This document shows, one piece after another, positions 1-64,000 of a stretch of 64,000 bases of DNA. The stretch lies in contig NZ_BMCU01000002.1 in assembly GCF_014635345.1 (NCBI RefSeq), forward strand, positions 372,001 through 436,000. The letters run 5' to 3'. How positions within the stretch are numbered: the stretch's first letter is position 1; every line of letters starts with the position of its first letter. The notes below the pieces were generated by a model that had not been told where the DNA came from, ran no database searches, and worked only from the letters and a program-made list of their open reading frames with translations. The DNA is from Rhodococcoides trifolii. GTDB taxonomy: Bacteria > Actinomycetota > Actinomycetes > Mycobacteriales > Mycobacteriaceae. A program made the translations under genes and the position numbers.

Positions 1-335
1 AACCTGGGGCTATTGATGTAGCGGTTCAGCCACTCCTTCGACTCCGGAGTCAGCACGACGTTGAAGAAGTTGATGACGGACCAGATGCGGTCGGACTCCG
101 TGGCGTTCGACGAGAGCGACGACCTGAGCAAGGTCAGTGCGCCCTTGGTCGGCTGAACCGCTTTCAGCACCTGATTGTCGATTTTGAAGCTGACGGTGCG
201 AGCAGCGAGCGCTTCGGCGTCGGGGACGCTGCTGGTGAACTGCAGATCGTCGGGGATCGAAGACGCGTCGACGTCCTCCACAGGGGAGGGTTTCGGCGTG
301 CGGGAAGCGGTGGCCTTGGGAGGTGTGGGTGGCAT
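1..335 (-). CDS. Putative tail assembly chaperone (partial, runs off window)
   Basis: At least 111 residues are visible from ATG at 335, preceded by an AGGA ribosome binding site. The N-terminus is Pro/Ser/Thr rich; then comes a compact domain with FKIDNQVLKAVQPTKG and a helical part ending in FNVVLTPESKEWLNRY. This matches the shape of siphovirus gpG-like tail assembly chaperones, and the position after the HK97-gp10-like gene fits. Such genes usually continue by programmed frameshift ahead of the tape measure; that part is outside the window. The family call rests on position and general resemblance. Confidence 0.6.
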   Translation of the reverse strand, partial: MPPTPPKATASRTPKPSPVEDVDASSIPDDLQFTSSVPDAEALAARTVSFKIDNQVLKAVQPTKGALTLLRSSLSSNATESDRIWSVINFFNVVLTPESKEWLNRYINSPR

Positions 336-349
336 GAACGGATCCTGTT

Positions 350-820
350 CTAGGTGCGGGGGTTGTCGCGGACGATGACGGTGCCGAACACGTCTTTCAA
401 CGCGTCGGACAGGAACGGCGATGGGGGAGAACCCTTCACGGACTTCGCGAACACGAAAGGTCGCCGGTTGCGGGGCAGGTTGCGCACCCCGGCGGGCAGC
501 GGGCCCATCATCTTCGGTTGCCGAAACTTCAGTGCCTTCGCGGTGACGGGGACTATGGGTTTGCCCTTCGGCCCGTAGATGCCGGTTCCTTCGTGGACGT
601 ACCGGGCGTACTCGAGGCCGGACCCGACGCGCAGACGTACACGGCCGGGGGAGGCGGTGACAGTGTGGGTGATGGAGGAGCGGAGACGGCCTTCATCGGT
701 GGGGCAGTTGGCGCGGGCGGCGTTCACGACGGCTTGGCCGGCACGGTCACCCCACCGCACGGCGGCCTGCTGCAGAGCGCGTTCCATTGTCGCCCGGTGC
801 ATTTCGACTCGACCGGCCAC
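350..820 (-). CDS. HK97 gp10-like head-tail/tail component
   Basis: This 156-residue protein has the pattern of the HK97 gp10 family: a helical N-terminus, then ANCPTDEGRLRSSI around residues 38-51, and the hallmark YARYVHEGTG near residues 71-80. Family members act at the tail end of the head-tail interface or in tail tube completion. It starts five bases after the stop of the coiled-coil gene upstream and is followed by the tail assembly chaperone candidate. Start ATG at 820; an alternative in-frame ATG lies six codons downstream. Confidence 0.8.
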   Translation of the reverse strand: MAGRVEMHRATMERALQQAAVRWGDRAGQAVVNAARANCPTDEGRLRSSITHTVTASPGRVRLRVGSGLEYARYVHEGTGIYGPKGKPIVPVTAKALKFRQPKMMGPLPAGVRNLPRNRRPFVFAKSVKGSPPSPFLSDALKDVFGTVIVRDNPRT

Positions 821-825
821 CGGTG

Positions 826-1140
826 TCAGTCCTTCGGCTTGGGGACGCGGCCCGGCTTCTTCTCCGGCCCACCGGGTTCGTCGAGGGCGTCCTGCATCTC
901 CGCGAGCTCACCCTCCGCCTTCTCACGCGCCTGGTCCAACGCTTCCTGCGCCTGCGTGGATTCGACTTCGGTGGAGTCGGCGCGCTCTCGTGCGGCGTCG
1001 ACCTTCGCCTCGACGTCCTCCACGAGCGACAGGCGGCCGTCTCGAATGAGGTTGTCGACCCGCTCATCGCGTTCGATGTCGAACACGACGCCCTCGTCGA
1101 ACTCGGTGGTGGTGCACTCAGCTCTCACGGTGATGGTCAT
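826..1140 (-). CDS. Small coiled-coil structural-region protein
   Basis: The 104-residue protein has a beta-rich start (MTITVRAECTTTEFD) followed by a long charged helix from about residue 40 to 90 with heptad-like Glu/Ala/Lys spacing, and a Lys/Pro-rich tail. It lies between head-tail joining genes, which suggests a virion assembly role, but I recognise no family. An operator-like inverted repeat (1148-1169) sits directly before its start codon and may influence this part of the operon. Confidence 0.6.
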   Translation of the reverse strand: MTITVRAECTTTEFDEGVVFDIERDERVDNLIRDGRLSLVEDVEAKVDAARERADSTEVESTQAQEALDQAREKAEGELAEMQDALDEPGGPEKKPGRVPKPKD

Positions 1141-1147
1141 ACCGCGA

Positions 1148-1169
1148 GGATACTGTGCAAACTGTTTCC
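1148..1169. promoter_or_regulatory. Operator-like inverted repeat (site 1 of the dispersed family)
   Basis: Left arm GGATACTGTG and right arm AACTGTTTCC flank a 2-bp spacer in the gap between two minus-strand genes. The arms match the prophage-wide half-site GGATACAGTG at 9 of 10 and 8 of 10 positions. It is probably a binding site for a phage dimeric DNA-binding protein; the protein is unknown. Confidence 0.55.
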
Positions 1170-1173
1170 CCGA

Positions 1174-1728
1174 TCAGAACCGCGGGTCGCCGTCGAGGGG
1201 CATGACCACCTCGTCGATCGGCGGGGGAATCACATCGGGTCCGCAGTCCAGGTGCACCAGCGTTGTCACCGTCATGGTGCCGCCATGCAGACCACCCATC
1301 GGGCCGCGCGGCGCCCACGGCCCAGGGATCGCTTCCTTGAATGTGTATCGGGCGGCGCGGCGCATCGCTGCGGCGTCGTCCTGCGCGTCGCGGACCGACG
1401 AATCCAGCACACCCATCGTGGGCAGGCCGTTATCTTCGGGGGTGCTGTAACAGCGCGTCACGATCATCTCCAGCAGCACGGAGTACTCCACCGCATCCGA
1501 TTGCCGCACCTGCTCGTTCAGCGGGCGGGGCCACGACTTCGACGGGGAGACGGGGCCGATGCGCACCACTGCCAATCCCTCGAGGTCGCCATCGATGCAG
1601 CACCCGTAGTCCGGAACCGACGCGCCCGTGTGCAGCGTCGCGACGGCTGGTTCCCCCGCGCGCGACGACGCCAGTTCGATCACCAACCTGTCCAGCAACC
1701 GAGCTGCCGCCACGTAGACATCGCTCAC
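1174..1728 (-). CDS. Putative head closure or tail terminator protein
   Basis: The gene encodes 184 residues and starts with an ATGA overlap on the head-tail adaptor gene, so the two are translationally coupled. The first half resembles small phage neck proteins: a helix (VYVAAARLLDRLVIEL), then beta strands and a conserved-looking VRIGPVSPSKSWPRP region. It contains several cysteines but no clear metal site. The position among adaptor, gp10-like and tail chaperone genes supports a neck or tail-completion role; the exact function is inferred. Confidence 0.55.
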   Translation of the reverse strand: MSDVYVAAARLLDRLVIELASSRAGEPAVATLHTGASVPDYGCCIDGDLEGLAVVRIGPVSPSKSWPRPLNEQVRQSDAVEYSVLLEMIVTRCYSTPEDNGLPTMGVLDSSVRDAQDDAAAMRRAARYTFKEAIPGPWAPRGPMGGLHGGTMTVTTLVHLDCGPDVIPPPIDEVVMPLDGDPRF

Positions 1729-2495
1729 CGGAACCTCGACACGCGCTGTGCGTCAGGCGAATACACCCGTGACCGGGACCGCAACCGTGACGGGTTCACC
1801 GCGCTGATCCACTGATCGACCGACGGCAGACCCGTCAGCCCCGACTCGAACAGTGTGTAGGGGTCGATCAGTTGTACCTCGATGCCCTGCCGGGACACGT
1901 TCTGCGCGCGCGATGGGATCTTGCACGGCTTGTTCAGGCGAGCCCGAAGCAGGTCCACCGCGAGGTCCGCCGCCGCCACCAACCCGGCAGCAGGGACGGG
2001 CACACCGCGCTGGTATTCCACCAGGAACGCCCCCACCGCGGTATCGGCGGCGGTGAGGTCCTGAGCCTGCGGCCACCCCTGACCGTCGGTGCGGAACAAC
2101 CAGCGGCGGTCCTTCACCTTGTACGCCGACGACGGGACCACCACCCCGTCGATGAGGACGCGGGTCACCGACGCCACCGGACCCGGCAGCATCAACTGGT
2201 TCACACCGAAGCAATCGCACCCATCGGCGCACCCGCACGCACCGGACGTGCCGGTGCCCGCGACGAGGCCGGGCCACCAATACCCGTCGCGGACACCGTT
2301 ACCGCGCCATGCGGTGGTGTGCTCCTGCGTCCCGAAGCACGGGCGGACCGCCGCCGGGAAGGTGCCGAGCACCCTCCCGGTCAGCGTCCAAAGCAGATGC
2401 ACCGCCATCGTCGTGGCGTACTCCTTGTCGACGTCCGACGCCGTCTCCCACTCCTCTGCGGTGGGGGCGATCACCCAGCCGTCAGGCCCGGCCAC
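1725..2495 (-). CDS. Head-to-tail adaptor-like protein
   Basis: GTG at 2495 is chosen because it lies two bases after the major tail protein stop; the longer open frame upstream runs antisense-like through that gene and is not plausible. The 256 residues include a helical N-terminus (AEEWETASDVDKEYATTMA), a Cys cluster CGCADGCDC near residues 82-90, and a C-terminal part with LIDPYTLF. This layout is common in actinophage head-to-tail connector proteins. It is unusual that it lies after, not before, the major tail protein gene. Confidence 0.65.
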   Translation of the reverse strand: MAGPDGWVIAPTAEEWETASDVDKEYATTMAVHLLWTLTGRVLGTFPAAVRPCFGTQEHTTAWRGNGVRDGYWWPGLVAGTGTSGACGCADGCDCFGVNQLMLPGPVASVTRVLIDGVVVPSSAYKVKDRRWLFRTDGQGWPQAQDLTAADTAVGAFLVEYQRGVPVPAAGLVAAADLAVDLLRARLNKPCKIPSRAQNVSRQGIEVQLIDPYTLFESGLTGLPSVDQWISAVNPSRLRSRSRVYSPDAQRVSRFR

Positions 2496-2497
2496 CG

Positions 2498-3181
2498 TTA
2501 CGCGGCCAGCGCGACGGGCCCAGCGGTGACAGCCGGAGGCGGCACCAGCGTCTGCTGCATGTGCAGGTGCTCCTTCGGGCCGATCGCGGTGAGCAGCTTG
2601 CCCGGTGCTGCGGTACCGCCGGTGCCGTTGATGACCACGTTGTACGGGCCCTTCGCCCACGGAGCGCCGGCCTGAGTGAGGCAGTTCTCGATGGTGAACG
2701 ACGCCTTCTCGTTCTGCAGCGAGAAGTCCGCGAGGCGCCCGCCCTGCAGCCACGGCCACAGGAAGTAGCCGTACGGGACGGCGCCGACGCACGGCACACC
2801 CGGCACGTCGGACCACCCTTCGAGGCCGAAGCTTGTCTTGACGGTTTCGCCGAGGCGGATACCGACCGCGTTGCCGTCGCCGTCGAGGACGATGGGCGAT
2901 CCCATGATCATGTTGAACACGTCGGGGTTCACCAGGTTGAAGGCGATGGACGTGGAGATGTATTTGAGTTCGTCCTTCGGCTTGTCGACCCACGCGATCT
3001 TGCCGTTGGCGTTCTTCTCGACAGTCTCGGTGCCCTCCTCGTACTGGGGAGAGGGGGAGATGGAGACGAAGCCGTCGGTGACGATGGTGGTGGCGGGGCC
3101 GACGACGGGGGCGCCGCAGATGTCTTCTTTGGTGATGCGCATGACTTCGGCGCGGATGCTGGGCCAGGGCTTGCTGGGCAT
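2498..3181 (-). CDS. Major tail protein (tail tube)
   Basis: The 227-residue protein starts at ATG 3181 behind a strong GGAGGA site. It shows the actinophage tail-tube pattern: ITKEDICGAPVVGPATTIVT near the N-terminus, then DGFVSISPSPQYEEGTETVE, a LKYISTSIAFNLVNPDVF strand-helix segment and a long beta-rich C-terminal half. It is preceded by a 177-bp gap with a perfect hairpin (3293-3334), so it probably has its own promoter; TATCCT in the gap is a possible -10. Tail tube proteins are needed in many copies, which fits separate expression. Confidence 0.8.
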   Translation of the reverse strand: MPSKPWPSIRAEVMRITKEDICGAPVVGPATTIVTDGFVSISPSPQYEEGTETVEKNANGKIAWVDKPKDELKYISTSIAFNLVNPDVFNMIMGSPIVLDGDGNAVGIRLGETVKTSFGLEGWSDVPGVPCVGAVPYGYFLWPWLQGGRLADFSLQNEKASFTIENCLTQAGAPWAKGPYNVVINGTGGTAAPGKLLTAIGPKEHLHMQQTLVPPPAVTAGPVALAA

Positions 3182-3292
3182 GGTGTCCTCCGGTGGGCGG
3201 GGGCGGTGTTCGCCCGGCCCGCAGCCAGCAGCATGTTCACGGTCGAGGATAGTCGGTGGTCTGGTTGTTGTTCGGTATCTGTTGGTTCGTGA

Positions 3293-3334
3293 GAAGTGCC
3301 CCACCTCAGGAGAGCTGCGGAGGTGGGGCACTTC
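3293..3334 (-). terminator. Strong hairpin ahead of the major tail protein gene
   Basis: A perfect 15-bp stem (GAAGTGCCCCACCTC and its complement) encloses a 12-base loop in the gap between 3359 and 3181. No run of T follows on either strand, so it may act as a rho-type or partial terminator, or as an RNA-stabilising structure at the 5' end of tail transcripts. Confidence 0.6.
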
Positions 3335-3358
3335 GTGTTGTCGGCTAGGTGGGGCCGA

Positions 3359-3517
3359 CTACTTGTTTGACGCGGCTGGCGGCTGTTCGGTTCCGGTGGG
3401 CTTCTCGTAGATCAGTTCGTCGGTGCCGGTGTACCGGTAGGCGCGGCGGCCGTCGGGGAGGCGGACCCAGCCGGGTTGGCCGGCGTCGAGCGGCGGGTCG
3501 AGTGTCGGTTCGTCCAT
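3359..3517 (-). CDS. Small hypothetical phage protein
   Basis: The 52-residue frame starts at ATG 3517 and has a compact central segment WVRLPDGRRAYRYTGTDEL with a Pro-rich N-terminus and C-terminus. Codon use matches the phage. It lies between the convergent SGNH pair and the hairpin ahead of the major tail protein. No family recognised. Its start region overlaps the presumed promoter zone for the plus-strand genes at 3563. Confidence 0.5.
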   Translation of the reverse strand: MDEPTLDPPLDAGQPGWVRLPDGRRAYRYTGTDELIYEKPTGTEQPPAASNK

Positions 3518-3527
3518 GGTCTCAGTA

Positions 3528-3556
3528 TTGCCCACGATTCGAACGGGTGTTCTACT
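3528..3556 (+). promoter_or_regulatory. Candidate promoter for the plus-strand SGNH cassette
   Basis: TTGCCC at 3528-3533 and TCTACT at 3551-3556 are separated by 17 bases and point rightward, a few bases before the ATG at 3563. Transcription would then start at or next to the start codon, giving a nearly leaderless message, which is common in actinobacteria. It would let these genes be expressed independently of the minus-strand late operon. Confidence 0.4.
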
Positions 3557-3562
3557 CGGTGA

Positions 3563-3832
3563 ATGGATGCGGCAGGGTGGATGGACATCGGCAGTCGCCT
3601 TCGCGAGCATGCGAAGGCTCACGCGGACCGACTTAGGGACGAGACCGGTGTGCCGCATTACGTGGACCCCGGCGTGGTGCAGATCGCGGTGAGGTGCGAG
3701 ACCGCGAGTTACTCCCCGTCGGTGCAGCGCCCCAAGTTGGAGAAGCTCGCCGCCGACACTCTTGCGCGTGATCCGACGCCGCAACCAGCGCGAGGGAATT
3801 TCGACCTCAGCTCCCGGCAGGCCGATGCATAA
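3563..3832 (+). CDS. Small hypothetical protein ahead of the membrane-anchored SGNH hydrolase
   Basis: The 89-residue frame (or 83 residues from ATG 3581) runs against the late operon. Codon third positions are GC-rich, as in a real gene, and no minus-strand gene competes for this space. The product is soluble and basic, with helix RLREHAKAHADRLRDETG and a PGVVQIAVRC segment. It ends ten bases before the SGNH hydrolase start, so the two probably form one transcript. No family recognised. Confidence 0.45.
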   Translation: MDAAGWMDIGSRLREHAKAHADRLRDETGVPHYVDPGVVQIAVRCETASYSPSVQRPKLEKLAADTLARDPTPQPARGNFDLSSRQADA

Positions 3833-3841
3833 CTCGGTGTT

Positions 3842-4744
3842 ATGAACCGGTTGCAGGTGCGAACGAACCAACCGGTACGGCATGATGTCGCCGTGGCCGA
3901 ACGACGCAGACGCAGCAAGCAGTCCAACCGACCGAAGGCGGGACCGCCGAGACGCATCACCGGCTGGGCACTCGTCGGTACAGCGGCAGTCGCCGTGTGC
4001 GTCATCGCTCTCGTCGGAGCCCTGTTCGTCTCGCTCACACGCGAGACACCGGAGACCGTCATCGCCAACCCGCCCTCGGCCGCGCCGGCCAACATCGTCG
4101 GAGCGAAGACGGACCTGGCCGCGATCGGGCAGCAGATGCTCGGCGATCAGCCGTTCACCATGACCGTGATAGGAGACTCCACCGGCAACCAGTACGCCGA
4201 GTGGGTGTACCTCCTCGGGCGTCATCTCGCGGACCTCGGCCGAAACGTCACCGTGCACGACTGGTCGATCGACACGAACCAGTACGTCTCGCAGCAGTCG
4301 TTCGGCCCTGCGGACGGTCCGCCGATGGTGATCTGGAACGGTTCGGCGTCAGGCAAGCCCACGCAGTACAGCCTCGACAACTGGGACGCGATGGTCCCGG
4401 AGCCGACCGACTTCTTCATGATCAGCCACGGGCACAACGAGCTGACCGGGGACCAGGCTGTCGGCGGGATCGGGCGCATTCTTGCTCGTACCCTGCCCGA
4501 GCCGACCGCGATCGTGTTGCAGAACCCGCGCCTCGACGAGAACGCCCAACGGCAGGCCGACATCGTTGCCGCCACCCGTGCGCAGTTCGCCACGTCGGAC
4601 GCCGCCGAGGTGGACGTGTGGGCCGCGTTCGAGCAGCAGGGCGACATCGCCCCACTGCTCAACGACGACCGGTTCCACCCGTCCGATGCGGGCGAGATCA
4701 TCTGGGCGAACACGGTGCAGCAGGCGCTCGGTATCCCGACGTAG
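3842..4744 (+). CDS. Membrane-anchored SGNH/GDSL-type hydrolase (likely lysogenic-conversion gene)
   Basis: The 300-residue protein has a basic cytoplasmic N-terminus, one membrane segment (about 41-64) and an extracytoplasmic SGNH domain. The catalytic blocks look intact: GDST with Ser113, GHNE with Asn199, and DRFHP with Asp276 and His279. SGNH enzymes remove esters or acetyl groups from lipids and sugars. The gene runs opposite to the late operon, has its own candidate promoter and ends exactly where the minus-strand tail SGNH gene ends (TAG abutting CTA). An anchored envelope esterase expressed by a lysogen could change the cell surface; that role is inferred. Confidence 0.8.
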   Translation: MNRLQVRTNQPVRHDVAVAERRRRSKQSNRPKAGPPRRITGWALVGTAAVAVCVIALVGALFVSLTRETPETVIANPPSAAPANIVGAKTDLAAIGQQMLGDQPFTMTVIGDSTGNQYAEWVYLLGRHLADLGRNVTVHDWSIDTNQYVSQQSFGPADGPPMVIWNGSASGKPTQYSLDNWDAMVPEPTDFFMISHGHNELTGDQAVGGIGRILARTLPEPTAIVLQNPRLDENAQRQADIVAATRAQFATSDAAEVDVWAAFEQQGDIAPLLNDDRFHPSDAGEIIWANTVQQALGIPT

Positions 4745-6049
4745 CTACCAGAGTCCGTCGATCTGAATTCCGGTGAGCAGGACGTCGGTCGCGAGGGTGT
4801 CGGCTGCATCCGCACCGAGGCGGGCGATCTTCAGTGCCACCGGCATGCCCGAGAGCTGCGTGCGGGTCCAGAGCTGCTTGACCGAGGGGATGCCCGCGGT
4901 GCCCTGAACAGACAGTGTCGACGGGCCACCGGTCGTGCTCCACGCCGACAGGGCGTTGCCCGCCGACTGGGTGACGCCGTTGCGGGTGCCGAGGTACTTG
5001 TGCTGACCCTGCCACCGGACGTCACCTCCCACGGTGGTGGCGGTGATGAACTGCAACCAGATGTTCATGACGCGCCAGTGCGACTTCCAGTCGATCACCG
5101 CGACAACCGATTCGAGAGACGCGGGGTCGAGCGCCCACGCGGGGACGCCGTCGACCTGCACCAGTTCGGGGCTGCCGTCGCCCTTCACGAACTGCGTTGC
5201 GGGGACCCACAGTCTGGTGTCCCTGGTGGCGTTCACCGCCTGCGCAGTCTGCGCGATCACACGACCCGGCTTGAGCGCGGCCCACATCAGGTCGCACCAC
5301 AGGATCGAGCCGGCGTCGTTCGGGTGCAGACCGTCCGAGTTGTGCAGATCGGCGTAATTGCCGTAGTCCAGGTACGCCGCATTGACGTCGACACAGAGGA
5401 ACCCGTTCGCCGCTGCGACCTCGTAGTTCACCTGCTGCTTACCCTGATCGTCGGCGTAGGTGGTGCCGGCGGAACCGCTCGCCCACAGCGTCTGGTCGCG
5501 TGGGTTCTGCGTGCAGACCACGATCATGGCCTTGTCGAAGGTGTTCGCGTACGCGTTGATCGGCTCCATCGCGACGGGGCGGTAGTTGTCCGCGAGCTGC
5601 GGGGAGTTGTGCCCGTAGTTGAAGACGATCAGGTCGGGTCCGTTGCCGTTGATGGCGAGGATCGGCGAGGTGATCGAGCCCATGTTGCTAAGGCAGTAGG
5701 CGATGACCTGGCCGGTGACGGCGGCGTTCCAGATGATCAGAGTGCGGATGGTCGAGCCCGATCCGGTCTGCACTGTGACGCGGTTGCCCACCGGGTACGT
5801 CTTGGTGGCGTCGTCCCACGGGGCGTAGATGATCGTCCAGGTGGGGTATTGCTCGGCATACCTGGTCGCGAGGCGTCGCACCCAGCGGTTGAGGCCGTCG
5901 CCGGTCGAGTCGGAGGTGACGAGGATGTTCGTGTCGCGCACCTTGAGCTTCATGAGCCGGTGCAGCGAGGCCAGCTTCGAGCTGACCTGAGAGTTGGCGA
6001 CGACGGTCTTGTTGACCTGCGTGCGTGAGACACCGGGAGGTGTGGGCAT
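4745..6049 (-). CDS. SGNH hydrolase-type tail protein
   Basis: The 434-residue protein starts at ATG 6049 with a TGATG overlap on the tail-fibre gene. An SGNH domain spans about residues 38-262 with SDST (Ser48), GHNS (Asn148) and DGLHP (Asp239, His242); block I has SDST rather than GDS. Residues about 263-434 look beta-rich, as in receptor-binding or carbohydrate-binding tail domains. Coupling to the fibre gene suggests a tail-tip or fibre enzyme that de-esterifies envelope glycans or lipids during adsorption. The same fold in the opposite-strand neighbour suggests a shared origin. Confidence 0.8.
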   Translation of the reverse strand: MPTPPGVSRTQVNKTVVANSQVSSKLASLHRLMKLKVRDTNILVTSDSTGDGLNRWVRRLATRYAEQYPTWTIIYAPWDDATKTYPVGNRVTVQTGSGSTIRTLIIWNAAVTGQVIAYCLSNMGSITSPILAINGNGPDLIVFNYGHNSPQLADNYRPVAMEPINAYANTFDKAMIVVCTQNPRDQTLWASGSAGTTYADDQGKQQVNYEVAAANGFLCVDVNAAYLDYGNYADLHNSDGLHPNDAGSILWCDLMWAALKPGRVIAQTAQAVNATRDTRLWVPATQFVKGDGSPELVQVDGVPAWALDPASLESVVAVIDWKSHWRVMNIWLQFITATTVGGDVRWQGQHKYLGTRNGVTQSAGNALSAWSTTGGPSTLSVQGTAGIPSVKQLWTRTQLSGMPVALKIARLGADAADTLATDVLLTGIQIDGLW

Positions 6050-6717
6050 CAGGCCACCTTCGTTCGAGTCGAGAGATTGCCGTTGCTGTCGTAGCCGAGG
6101 TTCCACACCTGGCCGCTCGGGTCGGTCTCGGTTGTGGGGTCACCCACCGAGTTGTATGCGGCGTAGGTCGTCACGCGGTCACCGATCGGTGCGGGGTAGT
6201 GCTCGGTGATGGTCTTGATCGAGCCGGTCGCGGAGTCCCAGGTGTAGTCAGTGGCGGGTGCCAGGGCCGGTGCATAAGAGGCGTCTAGTGCCGTTTTGGT
6301 TGCGCCGTTCGACGTCACGAAGTTCGCGACCGTGGAGTTGCTGGTGCTGCCCCCGGTCGGCGGGTTCGTCTGGAAATACGAAGCAATGGCCGCCAAGATG
6401 ACCGACTGCCCCGTCGCGGGATTGACCCTGGCGGCTAGGAGCAGCGGCAGCAGCGGCGCAGTTCCCGTGGTCGGCGCCTCGATGTCCAGCGGACCCTCGG
6501 TGTAACCGATGATTTCGATCCACACCCGCATCAGACCGCCGTCGAGCGTCTTCGGTTCCATCACCCCGTTGACGACGTTTGCCCGCACCACGGGGCCAAC
6601 GATCGCGGTTTGTGACCCGTCGGATGCCATGCGCATCGTCCGCACCGCGAACTTCACCTTCCCCTGCACCGGACCGAGCCCGATGTCCTTGAAGTTGGCG
6701 CTGAAAACGACGCTCAT
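6049..6717 (-). CDS. Tail fibre/baseplate-type protein with a YD-like C-terminus
   Basis: ATG 6717 overlaps the upstream stop by ATGA. The 222-residue product has a beta-rich N-terminal domain (SANFKDIGLGPVQGKVKF), resembling the attachment domains of fibre or upper-baseplate proteins, a Gly/Ser/Thr linker around residues 120-150, and a C-terminus with DPSGQVWNLGYDSNGNLSTR, which looks like a YD/RHS repeat unit. It is coupled to the SGNH tail protein, so the two probably act together at the tail tip. Family assignment is by pattern only. Confidence 0.55.
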   Translation of the reverse strand: MSVVFSANFKDIGLGPVQGKVKFAVRTMRMASDGSQTAIVGPVVRANVVNGVMEPKTLDGGLMRVWIEIIGYTEGPLDIEAPTTGTAPLLPLLLAARVNPATGQSVILAAIASYFQTNPPTGGSTSNSTVANFVTSNGATKTALDASYAPALAPATDYTWDSATGSIKTITEHYPAPIGDRVTTYAAYNSVGDPTTETDPSGQVWNLGYDSNGNLSTRTKVA

Positions 6718-7112
6718 AGCTTGCCTTTCCACTTCGAGTCGTTCGGGCATGACGTGCGGCGTTCCGACCGCTGAATTCCCCACAGCGTGTGCAACATCCC
6801 GAGCAGCGCCACCCACAGCGACCAGTACTCGATCTGGCGAAGTACACCGCGCCCGAAGTAATCAGCTCCGAGGAACACCGAAGCGGCGTTCTGCGTCAGC
6901 ACCAACGCCAACGCGACGAACACGTACAGCAGCGACCGGCCGGCGTTCAGCAGACGCCACCTCGAGCGGGTGCCGTACAAACCGACGAACGCCCACGCCG
7001 TCAGGGCGGACGCGACGAGGAAGTAGTCAGCGGTGCGGTTGGCGTCGGTGACCAACGCCAAGGCGCCGCCGGTGGTGAGGGTGGCGGCGACCGAGGTGAG
7101 GGTGCGTATCAC
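6714..7112 (-). CDS. Four-segment membrane protein, holin candidate
   Basis: GTG 7112 with AGGA just upstream gives 132 residues without overlapping the previous gene; ATG 7136 would add eight residues and a 19-bp overlap. Four hydrophobic segments are visible: LTSVAATLTTGGALALV, YFLVASALTAWAFVGLYG, SLLYVFVALALVLTQ and YWSLWVALLGMLHTLWG. The tail is charged. Neighbouring small membrane genes and a late-gene setting make a holin or holin-partner role likely, but no endolysin is visible in the window. Confidence 0.6.
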   Translation of the reverse strand: MIRTLTSVAATLTTGGALALVTDANRTADYFLVASALTAWAFVGLYGTRSRWRLLNAGRSLLYVFVALALVLTQNAASVFLGADYFGRGVLRQIEYWSLWVALLGMLHTLWGIQRSERRTSCPNDSKWKGKL

Positions 7113-7117
7113 GGGTC

Positions 7118-7321
7118 CTATTTCCTTTCCATGCACGCATCGATTGCCTCACCGAAGTGATTGCGTTTGCGAAGTTCGTTCGATCGGGTCGAGACGCGGT
7201 CGACGACCAGGCCGCGTTGCTGCGCAGCGAGGAGCACCGTCTTGGCGTGTTCAGCTGTTCGTTCCGCCGCGCGGACGTTGGGAGAATCGGGCTGCGGGTT
7301 TCTGCTCCACGGCCACCGCAT
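7118..7321 (-). CDS. Small conserved phage protein next to holin-like genes
   Basis: ATG 7321 overlaps the upstream stop by ATGA. The 67 residues begin MRWPWSRN, then form a charged helical protein (AAERTAEHAKTVLLAAQ) ending in NHFGEAIDACMERK. Short proteins with this Trp/Pro-rich start and helical body are common beside lysis or membrane genes in actinophages; no biochemical function is known to me. Translational coupling suggests it works with the membrane protein encoded upstream. Confidence 0.6.
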   Translation of the reverse strand: MRWPWSRNPQPDSPNVRAAERTAEHAKTVLLAAQQRGLVVDRVSTRSNELRKRNHFGEAIDACMERK

Positions 7322-7611
7322 CACGAGTCCCTTCGGGTCACGGCGAGCTGCTGCATCGCCTCGATGGCGTGCGTCGAAGTGGACACGGACTCGACCAGCT
7401 TGGTGATCTGGGTTGCCTGCTCCGCGATCGTGGCGTCCTTGGCTGCTCCCGCCTCGATGTGCGCGGCGATCTGTTTGTCCCTGTCGGCCAGTTCCCGATC
7501 GTGTTGCGCCTTGGTGACCAACTTGCCGAAGTAGAGCATGAGAACCGCTATGACTACGAGGGTTCCCGCTCCAACTTCCCCGATGGCCAGCGACCCTAAG
7601 AACTCCGACAT
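7321..7611 (-). CDS. Single-pass membrane protein with coiled coil, holin or lysis accessory candidate
   Basis: The 96 residues hold one membrane segment near residues 15-31 (GTLVVIAVLMLYFGKLV) followed by a long soluble helix (about 35-90) with heptad character. This layout occurs in phage lysis-accessory and spanin-like small proteins. It forms a coupled run with the next two genes, ending with the four-segment membrane protein. Role inferred from layout and context. Confidence 0.55.
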   Translation of the reverse strand: MSEFLGSLAIGEVGAGTLVVIAVLMLYFGKLVTKAQHDRELADRDKQIAAHIEAGAAKDATIAEQATQITKLVESVSTSTHAIEAMQQLAVTRRDS

Positions 7612-7623
7612 TCACGGTGCCCC

Positions 7624-8124
7624 TTAGTCGTTCGTGGAGCGGTGCGCATCCCATGCGGCGATGAGGTCACCGCGGTCCGCGTCGTCGGGGACGGTGAAGC
7701 CGTCCTGCTTGCTGAGGAATTCGCGCCATGCGGCTTCGCTGGATCCGCGGCCGGTGCGGGGCGGCTCCTGCTCCGTCTCGGTGTCGTCGGCCTGCTCCTC
7801 GACGATGTTCGTCTGCTCCGTCTCGGGCACCAGCTCCTCGAGACCCGTCTCCGTCTGCTCTTCGGTCTGCGCGTCCGGTGCCTCATCGGCGGCCTTCTCC
7901 AGATCGGCGGTCACATCGACGTCGTCTAGACCGGCGTAGTCCTCGACCTCATCGTCGGACGCTTCGTCGAGGACGCCAGCTTTGCGCGCCAGTTCCTCCG
8001 ACACCTCGAACCCGACGCCGGAACCATTGGTGCACGTCGCCACCTCCGACGGGCTGTCAGCGGCGTCGAGAAGACGCTGCGCCATGTCCTGCAACTTGTC
8101 TGGTGCGGGCTGAATACGAACCAT
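7624..8124 (-). CDS. Acidic capsid-region protein with C-terminal SAP/HeH-like motif
   Basis: ATG 8124 follows a TAGGAGC ribosome binding site. Of 166 residues, the central part (about 65-130) is very acidic and likely disordered, with repeated Asp/Glu/Thr. The C-terminus AAWREFLSKQDGFTVPDDAD followed by RGDLIAAW resembles a small HeH/LEM/SAP-type helix-extended loop-helix found in proteins encoded just after capsid genes in actinophages. It may bind DNA or the capsid interior. The upstream open extension overlaps the neighbouring gene and is not used. Confidence 0.6.
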   Translation of the reverse strand: MVRIQPAPDKLQDMAQRLLDAADSPSEVATCTNGSGVGFEVSEELARKAGVLDEASDDEVEDYAGLDDVDVTADLEKAADEAPDAQTEEQTETGLEELVPETEQTNIVEEQADDTETEQEPPRTGRGSSEAAWREFLSKQDGFTVPDDADRGDLIAAWDAHRSTND

Positions 8125-8137
8125 GATCGATGTGCTC

Positions 8138-8968
8138 CTAAGTGGTGGGGAGGGTGACAGGGACGGCGGCGCGGACACGGTCGTCCCAGCCGATGACCCA
8201 CGTGCGTTCGGCGACGGAGAACACGTCGTTGTTCCGCTGGTCGAACGCCTGCTGGTAGGTGGTGGGGCGAATGACCACCTCGGTGCGCCGAGCGACGACG
8301 GGGCCGGTGGCGACCATCCACGCCACGTTCGACGCGGCCTGCACGCCGTCAGGGTCGGTGGTCGGGTACGCACCGAACGCCCACCGAGTACCGAGGACAG
8401 TGACCTTGCGTGCACCGTCGGATTCGATCTGAGCTTTCGCGGCGGCGTGCGGCGCCACCTCGCGGGGGGCGTGGATGACACCGACACCGACACCGGCGTT
8501 GCCCAGCTGCCGCTCGAGCATCGCGATACCGGCGACGACGGACACCGGGGTGGCGGACAGGATGTCGGTCAGTCCCGTTTCCATCAGCCGCAGCGGGTCC
8601 GCGGTCGCCCAGATGGCTTTCTCCACGGCGGCAGCTTCGCCACCGGCGAGGGCGTCGCGGGCGTACTGCTGCCGCTCGTCGTCGCTGAGTCCGACTGCGC
8701 GGCATACGAACCCGTTGTACACAACGATCGGTCCCGCTTCGGTCCACGGCAGACCGTCGGTGACGTCGTCGGATCGGTCGTCACCTTTGCCGTTGACGCA
8801 CTCGGCGAACGACAGATGCGCCGGCCCGTCGGGGGCCGTCTGGTACTGGACACCGTTGCGGGTGTGGGGGTCGGTGATGGGGATGATGTCGGCGGCGGAC
8901 AGCAGACCGTAGCGGGACGGTGTGACGGGCGGTGCCGGTACGTAAACGGGGGGCGCTGCGGTCGCCAC
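8138..8968 (-). CDS. Structural-region protein encoded after the major capsid gene
   Basis: The 276-residue protein starts at ATG 8968, just past the capsid hairpin, with AGGAGG-like sequence upstream. It has a Pro-rich start, then a mixed alpha/beta body with a repeated-looking core (DPLRLMETGLTDILSATPVS) and a C-terminus rich in aromatic residues. No enzymatic motif is visible. Position suggests a minor capsid or capsid-associated component; I cannot name a family. TAG stop at 8138. Confidence 0.6.
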   Translation of the reverse strand: MATAAPPVYVPAPPVTPSRYGLLSAADIIPITDPHTRNGVQYQTAPDGPAHLSFAECVNGKGDDRSDDVTDGLPWTEAGPIVVYNGFVCRAVGLSDDERQQYARDALAGGEAAAVEKAIWATADPLRLMETGLTDILSATPVSVVAGIAMLERQLGNAGVGVGVIHAPREVAPHAAAKAQIESDGARKVTVLGTRWAFGAYPTTDPDGVQAASNVAWMVATGPVVARRTEVVIRPTTYQQAFDQRNNDVFSVAERTWVIGWDDRVRAAVPVTLPTT

Positions 8969-9000
8969 AAGTTCCTCCTGAACAGCAGTGGAAGGTGGAA

Positions 9001-9043
9001 CTGCCTCGGGTCACCGAGTTGGGGGGCAGGTGACCCGAGGCAG
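9001..9043 (-). terminator. Hairpin directly after the major capsid gene
   Basis: A perfect 15-bp stem (CTGCCTCGGGTCACC with its complement) closes a 13-base loop four bases after the capsid stop codon. No U-run follows. It probably attenuates transcription into downstream genes or protects the 3' end of capsid mRNA, giving the capsid gene higher expression than its neighbours. Confidence 0.65.
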
Positions 9044-9047
9044 CGGC

Positions 9048-10916
9048 CTAAGCGGCGACGATCTTGCCGGTGGCGTCGAGCTTCTGCGGCGCCGAAGTGG
9101 TGCCGGACAGATCCACCGGGAACGTGGTGACGTACGCCTTGTACTGGCGGCGAAGCACGAGCAGCTTCTCCTCCACGAACAGGTGCAGGAAGTCGTTCAC
9201 CTTGATGTTGGTGGAGTCGTACACCGCGTTCAGCGACACGATTTCGCCGCGGCCTCGGACGAACGCTCCGGCTGCGTAGATGATCGCCTTGATGCTGGTG
9301 GGCCATGCCGTCGGCAGTGTGGCGGAGCCGAGGGCGGTGGCGCCGGTGGCGCCGGTGAAGGCGTCCTGCCAGTCGTAGAGCCACTGCACCTTGGCGTGGC
9401 GGACGGTGAACCACGCGTTGATCTGCTCGTCGGTGATGTTCAGGGCCTGCGTGCGGTCCATGCCGGAGGCGACGGCGAGGTCGGCCTTGAACAGTTCCTT
9501 CGCGAACAGCGGCAGCTTCACTTCCAGCGACATGGTGTCCGCGGCCCGGTAGAGGTACCGGTAGTGCGTCATCTGGAAGTTCAGGCCGTTGAGGATGGCG
9601 GTCGTTGCCGACGGCCCCATGGTGACGGTGCCGCCGCTGGTGGACTGCGCTTCCACCTGGGCGATGGACAGTGCGTTGACCTTGTGGGCGTGCGCGACGA
9701 GGGCGCCGCGGGTGACGCGCTGCGTCATCTCGGGGTACGCGTCGTTCTGCAGGATGCCCGCCTCGATGGCGGTGTGCACGACTCCTGCGCGGGTGTCCGT
9801 CCAGTTGGTGCACGGCACCCGGTACACGGCCTTGGTGTACCCGGCGATGGCCTCGGCCTCCGTCTTGTACACACCGATGCCTGCGCCGGAGTAGATGGCG
9901 GAGAAGTCGGGGCCCTCGGTGGTGCGGATACCGCCGCGGGTGACGGCGATCTCGGGGAGGTCGATGAGGTTGGTCGTCGCCTCGAGCTCACCGGCGAGTT
10001 CGTACAGCGTTTCCGATGGGGAGCACCAGCCGCCGGACGCGACGAGCGACTCGCCTTCGAGGCGGCGTTCGTTGCTGATGCGGTCGAGGAGCTGGTCGTC
10101 GTCCCCTGCGTTGGGGGACTGCGTCATGTCGGCGGGGAAGATGTTGCGGATGGAGGCGATTCCGGCCTTGATCTTGGTGCCGGTCGATCCTTCCGGGGGT
10201 ACGTCACCGCCGGCCATCGGGCCGAGGGGCAGCGCACCGAAGCGGGAGACGGCGGCGAGGGACAGTTCGCTGATTCCGTCGAGCTTGGTGCCCATGGGCA
10301 CGCCGGGCACCTCTGCTGCGGCGACGATGGTCATGCGGTTGTCGTCGTGGGTGGAGACGGGAGCTTGGCGGCGGGGCAGGGAGGCGATGTCGACGCGGCG
10401 GCGGGGTGCGGGCCGTCCGGACGCTGCGAGGGCGTCGCCGGTAGGTGCGTCCGCTGCGGGGGCGGCGGGTTCCGTTGCGGCGGGGGTGATGTCGGTGACG
10501 GTGGCTGCCGGTGCGGCATCCCCTTCCGCACCGGCAGCGTCTGCGGGGGCGTCGGTGGCGGTGTCTGCGGGCGCGTCGTCCACCGGCGCGTCGTCAGCCG
10601 GTGCGGGGTCGGCGTTGACCTTCGCCTTGAGTGCTTCGAGGCGGGACGCGCGGTCGGTGACCACTTCGTCGCGGCGGGTCTGCTCGGCGCGCAGCCCGTC
10701 GATGACCTCCACCAGCAGCTCTGCGGCGAGGGTGGCGTCGTCGGATTCCGATGCGCCGTCGAGGATTTCGTTGAACTGGGCGACCGCTTCCTTGGTGAGG
10801 GCGGACACGTCGAGCGTGGGGTTGTCCTTGAGGAACGCGGTGAGGGCTTCGACGGCCTTGCCGCCGTCGGCTTCCTGCGCCTTGTTGACCAGGTCCTGAA
10901 GAGTGATGGGGTCCAC
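9048..10916 (-). CDS. Major capsid protein with long N-terminal scaffold-like extension
   Basis: GTG 10916 sits behind AGGAGG; the longer frame upstream is not used. The product has 622 residues. Residues 1 to about 200 are helical and then Ala/Asp/Pro-rich and acidic, typical of a fused scaffolding or delta domain. The capsid body starts near an internal MTIVAAAEVPGVP, the likely protease cleavage region, and includes TTEGPDFSAIYSGAG and the C-terminal VNDFLHLFVEEKLLV. HK97-type capsids assemble with such a domain, which the protease encoded upstream then removes. The hairpin after the stop supports high expression. Confidence 0.8.
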   Translation of the reverse strand: MDPITLQDLVNKAQEADGGKAVEALTAFLKDNPTLDVSALTKEAVAQFNEILDGASESDDATLAAELLVEVIDGLRAEQTRRDEVVTDRASRLEALKAKVNADPAPADDAPVDDAPADTATDAPADAAGAEGDAAPAATVTDITPAATEPAAPAADAPTGDALAASGRPAPRRRVDIASLPRRQAPVSTHDDNRMTIVAAAEVPGVPMGTKLDGISELSLAAVSRFGALPLGPMAGGDVPPEGSTGTKIKAGIASIRNIFPADMTQSPNAGDDDQLLDRISNERRLEGESLVASGGWCSPSETLYELAGELEATTNLIDLPEIAVTRGGIRTTEGPDFSAIYSGAGIGVYKTEAEAIAGYTKAVYRVPCTNWTDTRAGVVHTAIEAGILQNDAYPEMTQRVTRGALVAHAHKVNALSIAQVEAQSTSGGTVTMGPSATTAILNGLNFQMTHYRYLYRAADTMSLEVKLPLFAKELFKADLAVASGMDRTQALNITDEQINAWFTVRHAKVQWLYDWQDAFTGATGATALGSATLPTAWPTSIKAIIYAAGAFVRGRGEIVSLNAVYDSTNIKVNDFLHLFVEEKLLVLRRQYKAYVTTFPVDLSGTTSAPQKLDATGKIVAA

Positions 10917-10982
10917 CGTGGGCCTCCTGCGGGTGTTGCGGGCAACTAGTGCCCGGCCCGGAGCCAGCGGCGATTCGCCCAC

Positions 10983-10992
10983 CACTGTATCC
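10983..10992. promoter_or_regulatory. Half-site of the dispersed operator-like motif
   Basis: An exact CACTGTATCC half-site lies in the gap between the major capsid gene and the small gene at 11018. The matching left arm is poor, so it is at best a half-site. Confidence 0.3.
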
Positions 10993-11017
10993 CGTGGTGG
11001 TGGTGTTGGTGGTGAAG

Positions 11018-11161
11018 CTACCGGTCTATGCGTTCGTAGGAACCGCCGGAGGAGGTGGCGGCGGTTTTCGCTTCGATTTCGGAGGGGTAGGTGCGGACGG
11101 TGTTGTCGGGGAATCGGACTTGGTGTGTGACGGACCGGTTGCGGCCGCAGTTGCATCCCAT
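11018..11161 (-). CDS. Small Cys-containing phage protein (DUF7196-like)
   Basis: The 47-residue frame starts at ATG 11161: MGCNCGRNRSVTHQVRFPDN followed by VRTYPSEIEAKTAATSSG. The MGCNCG start and a single strand-helix body with an EAK segment match a short protein often found just before capsid genes in actinophages. It begins 38 bases after the protease stop and ends before the capsid gene. Function unknown; the two close cysteines could bind metal. Confidence 0.65.
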   Translation of the reverse strand: MGCNCGRNRSVTHQVRFPDNTVRTYPSEIEAKTAATSSGGSYERIDR

Positions 11162-11198
11162 GGTGTGTGCTCCTTGTGTTGTGCGGGTGGGTGTTCGG

Positions 11199-14102
11199 TC
11201 AGGCGTAGAACCGTTCCATCTCGTAGAGCGCTCGCTGGCGTTGCTCCGGAGTTGCGTCGGGGTGAGTCACGAGGCGCACATTGAGCCCCGACCGCAGCAC
11301 ACGGTTGAACAGGTACTTTCGGCTCTCGTCGTCGTAGTTGCCGCTGTCCGGGTCGAACACGTCGAGGGCGGCGCCGAAGTCGCTGTACACCTCGACCAGT
11401 TCGGGTGTGGACATACCGGCGCGGGTCAGCTTCTCGCCGAACAGGTCCGGTGACAGCGGCCTCGGGTCGACGTATCCGCGGTGTGCGTCGATAATCGCGC
11501 TGAAGTCGTCCCCGATGCGGTCGATCTGCGCCTCAGCGATTGCGGCGTCATCGTCCAGGCTTTCGGGTAGGTCACCGCCGGCGATCCAATCGCTGAACAA
11601 CTCGACGTTGAGCCCGGCGGCTATGACGTCGTCCGCCACTGCTTTCACGTCGACGTCTTCCATTCCTGCTGTGTCGGGGCGATTCTTGCCGTATTCGTGG
11701 CGGTCGTTGTAGATGCTGAGGCGAACCGCTTCGGCGAGCATCAGCCCGGTGTTGGGTTTCGCGGAGGCGAGGTCGGTGGCCCGGTAGTTGGTGGTGTACT
11801 CCGGAAACGGTGTACCTCCGGCGGGGCCGGGTGGGCGTGCATCGGTGTTGATGACCGATCCCATCGGCTGCCCGTAATACCGTGCACCTTCAGGGGTTTC
11901 GACGCGGCGGACGGCGGCGCGGGCGAGTGCGTTCTTCTCACCCTTCTGCTTCCCGGGCCACCGGCCGAACACCCGGTGGTAGTACTTCGCGGCGAGGCCG
12001 TGGATCTGCTCGATGGTCATGTCGTCGCCGGCGACCTTCGTCAGTTCCTTCACGAGCTGGGTGTACGGGTGTGCGCCGCGCGCCCACTTCGCGAGGCCCT
12101 TGCCTTCGGTCCAGTACCGCTCCAGCGGCTTCGCCTTCTGGTCGTCGGTCTTGGCGGCGGCTCGTTCGGGTTCCGGCTCGGACGCCGATTCACTCTCGGA
12201 GAAACTGGGGGTCAGGCTGGTGTGTCCGATCGTCACCTGCACTACGCGGTGCGCTGCGGCTTGTACGCGGTGAGCTCGCACTCGCTGCGCTGCACGGGCG
12301 ATGCGGCTTTCGCGGTCCCGTGTTGCAGCGAGCGCGGCGAGGTCCACTCGTTTCGGCTCCACCGGGCGGCCTTGAATCATCGGTGCGGCCGATGCGACCA
12401 GGGTGTGCACCCCAGGTGCTGTGTACGAGCGGGTCGGTGGGGCCATAAACCCTGGCGAGTTCACGGACAACACCGCGATGAGTTGCAGGCGTCTTGGTGA
12501 GCTGGCATTTGCGCGGAGACGGCGCCAGTCGCCAGATACTGCTGATGCCTGGATCATGGTGATCTGTTCGTCGCTGAGGCCAGGCACGAGGCGCCCGGAC
12601 ACGAACGGGCCGAACTCACCGTTGCGGCACCGAACCAGCGCGCCGACGGTGCCGGTGTTGTCGTAGTGCGACAACGCGCCCTGCGCGCCGAGCTTGTCAC
12701 CCGCATGGCCGGTGCCGAACGTGATCTTCCCGACGCGGGTCATCCCGTTGGTCGTGGCGATGGGCCCACCCTGGTGAAACGCGTTGTAGTCGTCGTTCTC
12801 GACGTACGGCGGGGTGGTGCAGTTGTCAGGGAACGCTGCATGGCATGAATCCCACGGCGCAACGTGACCGAAGACTCGGCCGTCGTCGGTCACAGTGAGC
12901 ATCGTGTACTCGTCGGGTTCGGGCTGCTCGAAGTCTTTGGCGTCGTACACGATCCCAGCGGCAACGAGGCCCTCGGTGAGCGGCTCGAGGTGAATGTCGC
13001 GGACGTCCTCGTCGGCCCACGACAGGCGGATCCGGTCGAAGCGGATGGCGCCGGTCTCCTTCAGCTCGGACACGTCGAGGCCGTACCCGGCGGTGATGTG
13101 GGGCAGGAAGTTGTCGTACGGTTCGGGAATCGGCGCCAACCCTGGGGTGTCCGCGATCGCGCCGTACATCATCGATTGCATCCCCGACAGGCCCATCGCC
13201 TGCACGAGGTACACCGCGCACGGGTTGTCGCCGTCGGGGTTGAACTGGGCGTGCCCCATGACAGTGCCGTTCAGCGGCACCGTGAAGTCGAGCTCGCGGA
13301 CGGCCGCCTCGAGCTGGTCCCGCGCTTCGGGTGACCAGTCGGCGGCTTCGCCAAGGAAAACCATCGTGGTGTGCAGCACCTCCGGTGCTTCGTACCCTTC
13401 GACGGCGAGGCGCTCGCAGTCCGCCTGCGATGGGATCAGAGCCACCATCGCCCCGGTGTGCACCGCCGCCGCGGCCACCAGAGCTTCGCGAGCGCGGACG
13501 GGGGCGAACTCCTCACCCCACACCGGCTCGATGCGAGCGGATTCGAACGCCGGCCCCGCCACGAGGGTGGTGCCCATCAGCTTCCACCCGGGCACGCGGA
13601 ACAGCACGTTCGCCACAAGCGGCGGTTCGGGTGCGGGGCCTTCGCCGCCTGCGGCTTCCCAGTCGGTCATCGCCGTTTCGTAGGCGGTGAACATCTCCTC
13701 CGGCATCTCGACGTCGTCGGCGTCGAGGGGAACCTGTTCGACGGTGATGTCGGACATGTCGGCACTGACCCATCCGGCGGTGCCGCGGCCGACGCGCCCG
13801 GCCCAGTCGCGGGCTTCGGGGTCGTCGAGGTCGAACGGTCCTTCGGCCCATAGATGCCCGTCCTGCACCCACGCGCGGGTGATGAGACCGACGACGATGC
13901 TGCCGTCGTGTCCTTCGGCGAGGGACTTCTGCGCGGACAGTGGCAGCGGCAGCGGGCGGATCAGCGGTTCGGCACCGTCGGCCAGGACGAACTCTCGCCG
14001 GTCACCGGAGCGGGTGTTCATCGGCATGATCGGGCCCCTGAAGCCCGTGGGCAGGCCCGTCCGATCAGCCTCGGTCGGGGTGTCGATCGTGGGTGCGGTC
14101 AT
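11199..14102 (-). CDS. Capsid maturation protease with inserted 2H phosphoesterase domain
   Basis: The 967-residue protein starts at ATG 14102 behind AGGAGG. Residues about 20-200 resemble the N-terminal part of actinophage prohead proteases. Residues about 216-375 look like a 2H phosphoesterase: HTT at 244-246 and HIT at 335-337, each at the end of a strand, as in LigT/cyclic phosphodiesterase families. Residues about 400-560 return to protease-like sequence (GHVAPWDSCH, FGTGHA, HYDNTG, VNSPGF). The rest includes RYWTEGKGLAKWARGAHPY, a domain common in actinophage virion proteins, and a helical C-terminus. The 2H domain might ride in the capsid; its substrate is unknown. Confidence 0.75.
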   Translation of the reverse strand: MTAPTIDTPTEADRTGLPTGFRGPIMPMNTRSGDRREFVLADGAEPLIRPLPLPLSAQKSLAEGHDGSIVVGLITRAWVQDGHLWAEGPFDLDDPEARDWAGRVGRGTAGWVSADMSDITVEQVPLDADDVEMPEEMFTAYETAMTDWEAAGGEGPAPEPPLVANVLFRVPGWKLMGTTLVAGPAFESARIEPVWGEEFAPVRAREALVAAAAVHTGAMVALIPSQADCERLAVEGYEAPEVLHTTMVFLGEAADWSPEARDQLEAAVRELDFTVPLNGTVMGHAQFNPDGDNPCAVYLVQAMGLSGMQSMMYGAIADTPGLAPIPEPYDNFLPHITAGYGLDVSELKETGAIRFDRIRLSWADEDVRDIHLEPLTEGLVAAGIVYDAKDFEQPEPDEYTMLTVTDDGRVFGHVAPWDSCHAAFPDNCTTPPYVENDDYNAFHQGGPIATTNGMTRVGKITFGTGHAGDKLGAQGALSHYDNTGTVGALVRCRNGEFGPFVSGRLVPGLSDEQITMIQASAVSGDWRRLRANASSPRRLQLIAVLSVNSPGFMAPPTRSYTAPGVHTLVASAAPMIQGRPVEPKRVDLAALAATRDRESRIARAAQRVRAHRVQAAAHRVVQVTIGHTSLTPSFSESESASEPEPERAAAKTDDQKAKPLERYWTEGKGLAKWARGAHPYTQLVKELTKVAGDDMTIEQIHGLAAKYYHRVFGRWPGKQKGEKNALARAAVRRVETPEGARYYGQPMGSVINTDARPPGPAGGTPFPEYTTNYRATDLASAKPNTGLMLAEAVRLSIYNDRHEYGKNRPDTAGMEDVDVKAVADDVIAAGLNVELFSDWIAGGDLPESLDDDAAIAEAQIDRIGDDFSAIIDAHRGYVDPRPLSPDLFGEKLTRAGMSTPELVEVYSDFGAALDVFDPDSGNYDDESRKYLFNRVLRSGLNVRLVTHPDATPEQRQRALYEMERFYA

Positions 14103-14122
14103 CGCCGGTTCCTCCTGTGTGT

Positions 14123-14142
14123 GGACACAGACCAGAGTATCC
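14123..14142. promoter_or_regulatory. Operator-like inverted repeat between MuF and protease genes
   Basis: GGACAC and GTATCC arms flank an 8-bp centre in the 42-bp gap before the protease gene. The site is nearly identical (18 of 20) to the one at 19088-19107. A ribosome binding site lies just beyond it, so a protein bound here could block transcription entering the protease-capsid block. Confidence 0.5.
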
Positions 14143-14144
14143 AG

Positions 14145-15992
14145 CTACATAGATGGTTCTGGGGATTCCTCGGGTGGCATGACAGTCGCTTCGACGACTG
14201 GCACCTGCCCTTGGGCGTAGGTGACGGCGCCGATGGCGAGGACGGTGCCGACGGGTAGGAGCAGGTCATTGTCGTCACCGCCGAACGTGGGGAGCCACAG
14301 TGCGGGTGTTCCGGTGGGCGCGTGGACCCGCAGATGGATGGCGCCGCCGCCGGATGTGGTGGGCACGCGGATCGGCGGTGCGGCCGTCAGGTTGGTGGGG
14401 AGGAACCCCGGCACGGTGACCTGGGAGTCGGTCAGGGCGGGAAGGTCGGCGGTGGGGACACCGAGGACGGGGAGAACGTCGGGCACCGCAACCGCTGTGT
14501 CCACCGTGGCGGGCAGCGGCGTCATCAGTTCCTCGAGCAGCTCAACATCCGACGGCTCGTCCGACTGTTCGGGGCTGTCCGTTCCCCATTCGATAGCTTC
14601 GCCCTGTACAGCGGCGGGTGCGCGGAGCCACCGTTGCACCGCCTGCTGCTGCTCTGGTGACGCGTCCTCCGCCGCGTCTGCGAACGTCTCGTCGAGCTGC
14701 TCGGCGACCTCCTCCACTGAAAGCGGAGCAGGCTCGGGTGTGGGATCGTCCTCCGGTTCAGGTTCTGCCGCATCGGGCACTGGCGGTTCCGGCGTCGCCC
14801 GCGTTTCCGGAACGTCGTCCAGGTCGACAACTTCGTCGGCCATCTCCCGCTTCACCCGGTCCACCGCGTCCGCCACTTCGGCGTCGTCGTCGGGCCCGAG
14901 GCGCGCATTCATCGGTCCGACACCGCGGCCGCCCCACTGCCCCTGCAGCTCCGACTGCGTCTCGGTGTCGGTGAGGATCCGCATTGTGCACCGGCAGTTG
15001 ATCGTTTCGTGGGCGGGGCCGAACGGGTCAGCAGGATGCTGCAGCGGGAAGCCACCGACGGTGAACGGTTCGGCGAGGCGCACCATCTGCCCGTCCGCCA
15101 CTGCGTGGGTGTGCCGGGTGCGTTCGTCGGACGTGGCGAGCCACGCCTTGAACATGCGGTCGCCGGTGATGTCCTCTGCAGCTTGCGCGGCGGCGAGGGT
15201 GCCGGCGTTCATCGCGCCTTGCACTTCGGTGCGGGCGATGCGGCGTGCTTTCCATTGCCACTCTTCGTTGCGTTCGTCGTGCTGCTGCCACAGTTGGCGG
15301 CGGCGGCCGCGTAATCCGGGCAGTTCGGAGCGGGGTGTGTCGGGGTCTGCGAGTTGCTTGTCGATGACGCCGATGTCGGCGCGGATGCGGCGTGCTGGTG
15401 CGTCGATGTTGAGGACGCGGCCGATGCGTTCTTCGATCTGTTCCATGCTTTCGCCTTCGGCGATGGCTTCGAGGAGTTCGGGTCGGAGTTCTTCGAATGC
15501 GCCTTCGGGCCAGATGACGAGGCGGTCGTGGACGGTGGCCATGTGCGCTTCTTGGTAGTGCACGGGGGTGAGGTCGGCGGTGCGTGCGTTGGCGCGGAAT
15601 GCTTCGCCGAACGCTTCGGTGATGGCGGGTTCGATGTGTTCGGTGAGTGCGCGCGCCCAGACGTGGAAGGAGGCTTGGGCGGCGTCGACGTCGGGTGGTT
15701 CACCGGATGAGGCGGTGAGGGTGTCCCTTACATCGGAGGTCATAATTTGACCTTTTCGTGCACCATCCGCAGGTGGGTGGCGGTTGGTGACATTTGCTGT
15801 AAAAAATTTACCGCCAATGTCACCCGTCGATGCGGTGAGCGTGTCGGGTAGCGGTTGGTGCAACACCAGCGCTCGGGCCGCGTCCAACCATTCGGTCATC
15901 GCGGTGACCACAGCGGCGTGCACCCGTCGTTCCTGCGCCCGCATCATCCGTTCATTGCGCAGGCGCAGCGGGAGGTGCGGGTCACGTCTCAT
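14145..15992 (-). CDS. MuF-like minor capsid protein with degenerate ADP-ribosyltransferase-like C-terminus
   Basis: Of 615 residues, about 120-340 form the MuF-like head morphogenesis domain, with ARTEVQGAMNAG (253-264) and the signature region WLATSDERTRHTHAVADGQ to INCRC (284-335). An acidic Pro-rich linker follows. Residues about 425-605 resemble an ADP-ribosyltransferase fold: AIHLRVHAPTGTPALWLP then DNDLLLPVGTVLAIG. The catalytic motifs look lost: ExE is DND (575-577) and STS is PTN (532-534). The N-terminus carries a 37-residue insert between two DTLTAS copies (51-56, 91-96). An internal ATG at 15743 with AAGG upstream could give a shorter form. Confidence 0.75.
   Translation of the reverse strand: MRRDPHLPLRLRNERMMRAQERRVHAAVVTAMTEWLDAARALVLHQPLPDTLTASTGDIGGKFFTANVTNRHPPADGARKGQIMTSDVRDTLTASSGEPPDVDAAQASFHVWARALTEHIEPAITEAFGEAFRANARTADLTPVHYQEAHMATVHDRLVIWPEGAFEELRPELLEAIAEGESMEQIEERIGRVLNIDAPARRIRADIGVIDKQLADPDTPRSELPGLRGRRRQLWQQHDERNEEWQWKARRIARTEVQGAMNAGTLAAAQAAEDITGDRMFKAWLATSDERTRHTHAVADGQMVRLAEPFTVGGFPLQHPADPFGPAHETINCRCTMRILTDTETQSELQGQWGGRGVGPMNARLGPDDDAEVADAVDRVKREMADEVVDLDDVPETRATPEPPVPDAAEPEPEDDPTPEPAPLSVEEVAEQLDETFADAAEDASPEQQQAVQRWLRAPAAVQGEAIEWGTDSPEQSDEPSDVELLEELMTPLPATVDTAVAVPDVLPVLGVPTADLPALTDSQVTVPGFLPTNLTAAPPIRVPTTSGGGAIHLRVHAPTGTPALWLPTFGGDDNDLLLPVGTVLAIGAVTYAQGQVPVVEATVMPPEESPEPSM
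15786..15824. repeat. AT-rich 18-bp-arm inverted repeat inside the MuF gene
   Basis: Arms GGTGACATTTGCTGTAAA and TTTACCGCCAATGTCACC pair at 16 of 18 positions around AAA. The stretch is far richer in A+T than the surrounding DNA and lies in an in-frame insert of about 110 bp between two similar copies of a DTLTAS-coding sequence. It may be a protein-binding site or remnant of a small mobile sequence. Confidence 0.6.
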
Positions 15993-16218
15993 CAGGCGCC
16001 GCTCTGTGTCGCTTCACGAGCCCGTACGCGTGGGTGCCGCCGTACAGGAACGCGGATACGAGGAACCACCACTGCTGCGTCGCTACGGCATACGCGACCC
16101 ACAGGAACTGCGCGGCGATCCCGATCGTCGGGCCGAGCTTCGACTGCGACCGGTACGCCAGGGCGATGCCGGCCACGCCGATCACGATGAGGGTGAACGA
16201 CCACCACAGGCTGATCAT
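15982..16218 (-). CDS. Small multi-pass membrane protein
   Basis: ATG 16218 overlaps the HIT gene stop by ATGA and the frame runs 11 bases into the MuF gene. The 78 residues have three hydrophobic segments (ISLWWSFTLIVIGVAGIALA, IGIAAQFLWVAYAVA, WWFLVSAFLYGGTHAYG) and a basic C-terminus, predicting an inner-membrane protein. Such small membrane genes inside head operons are common in actinophages but of unknown role. Confidence 0.55.
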   Translation of the reverse strand: MISLWWSFTLIVIGVAGIALAYRSQSKLGPTIGIAAQFLWVAYAVATQQWWFLVSAFLYGGTHAYGLVKRHRAAPDET

Positions 16219-16562
16219 CGCCGCTGTCCGGTCCACGGCAGCGTGAGGCCGTCGTCTGCGCAACGCGGCACTACGTGAATGTGCAGGTGCATCACAGTCT
16301 GAGTGGCGGCCGCACCCACCGACGTGATGATGTTGGCTGGTCCGACATCATCACGCACGAACCGCGATGCGGCCTGCATGACGACACCTGCGATTGTCGG
16401 GAACTCGGCAGCGGACTCGACGTGCGCTGTCGGCACGAACAGTGTGTGGCCAGGGGTGACGGGGTTCAGCGGAGCGAACCACACCACTCCGAACGAGTCG
16501 ATGGAGTCGGTACCGTCGTACTCCTCGTTTGCGATGCGGTCGCAGAACACGCAGTCGATCAT
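16215..16562 (-). CDS. HIT-family nucleotide hydrolase
   Basis: ATG 16562 gives 115 residues. The histidine triad is intact: HLHIHVV with His92, His94 and His96, preceded by the usual PGHTLFVP segment (37-44). An N-terminal CVFCDRI (4-10) matches the zinc-binding cysteine pair of HINT/FHIT-like members. HIT proteins hydrolyse nucleotide phosphoramidates, dinucleoside polyphosphates or adenylylated substrates. The gene is coupled on both sides within the head-gene run between portal and MuF, an unusual place for such an enzyme; it might clear nucleotide alarmones during infection, which is inference. Confidence 0.85.
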   Translation of the reverse strand: MIDCVFCDRIANEEYDGTDSIDSFGVVWFAPLNPVTPGHTLFVPTAHVESAAEFPTIAGVVMQAASRFVRDDVGPANIITSVGAAATQTVMHLHIHVVPRCADDGLTLPWTGQRR

Positions 16563-16792
16563 CCGGTCCACACCGTCATGCGGCGGGCGATGCACCAATC
16601 CTCGAACTGCCGCACCTGCTCGGAGTTGTACGCGAGCCACAGTGCCATCGCCGACCCGATCATCTGGGTGCCGCTGGTGTCGTCGGAGAACATCCCACCC
16701 ACCAACAGCTCAGCGGCGATGGTGAACGGCACGTTGTCCACCATCCACTGCGCAGCCACTGCTGGTGTGGCGTCCGCCGCGAGGTCACTCAC
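16559..16792 (-). CDS. Small hypothetical phage protein
   Basis: GTG 16792 (overlapping the upstream stop by eight bases) gives 77 residues. The body is helical: PAVAAQWMVDNVPFTIAAEL, then MIGSAMALWLAYNSEQVRQF and a Trp-containing end. Its own stop overlaps the HIT gene start by ATGA. The longer open frame upstream is a shadow of the neighbouring gene. No family recognised. Confidence 0.5.
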   Translation of the reverse strand: MSDLAADATPAVAAQWMVDNVPFTIAAELLVGGMFSDDTSGTQMIGSAMALWLAYNSEQVRQFEDWCIARRMTVWTG

Positions 16793-17138
16793 CGTGACCC
16801 ACCAGCGCCGCCACCAACCGATCGCGGGTGTGCGGCTCCCTCCGCACCAGCAGTCCCCGCACGTAGATGTCGCACGCCTCGTACATCGCGTGTCGACCGG
16901 GCAACACCAACGCGAGGTGGTCCCACGCCCCGTCGAGCAAGCGGTCGCACCCGTCAGGGGTGTCAGCGTTGAACAAGCGGGTGTACAGCAAGTAGTCGGG
17001 TACGCCGTTGGCGTGGGCACGGTTCTGACGGGGGTTGCCGTTCTGGCGGCCGCGGCACCGTTTCCCCGCGAGCTCGAGCGCGCGAAGCACCGCCACTTCG
17101 CAGGCGAGGAATTCGTCGATGGTGACGGTTGCGGTCAC
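16785..17138 (-). CDS. Hypothetical phage protein after portal
   Basis: ATG 17138 overlaps the portal stop by ATGA. The 117-residue product is mostly helical (TIDEFLACEVAVLRALELAG, LLDGAWDHLALVLPGRHAMY) with a basic stretch of Arg/Asn residues near 27-43. It has no recognisable catalytic motif. The close coupling to portal suggests a head-assembly role, inferred only. Confidence 0.55.
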   Translation of the reverse strand: MTATVTIDEFLACEVAVLRALELAGKRCRGRQNGNPRQNRAHANGVPDYLLYTRLFNADTPDGCDRLLDGAWDHLALVLPGRHAMYEACDIYVRGLLVRREPHTRDRLVAALVGHGE

Positions 17139-18772
17139 GGCGTCGCCCCGTCGTCGGGGGTGATGGTGCTGTCGGGTGGGTCTGGTATCGCGGTGTCAGT
17201 GCGGTCCGCTGTACCGGCCCCACGGCTGGGCGTCGGGTTCTCGTCGCCCGGGTTGTTCGCTGGCGCCGCCGTCACACCGGTCAGCGCGTCGATCACCGAC
17301 CGGTCGATGTTCGGCACGATCGCGGGAAGCAACGCGTACGCGAAGTTCGGGTTCGCATCCAGCAGCCGGATCATCAGTCGGCGGGTCCGCTCCGTGTCGT
17401 CCGGAACGTCGTCGTCGTCGAAACCGGACTCCCGCAGCAGCGCCTCGGCGGACAGCTCGTCCTTGTCGAACAGGGACTGCGCGTCCTTCGACCGGTCGGG
17501 GCGCAGCGCCAACGGTGATGTGTCGAACCAGATTTGGTACTTGTCCCAGTCGGGCACACCGAGCTGCTCGAGCGCCGGCTGATACCAGCCGACGGTGAGG
17601 GCGTGGCAGATCGTCGCCGCCACAGGGGAGATGGACAGGGTGACTTCGTCTTCGCTGATCTGCCAGGCGGACCAGTGGTTCGCCCCTCCGGATCCCATGC
17701 CCAGCAGCACTTCGGGTGGTGCGTCCATGCCGAGGGCGATGCGGCGGATCTCTTCGGAGCGGAGGTCCTTCGCCTGCGGGTCGAGGGGGGTGGTGAAGGT
17801 GATGTGCTTGATCTTGTCGATCAGTTCGGCGGGCAGCTTCGCCACGAACGGCACCAGGGCGGACGCACTGTCGCGGTCTTTGACGGGGGTGACCATGGAA
17901 ACCATCAGGTCGCGGACGAACGGGTCGATGTCGTCTTCGTCGTCGAACCCTGATGCACCTTGCCCGGCGAGCGCTTCGATTTCCTGCGGCACCAGCAGCA
18001 TCCCGGCGCCGGCCAATCGTGATTCGACTTGTGCGCTGGTGTGTTTGGACAGTTCGCGGAGTGTGCGGGCGTTGGACAGCACCGCGCGGGCGGGGCAATC
18101 AGGGAGGGCGGAGTATTCGGGGTCGGGGATCCAGCAGCGGACGACGAGCTCGTCGTCGCGGAGGTTGCGGTTCTCGATGCCGTCGTTGAGTTTCCAGTTG
18201 GTGCCGGATCCGGTGACTTCGTTGGTGGAGCGTGGTTCGAGGGTGTGGTTGCCGTGTTCGTCTTCGCTGATCACGAACAGTGATTCACCGGCGAACGACA
18301 GGTGTTGGGCGGCTCGTTTGGTGACTTGCTGCGTGCGGGCGCGGGACCCGAACATGCCTTGCGCGAGGTCGAGGGCGGGGCCGTCTTCGACTGGGGTGGG
18401 GGCGTTCATGGGGTTCTCGACTTTGGCGCCGAAGAACACGACGCGGGACACTCCGCGGGCGACGCGGTCACCTGCGAAGCGGAATTCGCCGATTTCTTTC
18501 CGCAGTTCCCATGACTCTTGTTGCCAGGGCATTTTCTTCCACTGGGCTTTGCTGGTTTGGGCGACGTTGGGGCCGTGTACGACTTGGGCGGCGGCGGTGA
18601 GTGCTTCGGTGTCGTCGGTGCTGTTGGGGAGGTTGTAGTGGCCGATGATGGCGCCGGGGACGTTGCGGATGCGTGTGTTGGCGACGGTGCTTCGTGAGGG
18701 GGTGAGGGCTTCGGCTTCTTGGGCGGCGGTGGATTCGGGGCGGCGGCCGCGGCGGCGGGCGGGGGTGGTCAT
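17135..18772 (-). CDS. Portal protein
   Basis: The 545-residue protein has portal hallmarks: an N-terminal wing with WELRKEIGEFRFAGDRVARG, a central region DPFVRDLMVSMVTPVKDRDS and the stem or crown segment EEIRRIALGMDAPPEVLLGM with SGGANHWSAWQISEDEV, typical of actinophage portals. Portals form the dodecameric DNA channel at one capsid vertex and dock terminase. It is coupled by ATGA to both neighbours. The C-terminus is Pro/Thr/Asp-rich and probably flexible. In this phage it lies more than 4 kb after the large terminase, separated by accessory genes. Confidence 0.88.
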   Translation of the reverse strand: MTTPARRRGRRPESTAAQEAEALTPSRSTVANTRIRNVPGAIIGHYNLPNSTDDTEALTAAAQVVHGPNVAQTSKAQWKKMPWQQESWELRKEIGEFRFAGDRVARGVSRVVFFGAKVENPMNAPTPVEDGPALDLAQGMFGSRARTQQVTKRAAQHLSFAGESLFVISEDEHGNHTLEPRSTNEVTGSGTNWKLNDGIENRNLRDDELVVRCWIPDPEYSALPDCPARAVLSNARTLRELSKHTSAQVESRLAGAGMLLVPQEIEALAGQGASGFDDEDDIDPFVRDLMVSMVTPVKDRDSASALVPFVAKLPAELIDKIKHITFTTPLDPQAKDLRSEEIRRIALGMDAPPEVLLGMGSGGANHWSAWQISEDEVTLSISPVAATICHALTVGWYQPALEQLGVPDWDKYQIWFDTSPLALRPDRSKDAQSLFDKDELSAEALLRESGFDDDDVPDDTERTRRLMIRLLDANPNFAYALLPAIVPNIDRSVIDALTGVTAAPANNPGDENPTPSRGAGTADRTDTAIPDPPDSTITPDDGATP

Positions 18773-19065
18773 GCGTCACCGTCGAGCCAGGAGGCGGCGA
18801 TGCCGATGATGTAGGAGGCGGTGGCGACCATGGCGGGGATGAGGAATCCGGGGTGTTCGCCGTAGAACCAGGCTGTGGTGAAGATGGCTGCGCCGATGTA
18901 GGGGGAGAGGCACCAGGGGCAGGTGACGAGGTAGGCGCTGTCGGAGTCGGCGCCGCGGCGGCGGATGACGAGTGCTCGGAGGTAGCGGGTCACGTAGTCA
19001 TCTGAGATGAGCCTGGTGAGTCTGGCGGTGGCGCCGAGTGCGAGCAGGAACACCGTGACGGTCAC
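18769..19065 (-). CDS. DUF1360-like membrane protein
   Basis: The 98 residues have hydrophobic segments at both ends, with LTRLISDDY early and the signature CPWCLSPYIG in the middle, as in DUF1360 proteins found in actinophages and bacilli. The function of this family is unknown. Coupled by ATGA to portal. The operator-like repeat at 19088-19107 lies 23 bp upstream of its start, so this gene may open the portal transcript. Confidence 0.75.
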   Translation of the reverse strand: MTVTVFLLALGATARLTRLISDDYVTRYLRALVIRRRGADSDSAYLVTCPWCLSPYIGAAIFTTAWFYGEHPGFLIPAMVATASYIIGIAASWLDGDA

Positions 19066-19087
19066 AGGGCCTCCGTTGTCTGTAGGT

Positions 19088-19107
19088 GGATACAGACAAG
19101 AGTATCC
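19088..19107. promoter_or_regulatory. Operator-like inverted repeat upstream of the portal block
   Basis: Perfect GGATAC and GTATCC arms enclose 8 bp (AGACAAGA on the plus strand). It lies in the gap between 19128 and 19065, before the genes that lead into portal. Near identity with 14123-14142 argues that it is a conserved protein-binding site. Confidence 0.6.
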
Positions 19108-19127
19108 GCACTCAGCGCACGCGAAGC

Positions 19128-19886
19128 CTAAGCGGATTCGTACTTCCCTCGCAGTGAGTCAACCGCGGCGGTGAACAGGATGCCGAACTCGTGAATATTC
19201 GCGAATGTAGCGCTGCGAGCCGTCCCGCCCTGGTACTGCCTGGCGACGTACTCGGACGCCTGCATGAGCGCCAGGTATGAGTCTTCGTATTCGAGTATCA
19301 GCAGCGTCGCGGCAACCGCGGTCAAATCGGCGCGCGCTACTTCACACGCAGCAATCGCTGCATCGACATTCTCCGTGAACGCCCCTTCCAGTTCGAGCCA
19401 CTCTTTTCGGTCGCGTGCTGTTTGCTCGTCGAGATCGACGGCTTTGTCGATCGCGACGTAAGCGGTTCGTAGTGCGATCAAAGATTCGGTGGCTTTGCCG
19501 ACCGTCTCGAAAGTGACTTGTCGGCGGTGTTTCTTCTCCTCCGATCGGAGCAGCGTCGCGTTGTTGGCGTCTGCGACATTCGCCTGCATTTCAAGTTGTT
19601 CTTTGGATTGGCGTCGCTGTTCCTTCATCTGGCGGTCGAAGTTGTCACGCTCGAATTTGAGTTGCTTCTCGAACTTGTCGCGTTCGTCCTGCCGGGTTTC
19701 TTTCTGGCCCTGGAATGCTATTGCTGCGGCAGCGAGGAGGAACGGGCCACCAATTAGACCGGCAATGATCGTTGCCTGTGGTTGTGTGAAATCCCAGTCC
19801 ATCAGGTGTTGCCATAGAGAACCGAGGACGATAACAGTGGCCGGTACCGAGAGGGCGAGCAACGTCAGCTTGACCTTCGTCGTCAT
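19128..19886 (-). CDS. Membrane-anchored coiled-coil protein, possible exclusion or conversion factor
   Basis: The 252-residue protein has two N-terminal membrane segments (about 5-25 and 38-58), a highly charged coiled coil (about 60-125) rich in Lys, Arg, Glu and Gln, then a helical cytoplasmic domain with YEDSYLALMQASEYVARQYQ. Its DNA is visibly poorer in G+C than the flanking genes, suggesting recent acquisition. It lies among small membrane genes between terminase and portal and is bordered downstream by an operator-like repeat. Such proteins could act in superinfection exclusion; I know of no characterised homologue. Confidence 0.6.
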   Translation of the reverse strand: MTTKVKLTLLALSVPATVIVLGSLWQHLMDWDFTQPQATIIAGLIGGPFLLAAAAIAFQGQKETRQDERDKFEKQLKFERDNFDRQMKEQRRQSKEQLEMQANVADANNATLLRSEEKKHRRQVTFETVGKATESLIALRTAYVAIDKAVDLDEQTARDRKEWLELEGAFTENVDAAIAACEVARADLTAVAATLLILEYEDSYLALMQASEYVARQYQGGTARSATFANIHEFGILFTAAVDSLRGKYESA

Positions 19887-19945
19887 TGGCAGATCATGCC
19901 TTGGTGGCTTGTCCGAGTCTGCGGTGGCCCAATGTCGTCGGTCAT
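19883..19945 (-). CDS. Possible 20-residue coupling peptide
   Basis: ATG 19945 follows GGAG at good spacing and overlaps the DUF2637 gene stop by ATGA; its stop overlaps the next start by ATGA. The peptide begins MTDDIGPPQTRTSHQG. It may only link translation of the two membrane genes. Confidence 0.35.
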   Translation of the reverse strand: MTDDIGPPQTRTSHQGMICQ

Positions 19946-20409
19946 GGTTGTGCTCCTGTGATGGCCCAGTCGGCGCCTGCGCGTGGCCGGGTGAGTGCGG
20001 CGGTCAGTAGGCCACCCGCGGTCGGGGCGGGTGCCGGCGGTTGGGTGCGGGTAAGTTTCACCGTCAGGTGTGTGGCCACGAGCAGCACGATGGACGGCAC
20101 GGCGGCCATCGGTCCGGTCACTGCGAACGGCAGCTCTGTTGGTGTGACGTACGCGTGCGCGATGTTCGCCGCGCCGGATACCCCGGTCGCCCCGATGAGC
20201 ACCACCCACGCGTACACGCGACCCGAGACGGTGGTGAACACGGCCAGCTCCGCCACGACGACCAGGCCGTCCACGATGACGGGCCATGCGAGGGATTGCC
20301 AGTGCCCGTACCCGCCGCGTGCTGCGAGGTTGGACACCTGGGAGAACGACAGGAAGAACGCGAGCGCCCCGATGAGGGTGGTGGTGGCAACGGCGGTGCG
20401 ACGGATCAT
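19942..20409 (-). CDS. DUF2637 (SpdB-like) four-segment membrane protein
   Basis: ATG 20409 gives 155 residues with four membrane segments: TTLIGALAFFLSFSQVSNLA, LAWPVIVDGLVVVAELAVF, VYAWVVLIGATGVSGAANIA and a fourth around AAVPSIVLLVATHLTV. The ARGGYGHWQSLAWPVIVDG pattern is typical of DUF2637, related to SpdB transfer-associated proteins of actinobacterial plasmids and also common in actinophages. Biochemical role unknown. Coupled by ATGA to the small membrane gene upstream. Confidence 0.8.
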   Translation of the reverse strand: MIRRTAVATTTLIGALAFFLSFSQVSNLAARGGYGHWQSLAWPVIVDGLVVVAELAVFTTVSGRVYAWVVLIGATGVSGAANIAHAYVTPTELPFAVTGPMAAVPSIVLLVATHLTVKLTRTQPPAPAPTAGGLLTAALTRPRAGADWAITGAQP

Positions 20410-20639
20410 CACCACCACCCCGCGACTGTTCCGAGCCACACCATCGCGGTGATGAGCACGATAATGATGAACAATCCGTGCGCGATGATCCAGAACGCCA
20501 TCGCGAGAGTTACCAAGTATCGGGTTTCTGCGTAGTCGTAGCGGCATCGCCAGCCGATCCACGCGGCGTAGGTCCATCCTCCGTACAGCACCACCAGGAC
20601 TCCAATGAATGCGGTGGAGGCGACCCCTGCCGCGGTCAT
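20409..20639 (-). CDS. Small two-segment membrane protein
   Basis: ATG 20639 gives 76 residues with hydrophobic segments VASTAFIGVLVVLYGGWTYA and AFWIIAHGLFIIIVLITAMV separated by a basic, aromatic loop. It is coupled by overlaps to both neighbours in a run of membrane proteins (20746-18769). No family recognised; not excluded as a holin. Confidence 0.5.
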   Translation of the reverse strand: MTAAGVASTAFIGVLVVLYGGWTYAAWIGWRCRYDYAETRYLVTLAMAFWIIAHGLFIIIVLITAMVWLGTVAGWW

Positions 20640-20746
20640 TCGTCGTCTCCTGTGATGTCGCGCCAGATGAGGACGCCGACCCCGGTCAGGACAGCGCCGA
20701 CCACTCCGAGGGCGATGAGGCCGTAGAACGTGAACGACGCGGTCAC
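20636..20746 (-). CDS. 36-residue single-pass membrane peptide
   Basis: GTG 20746 overlaps the upstream stop by GTGA and its own stop overlaps the next ATG. The peptide is almost entirely one membrane segment (YGLIALGVVGAVLTGVGVLI) with a short acidic tail. Overlaps at both ends argue it is translated. Similar tiny membrane peptides occur at 30786-31036. Confidence 0.5.
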   Translation of the reverse strand: MTASFTFYGLIALGVVGAVLTGVGVLIWRDITGDDE

Positions 20747-21336
20747 AGCTGCGGCCGGTTGACGATGCGGCAGAACGATCTGTGCGTCGAGGCTCGGCAC
20801 GTCGACCCGCCGCTGCACACCGCGCCGTACGTGTAACCGGGGTAGGGGGCGTCATCCAAAACGTCAGCCAGCGCACCAAACTGGCGCATCAGGTCAAGCA
20901 CCTTGGCCACCGACCGCTGCAGTTGCTCAGCCGTCTGCCGTTCGGGTGTGGGGACGCGCCCTTGATAGACGTGCTGGGCCTCCAACGCCATGCGCGCCTC
21001 GTCGTAGGGTCGGCGTACCGGCTGGCCGAACCGTGACGACCCGCCGCCGGCGCCGCCTGAACCCCCGCCGGCGAACGTGACCGTGCCGAGGCCACCACCA
21101 CCGCCACCACCGCCTACGCCTGGCAGTATCGGGTTGGCGTGGTAGTGGGCCATCTTCACGTCGTCGTACACGATGGCCCGCTGCAGATCATCGGCGCACT
21201 GATCCAGAACTTGGGCCACGTTGTTCGTCGGTATGTGGTCAGTGCCCCACCGTCGGCGCAGCTGCCGTGCGTTGTCCCGCCACTTGGTCACCAGATCAAT
21301 CGGCAGCCACGGGCTTTGGTCGTTGTTGTTGGTCAT
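20743..21336 (-). CDS. Hypothetical phage protein with Gly-rich linker
   Basis: ATG 21336 overlaps the DUF1508 gene stop by ATGA and gives 197 residues. An N-terminal helical domain (WLPIDLVTKWRDNARQLRRR, then VLDQCADDLQRA) is followed by a 25-residue Gly-rich hinge near 85-110 and a second helical domain ending in a Cys-containing tail. Layout resembles the Gly-rich protein at 31708-32013 but no sequence family is recognised. Confidence 0.55.
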   Translation of the reverse strand: MTNNNDQSPWLPIDLVTKWRDNARQLRRRWGTDHIPTNNVAQVLDQCADDLQRAIVYDDVKMAHYHANPILPGVGGGGGGGGLGTVTFAGGGSGGAGGGSSRFGQPVRRPYDEARMALEAQHVYQGRVPTPERQTAEQLQRSVAKVLDLMRQFGALADVLDDAPYPGYTYGAVCSGGSTCRASTHRSFCRIVNRPQL

Positions 21337-21536
21337 TGTTCCCCCGTCGTGAGTTGGTATCCGTTGTAGCCGTTGGCTGCTCGCATGCCGTTGATGCAGT
21401 CGGCGCGGTTCTTGTAGCCCTCGCCGGAGTCGGAGAGGATGCGTCCGTTGGTGGCGCGGCGTTGCCACCGCCATTCGCCGATGGAGTCGCGGTACACCCG
21501 CACAGTCGGCAGACGAACAGGCTCGGCGGCGGTCAT
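21333..21536 (-). CDS. DUF1508 (YegP-like) small protein
   Basis: The 67-residue protein matches the DUF1508 single-repeat pattern: VYRDSIGEWRWQRRATNGRI followed by LSDSGEGYKNRADCINGMR. The family adopts a small alpha/beta fold of unknown function. A second, weaker DUF1508-like protein is encoded at 31033-31251. Coupled by ATGA on both sides. Confidence 0.8.
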   Translation of the reverse strand: MTAAEPVRLPTVRVYRDSIGEWRWQRRATNGRILSDSGEGYKNRADCINGMRAANGYNGYQLTTGEQ

Positions 21537-21910
21537 GACTCACCCCCAGCGACCTGGAGGGCCCCGTATCTGCGTACGAGTTCAGGCCAGGTCAAATAAA
21601 CTTTGCCGCCGTTGACGTAGCCCTTCCACCAGTGGCCGTCTGTGGTGCGCCCAAAGCGGATTGGTTCGCCGTACTGATCCTCGATATCGGATTCGACAGC
21701 AAGTACGTGCCGTTCGGGTTCAGGCTGGGAATCGATGATGGCGATGCCGGGGAGGGCTGCGATCACAGCGGCCTGGTGAAGGTTGAACTGCAGGCCCCAG
21801 TCGTCATCACCCTGCTCGTCGATGCTCCATCCGCAGTCGCGGCACTTACCCCATCCGTCGTTCTCGTGTGCTGACAACGCTTTCGCGATGAGTGCCTGCG
21901 CTTCACTCAT
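21533..21910 (-). CDS. Hypothetical phage protein with CxxC motif
   Basis: The 125-residue protein has a single CRDC motif near residues 23-26 in its helical N-terminal half and a beta-rich C-terminal half with GEPIRFGRTTDGHWWKGYV. The pattern fits a small phage protein that may bind zinc through partners, since only two cysteines are present. No family recognised. Overlaps both neighbours by a few bases. Confidence 0.5.
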   Translation of the reverse strand: MSEAQALIAKALSAHENDGWGKCRDCGWSIDEQGDDDWGLQFNLHQAAVIAALPGIAIIDSQPEPERHVLAVESDIEDQYGEPIRFGRTTDGHWWKGYVNGGKVYLTWPELVRRYGALQVAGGES

Positions 21911-22139
21911 CGTGGCTGACCTCTTTGGACGGGTCGATGTTCATGGCCTCGGACAGCGCCCGCAGGATCTCGGGGTCCGCATCGGCCGCGATGACCACAA
22001 CCGGTCGTGCGGCCATGGCGAGCGTGGCGTGCACGAGCGCCTGCGTCGCGACGAGCTGTGCGTGCCCGTCCTCGATGTCCACCTCGTCCGAGGTGATGAG
22101 CAGACGTTCGGCTGTGGCGTAGTGCTGCTGTGCGTTCAT
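21903..22139 (-). CDS. Small helical hypothetical phage protein
   Basis: The 78 residues contain a TPR-like pair of helices (AQQHYATAERLLITSDEV, then GHAQLVATQALVHATLAM) followed by a short hydrophobic stretch VVVIAADADPE. Small proteins beginning NAQQHYxxAERLL are frequent in actinophage early regions; function unknown. Overlaps neighbours on both sides. Confidence 0.55.
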   Translation of the reverse strand: MNAQQHYATAERLLITSDEVDIEDGHAQLVATQALVHATLAMAARPVVVIAADADPEILRALSEAMNIDPSKEVSHDE

Positions 22140-22339
22140 GTGGGTCCTTGCTGGTGAATGTGGTTGAGGGACTGGCGGATCACTTCGAACGGGTCAGCAC
22201 TGTTCACGCGGATCAGGCACCCCGCGTGCTCGTCGGTGCCGAAGCGGCGCAGATGCACCAGCCACTGCCCGTCCGTTTTCTGCTCGGCGTCGAACGACCC
22301 GACGGTGTCCGGCACATCCACCTCGAAATAGATGCGCAT
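22136..22339 (-). CDS. Small hypothetical phage protein
   Basis: The 67-residue product starts MRIYFEVDVPDTVGSFDAE and ends in an amphipathic helix DPFEVIRQSLNHIHQQG. It overlaps the next gene by ATGA and abuts the previous one. No motif or family recognised; retained because of tight coupling and consistent codon use. Confidence 0.5.
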   Translation of the reverse strand: MRIYFEVDVPDTVGSFDAEQKTDGQWLVHLRRFGTDEHAGCLIRVNSADPFEVIRQSLNHIHQQGPT

Positions 22340-22908
22340 CAGGTGAGCTCGGCGTACGTCACGAACGGGGCGACCATCTCGGGGTGGCCGGCCTCGATAC
22401 CGCGCCAGTCCCGGCCGACGTACGGTCCCCCGTCGATTGAGGTGTACGAGTACTGCAGCACCGATTCCAACGCTCCTGTGCCGGGCTTCCGCTCTCCTGT
22501 GCCGCCCTTCCGCCAGAGCACATCACCGTTACCGTCGCGCACCACAATCCCAATCGGCACGTCTTCCATCGTCTGAAACCGCGGCGGCGGCGTAGCTAGA
22601 TTCGGCTTGGGCGCGGGCGGCATCAGCTCGGCAACAACCGCTTCCACCCGGCCCGGCTCGAGCGGGTCGATGCCCTCCTGCAAGTCGTACAGGGTGTCGG
22701 TGACGTCGTTGTTCTCGACTGTGGCGCACAGTGCCCACCACCCACCGCCCTTGCCCTCGGTTGTGACGGTGGCGTCGTCGGGCAGCGAAAGCTCGGCGCA
22801 TTCCATCAGGAATTCCCGCATGATCCCCAGCGGCGGCAACGTGCCGTGGAACGACGTCGACGTGACTGTGCGCGTGATGTAGTGCCGGCGCTCCACCTTC
22901 ATGGTCAC
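22339..22908 (-). CDS. Hypothetical phage protein
   Basis: GTG 22908 is preferred because GAGG lies seven bases upstream and the codon overlaps the previous stop by GTGA; ATG 22902 would shorten it by two residues. The 189 residues have a beta-rich N-terminal domain with VERRHYITRTVTSTS, a helix MREFLMECAELSLPDDATV, and a C-terminal part with IVVRDGNGDVLWRKGG, a segment seen in several small phage proteins. Function unknown. Confidence 0.5.
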   Translation of the reverse strand: MTMKVERRHYITRTVTSTSFHGTLPPLGIMREFLMECAELSLPDDATVTTEGKGGGWWALCATVENNDVTDTLYDLQEGIDPLEPGRVEAVVAELMPPAPKPNLATPPPRFQTMEDVPIGIVVRDGNGDVLWRKGGTGERKPGTGALESVLQYSYTSIDGGPYVGRDWRGIEAGHPEMVAPFVTYAELT

Positions 22909-23147
22909 CGCAGCACCTCGATGGGCGCCTCGTGGCGGGCGATGTTCTCCGAGCTGCACGGCCGCGGCATCCCCGCCTCGTACCAGGGCAGCAGGTGGGC
23001 GTGCAGCTTCTGGTACACCAGCCCGATCTTGGTGCCGTCGTCGCAGCGGATCACCGCGCCGATGGGCAACGCGTTCAGTTGCTTCTCGACGTCGAGGCGG
23101 TCGCCGGGTTCGATTCTGCGCGTGGGAACAGTGGTCGGTGTCGTCAT
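22905..23147 (-). CDS. Small hypothetical phage protein at the head of an operon
   Basis: The 80-residue protein begins MTTPTTVPTRRIEPGDRLDV and has a central strand-turn-strand IGAVIRCDDGTKIGLVYQKL. It is the first gene after the operator-like repeat at 23170-23191, so it may lead the transcript that runs down to the membrane-protein cluster. No family recognised. Confidence 0.5.
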   Translation of the reverse strand: MTTPTTVPTRRIEPGDRLDVEKQLNALPIGAVIRCDDGTKIGLVYQKLHAHLLPWYEAGMPRPCSSENIARHEAPIEVLR

Positions 23148-23169
23148 GTGGGAGACGCTACCGTCGCGG

Positions 23170-23191
23170 GGAAACAGTGTCCACTGTTACC
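23170..23191. promoter_or_regulatory. Best-conserved operator-like inverted repeat
   Basis: GGAAACAGTG and CACTGTTACC arms (9 of 10 pairs) flank a TC spacer in the 53-bp gap between the terminase stop and the next gene start at 23147. It probably overlaps the promoter of the 23147-19128 operon. Confidence 0.65.
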
Positions 23192-23200
23192 GCATACAGA

Positions 23201-24814
23201 TCAGCGGGTGATGCGCCGAGCAGCCACACCAGTAGCGCGCTGCACCTCGTCCTTCCGCTTCCCCGCCACACTCACCACCTTCGCCCCCGACGCCACCGCG
23301 GGCAGCAGCTCGTACGCCAAGTGCACACCCGCATCCAACGCACCCGGTGACCACTCCGACCCCGGCTCCCACATCTCGAACTCCGACTTCAGCTCGTTCA
23401 ATTCCAACGCCGGGCCGAACCACGCACGCCCCGTGTTCACCGCCTGCGCGATCGGCTCCGCCCGCAGGAACTTCGACTTGCGGGACGCGACGCCGGTGAC
23501 CATCGGGCACAACGCGCCACGCGGGATGTAGGACTCCCCGGTGTCAGGGTTCGTTTCGTGTTGCAGCGCGAGCCACGCCTGCTTGATGAGGGTGCCGGCC
23601 TGGTCGCCGCCGTAGTTGTTCTCGTACACGATGCGGTCGGCGTCGATCTCGTGGGCGAGTAGGCACGCTTCCCTCGACCACTTGTCCGACGACATGCGGG
23701 CGGTGCGTGAGTGGGTCCACCAGAACCGGCCCGACGTGTCGAGGTGGCCGCCGATGATGCCCGCGGTGTCCCTGCCACCACCCGACGGGTCGATGCCCAC
23801 GCCGGTGCGGCGGGCGGGGCCGGGGATGCCAGTGCGGTCTCGGATCATGTCCTTCGACAGCAGCACGCCTTGGGTGCCGAACGGGGAGCACTGGAACAGG
23901 CTGTTCCAGTCGCGGGTGGACACGGATGCTTTGCGTCCGGACCAGTGGCGGTTCAGCGCATCGTGGTCGTTCTCGGGGATCTGGGGGTGCGACAGCGGTG
24001 TTCCGATGGGGCGGCCCAGGCTATCGGGGTGGATGTTGCGGTCAGGGTCCGGCTGAACTGCCACGGCGGGGAGGTACAGGACAATCCACTTGCCGCCTTC
24101 GTCGATGGTGCCGTCCAGTTCGAGGCGTTCTCCGGCGAGGTCGTCTTTGTGCCAGCGGGTCATGGTCATGATTTCGCGGGCTTCGGGGTGCTTACGGGTG
24201 GTGAATGCGGAGGAGTACCACTCGGATACGGCTTTGCGGATGACGGGGGAGTCGGCTTGAGCGCGGTCGGCGTAGGGGTCGTCGATGATTCCGAGGTTCA
24301 TCTGCTTGCCGGTGATGCCGCCGCGCACACCTTTGGAGAGCATTCCGCCGCCTGCGGTGGTGGTCCATTCGGCGCGGGTGTTTTCGTCGCGTTTGAGTTG
24401 GAGGCCGTAGGGGGCGCCGTAGTCCTCGACGAAGTCTCGGCATGCTGCGCCGTGTCCTTGGGCGAGGGATGCGGCGTAGGAGCAGAGGACGATGCGGTCG
24501 GTGGGGTTGCGGGTGAGGAGCCAGAACGGGAACCACCGGCTGATGATGGTGGATTTTCCGGATTGGGGTGGGGCGAAGACCATGAGGCCGGCGCCGGGTG
24601 TGGCGGAGAGTTGCACGAGGGCTTTGTCGATGGCGATGAGGTGCTCGCGCGGCACTTGGCGGGGGTCGCATTTCTGGGCCAGTTGGAGTGGCCCTTCGAT
24701 TGCGTTGTTGATGGGGATACCCAGTTTGATTGATGTTTCGGCGAGTTTGTCGCGGAGAGCGCGTTTCTCACGGTCGGGGAGTTTCCGCCACTCACCCGAT
24801 TCGAGGAGGCTCAT
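23201..24814 (-). CDS. Terminase large subunit
   Basis: The 537-residue protein carries an ATPase with Walker A APPQSGKST (81-89) and Walker B NLGIIDDP (173-180), then a C-terminal RNase H-like nuclease with GVGIDPSGGG near 342-351. It pumps DNA into the prohead and cuts the concatemer. Start ATG 24814 gives the normal family length. It stands alone: a plus-strand gene is directly upstream and an operator-like repeat directly downstream, so it is probably transcribed through from the early block or from a local promoter. Confidence 0.95.
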   Translation of the reverse strand: MSLLESGEWRKLPDREKRALRDKLAETSIKLGIPINNAIEGPLQLAQKCDPRQVPREHLIAIDKALVQLSATPGAGLMVFAPPQSGKSTIISRWFPFWLLTRNPTDRIVLCSYAASLAQGHGAACRDFVEDYGAPYGLQLKRDENTRAEWTTTAGGGMLSKGVRGGITGKQMNLGIIDDPYADRAQADSPVIRKAVSEWYSSAFTTRKHPEAREIMTMTRWHKDDLAGERLELDGTIDEGGKWIVLYLPAVAVQPDPDRNIHPDSLGRPIGTPLSHPQIPENDHDALNRHWSGRKASVSTRDWNSLFQCSPFGTQGVLLSKDMIRDRTGIPGPARRTGVGIDPSGGGRDTAGIIGGHLDTSGRFWWTHSRTARMSSDKWSREACLLAHEIDADRIVYENNYGGDQAGTLIKQAWLALQHETNPDTGESYIPRGALCPMVTGVASRKSKFLRAEPIAQAVNTGRAWFGPALELNELKSEFEMWEPGSEWSPGALDAGVHLAYELLPAVASGAKVVSVAGKRKDEVQRATGVAARRITR

Positions 24815-24867
24815 GCGGGCGTCCCAACAGCAGTGCGCAGGAGCGAACGGTCTGCGACGATCACGCC

Positions 24868-25389
24868 GTGGCTATCTCTGATTTCGCGTGGGCGGCTGGC
24901 GCAGTTGGCGCTGTTACCGCCGCCCTGATCGCCGGGTCTGTTGCACGGCGCAACGCGCAGAAACACCCGTACGAGCGGCTGAAGCTGCTGGTGGAGATTG
25001 CCGAGAAGATGCCGGCTCGCGCCGACAGCGAGGGTGTTCTCAAAGCCGCGATTGGTGAGGAACTCCGGGCGCTCCGTGAGATGCGCTCGTTCGACAAACT
25101 GCATCCGTGGCTTCGGCGAATTCAGTACGGTGCTGCGCCAGTGTCTTTCGTGTTGGTGGCTCTGATCGCCGCTCTGACGAGCGAACGCGGCCCGTTTCCC
25201 GCAACGTCGACTTGGCAGGTCGTTGGAGGGATTGCCGTCGCCTGCGTTATCGGGGTGGGTGGCGGTTTCATCGCGGGACGCATTTCTCGGATGCGACAGA
25301 AGGCGCGAACCAGCGAACGAGTCAACCAGGTCGCCCACGGGAGTGATAGCTCGCCTCAGCTGGATCCGTCCGCAGATGAAGTTGGGTAG
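24868..25389 (+). CDS. Plus-strand membrane protein in the late region (moron candidate)
   Basis: GTG 24868 gives 173 residues. Membrane segments lie near 5-22 (AWAAGAVGAVTAALIAG), in the middle (SFVLVALIAALTS) and at VVGGIAVACVIGVGGGFIAG; a charged helical cytoplasmic domain (ERLKLLVEIAEKMPARADSE) separates the first two. It runs opposite to all neighbours, starting 53 bp from the terminase start and ending five bases from a convergent small gene. Such inverted single genes in prophages are often expressed in the lysogen. No family recognised. Confidence 0.6.
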   Translation: MAISDFAWAAGAVGAVTAALIAGSVARRNAQKHPYERLKLLVEIAEKMPARADSEGVLKAAIGEELRALREMRSFDKLHPWLRRIQYGAAPVSFVLVALIAALTSERGPFPATSTWQVVGGIAVACVIGVGGGFIAGRISRMRQKARTSERVNQVAHGSDSSPQLDPSADEVG

Positions 25390-25394
25390 GTCCG

Positions 25395-25562
25395 TCATCG
25401 TGCTGCCCCTTCCATGCAGTCGGGGTGACCGCAGAAGCAGATGGTGAGGGAGCGATCGTTGAGGTACACGAGCAGTTCGGACAGCGGCACCCACCTGGTG
25501 CCGCCTGCTTTCTCGACGGCGCGGCGGAAGCGTTCGGTACGGCCGAGGGGGAGTGCCTTCAC
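25395..25562 (-). CDS. Small Cys/His-containing phage protein
   Basis: GTG 25562 gives 55 residues, basic at the start (LGRTERFRRAVEKAG) and ending LTICFCGHPDCMEG, where CxCGHxxC may bind a metal. Overlaps the upstream gene by GTGA. The longer frame upstream is not used because it overlaps a better gene. Function unknown. Confidence 0.5.
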   Translation of the reverse strand: MKALPLGRTERFRRAVEKAGGTRWVPLSELLVYLNDRSLTICFCGHPDCMEGAAR

Positions 25563-25999
25563 GTGCGCGGTGGGTAGAAGATGAGGCCGGGTCGGTCCTG
25601 ATCCGGCCCGTCGTCGCCGTACCAACCTGAGGGGCGGCTGTCTTCGTACAGTGAGTAGCCGAGGAAGTCACCCGGGAAGCCGTGGATGAACGGCACGATC
25701 CACTCGACGAAGCTGTCGATCTCGGATCCGTAGTTCTTCAGCGATGAGTGGATGAACAACTCGGGCCGTTCGTGGTGCTGCTTGTTACCGCGGTTGAAGC
25801 CGAGTCCGCGCGTCTGGATGTACGCCGCTTCTCCTCCCCAAATGACGGAGCGCCACCGGTCGGTCTTGAAGAAGTCGTGGTTGTCGAATGGGCCGGGGTT
25901 GACGTGTTCGTGGTTGGCGTATCGGTCGAACCAGTCGACGAGCGGGCCGTCGAATTCTTCGAGTTCGGCTCGGAAGAAGAACTCGGTGCGCATTCCCAT
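25559..25999 (-). CDS. Hypothetical phage protein
   Basis: ATG 25999 (TGATG overlap) gives 146 residues rich in aromatic residues, with RTEFFFRAELEEFDGPLVDW, HEHVNPGPFDNHDFF and a C-terminal GLIFYPPRT. The abundance of Phe, Trp, Tyr and His suggests a compact globular protein. No catalytic motif recognised. Confidence 0.5.
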   Translation of the reverse strand: MGMRTEFFFRAELEEFDGPLVDWFDRYANHEHVNPGPFDNHDFFKTDRWRSVIWGGEAAYIQTRGLGFNRGNKQHHERPELFIHSSLKNYGSEIDSFVEWIVPFIHGFPGDFLGYSLYEDSRPSGWYGDDGPDQDRPGLIFYPPRT

Positions 26000-26313
26000 C
26001 AGACGGGCTCGTAGGTGGCGGCGAAGATCCCGCCCTCGCAGGCGTAGAACTCGCCCTGCACGCCACGGATGAACACGTAGTCGGGCGGATACTTGATCCA
26101 TCCTTCGAGGGTTTTAACGCTCAGAGAGGGTTCATCCTCGGCTTCGAGGACCGCGCCAGTTTCGAAGCGGTGCTCGGGTTGCGGATCCAGGTAGCGAGCT
26201 GAGCCGCCATGAGAGAGAACCCAGTCGATGATTGGAGTGGCACCTGAAGCGGTTCCATCCCAGAACACTGCCTGTATCTCGACGGGCTTCTTGCGGTATG
26301 TCTTCGCGGTCAT
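25999..26313 (-). CDS. Conserved small phage protein (KKPVEIQAVFWDG type)
   Basis: ATG 26313 gives 104 residues. The pattern YRKKPVEIQAVFWDG near the N-terminus, followed by a helix IIDWVLSHGG and a C-terminal YVFIRGVQGEFYACEGGIF, is widespread in phages of Gram-positive and actinobacterial hosts. Its function is not known. Tightly coupled to both neighbours. Confidence 0.7.
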   Translation of the reverse strand: MTAKTYRKKPVEIQAVFWDGTASGATPIIDWVLSHGGSARYLDPQPEHRFETGAVLEAEDEPSLSVKTLEGWIKYPPDYVFIRGVQGEFYACEGGIFAATYEPV

Positions 26314-26621
26314 ATCGTGACTCCGATTTGGTTGAGGATCTTGACCCACCAGGGGCGGCGGTCGATGGGGTCGGGGCGTAGCCACGGGTCGGGGTCACCT
26401 TCGATGGACCATGTGGTGTCGGCGGGTGCGCACCAGCCACCGGGTGCGGTGAGGAACAGCGGGCGTGGCTCGATGGGCGCGGGCCGCTTCAGTCCGGGAG
26501 TGGAGCGCAGCACCAACCGCGTCGGATAGCGCACTTTCCCCACGTACAGGTCGGTGGGGAAGAACAGCGGCGGCCCGTCAGCGATGACGCCGGGCCCGTC
26601 GCCCATCACGGTGTCGGTCAT
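26310..26621 (-). CDS. Hypothetical phage protein
   Basis: ATG 26621 gives 103 residues with a Pro-rich composition and aromatic C-terminus (DRRPWWVKILNQIGVTI). A TGATG overlap couples it to the upstream gene, and ATGA couples it to the next. No family recognised. Confidence 0.45.
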   Translation of the reverse strand: MTDTVMGDGPGVIADGPPLFFPTDLYVGKVRYPTRLVLRSTPGLKRPAPIEPRPLFLTAPGGWCAPADTTWSIEGDPDPWLRPDPIDRRPWWVKILNQIGVTI

Positions 26622-27067
26622 CAGCGCCCGAACTTCGCTATGTACGCCGCGACGCACTCACTGCATGCACAGAGCACCTCGCGGACCACCTGCCCGCTGT
26701 TGTCCCGCACAACGATCTCGGCTGGGCCACTTGATGGGGTGCCTTCGAGTTCAACAGGCGGCGACGCGGCCTCGGCCCACTTGCGGGCCTGACGCTGCGA
26801 CATGAACTCGGCAACATCGTCTCGTCCGTCCTCAAGCACTTCCGCTCCGAACGTCACGTTGCCGGTGGGTTGCACGAACCCTTCGCCCATCGCGGGACGG
26901 TCAGCGGCATCGGTTGGGATGACGATCCCGTCGGCCACGTCGGCGAGGTACGCGAGACGGTCACGGTCTGCCGACCACAGCGACTCGGGCCGCGACGCAG
27001 CGAGCGAGCGCGCTTCGATGGGTGTCAGCTCGATCATCACGCGGTGCATCCCCGCCCACGCCTTCAT
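26621..27067 (-). CDS. Hypothetical phage protein with C-terminal Cys pair
   Basis: ATG 27067 is chosen for its ATGA overlap; in-frame ATGs at 27049 and 27037 are alternatives. The 148 residues include IELTPIEARSLAASRPESLW, a central beta-rich part (QPTGNVTFGAEVLEDG), FMSQRQARKWAEAAS and a terminal CACSEC. No family recognised. Confidence 0.5.
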   Translation of the reverse strand: MKAWAGMHRVMIELTPIEARSLAASRPESLWSADRDRLAYLADVADGIVIPTDAADRPAMGEGFVQPTGNVTFGAEVLEDGRDDVAEFMSQRQARKWAEAASPPVELEGTPSSGPAEIVVRDNSGQVVREVLCACSECVAAYIAKFGR

Positions 27068-27417
27068 GGGCGTGTCCTGGCGTCGATGACGGCCTGCCGG
27101 ACGAAGCAGTCCTTCGCCTCCAACAGCTTGCGGAGGCCCGTGGTCAGCTCGGGGCCGGAACCCAATGCACCCGACATGTACGCTGCGACCTCTGCCAGCT
27201 GCTTCGACACTTCCTGCAGATGCGGCGGCAGGTGCTGGTACTCGAAGAGATCGATCAGGTGCTGCGTGGCCGGGTGCAACGCGGACTTGGGATCTGTTCG
27301 ACCGATGGCGTCGATCGCGCTGTTCGGGCCCGCGACGGTGATCGGGTGGCGGAACGGGTGCGGGTGCGCAGGGTGGCCGCACGTGGTGCACGTGACATTG
27401 CCGAGGACATCGCTCAT
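27064..27417 (-). CDS. Conserved small phage protein
   Basis: ATG 27417 overlaps the upstream stop by ATGA. The 117 residues hold a CTTCGHPAHPHP metal-like start and a helical C-terminus with LFEYQHLPPHLQEVSK and LTTGLRKLLEAKDCFVRQAV. This C-terminal pattern is very common in actinophage early or pre-terminase genes; its function is unknown. Confidence 0.7.
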   Translation of the reverse strand: MSDVLGNVTCTTCGHPAHPHPFRHPITVAGPNSAIDAIGRTDPKSALHPATQHLIDLFEYQHLPPHLQEVSKQLAEVAAYMSGALGSGPELTTGLRKLLEAKDCFVRQAVIDARTRP

Positions 27418-27911
27418 GCCTGTACCTCGTGCTTCACCAGGTCCACACCGGCCGGCTCCGGCAACACAGGTTCCCCACCAGCCTTCGCCGCGATCGCATC
27501 GGCCATCGCCTGAATCTCCGCATCGAACTGCGACGACACCACCACGGAGGCTTCCACCTTCACCGCAGCGTCGACACCGTGCAGCTTCGCCCGCCGGTCG
27601 ATGATCGCCCGACCCGCCTGCACCGTCTGCGCGAACCCCATGGCGTTGCGATCGCCGTTGACGATGCGGTCCTCCACCTGGTCCCACAGCCACGCGAGCT
27701 GCTCGTCGAGCTTCGCCCGGTACGAGTCGACGTCCTTCGTCTCGATCCGGTTCGCCAGGCGTGCCACGGCGCGCTGGGCAGCCTGCATGCTCGAGTAGCC
27801 AAGGGCGTCCGCGATTTCCTGCCACTGCGCGGAACTGTCACGACGCATCCGCAAAGCTTCGAGCGCCTTCTCACGGTCACTCAGCCGGTTCGGGCTGGTC
27901 GTGTTCGTCAT
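27414..27911 (-). CDS. Putative terminase small subunit
   Basis: The 165-residue protein has an N-terminal helix-turn-helix (WQEIADALGYSSMQAAQRAV), a helical middle part (LDEQLAWLWDQVEDRIVNGD) with ARAIIDRRAKLHG-like sequence and an acidic tail. This is the usual plan of small terminase subunits: DNA binding, oligomerisation, then a large-subunit contact. It lies 2.6 kb before the large subunit with conserved small genes between. A different DNA-binding role cannot be excluded. Confidence 0.65.
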   Translation of the reverse strand: MTNTTSPNRLSDREKALEALRMRRDSSAQWQEIADALGYSSMQAAQRAVARLANRIETKDVDSYRAKLDEQLAWLWDQVEDRIVNGDRNAMGFAQTVQAGRAIIDRRAKLHGVDAAVKVEASVVVSSQFDAEIQAMADAIAAKAGGEPVLPEPAGVDLVKHEVQA

Positions 27912-28210
27912 CGCGGTCCCTCACCGTCAGTCATCGCGTTGACGTACGCGGTGTGCAGCCGCGTGTTGTGACCTTCGAGCTCGCGTATGCGAGCGATGAG
28001 CGTCTCCACGTCTTCGCGGCGCTCACCCCGTTCAGGTCGCCACAGAACCGCTGTGTCAACCTCCCACTCGGGTTGGCAGCAAGGACCGTCGCAGGCGCAG
28101 TCGTTCCTGTCGGCATCATCCAGGTAGATGCACCCGCAGAATTCGGGGCAGGCGGTCAGATGTTCGCGGTCTGCTCGATCTTGAATGGCGTCGAGGTCCA
28201 GAGTGGTCAT
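27908..28210 (-). CDS. Cys-rich hypothetical phage protein
   Basis: The 100-residue protein has about eight cysteines in residues 20-46 (CPEFCGC, CACDGPCC), suggesting zinc binding, then a coiled helix DVETLIARIRELEGHNTRLH. Such Cys-rich N-termini with a C-terminal helix occur in small phage regulators, but no family is recognised. ATGA overlaps on both sides. Confidence 0.5.
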   Translation of the reverse strand: MTTLDLDAIQDRADREHLTACPEFCGCIYLDDADRNDCACDGPCCQPEWEVDTAVLWRPERGERREDVETLIARIRELEGHNTRLHTAYVNAMTDGEGPR

Positions 28211-28824
28211 GGTGTGTCTCCGCTCATCCGGTCTTGCTGGTTCGTGGTGGGGGTACTGATCACTGTATCCGCGTCAGTTCGGAGCTGCGGCGGCCAGTCG
28301 ATTTTGGTGAGGGCGAGCTTGTGTCGTTCGAGGATGGGGAAGGGGAGGGGGATCTTGGTGTGTTGGGCTGCGATGGTGGCGAGGCCGAGGGAGTCGGCGG
28401 CGTCGTCGGTGGGCAGTTCGGTGGTGGGCCACATGCGTGCGATGGCGGCGACGACGGCAGCTTTGGGTGCGTTGCCTTTGTCGCAGACGAATTTTTTCAG
28501 GGTGGCGGGTGGGCACACGGCGAGGGGGATGTCGAGGTGGTCGAGTGCGTCTGAGATGAGCCACCAGAGGTGGTGGCGTTCGTCGGTGCCGGGATTGTTG
28601 CTGGCGTAGCTGATGCCTTCGAGGACAACGAGGGTGGTGTTGCGGGGGATGGTGTTCATGATGCGGTTTCGGATGTCGCGGATGCGTGCGCCTTTGGTGG
28701 CGCGGGTGTCGGTGCGGTGTCCGCGGCTGGTGACGAGGTGGACGATGGGGTCGGGGCGGTTCGTTGCGATGTGGGCGATGCCCGTGCAGACGAGGGACAG
28801 GTCGAGGCCTATCACGGTGGTCAC
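28207..28824 (-). CDS. RuvC-like Holliday junction resolvase
   Basis: GTG 28824 (GTGA overlap) gives 205 residues. The RNase H-like fold is indicated by VIGLDLSLVCTGIA (Asp8), VVLEGISYASN (Glu69) and the C-terminal acidic pair in PTDDAADSLGLA (Asp140/141 and Asp144), the expected catalytic set. Phage RuvC-like enzymes resolve branched DNA before packaging. The operator-like repeat at 28252-28271 lies inside its last 22 codons. A C-terminal Thr/Gln-rich tail is unusual. Confidence 0.8.
   Translation of the reverse strand: MTTVIGLDLSLVCTGIAHIATNRPDPIVHLVTSRGHRTDTRATKGARIRDIRNRIMNTIPRNTTLVVLEGISYASNNPGTDERHHLWWLISDALDHLDIPLAVCPPATLKKFVCDKGNAPKAAVVAAIARMWPTTELPTDDAADSLGLATIAAQHTKIPLPFPILERHKLALTKIDWPPQLRTDADTVISTPTTNQQDRMSGDTP
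28252..28271. promoter_or_regulatory. Operator-like inverted repeat in the 3' end of the resolvase gene
   Basis: GGGTAC and GTATCC arms enclose TGATCACT; the right half CACTGTATCC equals the consensus exactly. It lies about 40 bp before the next gene start. Confidence 0.5.
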
Positions 28825-28994
28825 TTGTCGGCCCACCCGCCGTTGAGGTAATCCTCGAATTGGATCGCGAACTTGATGGTTTGGTCGGTGGTGACCTGGT
28901 TCGTGCGGGCGGCTGAGGCGATGATCGTGGTGGCGTGGGCGAGGGCTAGTTCGCGTGTGGCGCGGTCCGAGGGACGTGGTCTGGGTGCGGTCAT
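28821..28994 (-). CDS. Small hypothetical phage protein
   Basis: ATG 28994 gives 57 residues beginning MTAPRPRPSDRATREL, with a helical body ALAHATTIIASAARTNQ and end QFEDYLNGGWADK. It overlaps the zinc-finger gene stop by ATGA and the resolvase start by GTGA. No family recognised; overlaps make it credible. Confidence 0.55.
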   Translation of the reverse strand: MTAPRPRPSDRATRELALAHATTIIASAARTNQVTTDQTIKFAIQFEDYLNGGWADK

Positions 28995-29221
28995 GAATCC
29001 TCCTGTGTCGGTTCGGCGTTGAGGCGTTGGATGCGTTCGGCTCGTTTGAGCCGGGAGTGGTGCGCAGGGAAGTTCGTGACGGGTACGCGTTCCCCGGTGT
29101 GCGGGTCAGCGCGGGTGCAGGTTTCGCCGGCTGATGCTTTGCATGATTGGCACGCAACGGTTTCGGCGAACCCTCGGTCGGTGAGCTGATCGAGGCTGGG
29201 GGTGCGGCGGCCGTCAGGCAT
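28991..29221 (-). CDS. Small zinc-finger-like phage protein
   Basis: The 76 residues include CQSCKASAGETCTR followed by HTGERVPVTNFPAHHSR, giving a C-x2-C-x7-C ... H-x-x-R pattern seen in many small actinophage zinc-finger-like proteins, often with an arginine-rich helix after it. DNA or RNA binding is likely but unproven. ATGA overlap with the next gene. Confidence 0.65.
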   Translation of the reverse strand: MPDGRRTPSLDQLTDRGFAETVACQSCKASAGETCTRADPHTGERVPVTNFPAHHSRLKRAERIQRLNAEPTQEDS

Positions 29222-29413
29222 GTGCGCTCACCTCGGACGAAAATCTGGCCCGAATTCGTGCGCGTGGCTTAGGTGAGACAACGATCTTTTGCTTTAGTTG
29301 GTGTCTACGTAAGTCCGTCCGTCCGTTCGTCCGTACGTTAAAGCCATTGTCAAACGAAACTGGCAAACCGGGTGGGTGCCATCCGGTTGCTACACGTTTT
29401 GCCATATGGCAAA
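29222..29413. other. Gene-free stretch with GTCC microsatellite and lower G+C
   Basis: This 192-bp stretch follows the replication-initiator-like gene. It holds a tandem tetranucleotide tract (GTCCGTCCGTCCGTTCGTCC at about 29313-29332) and is visibly richer in A+T. On the minus strand TTGACA occurs at 29353-29348, a possible -35 element, but no good -10 follows at 17 bp. It may be the decayed 3' part of the upstream gene or a replication or control region. Confidence 0.4.
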
Positions 29414-29770
29414 TCAGTTGTCCCATCGGGCTTGTGCTCCCTTCTTGCCAGCCTCGGATCGGATGTCCGACAGCACCTGCTGGGTCGCTCCGACGACGTT
29501 GCGGTTGCCCCAGTTCTTGATGCGGTAGCCACCTTCGACGCATTCCCAAAGCTCGGCCATGACAAGGAGTTTGGCGTCGGCCTGGGTGCCGTGGATGAAG
29601 GGGAGCGCGGCGCGTTTGATGACTCCGTCAGTGCCGTGGCCGGCGGCGTAGGCGATGGACATGCAGTACACGAACCCGGCCTGTTTGCCCTTCGATCCGC
29701 CGTCGAGAAGTGTGAGAACTTTGTCGTGCGTGTTGATGTTCGTATCTAGTCGTACCCATGGCAGTCCCAC
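29414..29770 (-). CDS. Replication-initiator-like N-terminal domain protein (probably truncated)
   Basis: The 118 residues match the N-terminal winged-helix domain of actinophage replication-region proteins: MGLPWVRLDTNINTHDKVLT, then ALPFIHGTQADAKLLV and GYRIKNWGNRN. Homologues I know of continue past the KGAQARW region for another 80 or more residues. Here a stop follows at once, and the next 190 bp are low-complexity and gene-free. A truncation by decay or a frameshift is likely; alternatively this is a short natural form. Confidence 0.65.
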   Translation of the reverse strand: MGLPWVRLDTNINTHDKVLTLLDGGSKGKQAGFVYCMSIAYAAGHGTDGVIKRAALPFIHGTQADAKLLVMAELWECVEGGYRIKNWGNRNVVGATQQVLSDIRSEAGKKGAQARWDN

Positions 29771-29771
29771 G

Positions 29772-30569
29772 TCAGCCCTCGATTCCGGCGAGCGCTGCTG
29801 TGTCGATGATGTTGTCCCGCTTCCAGCTGGACATCTCTACCGCGTCGAGCCATGCGTCGTGGTATTTCGCGCTGAGCAACTGGCACAGCGGGCCGCCGCA
29901 GAACTCCGACCCGCATTCGCATTCCGGGATCGAGTAGTCGCCTTCGTAAAGCTGCCTGTGGCGTGTGTTCACCTGGTCCCAGTACGCGCGGATCTTGTCG
30001 TCATCGAGACGGAGACCGCCTACCCGTGGCGATGCTTCGATCCCGGTGATGGCGGCGGCTGCGTCCTCGATCTGACGGGCTCGTTTCCAGCAGCATCCGC
30101 AGAAGTAGTTCCAGCGGCTGCCATTGACTCCGCTCGCGCCCTGGGCGACTTCGGCCATCTCCAGGATGGTTGCTTCGTCGAGGCCCGCTGCGAGGAACGC
30201 ACGGATGGAATTACGGAAGTTCGACGGCAGGGTGTACACCCATGTGGCTTGCAGGGCATCGCTGACAGTGGCAAGTCGTTCGCGAGCGGCGGAGTGTTCC
30301 TGCGCTGCTGTGAGCTTGGCCTGGTGCCACGCGGTGGTGTGTGTGCTGATGTCCTCGACGGTGGGCGCCGAGAGAATTGTGGCGCTCTTGCCGCTGTTGC
30401 AATCACTGCAGGCGGTGACGAGGTTGGTGGGGTGGTCGGTGCCGCCCAGCGTTTTAGCTGTGACGTGGTCGACCTGCAATGTGACATTCGGTGCAGTGGC
30501 TCCGCAGTAGCGGCAGGTGTGGTTGTCGCGACGGAGGATCTCAAATCGGAGCCGCTTGCTTACGGTCAT
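29772..30569 (-). CDS. HNH endonuclease
   Basis: The 265-residue protein has a complete HNH domain near the N-terminus: CRYC (19-22), VDHV with Asp34 and His35, NLVTACSDCNSGK (49-61) with the second Cys pair. A large helical C-terminal region with more Cys pairs (CGCC, CECGSEFCGG) follows. It may be a homing-type or replication-associated nuclease; its place in the early region, away from terminase, argues against the packaging HNH role. An operator-like repeat lies 16 bp upstream of its start. Confidence 0.8.
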   Translation of the reverse strand: MTVSKRLRFEILRRDNHTCRYCGATAPNVTLQVDHVTAKTLGGTDHPTNLVTACSDCNSGKSATILSAPTVEDISTHTTAWHQAKLTAAQEHSAARERLATVSDALQATWVYTLPSNFRNSIRAFLAAGLDEATILEMAEVAQGASGVNGSRWNYFCGCCWKRARQIEDAAAAITGIEASPRVGGLRLDDDKIRAYWDQVNTRHRQLYEGDYSIPECECGSEFCGGPLCQLLSAKYHDAWLDAVEMSSWKRDNIIDTAALAGIEG

Positions 30570-30584
30570 CGGGTGACTCGTAAT

Positions 30585-30604
30585 GGTGACTGTTCACTGT
30601 GTCC
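30585..30604. promoter_or_regulatory. Operator-like inverted repeat upstream of the HNH gene
   Basis: GGTGAC and GTGTCC flank TGTTCACT; the right half CACTGTGTCC matches the consensus at 9 of 10. It is placed where it could cover the ribosome binding site or promoter of the HNH gene. Confidence 0.45.
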
Positions 30605-30748
30605 ACGTACGAGCGTGACAGTGTCGGTGGTAGGCCATAGCATTGTGCCTACTCACCCCCTTTCGCGTAGGTCATCGGGGTGGGTCGTGCCCCCGGCTGT
30701 TGTCCGCAGCGCGGGGGCAGTTCGTCCCACCATACCGACCGGCGCGCC
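30605..30748. other. Intergenic spacer between two operator-like repeats
   Basis: This is the middle of a 216-bp gene-free interval, the largest in the early region. I see no convincing reading frame. Its position between two copies of the operator-like motif suggests a promoter region for the HNH and downstream early genes. Confidence 0.4.
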
Positions 30749-30770
30749 GGAAACGGTGCTGACTGTATCC
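30749..30770. promoter_or_regulatory. Operator-like inverted repeat after the membrane-peptide genes
   Basis: GGAAACGGTG and GACTGTATCC arms with a CT spacer share the 22-bp architecture of the 23170 site. The arms match the GGATACAGTG half-site at 8 and 9 of 10. Confidence 0.6.
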
Positions 30771-30785
30771 GCGTCGAACAAGATG

Positions 30786-30929
30786 TCAGTCCTCCTGGGT
30801 GAGTAAGAAGTGCTCGTACGCGGTGGGGTCGAGGCCGGCGAGTTTGTCTGCGGTGTCGTCGGTGGCGGCGCGGATCACTCCTATGACGCCGGCGAGGATG
30901 ATCAGCCCGCACACGATGTAGAACGTCAC
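30786..30929 (-). CDS. 47-residue single-pass membrane peptide
   Basis: GTG 30929 overlaps the upstream stop by GTGA. One membrane segment (FYIVCGLIILAGVIGVI) is followed by an acidic cytoplasmic tail (DDTADKLAGLDPTAYEHF). Last gene before the 216-bp operator interval. Function unknown. Confidence 0.5.
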   Translation of the reverse strand: MTFYIVCGLIILAGVIGVIRAATDDTADKLAGLDPTAYEHFLLTQED

Positions 30930-31036
30930 CAGTCGGCCAGTGTGTCGGCGGCGGCGGTGAGCATGATGGCGACGCCGGTGGCCACCCCGGCGGCCGCGAG
31001 GAGCGCTGTCCCCACGGCCACCCGAGCGAGAGTCAC
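30926..31036 (-). CDS. 36-residue single-pass membrane peptide
   Basis: GTG 31036 overlaps the upstream stop, and the stop overlaps the next GTG, both as GTGA. The peptide is nearly all hydrophobic (RVAVGTALLAAAGVATGVAI). Overlaps at both ends are the main support. It pairs with the next membrane peptide. Confidence 0.45.
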   Translation of the reverse strand: MTLARVAVGTALLAAAGVATGVAIMLTAAADTLADW

Positions 31037-31251
31037 AGCGAGTCGTGCAGCTCGTGCACCAGGCCGTCGCGCTCGAACGTACGGAGCTTCGTCGGCGTCT
31101 GGTCCAGTGCACGGCGAGCGGCCTTGACCGCGTCGGCGCGGCGAGTGAAAGTCTGTCCGCCCTTGGCCAACACTCCGCCGTTGCTGGCGAACAGGGTCCA
31201 GGTCCAGCCGTCGATACCGTCGAACTCGACATCCACTTTGCGTGCGGCCAT
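31033..31251 (-). CDS. DUF1508-like small protein
   Basis: ATG 31251 gives 72 residues. The segment GWTWTLFASNGGVLAKGG followed by RRADAVKAARRAL matches the DUF1508 repeat in spacing and key positions, though less closely than the protein at 21333-21536. The longer frame upstream is antisense-like and not used. Function of the family is unknown. Confidence 0.55.
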   Translation of the reverse strand: MAARKVDVEFDGIDGWTWTLFASNGGVLAKGGQTFTRRADAVKAARRALDQTPTKLRTFERDGLVHELHDSL

Positions 31252-31252
31252 G

Positions 31253-31666
31253 TCAGTTGTCCTTTCCGGAGAACGACGGTCCGCCGTCGAATTCTGTTGC
31301 GGCGGGCGGCGTGTCGTTGTCAGAGTCAGTGTTGGAGTTGCTGTCAGAGTTGCTGTCAGAGTCGGTGTAGTCGCCGTACTCGCCGCCACCCTCGCCGTCG
31401 TAGTCGAGCTCGGGGTCAGCTGCGGGCTTGTCGACCGACTTGCCTAGTTCGGCGTTCACCACCCGCCATTTCACGTGGGTGCGTTCGCCATCTTCGATGG
31501 TCTCTTTGCCGGAGGCGCGGCAGATGACGGTGATGGTCATCGTGCGCATCTCGTTGACTTCGGCGATGTGCTCGAACTGGTCGGTGGGGGAGCCGGAGAA
31601 GGAGTACTTCGCCATGCCGTCGACGGTGGACTTGTCTCCGTTGGGGTTGGTCTTGACGATGGCCAT
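31253..31666 (-). CDS. Hypothetical early protein with acidic Ser/Asp repeat tail
   Basis: The 137-residue protein has a beta-rich N-terminal domain (MAKYSFSGSPTDQFEHIAEV, MTITVICRASGKETI) and a C-terminal low-complexity tail made of repeated Asp-Ser/Asn units (about residues 97-118), encoded by near-tandem repeats. Acidic tails of this kind occur in phage single-strand DNA-binding proteins, and the gene is close to RecT, so an SSB-like role is possible; no OB-fold signature is certain. Confidence 0.5.
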   Translation of the reverse strand: MAIVKTNPNGDKSTVDGMAKYSFSGSPTDQFEHIAEVNEMRTMTITVICRASGKETIEDGERTHVKWRVVNAELGKSVDKPAADPELDYDGEGGGEYGDYTDSDSNSDSNSNTDSDNDTPPAATEFDGGPSFSGKDN

Positions 31667-31707
31667 GCTGGTGGTGCCTTCCTATCGGGGGTGGGTGGAG
31701 CAGGGGG

Positions 31708-32013
31708 TCAGTAGCGGGGGTGCTGCGGTTTGAATGGCGGCAATCCGCCACCTCCACCGCCACCGCCACCACCGCCGTAGCCGGGGCCTCCGTTGCCGCC
31801 GTGGCCTCCGTTCGCGCTGTGGTAGTGCACGGTCGATGCCTTCGGTGTCTGCTCGCGCAGTTCGGCCTGGGCGGCGAGGATCGCGATGGCGGTGGCGGCC
31901 GCCGCGGTCACGAGGATGCGGGTGCCGTCATCTGGGTGCAGGCGCTCCACACTCGCGAGGGCCTGCCGCGCGAGACTGAGCGACTCGGCTGCGAGCTCGT
32001 CAGCGGTGGTCAC
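31708..32013 (-). CDS. Hypothetical protein with Gly-rich C-terminus
   Basis: GTG 32013 overlaps the RecT stop by GTGA and gives 101 residues. The N-terminus is helical (TADELAAESLSLARQALASV) with a hydrophobic stretch ILVTAAAATAIAILAAQAEL. The C-terminal third is a run of Gly with Asn and His, ending PPFKPQHPRY. Gly-rich tails like this are seen in small phage proteins of unknown use. Confidence 0.5.
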   Translation of the reverse strand: MTTADELAAESLSLARQALASVERLHPDDGTRILVTAAAATAIAILAAQAELREQTPKASTVHYHSANGGHGGNGGPGYGGGGGGGGGGGLPPFKPQHPRY

Positions 32014-32951
32014 TGACCGGCTTCCTTCGCCTGCTCCGACTCCAGGTAGGTGATCAGGTCTCCGGCCTCGACGCGGGTCAGTTCCTTCGACGAACCGATC
32101 GGGCGGTGGAACGTGTTCGACAAGTATTCGAGCTTCGCTTCGCGGGTGTCGAGCTTCTCCTCCTTCAGCAGGATGTTCAGCTTCGTCACCTGCGCCTGCG
32201 TGGCCATCGCGACCGCGTCGTCGCTGGTCTGCTCGGTGGTCGGCGGCTGCTCGTCGGCCGGGGCCTCCTGCAGGTGTGAGATGTCGGTCGGTTCCGGCTC
32301 GGCTGCGGAGGTGATACCAAGACGTTCCTGCCAGCCCTGCTGCACCTCCACGTGCCGTGGGGTGTTCGCGTAGTGCTCGAGCTCCAACTCTTCGCGGGAG
32401 AACGCGATGCCGAGGAGAACGTCGGGTGCGATCTTCCGGCAGATTTCGGTGGCCGCTTTGGCGTACAGCATGGCCTGCGGGTCGGTGTCGTACTTCTTGT
32501 TGCTGGTGTACCCGGCTTTGCGGGCCCGCTCGTACGTCCAGGTGGATCGTTCGATGTGGTCGTCGCCGCGCAGCTGCCCGCACACGGTGACGGACTGGTC
32601 GGTGGATTCTTCGGTCCACAGTTTGTGGCCGCGGGACTTCACCAGCGCGACCATCGTGCGGGCGTAGATGGCGGGGGAGCCGTGCACCACGAATATCTGC
32701 TGCAGCGACTGGATGGGGTTGAGTCCGAGTTCGGCGCCGTAGAGAATCGCGGCTGCACCGTTGGCGGGCTTGCCGCGGTAGATGGCCGGCACGAGGTCGG
32801 ATCCGCACATCGCGTCCGCCAGCTGCTTCGCAGTCGCCATCGTTTCGGCGTGGCGGACGAGCTGGGTGCGGGCGTCGTCGGAGACGGTGGGGGAGAGGAT
32901 CTCCACACCGCCGGGGGCCTCGTACGCGGTGACGTCGGTACTGGTGCTCAT
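32010..32951 (-). CDS. recT: RecT-family single-strand annealing recombinase
   Basis: ATG 32951 gives 313 residues. The RecT core is clear: LADAMCGSDLVPAIYRGKPA, ILYGAELGLNPIQSLQQIFV, then ARKAGYTSNKKYDTDPQAM and KAATEICRKIAPDVLLGIAF. RecT proteins anneal complementary strands together with a partner exonuclease, here encoded just upstream with ATGA overlap. The C-terminal part is acidic and helical, perhaps contacting SSB. Confidence 0.9.
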   Translation of the reverse strand: MSTSTDVTAYEAPGGVEILSPTVSDDARTQLVRHAETMATAKQLADAMCGSDLVPAIYRGKPANGAAAILYGAELGLNPIQSLQQIFVVHGSPAIYARTMVALVKSRGHKLWTEESTDQSVTVCGQLRGDDHIERSTWTYERARKAGYTSNKKYDTDPQAMLYAKAATEICRKIAPDVLLGIAFSREELELEHYANTPRHVEVQQGWQERLGITSAAEPEPTDISHLQEAPADEQPPTTEQTSDDAVAMATQAQVTKLNILLKEEKLDTREAKLEYLSNTFHRPIGSSKELTRVEAGDLITYLESEQAKEAGQ

Positions 32952-33805
32952 TCGGATTCCTCCTGGTTGTATGCCCACTTCGGCAGGCTGATGGGGTAGA
33001 TGGTCTGATCCCACGCGGGCCAGGTGTCGGTGGCGAGGCACTCGGCGTAGGTGTTGATGGCGCGACGGTTCTGTCGGCGGCCGAGCGCCACAGCTTCGGG
33101 GTCGAGTTCGACGACGGACACGAGGTAGGGCGCCGTCTTCTCCTGCACGATGAACACGAACGCGGGGTTGTCGTCGATACCGAGGGCGGTGACAGCGTCG
33201 ACGTACCAGGCGTCTTGGCTGTGGTAGCCGTAGTCGAATGCTTTCTGCCCGAAGGCTTGTGGCTGCGCCGATGCGGACGTCTTGTAGTCGACGATCAGGT
33301 AGCGGTTTCCAATTTTGATCTGCCAATCGGGGCGCGCTCGGAGCATCACGCCGGTGGCGGGGTCGCGGTGGTACAGCGATTCCTCGGGTGTGCCGCCGGT
33401 GCTGAGGAGCGCGGATGCGATGGGGTGCTGACGGATCGCGGCGGCCATCGCGTGCACCTGGTGCACCTCGTGGGTCAGCAGCGGAATCATCCCGGCGAGG
33501 TGCGTTGCTTCGCGCTTCTCCTTTGCGGCCTTCGTCCGCCAGTCGGGGGCTTGCACTTCGATGATGGGTGCGCCGGCGCCGAGCACCATCATGTGTGCGG
33601 CGTGTCCGAAGTCGAAGGTGGCGGTGGAGGTGGGCGGGTTGTCCTGCTCCCACCGGAAGATGGCGGGGCACGACGGGTGCAGCAGTTGTCGTGCGCCGGT
33701 GGAGGAGAGGCTTCCACGGTCTGCGTGATAGACGGTGTCGGAGATGCCCTGATAAGCGCCTGGTTCTGTGGGGGCGGTGTCGAGTATCTGTGTGGCGGCG
33801 GTCAT
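32948..33805 (-). CDS. RecE/PDDEXK-type exonuclease partner of RecT
   Basis: ATG 33805 gives 285 residues. The PD-(D/E)xK core shows RARPDW (Asp160) and YLIVDYKTS (Asp173, Lys175), preceded by the conserved GHAAHMMVLG helix (67-76). These exonucleases (RecE C-terminal/Cas4-like, DUF3799-type) resect double-strand ends for RecT. The upstream frame is longer but overlaps the zinc-finger gene. Pairing with RecT makes the assignment firm in role. Confidence 0.85.
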   Translation of the reverse strand: MTAATQILDTAPTEPGAYQGISDTVYHADRGSLSSTGARQLLHPSCPAIFRWEQDNPPTSTATFDFGHAAHMMVLGAGAPIIEVQAPDWRTKAAKEKREATHLAGMIPLLTHEVHQVHAMAAAIRQHPIASALLSTGGTPEESLYHRDPATGVMLRARPDWQIKIGNRYLIVDYKTSASAQPQAFGQKAFDYGYHSQDAWYVDAVTALGIDDNPAFVFIVQEKTAPYLVSVVELDPEAVALGRRQNRRAINTYAECLATDTWPAWDQTIYPISLPKWAYNQEESE

Positions 33806-34044
33806 TCGATGTGTCCTCTCACGCAGCTCGCGCATTCGGTGGTGCCGTTGGTGGGGTTGCCGCAGGAGCAGGTGTGCGGCCTGCGGTTCGGTGTCAGGTA
33901 GGCGCCGATGGCTTTGTCGTCGCCGGGGCAGCGGATGCCACCGGTGTCGCAGTGCACCCGGTAGTGGTTGCCGAGTTTGTCGACGGCGGGTTCGAGGGCG
34001 AGGTGGCATCTTTCGCAGGTGGTGATGAGGTCGGTGACAGTCAT
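33802..34044 (-). CDS. Small multi-Cys protein, zinc-ribbon type
   Basis: The 80 residues contain three Cys clusters: CERC (10-13), HCDTGGIRC and CSCGNPTNGTTECASC near the end. The spacing fits one or two zinc ribbons. Such proteins are common in early regions of actinophages and may act as DNA-binding adaptors. Overlaps neighbours by ATGA and TGATG. Confidence 0.55.
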   Translation of the reverse strand: MTVTDLITTCERCHLALEPAVDKLGNHYRVHCDTGGIRCPGDDKAIGAYLTPNRRPHTCSCGNPTNGTTECASCVRGHIE

Positions 34045-34388
34045 CAGCGTCTCGCTTTCGCTCGGTTGGCGGATTGTCTGCGGAGGTGGTTGGCGCGGTC
34101 GGCGTTGTCGCGGCGCGCTTTTCGGCGGAACTCGTCTGCGCGGGGACAGGAGGAGAAGTGGCTGACGAACGTGGGGAGTCCAGCAGCGCGCATACCAGCG
34201 GCCTGGCCGGGGCGGATCACGTTGGCGTGCACCTTGTTGCCGGTGCCGGCGTACACGGCGAGGTTGCCGCGGTCGTCGGGTTCGACGTTGACGGGCATCC
34301 GCTCAGTCGTTTTCGTCTCGGCGAAGAAGATGCGCGCACCGCACGCCTTGCATGAGGTGACGTCCCGAGGGACGAACGGCTCCGTCAT
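34044..34388 (-). CDS. Small zinc-binding-type early protein
   Basis: ATG 34388 gives 114 residues. CKACGARIFFAETKTTERMP followed by VNVEPDDRGNLAVYAG is a pattern often seen in actinophage early proteins; a later SSCPRADEFRR supplies another Cys. The C-terminus is strongly basic (RRKARRDNADRANHLRR), suggesting nucleic-acid binding. Coupled by ATGA to the methyltransferase gene. Confidence 0.65.
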   Translation of the reverse strand: MTEPFVPRDVTSCKACGARIFFAETKTTERMPVNVEPDDRGNLAVYAGTGNKVHANVIRPGQAAGMRAAGLPTFVSHFSSCPRADEFRRKARRDNADRANHLRRQSANRAKARR

Positions 34389-35824
34389 GCCGCCACCCCC
34401 AGCGATTCCGCCACGGCCGACACGAGGTCCCGCGCGGCCGGTGGTGTGACGGCGTTGCCAGCGAGGCGGACCTGTTCCCGCTTCGTTCCGAGCATGACGT
34501 AGCCCTCGGTGAACGCCATGCCCCGCGTGATCTCGGTGGGCGAGAGCATCCGGAACTGGCAGTCGTCGATCGAGATGGACTGCGCGAGTGCGAGACCGTG
34601 GTGATTCCCGTTCGCGGCGAACGTGTCGTACGGCTGCTCGACGAGCTTCGGTACGTTGTTCGCCCGCATCGGCACGACGAACGCGGTCTCGTTGCGAGTG
34701 GTCATCGTGCGCATCGGTTCTGCGGTCGAGGCCGCGACCTTGCCGTCGCGTCCTTCGACGGGGACCAGCAGCCCTTCGTTCTCGCGGGTGGTGCGAGCTC
34801 GCATGACGTCGTTGACTGATGTCGCGCTCTCGTTCCAGGTACCGCCCGCCGGGACGAGCAGTGCCTTCGACGGTGTGGTGTGGAGGGTGCGAAGGACGTC
34901 GTCGACTGACCACGTTCGAACGCCCGGTCGGCGCTCGAACGTGTTTCCCGCGACCTCGGCCGTGAACGGGGCGCAGAACTTGTCGAGCCCGGCCTGGACG
35001 CGCGCCATCGTCTTCGCCGCCAGCGGTCGATCACGGTCTCCGATGCGTTCGCCCTCGATGTTCCAATCGATGGCGGACGACGCGGGCAGCCATGCGGGTT
35101 CGACGACGGCGTTGCGGCACGCCACGTTCGGGCACCGCCAGACGTATTGGAAGCGGTAGCGGCCCCAGGGCTGCGGCTTCTTCCATCCCTGCATCGCGGT
35201 GACGGTCTCGTCGCACGTCGAGCAGTACGCGTGCGGGCGGGTCCACCGGTTCAGGTCCGGTGCGCGGTTGCCCTTGAGCCAGAACACGACGTACATCCGG
35301 TCCCTTGACTGCGGGGCCGGAAGGCCGGCGGCCTGGGCGTGCATCGAGTTCAGATACACGACCTGGTGCTCGTAGCCGAGCAGTGCCATTGCCTGCAGCC
35401 ACGCTGGGAACAGCACCCAGCGGGCAGCGTCGACGACGTTCTCGGTGATGATCGCCCGATACCGGTGATGCTCGGCGAACCGCGGGACGTCCCACATTGT
35501 GGCCCGCGACCGGTCGGCCGCCTCGTCGGGCAACGTCTCGCCGAACAGGTCGGGAGTGGAATCGGCGTTGCGCTTCTTCCCCCGCGCCACGCTGTGATTC
35601 GTGCACTCCGGTGACGCCCACAGGATGTCCGTTTTCGGGTACCGGCGCGGGTCGGCCGCCGAGATGTCCGCCAGGGCGTGGTCGGCGTCGGGGTGGTTCG
35701 TGTTGTGCGTCTCGATGGCAAGGTCCCAGTGATTCATAGCGAGGCGCACTGAGACGCCAGGCACCTGAATCGCGCCGGTGCTCGAACCGCCTGCACCGCA
35801 GAACATGTCGGTCAAAGTGATCAT
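34385..35824 (-). CDS. DNA cytosine-5 methyltransferase
   Basis: The 479-residue protein has the ordered C5-methyltransferase motifs: I FCGAGGSSTG (8-17), IV SPEC with catalytic Cys74, VI ENV (128-130), VIII QSRDR (172-176) and X RLAGNAVTPPAARDL. Motif IV has Ser-Pro-Glu-Cys rather than Pro-Pro-Cys, as in some actinophage enzymes. A CSTC plus C-x4-C element (about 203-246) may bind zinc near the target recognition domain. No restriction gene is adjacent, so it probably protects phage DNA from host restriction or marks it. Confidence 0.9.
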   Translation of the reverse strand: MITLTDMFCGAGGSSTGAIQVPGVSVRLAMNHWDLAIETHNTNHPDADHALADISAADPRRYPKTDILWASPECTNHSVARGKKRNADSTPDLFGETLPDEAADRSRATMWDVPRFAEHHRYRAIITENVVDAARWVLFPAWLQAMALLGYEHQVVYLNSMHAQAAGLPAPQSRDRMYVVFWLKGNRAPDLNRWTRPHAYCSTCDETVTAMQGWKKPQPWGRYRFQYVWRCPNVACRNAVVEPAWLPASSAIDWNIEGERIGDRDRPLAAKTMARVQAGLDKFCAPFTAEVAGNTFERRPGVRTWSVDDVLRTLHTTPSKALLVPAGGTWNESATSVNDVMRARTTRENEGLLVPVEGRDGKVAASTAEPMRTMTTRNETAFVVPMRANNVPKLVEQPYDTFAANGNHHGLALAQSISIDDCQFRMLSPTEITRGMAFTEGYVMLGTKREQVRLAGNAVTPPAARDLVSAVAESLGVAA

Positions 35825-36096
35825 CAGCTGGCCTTCGCCATCACTCGGCGCACCACCGCGACGCGGGCGTCGACGATCGCCTCGACTCGGTGAATCGTCG
35901 ACAGCACAGGCTCATCCACCGGGGTGAACGCAGCCAGCGCCATCATGATCTGCGCGGCCTTCTCCGGTTGATTACGGCACTTCAGGATCAGCGAGTTGTA
36001 CAGCTTCACGGGATCCTCGTCGCGGATCGCCACAGCCAACGCGAGTGCGTCGTCTGCGATGCGGTCGTGCACGGTGTCCGGCCGCCTCCCGGTCAC
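35824..36096 (-). CDS. Small hypothetical early protein
   Basis: The 90 residues form a mostly helical protein: HDRIADDALALAVAIRDEDP, QPEKAAQIMMALAAF and VEAIVDARVAVVRRVM. A TGATG overlap couples it to the methyltransferase. Similar helical early proteins are frequent in actinophages, function unknown. Confidence 0.55.
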   Translation of the reverse strand: MTGRRPDTVHDRIADDALALAVAIRDEDPVKLYNSLILKCRNQPEKAAQIMMALAAFTPVDEPVLSTIHRVEAIVDARVAVVRRVMAKAS

Positions 36097-36359
36097 AGCC
36101 CGACTCCGAGCGCATGGTCGATGCCGACGGCGTACGCGGCGTCGGCCGCTGCACCCGGGTCGTCATCCGTGCGAGGTGGGTCGACGACAAGCCACACCGC
36201 TTCGTAGGTGCCTTCGTCAGCGGAGTACTCCAACGTCAACACGGGCAGGTCGTCACGCTCATGGCGGTGGAACTCGGCGTACGTGGTTTCGCGCCAGGTG
36301 CCGCCACTGGAGTGCTTTCCAAGGAAAGCGGCCAGGTCCTGCAGGTCCTTCTTCTCCAT
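36093..36359 (-). CDS. Small hypothetical early protein
   Basis: ATG 36359 (TGATG overlap) gives 88 residues, starting MEKKDLQDLAAFLGKHSSGG and continuing with a beta-rich part DLPVLTLEYSADEG. No motif recognised. Ten codons further upstream lies a second ATG with poorer context. Confidence 0.45.
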   Translation of the reverse strand: MEKKDLQDLAAFLGKHSSGGTWRETTYAEFHRHERDDLPVLTLEYSADEGTYEAVWLVVDPPRTDDDPGAAADAAYAVGIDHALGVGL

Positions 36360-36901
36360 CACGCACCGCCGAGCAGGTACGAGCCCCAAGCCGAGAGGCT
36401 GAGGGCGGCGAGGGTGGCGAGCATCACGACGGACGACGCCAGACCTTTGAAGCCAGGAGACTCACCCACCGGGTAATCCCGAGGCGGCCCATCGGCGGAC
36501 GGATCGACAGGCGGCCCTGCGGGTGTGGGGTCGTACGTCACTCCGTAGTCGATGAGGAACGACACCATCCGCGTCAAATCCTCGATCGTGTTGTCGTCGG
36601 AGAACAACGCATCCGCTGTCTCTTCGTCGATGCCGAGCTCGCGTATTGCGTAGTCCTCGACGTGCATCAGCTCACCCGCCGGGGTGCGCACCACCGACGC
36701 ACGGAAATGACTGTGCCCGTTGATGATGATGGTGTCGGTGTTGTCGTTGCTGCTGATGAACCGGCCACCGGCGAGGTACGACGCCCACCCGCCGAAGCAG
36801 CGAGCATCTTCGGTGCGCCACCACGACATGTCCAACTGGTCGGGGTGGTCGGTGACGTAGTTCAGGGTGCGTACGAACAATGCGTCGTTGACGGTGTTCA
36901 T
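36359..36901 (-). CDS. Hypothetical early protein with C-terminal membrane segment
   Basis: ATG 36901 gives 180 residues. A globular N-terminal domain rich in Asp, Asn and aromatic residues (SWWRTEDARCFGGWASYLAG, IIINGHSHFRASVV) is followed by a Pro/Asp linker and a terminal hydrophobic helix (SSVVMLATLAALSLSAWGSY), predicting a tail-anchored protein. The globular part resembles small proteins seen in actinophages but I cannot name it. Confidence 0.5.
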   Translation of the reverse strand: MNTVNDALFVRTLNYVTDHPDQLDMSWWRTEDARCFGGWASYLAGGRFISSNDNTDTIIINGHSHFRASVVRTPAGELMHVEDYAIRELGIDEETADALFSDDNTIEDLTRMVSFLIDYGVTYDPTPAGPPVDPSADGPPRDYPVGESPGFKGLASSVVMLATLAALSLSAWGSYLLGGA

Positions 36902-37038
36902 GCGACCACCACCAGTTCTCCGTTGTTCACGTGCCAAACCTCAAGTGGTGGTCGGAGTGTCGCGATGAGTGCGGTGCCTCCGTAGTACGCGAGGACCGAC
37001 GCGGCGGCAGCTTCCCACAGGTATCCGATGAACCTCAT
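36898..37038 (-). CDS. 46-residue membrane peptide
   Basis: ATG 37038 gives MRFIGYLWEAAAASVLAYYG followed by a short periplasmic or cytoplasmic tail ending in NNGELVVVA. Overlaps both neighbours by ATGA. One membrane helix is predicted. Function unknown. Confidence 0.45.
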   Translation of the reverse strand: MRFIGYLWEAAAASVLAYYGGTALIATLRPPLEVWHVNNGELVVVA

Positions 37039-37361
37039 GCGACGGCCTCCAGCGGCGCGGCCACGCTTCGCCCGGGCTGCACGTGAATCGCGATTGCGCC
37101 CGCAGGCAACGTCGCGACGGCGGACGGCGCCCACCCTTCGGGCAGATGCGTCGGATCCGCGGTCATCGTGAGACCGGCGTCGGACAGCGATTCGACGACG
37201 CTGCCGCAGTCGACGCCGAACGAGTTCGGGAACACGTTCAGCCCCGACTTGAGGTTGACTCGCAGCAGTTCGGCGAGAACGGGATTGATGTCGACGATGT
37301 CCGCGAGGCGCCGCAGATCCGACGCCAAGTTGGTGCCCGCCGATACAGTGGGGGAATCCAT
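37035..37361 (-). CDS. Hypothetical early protein
   Basis: The 108-residue product begins MDSPTVSAGTNLASDLRRLA with a helical first half (DIVDINPVLAELLRVNL) and a beta-rich second half (GAIAIHVQPGRSVAAPLE). It is the first gene after the hairpin at 37401-37430. No family recognised. Confidence 0.5.
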   Translation of the reverse strand: MDSPTVSAGTNLASDLRRLADIVDINPVLAELLRVNLKSGLNVFPNSFGVDCGSVVESLSDAGLTMTADPTHLPEGWAPSAVATLPAGAIAIHVQPGRSVAAPLEAVA

Positions 37362-37400
37362 CAGGAGTGTTCCTTTCGAGGGTGTTCTTCTTGGTGGGGT

Positions 37401-37430
37401 GGCCGGTCGGGACGGGACTCCTGACCGGCC
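37401..37430 (-). terminator. Hairpin between the switch genes and the early operon
   Basis: GGCCGGTC and GACCGGCC pair over 8 bp with a 14-base loop in the 79-bp gap between 37441 and 37361. No T-run follows, so it may be a partial terminator or antitermination target controlling entry into the early operon. Confidence 0.4.
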
Positions 37431-37440
37431 GACTTACGTT

Positions 37441-37614
37441 TCAGGCGACGAGTCGTCGCACACCCGGTTCCATCACTCGAGCGGTGTGGTGCACGTCCGG
37501 GTGCGGGGGAACCTCGTAGGTGATGCCGGCGGCCTGGTCGAGCTCGCGGCGGGCGACGACACGTTCGAGCAACGTCATCGAGTCGCGGCGGTCGGCCAGC
37601 TCCTGTTCGGTCAT
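37441..37614 (-). CDS. Small hypothetical protein of the switch operon
   Basis: ATG 37614 overlaps the excisionase-like stop by ATGA. The 57 residues are charged and helical at the start (TEQELADRRDSMTLLERVVA) and end with HPDVHHTARVMEPGVRRL. No family recognised. It completes a three-gene leftward operon with the Cro-like and excisionase-like genes. Confidence 0.5.
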   Translation of the reverse strand: MTEQELADRRDSMTLLERVVARRELDQAAGITYEVPPHPDVHHTARVMEPGVRRLVA

Positions 37615-37817
37615 GCGCTGCGCAGCTTCCGTTTCGAGACCACGTCGCCGCGGATCCAAGCGTCGAGGTCGTCTACATGAATGCGCCATATCCCCTTGGG
37701 TGCGGTGCGCTGGTATCCGCGGAGGCGGCCGTCCCATAGGGCGTGGCGGATGGTGTTGATGTGCACGTCGGCGTAGTCGGCTGCCTGCTGCGGCGTCATC
37801 CACGGTGAGTTGCTCAT
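37611..37817 (-). CDS. Excisionase-like helix-turn-helix protein
   Basis: The 68-residue protein has the winged-HTH pattern of MerR/excisionase-type DNA-binding proteins: MTPQQAADYADVHINTIRHA, then GRLRGYQRT and a wing IWRIHVDDLDAWIRG. Small proteins of this type bind next to attachment sites as recombination directionality factors or act as early regulators. Its place beside the Cro-like gene and 2 kb from the integrase supports excisionase, not proven. Confidence 0.75.
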   Translation of the reverse strand: MSNSPWMTPQQAADYADVHINTIRHALWDGRLRGYQRTAPKGIWRIHVDDLDAWIRGDVVSKRKLRSA

Positions 37818-38068
37818 GCCGGGACCTTCTGAGAGCGGATGATTCGTCCGCTAGCTGCGGATTGTTCGTTCACGAAAAGCAGCTCAATGGGTACTTCGAG
37901 CGCCTCCGCGATGCGAACGGCCAGCTCGTTCGTGCAGCTTTTCTTGTGACCCGAGCACAGGTGAGAGATGAAGCTCTTCGAGCAACCCGCATATCTGCCC
38001 AGACGATCCATCGAGAACCCCCTCTGCTTCATCAGGGCTCGGAGTGTGTCTTGCGAGGTGAGTCGCAT
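37814..38068 (-). CDS. Cro-like XRE-family regulator
   Basis: ATG 38068, preceded by GAAGGGAAG, gives 84 residues. An XRE-type helix-turn-helix is clear: TLRALMKQRGFSMDRLGRYA then CSKSFISHLCSGHKKSC and ELAVRIAEALEVPIELLF. It is the first leftward gene, divergent from the repressor gene across a repeat-filled control region, the position of Cro. It probably represses the repressor promoter or its own. Confidence 0.85.
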   Translation of the reverse strand: MRLTSQDTLRALMKQRGFSMDRLGRYAGCSKSFISHLCSGHKKSCTNELAVRIAEALEVPIELLFVNEQSAASGRIIRSQKVPA

Positions 38069-38113
38069 CCAACTTCCCTTCGGCCATCGTCTGTATGACG
38101 CCATTGATGCTCC

Positions 38114-38292
38114 TTGGTAGACGGCTCGGTGTCAAGCAATTGCGGATGATTCTTACGCAGTCGGTAGACGGTAGTCAAGGAATTACATCAGTGTTTTTCC
38201 GCAGCCTGCGTATATGGGGCACAATCAGCGCGGATAGTTGGTAGACGGTCGTGACTGAATCGGCGTGCCGAGACGGTAGACGGCTCGGTGTC
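38114..38292. promoter_or_regulatory. Immunity control region with four direct repeats
   Basis: GGTAGACGG occurs four times between the divergent Cro-like and repressor genes: in TTGGTAGACGGCTCGGTGTC (38114-38133), CGGTAGACGGTAGTC (38162-38176), TTGGTAGACGGTCGTGAC (38238-38255) and CGGTAGACGGCTCGGTGTC (38274-38292). Copies 1 and 4 share about 19 bases. All are in the same orientation. They are likely operator sites for the repressor, the Cro-like protein or both. Confidence 0.75.
38150..38178 (-). promoter_or_regulatory. Candidate leftward early promoter
   Basis: On the minus strand TTGACT (38178-38173) and TAAGAA (38155-38150) are 17 bp apart, about 80 bp upstream of the Cro-like gene. The -35 overlaps repeat copy 2. 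A second TTGACA (38135-38130) overlaps copy 1. Binding at the repeats would block both. Confidence 0.45.
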
Positions 38293-38335
38293 GGGTCTCG
38301 TTGACGCTGCGGAAGCGATCCAGAACGGTTGAGTC

Positions 38336-39040
38336 ATGAGCGAAATTTGGAACATCATCCAGTCACATCTCGACAGCGTCGGCGTCTCCGAGGCCGAGTT
38401 CGCGCGTCGGATGAACAGCAGTCCGCAGACCCTCAACTCGTGGAAGAAGCGCGGCCTACGCCAGCTCCCCGACAAGCGTCTGCTGAACGCGGTGTCGGAG
38501 CTGACGGGCGTGGGGTACCTCGCCGTACTGCGGGCAGCGCTCGTCGACACCGAATATCTGCTCGCCACAGCGGAGCCAGAAAGCATCGGCGGCAGCAAAG
38601 CCCGCCGATCCATGCTGAGCCTGGTGCTGGCGATCGAGGCCGTCGAGGACCAGGTCGGGTCGATCGAGACGTACGCCGACGCGTCCGACCCGGATAGCTA
38701 CGAGCAGCTGAGCTCGGACGTCGAGAACCTCGTGGACGAAGTGGGCGGCCTTACCGTCCGTGCCCGGCGAGCGGCCATCGACATGTTCGGCGACGAAGCG
38801 TCGTTCGCGGCCGCGCTGGCTGAGCGCAACGCGAGAGCTCGCGCGGGGGCGGCTCGTGCCGGCCGAGCGATCACTGGCCGGCCGGAAAAGATGCAAGATG
38901 CTCGAGCCGAGCGCAAGCCTGTCAACGCTGCAGACTCGACTTCGGACAATCAAGGTCGACAAGTTGACTACGAGCTAGCGCGACGCGACGGCGAAACGGA
39001 AGACGAAGCACGCGAGCGGCTTGGAATTCCCTACGACTGA
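38336..39040 (+). CDS. Immunity repressor-like HTH protein
   Basis: The 234-residue protein has an N-terminal helix-turn-helix (HLDSVGVSEAEFARRMNSSP, QTLNSWKKRGLRQLP) matching XRE/Cro-C1-type DNA binding, a helical middle and a charged C-terminal tail (DYELARRDGETEDEARERLG). It is the first gene of the rightward lysogeny operon and is divergent from the Cro-like gene. It has no peptidase domain; the ImmA-like peptidase encoded next may inactivate it. TTGACG at 38301 is a possible -35. Confidence 0.8.
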   Translation: MSEIWNIIQSHLDSVGVSEAEFARRMNSSPQTLNSWKKRGLRQLPDKRLLNAVSELTGVGYLAVLRAALVDTEYLLATAEPESIGGSKARRSMLSLVLAIEAVEDQVGSIETYADASDPDSYEQLSSDVENLVDEVGGLTVRARRAAIDMFGDEASFAAALAERNARARAGAARAGRAITGRPEKMQDARAERKPVNAADSTSDNQGRQVDYELARRDGETEDEARERLGIPYD

Positions 39041-39107
39041 CAGCAAAACCGCAGGTCGGCTAATTACACCTGCGTAGTTTGTCGGTACCGAACCGCAGAG
39101 TGTGCTC

Positions 39108-39536
39108 ATGACTCGATGGCACCCGTGGAGACACCTCCGCACCGAGCACCCTGATGTCGACGTGGAGTTCCACCGACACGACAGTGGGTGCCTCGGCCGG
39201 TGGTTGAACGGCAGCATCGAGATCAACCCACGATCCAATCAGCGGGAACGACGGTGCACCCTCACGCATGAAATCGTGCACCTCGAGCGTGGACCGGTCC
39301 CGAACGACGTGCGATTGGCGCGGCGGGAGGAGACCACCGTCGACCGCCTCACAGCGCATCGCCTGATTGCGCTCGACGCGCTCATCGACGTCCTCGCCTG
39401 GAACCGCTACCGGGTGGACGACGAAGCCGCCGAAGAACTGTGGGTCGACCTACCCACCCTCATCACTCGGGTGCGCACCCTCACCGACGAAGAACGCCGA
39501 TACATCGACACAGAACTCTCCCGGAGGCAGCCGTGA
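39108..39536 (+). CDS. ImmA/IrrE-family metallopeptidase
   Basis: ATG 39108 is preferred over GTG 39102. The 142-residue protein has the zinc-peptidase motif HEIVH (54-58) in the context TLTHEIVHLERG, as in ImmA/IrrE proteins. ImmA peptidases cleave prophage repressors in response to damage or signals. Its place right after the repressor gene supports this role. The segment with NGSIEINPRSNQRERRCTLT before the motif also matches actinophage members. Confidence 0.85.
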   Translation: MTRWHPWRHLRTEHPDVDVEFHRHDSGCLGRWLNGSIEINPRSNQRERRCTLTHEIVHLERGPVPNDVRLARREETTVDRLTAHRLIALDALIDVLAWNRYRVDDEAAEELWVDLPTLITRVRTLTDEERRYIDTELSRRQP

Positions 39537-39769
39537 ACGCAACACAGAGAATGATGCTCGACTTCGAGAAGTCGTACTATCACCACGCTGGATCGAAGGA
39601 AGAACAGATCCGAGAGACGTTCGACCTCAAGCCTATTCGGTACTACCAGCTTTTGAACCGGCTGCTCGACGAACCGGAAGCGATGGCCGCCGAACCGCTG
39701 CTGGTGAAACGGTTGAGACGACTTCGTGACAGCCGTGCGCAGGCGCGGCGGCAGCGGAAGGAAGCGTAG
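39533..39769 (+). CDS. DUF3263-like small DNA-binding-type protein
   Basis: GTG 39533 follows GGAGG and overlaps the peptidase stop by GTGA. The 78 residues match the DUF3263 pattern: MLDFEKSYYHHAGSKEEQIR, ETFDLKPIRYYQLLNRLLDE, with a basic end RRLRDSRAQARRQRK. DUF3263 proteins are small actinobacterial HTH-like proteins of unknown target. It ends directly before the integrase ATG, so the two are cotranscribed. Confidence 0.8.
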   Translation: MNATQRMMLDFEKSYYHHAGSKEEQIRETFDLKPIRYYQLLNRLLDEPEAMAAEPLLVKRLRRLRDSRAQARRQRKEA

Positions 39770-40930
39770 ATGGCGTGGGCAAGGAAACTGCCGTCCGGGA
39801 AGTGGCAGGCGTGCTACCGCGACAGCGCCGGCGGGGTCCGCACCGCGGGCACCTATCCGCGGCAGAACCAAGCGAAGAACGAAGCTGCGGCCGCCGAGAA
39901 AGCGGAGCGGGATCTGCCCACCCCAGCCGAAGCTGCGCGACTCACCTGGGGAGACTGGCGGCCCCGCTGGGAAGCGTCACGCATGATCGCCGCGTCCACC
40001 GCCCGCGCTGACGCCCGACGCCTCGACATCCACTTGCAGCCTTATTGGGGCAAACGGGTGCTGCGGTCCATCACCTCGGAAGATGTTCAGCAGTGGGTGA
40101 AGGTGATGGCGGGCACCACCACGGCGCGCGGGCAACGGATGGCCCCAGCCACCGTCACGCTGTGCTACAGACTGTTCTCCAACAGCATGAAGGCAGCGGT
40201 GAAAGCGCGAGTCCTCGCGGCGACACCGTGCCAGCAGATAGCGCTACCTGAGGCCGGCCCCGCACCGGACCGGTACCTCGAGGACGACGAAGAGGTCGCG
40301 ATTTTCGAGCACCTCGACGCGCGCGACCGGTTCGCCGCCGAACTTCTCGTGGGTACCGGCATGCGCCTGGGCGAAGGATTCGGTACGCATTGGGAGTCAG
40401 TGGACCTGGTGCGCCGCACTGTTCTGGTCAACAGGTCGTTCGATGACGGCGGCGGCATCATGAAGGCGCCGAAGTCGTACGCGCAGCGGGTGGTGCCCAT
40501 CTCGATGAGGTTGGCGGAGTTGCTGCGGGAGGAACTGGGGGAGCGTGGCCCCGGTCGGCCGGCGCCGATCGATTACGGGGATGCGTTGCGGGCGCGCACT
40601 GGTTTGGTGCTTCCTGGGCGGGATGGGATGCCGATGGATTCGCACGCGTTCCGGAAGCGGTTCCATCGTGCTGTGGGGTGGGCGTCCACTGGTCCTGATG
40701 ATGCGCGGCTTCCGGTGGGTCATGTGCGGGTGCACGACCTGCGGCACACATATGCGTCGCGGTTGGTGCGCGCGGGTGTGCCACTTCTGCAGGTGAAGGA
40801 ACTACTGGGGCATTCGTCGATCACGGTGACGGAGCGGTACGCACATCTGGCGCAGTCGCAGTGGGATGGGGTGCGGGCTGTGCTTGATGGGCCGGGTCGT
40901 GCTGCAGGTCGTGCAGCAGAAGCGTTGTGA
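39770..40930 (+). CDS. int: Tyrosine site-specific integrase
   Basis: The 386-residue protein has an N-terminal arm-binding region, a SAM-like core-binding domain (about 60-150) and a catalytic domain with the full set Arg199 (TGMRLGEG), His322 and Arg325 (HDLRHTYAS), His348 (LGHSS) and Tyr357 (TERYAHL). It inserts the phage at the tRNA 3' end and, with the excisionase-like protein, excises it. Candidate arm-type sites and the attachment core follow within 110 bp of its stop. Confidence 0.95.
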   Translation: MAWARKLPSGKWQACYRDSAGGVRTAGTYPRQNQAKNEAAAAEKAERDLPTPAEAARLTWGDWRPRWEASRMIAASTARADARRLDIHLQPYWGKRVLRSITSEDVQQWVKVMAGTTTARGQRMAPATVTLCYRLFSNSMKAAVKARVLAATPCQQIALPEAGPAPDRYLEDDEEVAIFEHLDARDRFAAELLVGTGMRLGEGFGTHWESVDLVRRTVLVNRSFDDGGGIMKAPKSYAQRVVPISMRLAELLREELGERGPGRPAPIDYGDALRARTGLVLPGRDGMPMDSHAFRKRFHRAVGWASTGPDDARLPVGHVRVHDLRHTYASRLVRAGVPLLQVKELLGHSSITVTERYAHLAQSQWDGVRAVLDGPGRAAGRAAEAL

Positions 40931-40940
40931 TTGATTGTGG

Positions 40941-41031
40941 GTGAGTGTCGGTGAGTGTGGTTTCAGATCCGGCACATAGTGCCTCTGACGTGGGAGAATG
41001 TCGCTCAGTGTGCGTGAGTGTTAGTGAGCTG
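40941..41031. repeat. Paired direct repeats, candidate integrase arm-type sites
   Basis: GTGAGTGT occurs at 40941-40948, 40951-40958 and 41014-41021, and a weaker GTGAGCTG at 41024-41031. Each pair is spaced exactly 10 bp, one helical turn, and the second pair lies just before the attachment core. This is the usual geometry of arm-type sites of tyrosine integrases. Confidence 0.6.
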
Positions 41032-41038
41032 AATAGCT

Positions 41039-41080
41039 CTCATAATCCATTGGTCGCGGGTTCGAGCCCCGCCCGCCCCA
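41039..41080 (+). other. Attachment site: 3' fragment of a CAT-anticodon tRNA gene
   Basis: The 42 bp read as a tRNA 3' half: anticodon loop CTCATAA, stem part, T-arm GCGGG-TTCGAGC-CCCGC, acceptor strand CCGCCCC and A. No 5' acceptor strand GGGGCGG occurs upstream, so this is not an intact gene. It matches an attR/attL core at a tRNA-Met (or CAT-Ile2) gene; the whole tRNA should lie at the other prophage end. Confidence 0.8.
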
Positions 41081-41104
41081 CCGTGATCGGAACGAAACGC
41101 CAGG

Positions 41105-41587
41105 TCAGCCGAAGGCGTGTGCCCACGTGACGGTGCGGTCGGTCTCGGCGTCGTCGTCGATCGGGGTCGACACGATCACCGTGAACTGTCGCCCTGCGAC
41201 TCGGGCGACGCTGATGTCGAGCTCGACGGAAATCGAATCGCCGTTCTTGCGAATCAACCGAACCCGAGCGGCTGCTCGTTCCGTCTCCGACGTGACGACC
41301 GGGGTGGCTGCGGCGTGCAGCAGGTGTGCGTCCTCGGGATGGACGATGTTCGGAGTCTCCATCACGGAGAGCTCACCGCGTTCGTAACCCAGCAGGGAAG
41401 TGCACGACGGGTTGAACAGCACCAGCGCACCCTGCTCGTCGTGCACCGAGGTGGCCTGGCTGCACGTGACGATCAAGTAGAAGAATGCCGAAAGTTCAGC
41501 GTTGGCGGAGTTATTGGATCCGGTGGCCGAATCGGCGCGCTGCGCCTCGTCGAAACTCGGCATCGAGCCGTTTTCCGTGCTCTCCAT
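41105..41587 (-). CDS. PAS-domain protein
   Basis: ATG 41587 gives 160 residues; earlier in-frame ATGs (41623 and beyond) are possible and no ribosome binding site is strong. A single PAS domain is evident: HDEQGALVLFNPSCTSLLGY, ELSVMETPNIVHPEDAHLLH, VRLIRKNGDSISVELDISV. It lacks an attached output domain, so it may sense a ligand or redox state and pass the signal to a partner. The divergent GGDEF-EAL gene is a natural candidate. Chromosomal gene just beyond the attachment site. Confidence 0.8.
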   Translation of the reverse strand: MESTENGSMPSFDEAQRADSATGSNNSANAELSAFFYLIVTCSQATSVHDEQGALVLFNPSCTSLLGYERGELSVMETPNIVHPEDAHLLHAAATPVVTSETERAAARVRLIRKNGDSISVELDISVARVAGRQFTVIVSTPIDDDAETDRTVTWAHAFG

Positions 41588-41853
41588 GAAAATATTTTGG
41601 CACAAACCATTCGTCCGTGTCATGCGGTCTCGATCGAGAGTCGGTCCGATCGACGTCGATAGAAGAACCGCGGGTAACTCAATGCCTGTTTCAAGCCTGT
41701 CCCGTCGCTGTTTGAACGCGCATTGCATACCGATCGACAGGTAACGAGCCGGCATCGTCGTTCTGCCGCGAGAACCACGAAACGCGTGGCGAGCGCGATG
41801 TTGATCAACGAACTGTAGGCTCCGCAGAATCAGTTTCTCCAGAAGGAGGGAAC

Positions 41854-43686
41854 GTGCCGCGCCGGCCTCTCGACGTCTTGGTCGCCGACGTGGCTTCGCG
41901 TCTCATGGGCGTGGACGCCACGACGGTCGACCATGCCTACCGGGTGATTCTGCGCGATCTCGTCGAATATTTCGACATCGATTCCTGTTTTCTGCGCCAC
42001 AACGATCACATTCGGCGCGCGACGATTCTGGTGGCGGAATGGCCGCCTCGCGAGCACATTCCGGATCCGGATCCGCTCGGTGTGGTGTTCTTCGACGATG
42101 CGGATCCGATGTTCGCGGCCATCGAGTATCAACGCGATGTGGGCATCTTCCGGCCTTCCGACCGGAGCGGCGGTGCTCGGGGCACGGGATCCACCGCGTC
42201 GGCTGTCGTGACGACCACGATGGTCTCGGTTCCTCTCGTGGCGGGTGGGCGTCCGACCGGCATCCTCGGATTCGTGCGTTTCGGCGATCGTGACTGGCCG
42301 GAGGACGATCTGGCGGCGCTCAAAGCGATCGCCACGCTTCTCGCCCAACTGCAGGAGCGAGTGTCGGCCGAAGACCGGCTGCGTTTTCTCGCGCTGCACG
42401 ACGACCTCACCGGATTGTCGAACCGCCGCAGTCTGACCGCTCATCTGGAAGGTCGGCTCGCGATGGGACATCCGGGCCCTGTCGCCGTTCTCTTCGTCGA
42501 TCTCGACCGACTGAAGGCGCTCAACGACTTCCTCGGCCACGTTGCGGGCGACCAGTACATCCAGGCTGTCTCGAAGCGGTTGCAGGAGAGGTTGATTCCC
42601 GGCGACTTCATCGCCAGGCTCGGTGGAGACGAGTTCGTGATCGTGCTCGGGGGGTCGCACACTCGCGACGAGGCCATCGCACGAGCGGCCACCGTCCGAG
42701 AACTGATCTCCGAGCAGGTGGAACTGGGTCACGAGCGGGTGAGCCGAAACGCAAGTATCGGTGTCTACGTGGCCGATCCGGGAGCGATCACCGCCAACGA
42801 GGCCGTTCTCGCCGCCGACCGGGCCGCGATGGAGGCGAAAGCCGCCGGCGGAAATGCGGTGATGGCGTTCACCGACCAGATGCGGTCCGAGAGCGATCTG
42901 CGCAACGACATCGAAATCCACCTGCAGGCGGCCATCGCGGGCGATGCACTGCTCCTGGACTTCCAACCGGAGGTCGACCTGCGCACGGGGCTGATCACGG
43001 CCGTCGAGGCCATCGCCGCATGGGATCACCCGACGCGTGGGCGACTGCAGTCCGCCGATTTCGTTCCCGTGGCGGAGGCGACGAATCTCGCCGGCCAACT
43101 GGGGAGATGGGTCATCGACAGCTCGTGCGCAGCTCTGGCCCGCTGGCGGTGCGAGGGCGCCAACCACGATGTGATCGTGCGAACCAACGTGTCCCCGGCC
43201 CAGGTGCTCAGCGCCGATTTCGTCCAGTCGGTGGCCGACACGCTGCTACGTCACGCTGTGCCGGGCAATCGGCTCTGCCTCGAGGTCACGGAAGTAGCGG
43301 TTGTCCACGACATCGTGCGTACCCGCATCGTCTTGGCCAGACTGCAGGATCTCGGAATCCGTATTGCCATCGACGATTTCGGTACCGGGTTCAGCTCGCT
43401 GCTCCACCTCAAGGAACTGCCGTTCGACGTGCTGAAGATCGACCGCGATTTCGTCGTCGGTCTCGGGACCGAAGCCGACGATCTGGTGATCGTGCACGCC
43501 ACCGTCGAACTGGCACGCTCGCTAGAGCTGGACATCGTCGCCGAGGGGTTGCAGTCGGAACGGGCGGCGCGAATCCTGTTCGACCTCGGCTGTTTTCACG
43601 TCCAAGGCGCCTACGTGTCCAACCCGGTGGACGAGAACACGTTCGTCCGATTGCTTAAGTCGGCGGAGCCGCTGGTGACGCTGTGA
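41854..43686 (+). CDS. GAF-GGDEF-EAL bifunctional cyclic-di-GMP protein
   Basis: GTG 41854 follows GAAGGAGG. The 610 residues comprise a GAF-like N-terminal sensor (about 10-165), a GGDEF domain with intact LGGDEF (257-261) and an EAL domain (about 350-600). The inhibitory RxxD site before GGDEF is absent. The EAL signature reads EAI (385-387); DDFGTGFSS (508-515) and the catalytic-loop AEGLQ are present. The protein could make cyclic-di-GMP; phosphodiesterase activity is plausible but the variant EAL motif makes it less sure. The 3' end overlaps the convergent oxidoreductase gene by 32 bp. Confidence 0.92.
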   Translation: MPRRPLDVLVADVASRLMGVDATTVDHAYRVILRDLVEYFDIDSCFLRHNDHIRRATILVAEWPPREHIPDPDPLGVVFFDDADPMFAAIEYQRDVGIFRPSDRSGGARGTGSTASAVVTTTMVSVPLVAGGRPTGILGFVRFGDRDWPEDDLAALKAIATLLAQLQERVSAEDRLRFLALHDDLTGLSNRRSLTAHLEGRLAMGHPGPVAVLFVDLDRLKALNDFLGHVAGDQYIQAVSKRLQERLIPGDFIARLGGDEFVIVLGGSHTRDEAIARAATVRELISEQVELGHERVSRNASIGVYVADPGAITANEAVLAADRAAMEAKAAGGNAVMAFTDQMRSESDLRNDIEIHLQAAIAGDALLLDFQPEVDLRTGLITAVEAIAAWDHPTRGRLQSADFVPVAEATNLAGQLGRWVIDSSCAALARWRCEGANHDVIVRTNVSPAQVLSADFVQSVADTLLRHAVPGNRLCLEVTEVAVVHDIVRTRIVLARLQDLGIRIAIDDFGTGFSSLLHLKELPFDVLKIDRDFVVGLGTEADDLVIVHATVELARSLELDIVAEGLQSERAARILFDLGCFHVQGAYVSNPVDENTFVRLLKSAEPLVTL

Positions 43687-45790
43687 CCTCCACCGGCACA
43701 CCGTTCAGGATGGCGTTGGCCGATACAGCGTCCACCTGATCGGGGTCCGTCAGGTCGTTCATGCTCGGCCCCGCGACGCCGGTCGCGACGGACAGCTTGC
43801 TTCCCGACTTTCCGTGCCCGAAGCCGTGCGGCAGGCTCACCACCCCACGCATCATCCGATCGCTCGCCGAGACCTCCACGTCGACGACGCCGGCGGCCGA
43901 GACGACCCGAGCGAGAGTGCCGTCGCCGATGCCGCGGGCGGCCAGATCCTCGGGATGCGCCAGCAGGTGATGGCGCGGTTTCCCTTTGACGAGTCGCTCG
44001 GAGTTGTGCATCCAGGAGTTGTTGCTGCGCACGTGGCGTCGACCGATCAGCAACAGTCCCGAGGTGGGCGTCTCGGTCAACAACGCGGCCAACTCCGGTA
44101 GGTGCGAGGTGATGGTCGGTTGCATCAACGAAATTCGCTTGTCCCGGGTCTTCAGTTTGCCGGGCAGACCCGGCTGCAACGGCCCGAGATCGATGCCATG
44201 GGGGTTCTTGCGCAGAGCGGAGACGGACAGACCCTTACGCGCGCGGCGCAGCAGAAGGTCGATCGACGCGGTGGGAGACAACCGGAATCGAACCTCGCGT
44301 ACCACCGAACGCGGGTGCAGCCGCTTCAGGACATTCGAGTTGCGGCGCGCCGTGTAGCGCAGAGCGAGATCGCGGAAAATCTCCCAATCATGCTTGGCGC
44401 CATCAGGTTTCGGCAGTACGGCAGGGGAGAGCTTGGCGGTGTTGCGCACCGCGAACGTGTGGAAGATCAAATCGTAATGATCACGTTCGAGTGCTGACGT
44501 CGGCGGCAGAATCACATCGGCGTGCCGAGAGGTCTCGTTGACGTAGATGTCGAAGGACACCATGAAATCGAGCCCGGCAAACGCCTCGTCCAAACGCTCC
44601 CCACCCGGCATCGACAGCACCGGATTGCCCGACGAGACGACCATCGCCTTGATCTGGCCCTTGCCCTCCGTGGTGATCTCGTCCACCAGAGTCGAACACG
44701 GCAGCTCACCCGCGAACTCCGGAAGATCGCGAACTCGACTGCGCCACTTGTCCAGATGACCTCGGCCGATCACCCCCGCCGACACCAGGGAGATGGCCGG
44801 ATCGGTCATCATCGTGCCGCCCGGGCGGTCCAGATTTCCGGTGATGATGTTCAACACCTGAATTGCCCACTGGCACACCGACCCGAACCGCTGCGTCGAC
44901 ACGCCCATCCGGCCGTACACCGCCGCGCGGTCCGCACCCGCGAGATCCGCCGCGAGAGCTCGGATCTCGGCGGCCTCGATGCCGACCACGGGGGCCACGG
45001 CCTCCGGGGTGAACGTGAGAACGGCCTGCCCGACCTCCTCGAGCCCATCGACGTACGGTGCGGGAGAGGCAGAACCGTCGGAGATGATGGTGTGGATGAG
45101 GGCCAACAGAAGGTAGGCGTCGGTCCCGGGCCGAATGAAGTGGTGGGTGTCGGCGATGTCGGCGGTCTCCGTGCGGCGGGGGTCCACGACGATCATTCGT
45201 CCACCGCGGGCCCGAAGTGCCTTGGCGCGCTTCGCGAAATCGGGCACTGTCATCATGCTGCCGTTCGACGCCATCGGATTGGCGCCGAGCACGAGGAAGA
45301 AGTCCGTGTTGTCGATGTCGGCGATCGGAAGCAGCAGTTGATGCCCGTACAGGAGTCGATTCGCCAACTGATGGGGAAGCTGGTCCAGGGACGTCGCCGA
45401 ATACCGGTTGCGAGTGCGGAGCAGGCCGAAGAACGGGATGCCGTGCGTCATCGCTCCCAGGCTGTGCACGTTCGGATTTCCGGCGTAGACGCCCACCGCG
45501 TCGGCGCCGTACTTCTCACGCACCCCCACGAGTCCGTCGACGACGAGGTCGTAGGCCTCGTCCCATCCGATCTCCTGCCACCCGTCGTTCGTCCTGCGAA
45601 CGGGGCGACGCAGGCGGTCGGGATCGGAATGGATGTCGACGAGCGCCGTGGCCTTGGGGCAGATGTGGCCGCGGGAGAGCGGATCTTCCTTGTCACCGCG
45701 GATGGACTGCACGACGCCGTCGGCAACGGTGAACTCGAGTCCGCACATTGCCTCGCAGAGGTTGCAGGAGCCGTAGGCAGTGGTGGTCAT
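43655..45790 (-). CDS. Molybdopterin-dependent oxidoreductase, formate dehydrogenase-like
   Basis: ATG 45790 gives 711 residues, the normal length; the longer frame upstream is not used. The N-terminus has the [4Fe-4S] motif Cys9-x2-Cys12-x3-Cys16-x27-Cys44 (CNLCEAMC, GHICPK), followed by molybdopterin-binding segments such as VLGANPMASNGSM and VVDPRRTETADIAD and the C-terminal MGD-binding fold (VSLPHGFGHGK). No selenocysteine or obvious substrate residue assigns it. Actinobacterial members of this type are single-subunit and of unproved substrate. Confidence 0.92.
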   Translation of the reverse strand: MTTTAYGSCNLCEAMCGLEFTVADGVVQSIRGDKEDPLSRGHICPKATALVDIHSDPDRLRRPVRRTNDGWQEIGWDEAYDLVVDGLVGVREKYGADAVGVYAGNPNVHSLGAMTHGIPFFGLLRTRNRYSATSLDQLPHQLANRLLYGHQLLLPIADIDNTDFFLVLGANPMASNGSMMTVPDFAKRAKALRARGGRMIVVDPRRTETADIADTHHFIRPGTDAYLLLALIHTIISDGSASPAPYVDGLEEVGQAVLTFTPEAVAPVVGIEAAEIRALAADLAGADRAAVYGRMGVSTQRFGSVCQWAIQVLNIITGNLDRPGGTMMTDPAISLVSAGVIGRGHLDKWRSRVRDLPEFAGELPCSTLVDEITTEGKGQIKAMVVSSGNPVLSMPGGERLDEAFAGLDFMVSFDIYVNETSRHADVILPPTSALERDHYDLIFHTFAVRNTAKLSPAVLPKPDGAKHDWEIFRDLALRYTARRNSNVLKRLHPRSVVREVRFRLSPTASIDLLLRRARKGLSVSALRKNPHGIDLGPLQPGLPGKLKTRDKRISLMQPTITSHLPELAALLTETPTSGLLLIGRRHVRSNNSWMHNSERLVKGKPRHHLLAHPEDLAARGIGDGTLARVVSAAGVVDVEVSASDRMMRGVVSLPHGFGHGKSGSKLSVATGVAGPSMNDLTDPDQVDAVSANAILNGVPVEVTASPAAPPT

Positions 45791-45830
45791 GCGTTCACGG
45801 TAACCGGGCGCCGACTCGTAGGCTGCCGTA

Positions 45831-46646
45831 GTGACTTCTTTGACTGCACTGGACGACTGGCCTGTTTCGTCGGTGGCGGCTGCCGTGATCGGCGACGGCT
45901 GGATCGACGGGACGTACGGCGACATCGACGCGGTCTACGAGTTGGCGTCGGTGACCAAGTTGCTCAGCGCGTACGCGGTATTGGTGGCGGTCGAGGAGGG
46001 TGCGTTCGAACTCGACGACCCAGCTGGTCCGGAAGGATCGACGGTGCGGCATCTGCTGGCACACGCGTCGGGTCTCGCCTTCGGTGAGCGTCGGGTGCAG
46101 AGCCCGCCCGAGACCAAGCGCATCTACTCCAGCGCGGGGTTCGAAGCGCTGGCCGACTTCACGGCGGAGAAGACCACGTTCACGTTCGCGGACTACCTGC
46201 AGGAGGCGGTACTCGATCCGTTGGGGATGACGCGAACGTCACTCCCCGGCCCGGCCGGGCACGGGGCTCGCTCGACCGTGTCCGATCTCGCCGCCTTCGC
46301 CGGGGAACTGTTGAACCCGACGCTCGTGTCGGGGGAGACGCACGCCCTCGCCGTGTCCGTGCAGTTCCCCGGTCTCGACGGCATCCTGCCCGGGTACGGA
46401 TCGCAGCGCCCGAACGACTGGGGACTCGGTTTCGAGATCAAGTCGCACAAGGATCCGCACTGGACGGGGGCTCGCAACTCCGAGGGCACCTACGGGCACT
46501 TCGGTCAGTCGGGGACGTTCCTGTGGGTCGATCCGGTGGCTCGGCAAGCACTGGTCGTGTTGACGGACCGTGACTTCGGCGACTGGGCCAAGCCGCTGTG
46601 GCCGGCGCTGAGCGACAGCACTCTGCCAGGTTCGCCACAGCAATAA
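45831..46646 (+). CDS. Serine beta-lactamase/penicillin-binding-like hydrolase
   Basis: GTG 45831 gives 271 residues. The SxxK motif SVTK (40-43) is intact. The second motif reads YSS (99-101) in place of the usual YxN. The third site is HFGQSG near the C-terminus. Class C beta-lactamase-like esterases of this plan are usually soluble peptidases or esterases in actinobacteria, not resistance enzymes. No signal peptide is visible, so it is probably cytoplasmic. Divergent from the oxidoreductase gene by 40 bp. Confidence 0.88.
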   Translation: MTSLTALDDWPVSSVAAAVIGDGWIDGTYGDIDAVYELASVTKLLSAYAVLVAVEEGAFELDDPAGPEGSTVRHLLAHASGLAFGERRVQSPPETKRIYSSAGFEALADFTAEKTTFTFADYLQEAVLDPLGMTRTSLPGPAGHGARSTVSDLAAFAGELLNPTLVSGETHALAVSVQFPGLDGILPGYGSQRPNDWGLGFEIKSHKDPHWTGARNSEGTYGHFGQSGTFLWVDPVARQALVVLTDRDFGDWAKPLWPALSDSTLPGSPQQ

Positions 46647-46772
46647 CATCCGACGCGCCGTACGACTGGTGTAACAGGGGTAACTCGAGGCACACTGGGG
46701 AGTAACGGAAACACCAGTGCAGACGCAAGGTCGTTGGGGAAGACGTCCCTCGTCGAAGCTGGAGGTAAACCG

Positions 46773-47285
46773 GTGCATGGAATGAACCAGTTCGCGGAGG
46801 CGACAACGGGTGTCGTGTACATCCACTCGTCGCCTGCCGCGCTGTGCCCGCATGTCGAGTGGGCCCTGTCCGATGCACTCGACTGCAGGGCGAATCTGAA
46901 ATGGTCGACGCAACCCGCGTACGACAACCAACTCCGAGCGACCACCAACTGGGTCGGACCGGTCGGAACCGGCTCACGACTGGCGAGTGTGCTGCGCTCG
47001 TGGCAGATGTTGCGCTTCGAAGTGACCGAGGATCCCAGTGACGGTGTCGACGGTGAACGCTTCTCGCACGTACCCGGACTAGGCCTGTGGCACGGGACGA
47101 CCAGCGCGAACGGTGACGTGACCGTCGGGGAGCAACGACTCAAGTCCATCCTCGAGCGCGGTGCTGCCAACGTGGCCGGTGAGCTGGAGTACGCCTTGGG
47201 TACGGCGTGGGACGAAGCGCTCGAACCGTTCCGCCTCGGCGGCGTCGGCGCAGAGGTGACGTGGTTGGCGCGGAGTGCGGGGTAG
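46773..47285 (+). CDS. DUF3145 family protein
   Basis: GTG 46773 has GGAGG seven bases upstream; an ATG at 46734 lacks support. The 170-residue protein follows the DUF3145 pattern: NQFAEATTGVVYIHSSPAAL then CPHVEWALSDALDC and LRSWQMLRFEVTEDPS. The family is restricted to actinobacteria and uncharacterised. In mycobacteria and relatives a DUF3145 gene commonly lies next to the FAS-II operon as here, so a link with cell envelope lipid synthesis is possible. Confidence 0.88.
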   Translation: MHGMNQFAEATTGVVYIHSSPAALCPHVEWALSDALDCRANLKWSTQPAYDNQLRATTNWVGPVGTGSRLASVLRSWQMLRFEVTEDPSDGVDGERFSHVPGLGLWHGTTSANGDVTVGEQRLKSILERGAANVAGELEYALGTAWDEALEPFRLGGVGAEVTWLARSAG

Positions 47286-47298
47286 GGCTGGTTTTTTG

Positions 47299-47414
47299 GA
47301 CTCAGGGGCACAATCGGTCGATCTGTCGACGTGAGGGTGCCCCTGAGTCGGAACGGGGCACATGAGTCAGGGGCACACTCGGTCGGTCTGTCGATGTGAG
47401 GGTGCCCCTGAGTC
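47299..47414. repeat. Two tandem hairpin repeats between convergent genes
   Basis: Two 51-bp units (47299-47349 and 47364-47414) are about 90 percent identical. Each has 13-bp arms (GACTCAGGGGCAC or GAGTCAGGGGCAC and GTGCCCCTGAGTC) around a 25-base loop containing TCGGTC. Lying between the ends of convergent DUF3145 and accD6, they can serve as bidirectional terminators; their matched loops suggest a repetitive family. Confidence 0.75.
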
Positions 47415-47431
47415 GCAGCCGGTAGTAGCGC

Positions 47432-48865
47432 CTACAGCGGAATGTTCTTGTGCCGCCCACGGCGAGCCGGCGCATCGGCCAATGCGCGGGTGATGATGCT
47501 GCGGGTCTTGGAGGGATCGATCACTTGATCCACGACGCCGATCGCGACGGCCCGGTCCACGCCGCCGGCGATGGCTTCGTGTTCCGCGGTCAACCGGTCG
47601 TGCAGGTTCTCGCGCTCGTCGTCGGGCGCCGCTGCGAGGGCCTTCTTGTGCAGGATGCCCACGGCCGCTTTGGCTCCCATGACTGCGACTTCGGACTCGG
47701 GCCAGGCGTAGACGGCAGTGGCGCCGAGCGAACGGGCGTTCATCGCGATGTATGCGCCGCCGTAGATCTTGCGGGTCACCAGGGTGACGCGGGGGACCTT
47801 GGCTTCGGCGAAGGCGTGCAACAGCTTTGCGCCGCGGCGCACGACGCCTTCCCACTCCATGCTGACACCGGGCAGGTACCCGGGGACGTCGACGATGACC
47901 ACCAGGGGGATGCCGAAGGCGTCGCACAGGCGCACGAATCGTGCTGCCTTCTCGGCACTCTCGGAGTTGAGGCACCCACCGAGCCGAATGGGGTTGTTGG
48001 CGATGACGCCGACGCTGCGGCCACCGAGTCGACCCATACCGGTGACGATGCTGCGCGCCCAGCCGCCCTGGAACTCCTCGAACGATGATTCGCCTTCGAC
48101 GTTGTCGAGCAGCTCGTGGATGACGGGGTGGACATCGTAGGCCCGCCGGTTCGATTCGGGCAGAAGCGCTTTGAGGTCGGTGTCGCCGTGTGCGGCGGCC
48201 GCGAGGTCGAACGTCCCCTGCTCGCTGAACATCGACACCAGGCGCCGACCACGAGTGAGGGCGTCGAGTTCGTCGTGCGCGACGATGTGGCAGACGCCGG
48301 ACTTCTTGTAGTGCGTGTCGGGGCCGCCGAGCGAGTTCATGTCGACCTGCTCGCCGGTCACGGAGCGGACGACGTCGGGTCCGGTGACGAACACGCGGCC
48401 TTCCGGGGCCATGATGACGACGTCGGTCAGGGCCGGGCCGTAGGCGGCGCCGCCCGCCGCGAACCCGAGGACGACGGAAATCTGCGGGATGTGGCCGGAC
48501 GCGCGGACCATGGCTTCGAAGACCAGGCCGACGGCGTGCAGTGCCTCGACACCTTCGGCGAGCCGAGCTCCACCGGAGTGCCAGATTCCGACGATCGGGG
48601 CCTCTGTGTCGATGGCCTCGTCGATCGCGGCGACGATGTGTTTGCAACCGTCGACTCCCATGGCGCCGCCCATGACGGTCGCGTCGGAGCAGTAGGCGAT
48701 GGTGCGAACGCCGTCGATCTCACCGGATGCGGCGAGGACTCCGGACTTGTCGCGGGTGTGAAGCGGAACGGTGCTGCCTGCGTCGAACAATTTCTCCAGC
48801 CGCAACAACGGATCCCGAGGATCGGCCGAGGAGTTGGAGCGGGTGTTGGGGGCCAAGACGGTCAT
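47432..48865 (-). CDS. accD6: Acyl-CoA carboxylase beta chain AccD6
   Basis: The 477-residue protein is a carboxyltransferase: biotin-carboxyltransferase N-terminal domain with GGAMGVDGCKHIVAAI and IWHSGGARLAEG, and a C-terminal domain with DVPGYLPGVSMEWEGVVR and YGGAYIAMNARSLGA. It makes malonyl-CoA for FAS with a biotinylated alpha chain encoded elsewhere. Position after kasA at the end of the fabD operon matches mycobacterial accD6. Tandem hairpins after the stop terminate the operon. Confidence 0.93.
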   Translation of the reverse strand: MTVLAPNTRSNSSADPRDPLLRLEKLFDAGSTVPLHTRDKSGVLAASGEIDGVRTIAYCSDATVMGGAMGVDGCKHIVAAIDEAIDTEAPIVGIWHSGGARLAEGVEALHAVGLVFEAMVRASGHIPQISVVLGFAAGGAAYGPALTDVVIMAPEGRVFVTGPDVVRSVTGEQVDMNSLGGPDTHYKKSGVCHIVAHDELDALTRGRRLVSMFSEQGTFDLAAAAHGDTDLKALLPESNRRAYDVHPVIHELLDNVEGESSFEEFQGGWARSIVTGMGRLGGRSVGVIANNPIRLGGCLNSESAEKAARFVRLCDAFGIPLVVIVDVPGYLPGVSMEWEGVVRRGAKLLHAFAEAKVPRVTLVTRKIYGGAYIAMNARSLGATAVYAWPESEVAVMGAKAAVGILHKKALAAAPDDERENLHDRLTAEHEAIAGGVDRAVAIGVVDQVIDPSKTRSIITRALADAPARRGRHKNIPL

Positions 48866-48945
48866 CGCGTTCTCCCTCTACTGGGCTCGAGCGGGGGCCG
48901 TATGAACACCGACCCCCACCCGAACCTGTTGCTACCGAACGGTTC

Positions 48946-50196
48946 TCAGAACCGACCGAAGGCGAGCGCTACATTGTGCCCACCGAACCCGAACGAGTTG
49001 TTCAACGCGAAATCGAACTCGCCGCGGCGGGCTTCACCCGATACGACGTCGAGATCGATTTCTGGATCCTGGTTTTCCAGGTTCAGTGTGGGAGGGATGA
49101 CCCCGTCCCGCAGGCTGAGCACTGTCAGAACCGACTCGAGTGCGCCGACGGCGCCGATCGAGTGTCCCAGGGCCGACTTCGGGGCATACACGGCAGCCTC
49201 GGTGCCGACCGCAGCCGTGATGGCCTTGGCCTCCGCGGTGTCACCGATGGGTGTCGCCGTGGCGTGTGCGTTGACGTGCTTGATGTCGGACTTGGCCAGA
49301 CCGGCGGTCTCCATCGCACGCTTCATCGCACGCGCAGCGCCGGTTCCCTCCGGATCGGGGGCCACGAGGTGGTACCCGTCGGAGGTGATTCCGGCACCGA
49401 GAAGTCGTGCGTGAATGGTTGCTCCGCGAGCCTTCGCGTGGTCCTCGGACTCGATGACCATCAACGCGCCGGCTTCACCGAAGACGAAGCCGTCACGATC
49501 CTTGTCGAACGGACGCGATGCGCCCTTGGGATCGTCGTTACGAGTGCTCATCGCGCGCATCATCGAGAAACTCGCGATCGGCACCGCGTCGATGTACCCC
49601 TCGACTCCGCCGGTGACGACGATGTCGGCGTCACCCATGACGATCATGCGCCACGCGTGAGCGATGGCTTCGGAGCCCGACGAACAGGCGGACACCGGCG
49701 TGATGACGCCGGCGCGAGCACCGAGTTCGAGGCCCACGACGGCCGACGGGCCGTTGGGCATGATCATCTGGACGGACAGCGGGGACACCTTGCGGTAGCC
49801 GCCCGCCTTCATCTTGTCGGTGGCGTCGACGAGAGCATCGCCGCCGCCGAGTCCGGTGCCGATGACTACGCCGAGCCGTTCGTGGTCGACCTCCGGGCTA
49901 CCGGCGTTCTTCCACACCTCTTTGCCGAGCACGTACGCCATCTGCTCGACGTAGCTCATGCGCCGCTGTTCAACGCGACTCAGAAGCGACGTCGGGCTGA
50001 CGGCCAGGTGCCCCCCGATCTTGACTGGCAGGTCGTACTCGGTGATGAAATCGTCCTCGAGTACGTCGATGCCGCTCTCGCCGTTCAGCAGGCCTTTCCA
50101 CGTCGCGTCGACGTCACCCGCAATCGACGTGGTGGCAGCAAGGCTGCTCACGACGACGTTACGGAAGCCCCCATTGGCTGTGCTTGGCGTAGTCAC
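48946..50196 (-). CDS. kasA: Beta-ketoacyl-ACP synthase KasA
   Basis: The 416-residue condensing enzyme has the catalytic triad at the positions known in mycobacterial KasA: Cys171 (SACSSGSEA), His311 (NAHATATP) and His345 ([10 protein letters not shown]). It elongates meromycolate-type chains on AcpM. Only one kas gene is present; mycobacteria have kasA and kasB in tandem. The gene starts eight bases after the acpM stop. Confidence 0.96.
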
Positions 50197-50204
50197 GGCT
50201 TATC

Positions 50205-50501
50205 TCACTCGCCTTCGATTTTGGCCTTGATCGCCTGTGCAGCATCCGGGTTCTCGGCTTCGAGCTTCTGGATGTACGAGACGGCGTCACCGACGGTCCG
50301 CAGGCTGGCGAGATCCTCGTCCGGGATCTTGACGCCGTACTTGTCTTCGGTCTGCACTGCGATCTCGACCATCGAGAGAGAGTCGATGTCCAGGTCGTCG
50401 ACGAAGGACTTCTCGATCGTCACCTCGGACGGCTCGATGCCGGTGACTTCCTCGATGATCTCCGCGAGTCCGGCGATGAGTTCTTCCTGAGTGGCGGCCA
50501 C
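50205..50501 (-). CDS. acpM: Meromycolate acyl carrier protein AcpM
   Basis: GTG 50501 behind AGGGAG gives 98 residues. The phosphopantetheine site is Ser41 in DDLDIDSLSMVEI. The C-terminal extension (AENPDAAQAIKAKIEGE) past the usual 80-residue ACP core is typical of mycolic-acid AcpM. It lies between fabD and kasA, as in mycobacteria, and carries acyl chains for FAS-II. Confidence 0.96.
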   Translation of the reverse strand: MAATQEELIAGLAEIIEEVTGIEPSEVTIEKSFVDDLDIDSLSMVEIAVQTEDKYGVKIPDEDLASLRTVGDAVSYIQKLEAENPDAAQAIKAKIEGE

Positions 50502-50589
50502 TGAGTGGCTCCCTTCTGATTCGTGTGAAGCTGCGATGTACAGCGTGGATCGCGCGGCGTCGTCGCCGCGGTCCTTACTTGGGGCCGAG

Positions 50590-51498
50590 CTAGGAGAGCT
50601 CGGCCAATCCGGAAATATCTTCCGGGGTCTTGAGGGCACGGGTCGTGGTGCCGCGCATCTCGCGCTTGGCAATACCGACCAACGTGCCGGCGGGCGGCAA
50701 TTCCACCAGTGCGGAGACCTCGGCCTCGCGCAACGTCGCAGTACACAGGTCCCAACGGACCGGACGGGTGACCTGCGCAGCCAACTTGTCCAGCGCGTCG
50801 GCGCCCGAGGTGACCGGCTTGCCGTCGGAGTTCGACAGCAGGGTCGTGACGGGGTCGGACGGGGTGATGGCGGCAGCAGCGGTGGCCACTGCATCCTGCG
50901 CGGGAGCCATGAAGCGGGTGTGGAACGCCCCGGCAACCGGAAGGGCGCGCACACGTGCCTTCTCCGGCGGGTTCGCAGCGAGTTCCGCGAGTGCACTCAG
51001 CAGGCCCGCGGCGACGATCTGGCCGGCGGCGTTGCGGTTGGCCGGTTCGAGACCCAGTTCGGCCAGACGATCGAGGACGTCGTCCTCGTCACCTCCGAGT
51101 ACGGCGGACATGCCGGTGGGTTCGAGGGCGCACGCTTTCGCCATCTCGGCTCCGCGGACCGCGGCGAGCATGACGGCCTCGTCGGAGGAGATGACGCCGG
51201 CGACGGCTGCGGCGGCCAGCTCACCGACCGAGTGCCCGGCGGCGATGAGGCTCGACGGCAGTTCTCCGCGGTTGCCGATCTCCTCGTAGGCGAGCAGTGC
51301 CGCCGCAACGACGAGCGGCTGGGTGACGGCCGTGTCGGTGATTTCCTCCGCCGTGGCGGTGGTGCCGAGGCGAGTCAGGTCCAGTCTGGACGCCTTCGAC
51401 CACAGTGCGAGCCGGTCCGCCGCGCCGGGCATTTCGAGCCACGACGTGAGCATTCCGGGAGTCTGGGAGCCCTGGCCGGGCGCAAGCAACGCGATCAC
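50590..51498 (-). CDS. fabD: Malonyl-CoA:ACP transacylase FabD
   Basis: GTG 51498 gives 302 residues, the family length; the upstream ATG is not used. Motifs are intact: LLAPGQGSQTPGM at the start, GHSVGEL with catalytic Ser90, and AFHTRFM with His193. It loads malonate onto AcpM and is the first gene of the FAS-II operon. The 128-bp gap upstream holds the candidate MabR site at 51565-51585. Confidence 0.96.
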   Translation of the reverse strand: MIALLAPGQGSQTPGMLTSWLEMPGAADRLALWSKASRLDLTRLGTTATAEEITDTAVTQPLVVAAALLAYEEIGNRGELPSSLIAAGHSVGELAAAAVAGVISSDEAVMLAAVRGAEMAKACALEPTGMSAVLGGDEDDVLDRLAELGLEPANRNAAGQIVAAGLLSALAELAANPPEKARVRALPVAGAFHTRFMAPAQDAVATAAAAITPSDPVTTLLSNSDGKPVTSGADALDKLAAQVTRPVRWDLCTATLREAEVSALVELPPAGTLVGIAKREMRGTTTRALKTPEDISGLAELS

Positions 51499-51564
51499 GG
51501 GTCTAAGAGAACACTGTGAAAGGGCCCGGGGAGCATGTCCTACGCGATGAACTCTGAAGCCCGT

Positions 51565-51585
51565 ATTTGTCAGAACCCTACAAAA
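51565..51585. promoter_or_regulatory. Inverted repeat upstream of fabD, candidate MabR operator
   Basis: TTTGT (51566-51570) and ACAAA (51580-51584) flank 9 bp in the mabR-fabD gap, reading ATTTGT and ACAAAA on the plus strand. MabR is known to bind upstream of fabD in mycobacteria, which makes this a reasonable operator; I have not matched it to a published motif. Confidence 0.4.
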
Positions 51586-51626
51586 GGCCAGAGAACCGGA
51601 CTGCATCGTTATCGAGCCCCGGGGTG

Positions 51627-52985
51627 TTACCTCAGCAGGTCGCCCATTGGGTCAGATGTTGCTGTTGTGATCAATGACGAAGATTCGTTACGTGATTGGG
51701 TCAATCGTCCTACGGTAGCGGCGACTCGAAGCACGTACGCGTCTCGCGCGTTGGTTGGATCACGGCCTGTGACTTCGGCAATACGCTTGAGGCGATACCG
51801 CACCGTATTTGGATGAACAAACAGTGACCGCGCACAGGTCTCGACCGCGCCGCCCGAGTCCAAGTAGGCGTCGAGGGTGTCGGCGAGTGCCGATCCGGCG
51901 GCCGCGAGGGGTGTCACGATGGCGTCGCCGAGCGTGGCGATCGCGGCGGAGTCGCCGAGAAGAGCCCGTTCAGGCAGCAGTTCGCCGGCGTGGACCGGTC
52001 GGGGAGCGCCGCGCCATCCCACCACGGCTGCCATTCCTGCGAATGCCTCGAGCGCGCTGCTGTGCGCGGCCCCCAGCGTGCGGGTTGTAGGACCGATCAC
52101 AACGGGCGACTCGGAGAAATTGCTCATCAGGTCGTGCAGGAACGCGGTCCCGGTCGCGGACCCGTCGATATGTCCGCTGACCACCATCACCAGTCTGGTG
52201 CCCTGAACGACCGCTAACGCGGCGCGGCCGTGCTTCTGGGCGACGGTGTGCACCGTTCCGACCACCGACACGCCCTGATTCGGCGGCGGCGAGCCGACGA
52301 GGACCGTCGCCGGCGCTGTCGCGTCCCAGTTGAGCGTCGCCGCGCGCGAGAGCATGTCCGACCCGGTGTCACCGCGCACCACGGCGTCGACGACGAGCGC
52401 TTCGAGCCTGGTGTCCCAGGCTCCACGCGATTCCGCGGCACTGGCGTAGACGGAGGCGGCGGCGAAACCGAGTTCGCGGCCGTATCTCAGAATCGCCTCC
52501 GTGAGGGCGACGAGCTGCTGGTCGTTACGGGCCAGCGCGGGCAGCCACTGCTCGAAGAACTCCATCGCAACTCGAACCATGTCGACGGTCTGTCGCAACG
52601 TCAGTCGGCGGGCGAGGTCCTGGGGGATGACCTGGAACGCGTCGAGGCTGAAGCGGATGTCGCTCTCGGGGTCCTGCAACCACTCGAGGAAGTTGACGAT
52701 GGCCGTCTGGACCAGCAACTGAACGCTGGCTCGCTGTGCCGCGTCCAGGTCACCGACGAACGGCAGCTGGTCCTGCATCGACGTGATGGCCTCGGTGGAG
52801 AGCCGTCCGGAGAATTGCTTGACCCGCCGCAGCAGCGCGTCGGGGAGCGGGACTCGATTTCGGGGGGTTCGGCGCAGACCGGATCCGAAGATGTGACCGT
52901 CGTTCGCGTAGTGGTCCCGAGTCTCGGGAAGGTGCACCGGGACCTCGTCCCGCGGCACCGTGTCGTCGGCGGGGGTGTCGGCCAT
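51627..52985 (-). CDS. mabR: PucR-type transcriptional regulator MabR of the FAS-II operon
   Basis: The 452-residue protein has the PucR plan: a long helical sensor region, a GGDEF-like fold remnant (about 200-340) and a C-terminal helix-turn-helix (ARSLFVHPNTVRYRLKRIAE). The gene lies between aceE and fabD exactly as Rv2242 (mabR) does in M. tuberculosis, where it controls fabD-acpM-kasA-kasB-accD6 in response to long-chain acyl-CoA. Same strand and order support orthology. Confidence 0.93.
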   Translation of the reverse strand: MADTPADDTVPRDEVPVHLPETRDHYANDGHIFGSGLRRTPRNRVPLPDALLRRVKQFSGRLSTEAITSMQDQLPFVGDLDAAQRASVQLLVQTAIVNFLEWLQDPESDIRFSLDAFQVIPQDLARRLTLRQTVDMVRVAMEFFEQWLPALARNDQQLVALTEAILRYGRELGFAAASVYASAAESRGAWDTRLEALVVDAVVRGDTGSDMLSRAATLNWDATAPATVLVGSPPPNQGVSVVGTVHTVAQKHGRAALAVVQGTRLVMVVSGHIDGSATGTAFLHDLMSNFSESPVVIGPTTRTLGAAHSSALEAFAGMAAVVGWRGAPRPVHAGELLPERALLGDSAAIATLGDAIVTPLAAAGSALADTLDAYLDSGGAVETCARSLFVHPNTVRYRLKRIAEVTGRDPTNARDAYVLRVAATVGRLTQSRNESSSLITTATSDPMGDLLR

Positions 52986-53009
52986 GGGAAAAACCTACGC
53001 CGACGACGG

Positions 53010-53048
53010 CGCCCCGCGGTGACCGACATCGCCGGTCACCGCGGGGCG
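53010..53048 (-). terminator. Terminator between aceE and mabR
   Basis: A perfect 15-bp stem (CGCCCCGCGGTGACC with its complement) and 9-base loop follow the aceE stop by 14 bases; on the minus strand a TTTTT run follows about a dozen bases later. It should end aceE transcription. Confidence 0.75.
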
Positions 53049-53062
53049 CGGTCGAAGGGAGA

Positions 53063-55888
53063 TCAGGCGACGCCGGGATCCGACGTCGACACCGGAGCTG
53101 CCAACACGTTGTCGATCTGGTACTTCTTCGCGGCTTCGATCGCCTTCGACGCATCGATTTCGCCCGACTTTCCGAGGGCGGCCAACGCTGCGACGACGAT
53201 GGACTCGGCGTCGACGTTGAAGTGTCTGCGCGCAGCAGTGCGGGTGTCGGAGAAACCGAACCCGTCCGTGCCGAGAGTGACGTAGTCGCCGGGAACCCAC
53301 TGACGGATCTGGTCGGGAACGGCCCGCATCCAGTCGGAGGCCGCGATGAACGGACCGTCCGAGTCGTTGAGCTTCTGCGTCACGTACGGCACCCGGAACT
53401 CCTCGTCGGGATGACGCAGGGCGTGGGTCTCCGCCTCCACACCGTCACGGCGCAGCTCGCTCCACGAAGTGACCGACCAGACGTCCGCCGACACTCCCCA
53501 GTCCTCGGCGAGCAGCTCTTGCGCGCGCAGGCCCGACGGCATGCCGACGCCCGAGACGAGCAGCTGTGCCTTGGGGCCGTCCCCGGACCCCTTCTTGTAG
53601 AGGTAGATGCCCTTGAGCAGTCCCTCAACATCGAGGTCCGCCGGCTCGGCCGGTTGCTGGTAGGGCTCGTTGTACAGGGTGATGTAGTAGAAGACGTTCT
53701 CGCCGCCGAAGCCCTCGACACCGTCGGTTCCGCCGTACATCCGACGCAGCCCGTCCTTGACGATGTGTGCGATCTCGAACGAGAACGCCGGGTCGTAGGC
53801 GAGCGCAGCGGGGTTGGTGGACGCGAGCAACAGTGAGTGTCCGTCCGCGTGCTGCAGACCTTCACCGGTCAGCGTGGTGCGACCGGCCGTGGCGCCGAGC
53901 ACGAATCCGCGGGCCATCTGATCGGCTGCCGCCCACAGGCCGTCGCCCGTGCGCTGGAAACCGAACATCGAATAGAAGATGTACAGCGGGATCATCGGCT
54001 CGCCGTGGGTGGCGTACGAGGTGCCCACCGCGGTGAACGACGACGTCGAGCCGGCCTCGTTGATGCCCTCGTGCAGGATCTGCCCGGCCGAGTTCTCCTT
54101 GTAGGCGAGCATCAGCTCGGAGTCGACGGACGTGTAGAGCTGACCGTTGCGGTTGTAGATCTTTAGCGAGGGGAACCACGAGTCCATACCGAACGTGCGG
54201 GCCTCGTCGGGAATGATCGGCACGATGCGGTGTCCGATCTCCTTGTCCCGCAGCAGTTCCTTCATCACACGCACGAGCGCCATCGTCGTGGCGACCTCCT
54301 GCTTGCCGGACCCCTTCATGATCGACTTGTAGGTGGAGTCGGGCGGCATCGGCAACGGCTTCGCGTCGGTGCGCCGCTCGGGGACGAACCCACCGAGCAC
54401 CCGACGACGTTCCTGCATGTACTGGATTTCCGGTGCGTCCGCACCCGGGTGGTAGTACGGAGGCAGGTACGGATCCTTCTCGAGCTCCTCGTCGGAGATC
54501 GGGATGTGCTGAATGTCGCGGAACGCCTTCAGATCGTCGAGCGTGAGCTTCTTCATCTGGTGCGTCGCGTTGCGTCCCTCGAAGTGCTTGCCGAGGGTGT
54601 AGCCCTTGATGGTGTGCGCCAGGATGACCGTCGGCTGGCCCTTGTGCTGCATCGCGGCCGCGTAGGCGGCGTGCACCTTGCGGTAGTCGTGCCCACCGCG
54701 CTTGAGGTTCCAGATCTCGTCGTCGGTCAGATCCTTGACCAATTCCTTCGTGCGCGGATCGCGACCGAAGAAGTTGTCGCGGACGTACCCGCCGTCGTTG
54801 GCCTTGTACGTCTGGAAGTCGCCGTCGGGTGTGGTGTTCATCAGGTTCACCAGCGCGCCGTCACGGTCCTTGTGCAGGAGCGCATCCCACTCGCGTCCCC
54901 AGACGACCTTGATGACGTTCCAGCCGGCGCCGCGGAAGAACGACTCCAGCTCCTGGATGATCTTGCCGTTGCCGCGGACCGGGCCGTCGAGGCGCTGCAG
55001 GTTGCAGTTGATGACGAATGTGAGGTTGTCGAGGCCCTCGGTCGCGGCCACGTGCGCGAGACCGCGGGACTCGGGCTCGTCCATCTCACCGTCGCCGAGG
55101 AACGCCCAGACGTGCTGGTCGGACGTGTCCTTGATTCCCCGGTCTTCGAGGTAATGGTTGAAGCGGGCCTGGTAGATGGCGTTCATCGGTCCGAGGCCCA
55201 TCGACACCGTCGGGAACTCCCAGAAGTCGGGCAGCAGACGCGGGTGCGGGTAGGACGGCAGGCCGCCGCCCTCGTCCGCGTGGCTGTATTCCTGGCGGAA
55301 GCCGTCCATCTGCTCCGGCGGGATACGACCCTCGAGGAACGCGCGGGCATAGATACCGGGGGAGGCGTGGCCCTGGATGAAGATGTGGTCACCGCCGCCG
55401 GGGTGATCCTTGCCGCGGAAGAAGTGGTTGAAGCCGACCTCGTACAGCGCGGCCGACGAGGCGTAGGTGGAGATGTGGCCGCCGACGCCCACACCGGGAC
55501 GCTGCGCGCGGTGCACCATGATCGCGGCGTTCCAGCGAATCCAGGCGCGGTACTTGCGCTCGGCACTCTCGTCGCCCGGGAACCACGGCTCGTTCTCGGT
55601 GGGGATGGTGTTGACGTAGTCCGTCGACGTCAGCGCGGGAATCGCAACGTGCTTCTCGCCGGCTCGCTCGAGCAACCGCAACATCAGATATCGCGCACGC
55701 GCCGGGCCGGAACGGTCCAGGAGCTGGTCGAACGACTCCATCCATTCACCGGTCTCGTCACTGTCGATATCGGGGAGGTACGAGGCCACCCCTTCTCTGA
55801 TGACACGGACCCGCTCGCTCTTACCGCGATCCCGACCGGCCTCCGGCCTTCCCGCAGGTGCGTTCTTCTCGCTCGTCGACTCCGACAA
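53063..55888 (-). CDS. aceE: Pyruvate dehydrogenase E1 component, homodimeric type
   Basis: TTG 55888 with GAGGAG nine bases upstream gives 941 residues, the usual length; the ATG at 56023 would add an implausible leader. The thiamine-diphosphate site is [15 protein letters not shown] (265-279) with NCNLQRLDG after it. The protein decarboxylates pyruvate and transfers the acetyl group to the lipoyl E2 component. The gene is monocistronic between a divergent promoter region and the terminator at 53010-53048. Confidence 0.97.
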
Positions 55889-55962
55889 CGTCTTTATCTC
55901 CTCGATGTGGTGGCTGCACGGTGGTGCATCCGATCCTGCGACTCGGCTGTGTGACGCCGGGC

Positions 55963-55993
55963 CGCATAATCCCCTGACGGTGATCCTCGTCAA
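55963..55993 (-). promoter_or_regulatory. Candidate aceE promoter
   Basis: On the minus strand TTGACG (55993-55988) and TATGCG (55968-55963) are 19 bp apart, about 75 bp upstream of the TTG start. The -10 is weak, so the call is tentative. The rest of the 278-bp gap to 56167 shows no gene. Confidence 0.35.
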
Positions 55994-56166
55994 TCCTGCT
56001 ACATCGGAGCCGTCCTGGTACATCAGGTCGCCGAATGGGTAGCCCTGAAATTAATGAACACCGAAACGACGTGCCAGCTTGCGCTGAGGCGTCCGACCCT
56101 GTTCGCTTTCCCTAATCGCACGACACCCAGCACCCGAGAACACCCAGATCAGAGGAGGACACCACC

Positions 56167-56589
56167 GTGGTCGCCGCGGCCGACGCCCAGAATTTTGCTC
56201 AGAAGCTCGGAATTACGCGAGACATGGTGGTCCAGGAACTGGGTTGGGACGAGGACACCGACGAGGACATCAGGGCCGATGTCGAGGAGATGATCGGCGC
56301 CGAGACCCTCGACGAGGACTCCGACGAGGTCATCGACGTGGTCATCCTGTGGTGGCGCGACGGTGACGGTGACCTGGTGGACGCGTTGATGGACGCCATC
56401 ACGCCCCTCGGTGACGAGGGTTTCGTCTGGGTGCTCACTCCCAAGACCGGCCAGTCCGGGCATGTCGAACCCAGCGAGATCGCCGAGTCGGCGCCGACAG
56501 CGGGGCTCACGCAGACCTCTGCCGCGAACCTGGGACTGTGGTCCGGGAGCCGATTGGTGCAGCCCAAGGCTCAGCCGACCAAGCGATGA
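56167..56589 (+). CDS. DUF3052 family protein
   Basis: GTG 56167 gives 140 residues following the DUF3052 pattern: AQKLGITRDMVVQELGWDED, then DEVIDVVILWWRDGDGDLVD and TPLGDEGFVWVLTPKTG. The family is actinobacterial and uncharacterised; in mycobacteria its gene is adjacent to ahpE. The start of ahpE overlaps its stop by ATGA, so they are translationally coupled. The C-terminal 40 residues are Ser/Ala/Gln-rich and probably flexible. Confidence 0.9.
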   Translation: MVAAADAQNFAQKLGITRDMVVQELGWDEDTDEDIRADVEEMIGAETLDEDSDEVIDVVILWWRDGDGDLVDALMDAITPLGDEGFVWVLTPKTGQSGHVEPSEIAESAPTAGLTQTSAANLGLWSGSRLVQPKAQPTKR

Positions 56590-57050
56590 CCACCGAGGTG
56601 GGCGCGCTCGCGCCCGATTTCACGCTCAAGGATCAGAACAACCAGGACGTGACGCTCTCGTCGTATCGCGGCTCCAAGAACGTGCTGCTCGTGTTCTACC
56701 CGCTGGCGTTCACCGGCACGTGCCAAGGCGAGCTGTGCCAGGTGCGGGACGAGCTGCCGAAGTTCGAGAACGACACGACGGCAGTGCTGGCCGTCTCGGT
56801 CGGTGCGCCGCCCACCCACAAGATCTGGGCAGCCGAGCAGGGGTATCTCTTTCCGCTCCTGTCGGACTTCTGGCCGCACGGAGCGGTTGCCCAGGCGTAC
56901 GGCGTCTTCAACGACAAGCTCGGGTTCGCCAATCGCGGAACCTTCGTCATCGACACCGAGGGCATCGTGCGCTTCGCCGAGATGATGGGCCCCGGGGAGG
57001 CTCGTGACCAGGGAGCTTGGGAGAACGCGCTGCTCGCGCTAGATTCCTAG
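56586..57050 (+). CDS. ahpE: Peroxiredoxin AhpE with extra CxxxxC cysteine
   Basis: ATG 56586 gives 154 residues; the longer frame upstream belongs to DUF3052. The peroxidatic site is PLAFTGTC with Cys46, and the motif continues QGELC (Cys51). Mycobacterial AhpE is known as a one-Cys enzyme, without a cysteine at this second place; a C-x4-C arrangement resembles BCP-type peroxiredoxins, so a disulfide mechanism is possible. It reduces peroxides or peroxynitrite. Operon with DUF3052. Confidence 0.93.
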   Translation: MTTEVGALAPDFTLKDQNNQDVTLSSYRGSKNVLLVFYPLAFTGTCQGELCQVRDELPKFENDTTAVLAVSVGAPPTHKIWAAEQGYLFPLLSDFWPHGAVAQAYGVFNDKLGFANRGTFVIDTEGIVRFAEMMGPGEARDQGAWENALLALDS

Positions 57051-57077
57051 ATGCTTGCAGTGTCCGAGGAACTTCAG

Positions 57078-57152
57078 GGGCGTATAGCTCAGCGGTAGAG
57101 CTCTGGTTTTACACACCAGCGGTCGGGGGTTCGAACCCCTCTGCGCCCACCA
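57078..57152 (+). tRNA. tRNA-Val (anticodon UAC)
   Basis: The 75-nt gene folds fully: acceptor GGGCGTA with TGCGCCC, D-arm GCTC-loop-GAGC, anticodon stem CTGGT/ACCAG with loop TTTACAC (anticodon TAC at 57110-57112), T-arm GGGGG-TTCGAAC-CCCTC, discriminator A and encoded CCA. One G-U pair is in the acceptor. It is not the prophage attachment site, whose fragment differs. Confidence 0.97.
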
Positions 57153-57190
57153 ATCACGCGTCCCTCGACCGGGCGGTGCAGAATCACCAA

Positions 57191-59056
57191 GTGGAAATAG
57201 CTGTCTTTCTCGTCGCGCTCGTCGCCGGCGTTCTCGCCGTCACCGCGTTCGCTGAACGCCTCGACATCCCGCCGCCGCTGGCACTCATCGTGGTGGGCGT
57301 TGCGGCGTCGTACGTACCGGCGATGCCGGAAATCCGCCTGGAGCCCGAGCTTGTGCTCATCGGCCTGCTGCCGCCGCTGCTCTACGCCACGGCTATCCAG
57401 TCCTCTCTGGTCGACTTCAACGCGAACCGGCGGTCGATCCTGCTGCTGTCGGTCGGCCTCGTCGCGTTCACCACCGTGGGAGTGGGGGCGGTGGTGCATC
57501 TGATCGTGCCGAACATCTCGTGGCCAGCCGCGCTCGCCATCGGCGCTGTCGTCGCGCCGCCCGATGCCGTCGCCGCCACCGCGATCGGGCGACGGATCGG
57601 GTTGCCTCGGCGCATCGTCACGATTCTCGAGGGTGAATCACTGCTGAACGACGCCACCGCGCTGGTGGCCCTCAGCACGGCGATCTACGCGCTGAGCAAC
57701 TCCGTGCACCCGTGGACGATCGGGTTCGACTTCCTCCTCGCGGCCGGTGGCGGCATCGTGGTCGGTCTCGCCACCTTCTTCGTGGTCGCCAAGATCAGGC
57801 GCCGACTCGCGAATCCTGTTCTCGACACTGCGATTTCGCTCGTGATTCCGTTCGCCGCCTACCTCGTGGCCGAAGAGATCCACGCCTCCGGTGTCCTCGC
57901 CGTCGTCATCTCGGGTCTGTTGCTCGGTCACAAGGCCCCGATTCTGCAGTCGGCGCAATCGCGCATCGCCGAACGAATGAACTGGCGAACAATCGCCTAC
58001 ATCCTCGAGAACGCCGTCTTCCTCCTGATCGGTCTGCAGGCGTCGTGGCTGCTCGCCGATGTGAGCAAGAGTTCGCTCTCGGCGGTCACCATCGTCACCG
58101 TCTGTGCGTCGACGCTCGTCGCGGTGATCGTGCTGCGCATGGTCTGGGTGTACCTCGCACGATGGGTGCTGGTGCGACCCGGTGCCGATCGCGTCACCGG
58201 AACCAAGCCGTCCTGGCGTTACACCCTGCTCCTCGGTTGGGCCGGGATGCGCGGCGTGGTCACACTCGCTGCCGCGTTCGTCATCCCCGCCGGAACGCAG
58301 GACCGAGAGATATTGCTGCTCATCGCATTCACCGTCGTGGCCGGCACACTCTTCGTTCAGGGACTGTCGCTGCCGTGGCTCGCGCGCCGGCTCGAGGTGC
58401 CGTCGCCCGACCCCATGGACGACGCGCTCGCCCGCGCCACGTTGCTGCAGCAGGCGTCCAAGGCCGGTTACAAGGCGTTGGACGAGCTGGAGTACGAGGA
58501 TCCGCACGACGTGGAAGCGCTGATCCGCCAACGTGTCGATCAGCGCAACTTCGCCGCGTGGGAGCGTCTGGGCACCACACCCGATCAGGAGACGCCCAGC
58601 GAGCTGTACTCGCGGGTACGGCAGACCATGATCGACGCCGAACGTCACCGAATTCTGGAAATCCGCAGGTCCGGCACCGTCCCGTCGGAAGTGATCGGGG
58701 AGGTGTTGGCGATGCTCGACGTCGAGGAATCGATGATCGACCGGGCCGACGAAGCACGCAGCGACATCAGGTCGTCCAACATGCTGCGGGCGGGGCACAG
58801 CAAAAGTTGCGATGAACTGGATCGATACCCGGAGGTCGACACGCAGTCCGACGGCATCTGCCACGAGTGCGTGCGCGACGGTACCGAGTGGGTCGCGCTT
58901 CGGCAGTGTCTCGAATGCGGGCACGTGGCGTGTTGCGACTCCTCACCCAAACAGCATGCGACGGAACACTTCCACGAAACGACGCACCCGGTGATGGAGT
59001 CGGCGGAGCCGGGGGAGAGTTGGCGGTGGTGCTTCGTGCATCACTACACGGCGTGA
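57191..59056 (+). CDS. Monovalent cation/proton antiporter with C-terminal UBP-type zinc finger
   Basis: GTG 57191 gives 621 residues. About 400 N-terminal residues form 12 or so membrane segments of the CPA1 family (NhaP type), including the conserved region VAPPDAVAATAIG and EGESLLNDATALVAL. A cytoplasmic helical regulatory region follows. The last about 80 residues carry a UBP-type zinc finger (ICHEC, QCLECGHVACCD, then HFHETTHPV), a domain known to bind ubiquitin tails in eukaryotes and occasionally found in bacterial antiporters. Its role here is unknown. Confidence 0.93.
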   Translation: MEIAVFLVALVAGVLAVTAFAERLDIPPPLALIVVGVAASYVPAMPEIRLEPELVLIGLLPPLLYATAIQSSLVDFNANRRSILLLSVGLVAFTTVGVGAVVHLIVPNISWPAALAIGAVVAPPDAVAATAIGRRIGLPRRIVTILEGESLLNDATALVALSTAIYALSNSVHPWTIGFDFLLAAGGGIVVGLATFFVVAKIRRRLANPVLDTAISLVIPFAAYLVAEEIHASGVLAVVISGLLLGHKAPILQSAQSRIAERMNWRTIAYILENAVFLLIGLQASWLLADVSKSSLSAVTIVTVCASTLVAVIVLRMVWVYLARWVLVRPGADRVTGTKPSWRYTLLLGWAGMRGVVTLAAAFVIPAGTQDREILLLIAFTVVAGTLFVQGLSLPWLARRLEVPSPDPMDDALARATLLQQASKAGYKALDELEYEDPHDVEALIRQRVDQRNFAAWERLGTTPDQETPSELYSRVRQTMIDAERHRILEIRRSGTVPSEVIGEVLAMLDVEESMIDRADEARSDIRSSNMLRAGHSKSCDELDRYPEVDTQSDGICHECVRDGTEWVALRQCLECGHVACCDSSPKQHATEHFHETTHPVMESAEPGESWRWCFVHHYTA

Positions 59057-59093
59057 TGTGCGGGAAGGCCGCAGGCCGGCCGGGTCAGCGTCG

Positions 59094-59747
59094 TCAGCCG
59101 GCCGTGTACTCCTGCTCCGGCCTCCCGGTCGACCCGTATCGAAGCTGCATGCGCAGGCGCTGCTTCGACACGAGTGCGGCGAGATAGCGCTGCGCGGTGG
59201 CTCTGGAAATGCCGATCGCGGTCGCGACCTCGCCGGCCGACATCGGGGAGTCGGCACCGCGCACGGCCGTCAGAACCAGGTCTCGGGTCACGGTGTGCGA
59301 TGCAGCGACATCGGGTTTGGCGACAGCTCGCAACGCCTCCAGCGCCGCGTCGAGTTCGGGTTGGCTGATGTCGTCCGGTCGGTCCACGGCGCCGCGGTAG
59401 CGCGCGTACGCCTGCAATCGGTCGACCAGTGCCGATCGCGGGAACGGCTTGATCAGATAGGTGTACGCCCCGGCCGTGACGGCCGATCGGATGGACGCGC
59501 TGTCGGCCGCAGCGCTCAGAACGATTGCATCGCAGTGCAATCGGCGCACCAGGTCGATTCCCGAGCCGTCGGGAAGGTAGACGTCGACCAACGCGAGGTC
59601 GAACGAGGTGGTGGCGAGCAGTGCGTCAGCTTGTTCGATGCTGTTGGCCTGCGCTGTCACTGCGAACCCGTCGAGTGAATCGACAAGGCTTGCGTGAAGA
59701 TTGGCCACTCGGAAGTCGTCGTCGACGACGAGTACGGACAGGCTCAT
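59094..59747 (-). CDS. CitB/DcuR-family response regulator
   Basis: The 217-residue protein has an N-terminal receiver with phosphoacceptor Asp55 (LALVDVYLPDGSG) and the DDD acidic pocket at 9-11, then a linker and a C-terminal DNA-binding domain SAGEVATAIGISRATAQRYL typical of DcuR/DpiA/CitB regulators. It overlaps the kinase gene by ATGA and controls, by inference, the divergent citrate transporter gene. The stop lies beside a 7-bp-stem hairpin shared with the convergent antiporter gene end. Confidence 0.93.
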   Translation of the reverse strand: MSLSVLVVDDDFRVANLHASLVDSLDGFAVTAQANSIEQADALLATTSFDLALVDVYLPDGSGIDLVRRLHCDAIVLSAAADSASIRSAVTAGAYTYLIKPFPRSALVDRLQAYARYRGAVDRPDDISQPELDAALEALRAVAKPDVAASHTVTRDLVLTAVRGADSPMSAGEVATAIGISRATAQRYLAALVSKQRLRMQLRYGSTGRPEQEYTAG

Positions 59748-61423
59748 ACGTCGGCTCCGGTCGTCAGGGCGTGGGGGAGACGGGCGATGAACACCGCTCC
59801 GCCGCGGGTGTTGTCGGGGCCGGGCCGGCCACCCGAGTCGGCGATCCGGATGTCCCCACCGCGGCTACGCGCAATCTGCCGACTCAGGGCGAGCCCCAGC
59901 CCGCGGCCGCCCGGCGCCGTCGTCGTGCGCGTCGTGACGCCTTCGGTGAACGCCGACTCGGGGTCGAGCTCGACACCGTCACCGGTGTCGGCGACGGTGA
60001 TGTGCAATGTGGAGTCCTCCTGTAGCAGTTCGACTTCGACCTCCGCGGGCCGTCGCGCTCCGAGGCGAGCAGCGTCGACCGCGTTGTCGATCAGATTGCC
60101 GACGACCGTCGTGACGTCGACAGGCACCGCGACCGCGTCGCTGACCCAGGTGTTCTCCCCGAGCAGCAACCGCACGCCGCTTTCCCTGGCGTGCGCGGCC
60201 TTCGCGGTGAGGAATGCGCTCAGGTAGGGGTCGGACACCGTGTCGATGCCGCTCAGCGACTCGGCCCGCGGCCCTACCCCGAGTATCTCGTCGATGTATT
60301 CGGCAGCACGTTCGGGGTGCTCGTCGTGCAGCAGCCCGGAGATGAGATGCAACCGATTCGCGAATTCGTGGCGTTGCGCTCGAAGCGCCGAACTCATCGA
60401 CTGCACCGCATCGAGTTGGCGGGTCAGGGTGTCGACGTCGGTGCGGTCACGCACGGTCAGCACGGTTCCGAGGTTCCGTCCGTCGCGCATCACCTGCCGC
60501 GCCGACGCAATCACCACTCGGTCCTCGACGGAGGCGAGCAGAGGTTCGCCGGTGGCGTCGGCGATGACGTCCGACAGGCGCGGTGTCAGCCCGATGGTTC
60601 CGACGTCGGATCCGACGTCGCCGGCGATGGCCAGCAGCGTTCGTGCCTCGTCGTTCACGACGGTGACCACTCCCGCGGCGTCGACGGCGACGACTCCTTC
60701 GCCGATTCCGTGCAGCACCGCCTCCTGTTCGCGCACCAGCTCGGTGAGCTCCTCCGGTTCGAGGCCGAGCGTCAGCCGTTTCCACCGCCGCGCCAGGAGA
60801 ATGGAGCCGAGGACACCGAGAGCGAGGACCGCGCCCGTGACCAGACCGCCGTTGACGAGATCGCGAAACAGCTCTCCGCGGACGGCGGTGGTGGAGATTC
60901 CGACGCTGATCTCGCCCGCGACCACCTCGTCCGAACCCGGCTGGAACACAGGCACTTTCGCTCGGACGGAATCACCGAGGGTGCCGCGCTCCTGCTCGAC
61001 GACCTCGTTCCCCGCCAGGGCCGCCGTCGGGTCGGTGCTGACCACCTGACCCAGAACGGTCGGATCGGGATGCGCCAGCCGAAGGCCACGATCGTCGGTG
61101 ATGACGACGAACAACGCGTCGGTTCGCACCCGGTAACTCTCGGCCGCTCGCTGCAACGACCCGTTCGCCAGGACCGCTGCCGGCGCGGCGGGAGTGCCCG
61201 CAGTGTCGGCGGTCGCGAACTGGGTCACCTCGGAACGCACTTCGGGATCAGCCGCCACCGCGCGGGCAATCGCGAGTGCGCGTTGGCCGTATTCGTCCGA
61301 CAGACGTTGCCCACTGGTGAAAGCGAACGCGGCGAAGGCCGCGAGCAGGGTGAACGCGACCAAGGCGGCCTGCAGCAGCAGGACCTGGGTCCTCAGCCGG
61401 ATGGATCGCCTTCCCGCACGCAC
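59744..61423 (-). CDS. CitA/DcuS-family sensor histidine kinase
   Basis: The 559 residues show two membrane segments (about 12-36 and 188-210) enclosing a periplasmic PAS-like sensor, a cytoplasmic PAS domain (about 235-325), the family phosphoacceptor box RHEFANRLHLISGLL, and an ATPase with DNAVDAARLG and GGRGLGLALSRQIA. Members sense di- or tricarboxylates such as citrate, fumarate or malate. With the adjacent regulator and the divergent CitMHS gene it makes a carboxylate uptake system. Confidence 0.95.
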   Translation of the reverse strand: MRAGRRSIRLRTQVLLLQAALVAFTLLAAFAAFAFTSGQRLSDEYGQRALAIARAVAADPEVRSEVTQFATADTAGTPAAPAAVLANGSLQRAAESYRVRTDALFVVITDDRGLRLAHPDPTVLGQVVSTDPTAALAGNEVVEQERGTLGDSVRAKVPVFQPGSDEVVAGEISVGISTTAVRGELFRDLVNGGLVTGAVLALGVLGSILLARRWKRLTLGLEPEELTELVREQEAVLHGIGEGVVAVDAAGVVTVVNDEARTLLAIAGDVGSDVGTIGLTPRLSDVIADATGEPLLASVEDRVVIASARQVMRDGRNLGTVLTVRDRTDVDTLTRQLDAVQSMSSALRAQRHEFANRLHLISGLLHDEHPERAAEYIDEILGVGPRAESLSGIDTVSDPYLSAFLTAKAAHARESGVRLLLGENTWVSDAVAVPVDVTTVVGNLIDNAVDAARLGARRPAEVEVELLQEDSTLHITVADTGDGVELDPESAFTEGVTTRTTTAPGGRGLGLALSRQIARSRGGDIRIADSGGRPGPDNTRGGAVFIARLPHALTTGADV

Positions 61424-61589
61424 GTCCCCAGGCTAGTCCGAGACGGTGAGCACAATGCGCAAAACTCGCGGGAACGTCGGTTGCGCGGGTAGTGCGCACA
61501 AGCGAGGAGATGTGACGGCTCGCACGTAACTTCGGTCACAACCCCCGGGCCGAGTGGCCCAGAGAACACACCTCGACAAGGAGTTCACG
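61424..61589. promoter_or_regulatory. Divergent control region of the kinase and citrate transporter genes
   Basis: The 166-bp gap contains GCGCAA (61457-61462) and TTGCGC (61481-61486), an inverted repeat with an 18-bp centre, plus TGCGCA at 61493-61498. These are candidate sites for the CitB/DcuR-type regulator. AAGGAG at the right end is the transporter ribosome binding site. Confidence 0.5.
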
Positions 61590-62963
61590 ATGTTGGTGAT
61601 CCTCGGCTTCCTGATGGTAGCCGCGTTCATGTTCCTGATTCTGACCAAACGAGCGACGCCCGTCGTCGCCCTGACCTTGGTGCCCGTCATCTTCGGTCTG
61701 CTCGCCGGAGCCGGTCTCGGCATCGGTGACATGATCACCGACGGCATCAAATCCCTCGCCCCGACGGCAGCGTTGCTGTTCTTCGCGATCATCTTCTTCG
61801 GAATCATGATCGACGTCGGGCTGTTCGACCCGCTGGTGCGCGGCATCCTGCGCCTGGTGAAGAACGACCCGATGAAGCTCGTGGTCGGCACCGCGGTGCT
61901 CGCCATGGTCGTCTCCCTCGACGGCGACGGATCGACCACGTTCATCATCGTTACGTCCGCACTGCTGCCGCTCTACCTCAAACTCGGTGTGAGCCCGGTG
62001 ATCCTGACCGTCGTGGCCGGCCTGGCCAACGGCACCATGAACATCATCCCGTGGGGCGGACCCACCGTCCGCGCCGCATCGGCACTCGGAATCTCCCCGT
62101 CCGACGTCTTCATCCCGATGGTCCCCTCGCTCATCGTCGGTCTGATCATCGTGGTCCTGTTCTCGATCCACCTCGGCATCATGGAGCGCCGTCGCCTCGG
62201 CTCGCTCGTCTTCGAGAATCAGCTCGTCAAGCAGGGTGCAGGAACGTCGAAGACCACGACCGGCGGCGGAACCGGAGACGGTAACGACGACGGCGGCGAC
62301 ACCGGACGCTTCATCGACGGCCTCGACCCGAACCGCGACACGCTGCGCCCGAAGTTGCTGTGGTTCAACGCGATCCTGACCGTCACGCTCCTCGTCGTCC
62401 TCGTCATGGACATCCTCCCGATCCCGGTGCTCTTCATGATCGCCGCCTCGATCGCGCTGACGTTCAACTTCCCGAAGGTCAAGGAGCAGGGCGAGGCAAT
62501 TGCCCGGCACTCCTCCTCGATCGTCTCGGTGGTCGCGATGGTTCTCGCCGCCGCCATCCTCACCGGTGTCTTCCAGGGAACCGGCATGGTCGAAGCGATG
62601 GCGCAGTGGCTGCTCAACGTCATCCCGTCGGGAATGGGCCCCTACCTTGCCGTCATCACCGGTGTCCTGAGCCTCCCGCTCACCTTCTTCATGACCAACG
62701 ACGCGTTCTACTTCGGCATCCTCCCCGTGCTCTCGGAGACCGCCGCGAAGTACGGCATCGAGCCGGTCGAAATGGCACGCGCCTCGATCACCGGCCAGGC
62801 AGTCCACCTGCAGAGCCCGCTGGTCCCGGCCATCCTGCTCCTGGTCACCCTCGCCGGCGTCTCGCTCGCCGACCACCACAAGAAGGTTCTGTGGCGAGCG
62901 GCCGTGGTCTCGATCTCCATGCTGGTCGTCGGCGTCCTCGTCGGCCAGATCCCCTTCGGCTGA
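61590..62963 (+). CDS. CitMHS-family citrate transporter
   Basis: ATG 61590 behind AAGGAG gives 457 residues with about 12 membrane segments. The CitMHS pattern includes FFGIMIDVGLFDPLVRGILR, SLDGDGSTTFIIVTSALLPL and TNDAFYFGILPVLSE. Family members carry citrate complexed with a divalent metal together with protons. A cytoplasmic Gly/Asp-rich loop lies about residues 228-250. Divergent from the two-component genes that probably induce it; followed by a universal stress protein gene 12 bp on. Confidence 0.94.
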   Translation: MLVILGFLMVAAFMFLILTKRATPVVALTLVPVIFGLLAGAGLGIGDMITDGIKSLAPTAALLFFAIIFFGIMIDVGLFDPLVRGILRLVKNDPMKLVVGTAVLAMVVSLDGDGSTTFIIVTSALLPLYLKLGVSPVILTVVAGLANGTMNIIPWGGPTVRAASALGISPSDVFIPMVPSLIVGLIIVVLFSIHLGIMERRRLGSLVFENQLVKQGAGTSKTTTGGGTGDGNDDGGDTGRFIDGLDPNRDTLRPKLLWFNAILTVTLLVVLVMDILPIPVLFMIAASIALTFNFPKVKEQGEAIARHSSSIVSVVAMVLAAAILTGVFQGTGMVEAMAQWLLNVIPSGMGPYLAVITGVLSLPLTFFMTNDAFYFGILPVLSETAAKYGIEPVEMARASITGQAVHLQSPLVPAILLLVTLAGVSLADHHKKVLWRAAVVSISMLVVGVLVGQIPFG

Positions 62964-62975
62964 AACGGTTAGCAC

Positions 62976-63374
62976 ATGAGTGTCGCAGTACTGCACAGTA
63001 ACTCGGCCGAGGGCCGTGTCGCCCTCACCGAGGCGGTTCGAGAAGCACGGACCCGCTCCACCGACCTGATCGTCCTGCACGCGTTCTCCGGCTCGCAGGC
63101 CGCCGAAGAGAGCGAGGCGGCGGCTGTCGAGAACGCGGTGACCGCAGCGTTCTCGGAGATCGAATCGGCCGGAGACCTCGTCTGGAGCGTCTCCACCGGC
63201 CAACCGGACCCGGACGCCACGTCCACCCTGCTGGCCATGATCGACAAGGCCGATGCCGAGCTGGTGGTGGTCGGATCCCGCCACCGCTCCGCCGTCGGAA
63301 AGTTCCTGATGGGTCAGCCGATTCAGAGGCTTCTGCTGGAATCGCGGATTCCGGTGTTGCTGGTCAAGTCTTGA
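62976..63374 (+). CDS. Universal stress protein (UspA family)
   Basis: The 132 residues follow the Usp fold: ADAELVVVGSRHRSAVGKFL then MGQPIQRLLLESRIPVLLV, which holds the ATP-binding G-x2-G-x9-G(S/T)-type loop in a weak form. It is a single-domain member, probably binding nucleotide. Cotranscription with the citrate transporter suggests a link to energy or stress status. The stop overlaps the next start by TTGA. Confidence 0.9.
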   Translation: MSVAVLHSNSAEGRVALTEAVREARTRSTDLIVLHAFSGSQAAEESEAAAVENAVTAAFSEIESAGDLVWSVSTGQPDPDATSTLLAMIDKADAELVVVGSRHRSAVGKFLMGQPIQRLLLESRIPVLLVKS

Positions 63375-64000
63375 ACATCGCTCCACCCCGTGCGCGCTAC
63401 CTCCACCGTGGGGTAGCGCGCACAGCGCTGCGCTGGGTGGGTCTGGCGCTGGTCTCGACCGGTGGGTGGTTCCTGTTCGACGCGCTCGGCCTGACCGCGC
63501 CGTCGTTGTTCGCAGCCCTGGTCGTGGCTGTCGTCTTCGCGCTGACGGGCATCGGTCCGCGACGGCTCCCGAGGCCGCTGTCGATGGCCGCGCAGGGGAC
63601 GCTCGCGGTGACCATCGGCTTGATGGTCGACACGGAGACGTTGAGCGCGTTGGGCGACAACTGGATCCCCGCAGTCCTCGTCGGTCTGGCGACACTCGTC
63701 GTCAGTGCGGGCTGCGGCGCACTGTTGGCCCTGCATCGGGACGTGGACCCGATCACCGGCGCGCTGGCCCTGATCGCGGGTGGCGCAACGGGATTGGTTG
63801 CCATCGCCAAGGAGCTCGGCGGGGACGAACGGATCGTGGCCGTGGTGCAGTACCTCCGCGTGGCGCTCGTGGTGGTCACGATGCCGCTGGTGGTGACATT
63901 CGTCTTCCACGAGCAGTCGTCGTCGGGACCCACAGTCGCGGAGGACGGATCCTATTGGTGGGGAACGGTGTTCCTCCTCGGAGCCATCGTGATCGGCGTG
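63371..64000 (+). CDS. AbrB-family membrane protein (partial, runs off window)
   Basis: TTG 63371 overlaps the stress-protein stop; at least 210 residues are visible. Repeated membrane segments and Gly-rich turns (LALIAGGATGLVAIAKELGG) followed by AVVQYLRVALVVVTMPLVV match the AbrB/aidB-like regulator family formerly labelled ammonia monooxygenase. The family is a transporter-like duplicated membrane protein of unknown substrate. The 3' part lies outside the window. Confidence 0.75.
   Translation, partial: MNIAPPRARYLHRGVARTALRWVGLALVSTGGWFLFDALGLTAPSLFAALVVAVVFALTGIGPRRLPRPLSMAAQGTLAVTIGLMVDTETLSALGDNWIPAVLVGLATLVVSAGCGALLALHRDVDPITGALALIAGGATGLVAIAKELGGDERIVAVVQYLRVALVVVTMPLVVTFVFHEQSSSGPTVAEDGSYWWGTVFLLGAIVIGV

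Follow-up and report, generated by a model that had tools for sequence, protein, structure and literature searches.

The window, the whole stretch of 64,000 nucleotides of Rhodococcoides trifolii (contig NZ_BMCU01000002.1) that was analysed, harbors on its reverse strand a cluster of phage head genes in the order portal, histidine triad (HIT-family) protein, MuF-type protein, a gene for a 967-aa protein and major capsid protein. The integrase encoded further along implies that these head genes belong to a prophage. The 967-aa open reading frame begins with ATG and carries AGGAGG 8 bases upstream. The features of the gene and of its surroundings are as follows:

11199..14102, reverse strand: whole gene, 967 aa, with the order N protease-like domain, 2H, P2, C1, C-terminal region
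13503..14054, reverse strand: N domain, residues ~17–200, S78-type prohead protease-like
13467..13481, reverse strand: LVAAA, residues 208–212, candidate cleavage site before 2H, suggested by the motif
12978..13469, reverse strand: 2H phosphoesterase domain, residues 212–375 (profiles, predicted fold, motif register)
13365..13373, reverse strand: first catalytic motif HTT, residues 244–246 (aligned rows)
13092..13100, reverse strand: second catalytic motif HIT, residues 335–337 (aligned rows)
12423..12974, reverse strand: P2 domain, residues 377–560, strongly conserved (phrog_18402, alignment A2)
12954..12968, reverse strand: LVAAG, residues 379–383, candidate cleavage site after 2H, suggested by the motif
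12387..12401, reverse strand: LVASA, residues 568–572, candidate cleavage site after P2, suggested by the motif
11937..12134, reverse strand: C1 module, residues ~657–722 (phrog_6439, a family of unknown function)
9048..11156, reverse strand: major capsid protein, 702 aa (phrog_777, 1.7e-138; NF033847, 4.5e-168)
14145..15992, reverse strand: MuF-type minor head protein, 615 aa (PF04233, 4.2e-15)
16215..16640, reverse strand: HIT-family (histidine triad) protein, 141 aa (PF01230, 5.2e-11, above cut-off), inside the head gene cluster
17135..18772, reverse strand: portal protein (phrog_776, 2.1e-129)
23201..24814, reverse strand: terminase large subunit, context (phrog_38, 1.6e-75)
39770..40930, forward strand: integrase, context (phrog_1, 7.7e-62)

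Judged from its sequence, the 967-aa product is a multi-domain head-assembly protein with a 2H phosphoesterase domain between two head domains, and the head-gene order bears out the first-pass annotation in placing 2H inside such a protein. The product shows the trait of polyvalent injected proteins, an enzyme domain joined to a head protein that is encoded among late genes.

The inserted domain is a predicted 2H phosphoesterase

Sequence profiles and structure prediction confirm that residues ~212–375 constitute a 2H phosphoesterase domain with predicted activity, close to the bounds of ~216–375 proposed at first pass. Residues 212–373 match the PHROG family phrog_2659, labelled 'RNA ligase' (E = 6.2e-34). 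The Pfam family 2_5_RNA_ligase2 (PF13563) is matched by the whole protein at E = 0.0012 (19.3 bits) and by the isolated domain at E = 6.4e-5 (23.5 bits), though both scores lie below the curated cut-off of 27; this cut-off is exceeded by three relatives (L103, 35.6; L066, 32.4; L074, 29.9), and 26 of 28 aligned 2H segments, the window copy included, match the family at E ≤ 0.01. A profile built from the 28 segments recovered solved 2H enzymes in the PDB (1vdx, 1.3e-8; 1iuh, 4.8e-8; 2fyh, 1e-7; 5h7e, 4.8e-7), with weaker matches to a penguinpox cGAMP phosphodiesterase (9.1e-6) and to Acb1 (9q2g, 0.0016). A PDB sequence search with the single 967-aa protein and an NCBIfam search with P0001 returned nothing useful, and when viral contigs were searched with this protein alone, 9 stretches matched and none was confirmed.

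The two HxT motifs are located where the first-pass annotation had placed them, and in profile alignments both are in register with the LigT-type enzymes 1vdx, 1iuh, 2fyh and 5h7e, that is, on equivalent strands. The AlphaFold model of residues 208–381 (pLDDT 89.6, pTM 0.84) adopts the two-lobed 2H fold and retrieves 26 PDB chains at E ≤ 0.001 in Foldseek. We take the titles of 24 of these chains to name or imply a 2H enzyme; the remaining two, 1iuh and 7pub_DQ, were recognised through the names they bear in the profile search of the PDB ('2'-5' RNA Ligase' and 'AKAP7_NLS domain-containing protein'), so that we count all 26 to the 2H superfamily. Neither a model lacking the 2H fold nor motifs at non-equivalent strands, either of which would speak against the domain, was encountered. 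Among 40 aligned rows, with identities to the window copy of 20–72% (alignment A5), the histidines of both motifs and the threonine of the first are present in 40/40, and the threonine of the second in 39/40 (one Ser); the second motif reads HIC in two of three Streptomyces phage copies, which were examined later than this alignment. Two HxT motifs arising by chance without a 2H fold, a reading that could draw on the Pfam scores of the window domain lying under the curated cut-off, were ruled out as far as sequence comparison and structure prediction allow: profile, predicted fold and conservation all oppose it and leave it a negligible probability.

By sequence and structure, the window domain is closest to LigT-type RNA 2',3'-cyclic phosphodiesterases; Acb1 is one of the weaker matches. 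E. coli LigT and drCPDase, which both the profile and the fold search place near the top of the solved structures, are cellular stand-alone enzymes, whereas the window domain is part of a phage head protein. The C-terminal 2',5'-phosphodiesterase of rotavirus VP3 is also a 2H domain in a larger viral protein (Foldseek 5af2, 1.4e-4; 6o3v, 1.0e-4), but virus and carrier protein are unrelated; VP3 is a virion protein. Acb1 shares the 2H fold and the HxT/HxT tetrad (Foldseek 7t27, 7.5e-5; 9q2g, 2.0e-4). However, it is a small separate protein, while the embedded window domain matches no Acb1 model (PF23474, E ≤ 0.01); this model is matched at the same threshold by 2 of the 28 aligned segments, and the relative GMA2_10 reaches E = 7.9e-4, below the cut-off. 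For Acb1, the text of PMC9117128 describes stacking aromatics (Y12, W74, F107 and W147), a base contact (E141) and a C-terminal lid.

A total of 390 phage records match the window 2H domain at E ≤ 0.001, and 44 of 60 among the matches listed are labelled 'RNA ligase'. This label was probably taken over from the name of the Pfam family and is likely to mislead about function; ligation was rejected as the function, since the term is a Pfam family name only and no ligase domain appeared in the Pfam scans. Instead of immune second messengers, the domain could act on RNA 2',3'-cyclic phosphate ends, or as a Usb1-like RNase, so that host RNA is repaired or attacked; LigT-type RNA enzymes and related archaeal and bacterial proteins (5h7e, 5ldm, 1vdx and 1iuh) match best, better than Acb1 or the poxvirus cGAMP phosphodiesterase, and the text of PMC5512222 suggests that polyvalent 2H domains may be RNases and calls their MuF and portal fusions consistent with this. 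The repair form is made less likely by the same text, which reports that these 2H versions were never seen alongside ATP-grasp RNA ligases. Among the families listed by a PHROG scan of 14 window proteins, covering part of the prophage, there was no RNA ligase or kinase apart from the 2H label itself. On balance, an RNA-directed role is possible but somewhat unlikely.

The flanking domains

The first-pass annotation had described the sequence on both sides of 2H as prohead protease. This holds, weakly, for the N side, while after 2H it comes down to a PHROG label. The N domain, covered by phrog_859, is a weakly detectable S78-type prohead protease by sequence comparison: Peptidase_S78 is matched by 6 of 38 aligned N domains at E ≤ 1 (best 8.8e-4), a threshold at which 13 other families also surface, and the window's own N domain gives no match to it at E ≤ 1. 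PHROG head-maturation-protease families were found in 3/38 and 1/38 N domains at E ≤ 0.01, and a PDB sequence search with the N domain returned nothing useful. Conserved residues include H65 (67/70 aligned rows), S113 (71/71) and D115 (68/70); His65 and Ser113 may form the catalytic pair.

Residues 377–617 match PHROG 'head maturation protease' (phrog_18402, E = 3.8e-101), the label from which P2 takes its putative role. The secondary structures of P2 and N looked alike by eye. A P2 profile found no solved protease in the PDB, and Foldseek with a three-domain model gave one weak row, the KSHV protease at E = 0.079, among the best 50 of 302 rows. A reading of P2 and N as duplicates of a single protease was rejected after a profile comparison (hhalign, small alignments) gave no match between them.

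Arrangements of 2H among related phages

The distribution of 2H was followed across 100 P2 loci, comprising 80 from viral contigs, 12 from genomes, 7 chosen phages and the window; the viral-contig loci are the best 80 of 568 confirmed, and the sample is therefore biased. Before the tree and the motif counts, four redundant loci (L001, L018, L019 and L021) were removed. A 2H domain was present in 40 of the 100 loci, in nine arrangements: N-2H-P2 (11), P2-2H (11), MuF-2H-N-P2 (6), a separate gene nearby (6), a 2H-MuF gene (2) and four single cases. It was not detected in the other 60, meaning that no profile match lay in the stretch; some loci are short, and a separate gene could escape. On the P2 tree, at least 12 changes between 2H presence and absence were counted. 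One protein, L103, combines 2H, an ADP-ribosyltransferase domain and MuF, each over its Pfam cut-off; in GMA2_10, an ADP-ribosyltransferase domain was suspected by eye and not found by Pfam. The domain has been repeatedly gained, lost and relocated among head proteins.

Some loci without 2H have N and P2 linked by fewer than 35 residues: in seven aligned rows, two near-identical pairs included, N and P2 lie 26–31 positions apart, and in one such prophage (L005) 21 aa separate them. The N-P2 slot is filled in some relatives by other, non-2H segments; across 58 insert segments of relatives 8 families were named, and most of the inserts have no Pfam name. Replacement by other segments, together with the position of 2H within an assembly protein, would suit a structural or RNA-binding module that serves assembly and whose activity is incidental. 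Such a role is nevertheless very unlikely, as non-detection in 60/100 loci and retention of both histidines in 40/40 rows form the pattern of catalysis, not scaffolding.

Gordonia phages Zitch (found by tblastn), GTE6, Lilbeanie and MelBins carry the same 2H and P2 in one protein; in the last three the order is P2-C1-2H and no N domain was found in that gene (the MelBins protein was examined later and is outside the 100-locus counts). Gordonia phage versions are often annotated as 'RNA ligase', a name probably derived from that of the Pfam family, or are found under 'head maturation protease'. The domain can also do without fusion, since Alice gp88 and Wizard gp17 are stand-alone 2H genes. Certain CBASS systems are triggered by capsid proteins, and 2H might be a late enzyme that destroys, inside the producing cell, a nucleotide signal raised at capsid assembly. 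The position among capsid genes makes late expression likely, and a separate gene directly after P2, as in Wizard gp17, would suffice for this role; an enzyme at work only in the cytosol, however, would not need to be fused time and again, at varied places, to MuF, N or P2, and we regard the role as distinctly improbable.

Candidate cleavage sites in the linkers

Linkers of the P2 loci are rich in an L-x-A-[A/S]-[A/G/S]-like motif, with 213 occurrences in 16,938 residues, whereas 200 shuffles gave a mean of 19.7 and a maximum of 36; the sequences counted are related to one another and are the very ones in which the motif had first been spotted by eye. In 75 of 100 loci the motif lies no more than ~50 aa upstream of P2, compared with 9.7% of random 51-aa windows (open reading frames at 41–64 kb of the window) and 24% of those in the same P2 open reading frames. 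Stretches counted as domains also exceed the shuffle (197 vs 27), as do 13 mechanically called open reading frames at 41–64 kb of the window (12 vs 5.2, maximum 11). The major capsid protein has the motif at residues 243, 277 and 371 (3 vs shuffle maximum 4), and the MuF and portal proteins have it once each, at residues 92 and 58, respectively (1 vs shuffle maximum 2 in both). It occurs on both sides of 2H in 11 of 42 cases, 8 of them from the window's own clade; the 42 include two loci with 2H and without P2 (L024 and L015), which are outside the 100. By their sequence, the sites flanking 2H are candidate cleavage sites.

A possible packaged cargo

We tentatively propose, at somewhat less than an even chance, that 2H is a catalytic cargo loaded into the head on the maturation protein, where it may be released by cleavage. 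The domain would be a catalytically competent cargo and no part of the protease. Riding on a protein that must enter the prohead, it would be packaged during assembly, and its occurrence at other places in the head proteins of related phages likewise suggests cargo packed into the virus particle. The maturation protease would probably cut the polyprotein at the L-x-A-[A/S]-[A/G/S]-like linker sites, leaving free 2H in the head; if retained in the virion, this could reach the next host together with the DNA and there cleave nucleotides that are 2'-linked, cyclic or carry a 2',3'-cyclic phosphate; the most plausible substrate would be a defence signal or RNA damaged by defence. Of 201 genomes in the host family, 28 contain SMODS; the window's own genome gave no SMODS match.

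Several observations bear against this reading, among them the stand-alone 2H genes, the motif counts outside the linkers, the lack of a SMODS match in the window's genome and the weak protease assignment of N. 2H could also be lost before infection, since heads often shed maturation proteases and the fragments of these, and the GTE6 record, which lists the P2-C1-2H protein as 'hypothetical' and four other genes of the stretch as 'putative structural', counts against a virion cargo. On the supporting side, as a sign of modular behaviour, the loci L032 and L033 have near-identical flanks (identity 0.96 in N and 0.99 in P2) and carry different versions of the 2H segment between the two motifs (0.41). 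A fuller proposal, in which the maturation protease carries 2H and frees it in the head at the L-x-A-[A/S]-[A/G/S]-like sites, an enzyme that destroys nucleotide signals thereby reaches the next cell along with the DNA, and the half-domain between the motifs is swapped to change the target signal, appears unlikely.

Fusion of 2H to MuF or portal, with injection against nucleotide signalling, has been proposed before in the texts of PMC5512222 and PMC9503650. The window gene resembles those polyvalent proteins in that 2H is fused to a phage head protein, and differs in its carrier, a maturation-protease/P2 protein in place of the MuF and portal named in both texts. The main text of PMC9503650 has 'serine peptidase' once, as a partner of Nudix, and PMC5512222 has 'prohead' in its reference list only; the figures of either may still draw protease fusions. 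PMC12287305, as far as its text goes, deals with a metallophosphoesterase and not 2H. No description of 2H within a capsid maturation protease was found in a literature search whose coverage left subscription journals largely outside. Delivery against nucleotide signalling is therefore not a new idea.

The relatives infect cultivated Gordonia and Streptomyces hosts, which opens the packaged-cargo reading to experiment. If 2H is delivered, the maturation protein would act as a device that loads cargo into the head and releases it, its cargo slot could be read in other genomes, and the phage could disarm nucleotide-based immunity before the expression of any gene.

The 2H-bearing gene and its prophage setting

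The gene under study lies within a prophage of the 5.29-Mb host genome, and AGGAGG is found 8 bases upstream of its ATG. On the minus strand the order is terminase, portal, MuF protein, the 2H-bearing gene and major capsid protein, with other ORFs interspersed.

11199..14102, minus strand: head-assembly gene, ORF of 967 aa
16215-16640, minus strand: HIT-family protein (PF01230), in the head gene cluster
39770-40930: integrase of the same prophage

The encoded protein comprises a protease-like domain (N), the 2H phosphoesterase domain, a conserved head domain (P2), the C1 module (phrog_6439) and a C-terminal region. A scan of named genomes, with matches confirmed, revealed three relatives spanning N, 2H and P2 (two Rhodococcus strains and Rhodococcoides kyotonense; 54-68% identity in the best segment), and no record of the phage collection reached 80% coverage of the whole 967-aa protein. 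Among the 108 loci scanned, the sole profile match to residues 761-967 (11199-11822, minus strand), apart from the window itself, was the locus that duplicates it, and the search gave no function for this region. The HIT-family protein contains an HLHIHVV stretch, which we take to be the HIT motif. HIT genes are also located between the MuF and P2-C1-2H genes of the related loci L041, L042 and MelBins.

A 2H domain between two head domains

The 2H domain proposed inside this head protein by the first-pass annotation is real. Residues 212-373 matched phrog_2659 (6.2e-34); PF13563 matched the window domain, yet under the Pfam cut-off, and was found at E<=0.01 in 26 of 28 aligned 2H segments. A profile of these 28 segments matched LigT-type proteins (1.3e-8 to 4.8e-7), the penguinpox cGAMP phosphodiesterase (9.1e-6) and Acb1 (0.0016). 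As had been claimed from their strand positions, both HxT motifs (HTT 244-246 and HIT 335-337) are in register with the four best, LigT-type, profile matches in the corresponding alignments. The AlphaFold model of the domain (pLDDT 89.6, pTM 0.84) retrieved 26 PDB chains at E<=0.001 with Foldseek, drCPDase and E. coli LigT first, and including the viral RNase L antagonist (4ye2, 4rpt), Acb1, rotavirus VP3, Usb1, ASCC1 and the poxvirus cGAMP phosphodiesterase; TM-scores on the query were moderate (0.45-0.65), in line with the divergence of the superfamily. The best matches in a viral library were Gordonia phage 'RNA ligase' proteins. In the motif count (41 distinct rows, 40 with letters at the motifs, gathered by profile and hence biased toward motif-bearing sequences), H244, T246 and H335 were each present in 40/40 rows and T337 in 39/40 (Ser in one). 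Three Streptomyces phages stand outside this count: Asis has HVT at both motifs, while Mischief19 and phiSAJS1 (L114, L115) keep both histidines and have HIC, not HxT, at the second motif.

Prohead protease sequence had been claimed on both sides of the 2H domain, which holds, weakly, for the N side and finds no support in profile comparisons for P2. D34, H65, S113 and D115 of the N domain are almost invariant. At E<=1, the 38 aligned N domains matched 14 families in all, among them Peptidase_S78 (6 of 38, best 8.8e-4) and S77 (1 of 38, 0.002), although the window's own N domain matched none of the 14. PHROG families titled head maturation protease matched 3/38 and 1/38. We read the N domain as the probable protease. 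P2 is highly conserved (H421, H466, H479 and S523 in 95/95 rows each) and is labeled 'head maturation protease' in PHROGs; the sole structural hint of a protease among the best 50 of 302 rows was a weak KSHV protease row (E 0.079, region unstated). The 2H domain thus has a protease-like domain on its N-terminal side and a second head domain on its C-terminal side. The relative domain placement in the three-domain model (pLDDT 79.9) is unreliable because of its pTM of 0.45.

The 2H domain as a moving module

The 2H domain moves as a module, as seen when the window and 108 loci were scanned with profiles and a tree of 100 P2 domains was built. It was present in 40 of the 100 P2 loci and not detected in 60. 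Its arrangements were N-2H-P2 (11 loci: window, L003, L029-L036 and L067), P2-2H (11), MuF-2H-N-P2 (6), a separate gene (6), a 2H-MuF gene (2) and, in single loci, MuF-N-2H-P2, 2H-N-P2, 2H-P2 and MuF-2H-P2. The tree, with strong support on only 28 of 92 inner branches and a biased locus sample, implies at least 12 presence/absence changes, and the placements need at least 14. Presence can differ among close relatives; in one strongly supported group, for example, L074 has the domain and L048, L058 and L080 lack it. In seven rows without 2H, N and P2 are 26-31 positions apart; other loci have different, unnamed segments in this slot. The window 2H was matched by 390 of 50,697 phage-collection records at E<=0.001, all at <60% identity.

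L063 (4132-5286) has an intein-splicing-like segment inside a MuF-N-P2 protein (34.8 versus the Pfam cut-off of 35.8 bits), and its close relative L052 has a far shorter segment at that position. L015 (genome G096) has a 2H-like domain (PF13563 5.8e-6; 26.9 bits, against a cut-off of 27), and the open frame that contains it is very long, with 20,758 codons according to the search.

Exchange also reaches into the domain. L032 and L033 agree closely in N (0.96), the first (1.00) and last (0.86) 2H parts and P2 (0.99), but at only 0.41 between the HxT motifs. L030 has the same second version of this segment as L033 (0.74), on a background that resembles L034 N-terminally (0.94) but differs from it in P2 (0.62). 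From these few examples this is recombination, and selection for substrate may lie behind it.

Candidate processing sites

The pattern [LIVM]-[TVIALSMK]-A-[AS]-[AGSC], set after inspecting the sequences, occurs at residues 208, 209, 379, 568 and 826 of the gene product, at 243, 277 and 371 of the capsid protein, at 92 of MuF and at 58 of the portal. The five occurrences in the gene exceed all shuffles (maximum 3), whereas the capsid protein, MuF and the portal, taken singly, have counts (3, 1 and 1) within their shuffle maxima (4, 2 and 2). Across the 100 P2 ORFs, whose rows are related, linkers contain 213 motifs in 16,938 residues (shuffle mean 19.7, maximum 36 of 200) and domain interiors 197 in 44,953 (27, maximum 44). 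Thirteen mechanically called window ORFs at 41-64 kb contain 12 in 6,811 residues (5.2, maximum 11), and 12 other prophage ORFs 3 in 4,152 (1.9, maximum 6). A motif lies upstream of P2 in 75/100 cases, upstream of 2H in 24/42, downstream in 17/42 and on both sides in 11/42, 8 of them in the window's clade. These occurrences are candidate processing sites.

Possible function of the 2H domain

Fusions of 2H to MuF and portal, with proposed action or injection against nucleotide signaling, are described in earlier reports (PMC5512222, PMC9503650), whereas the carrier here is a protease/P2 protein. In the literature searched we found no description of a protease/P2 carrier, of loci with an empty site, of the variety of placements, of an exchanged half-domain or of the candidate sites. 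Microbacterium phages are described as having MuF-VIP2 and MuF-protease fusions (PMC7302621), and a study of nine Gordonia phages, GTE6 and GMA2 among the phages studied, reports virion mass spectrometry (PMC4524720). GTE6 Orf18 is annotated as 'hypothetical' and GMA2 Orf10 as 'putative structural protein'. The latter (L112, 7981-10632; 883 aa) has a C-terminal 2H at 729-866, with C1 and P2 genes and a separate ADP-ribosyltransferase gene (Orf14, PF03496 1.9e-13) close by.

One protein of L103 (1959-4106) combines 2H, ADP-ribosyltransferase exoenzyme and MuF domains, company to be expected of injected effectors. The nearby HIT protein, a second nucleotide-acting protein, may be more than chance. 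Carrier, position, relocation and motif conservation favor the 2H domain as predicted catalytic cargo. LigT-type enzymes rank first in similarity; immune nucleotides are a plausible substrate by analogy, since Acb1 (PMC9117128) and enzymes of poxviruses and coronaviruses (PMC11410667) act on such nucleotides with the same fold.
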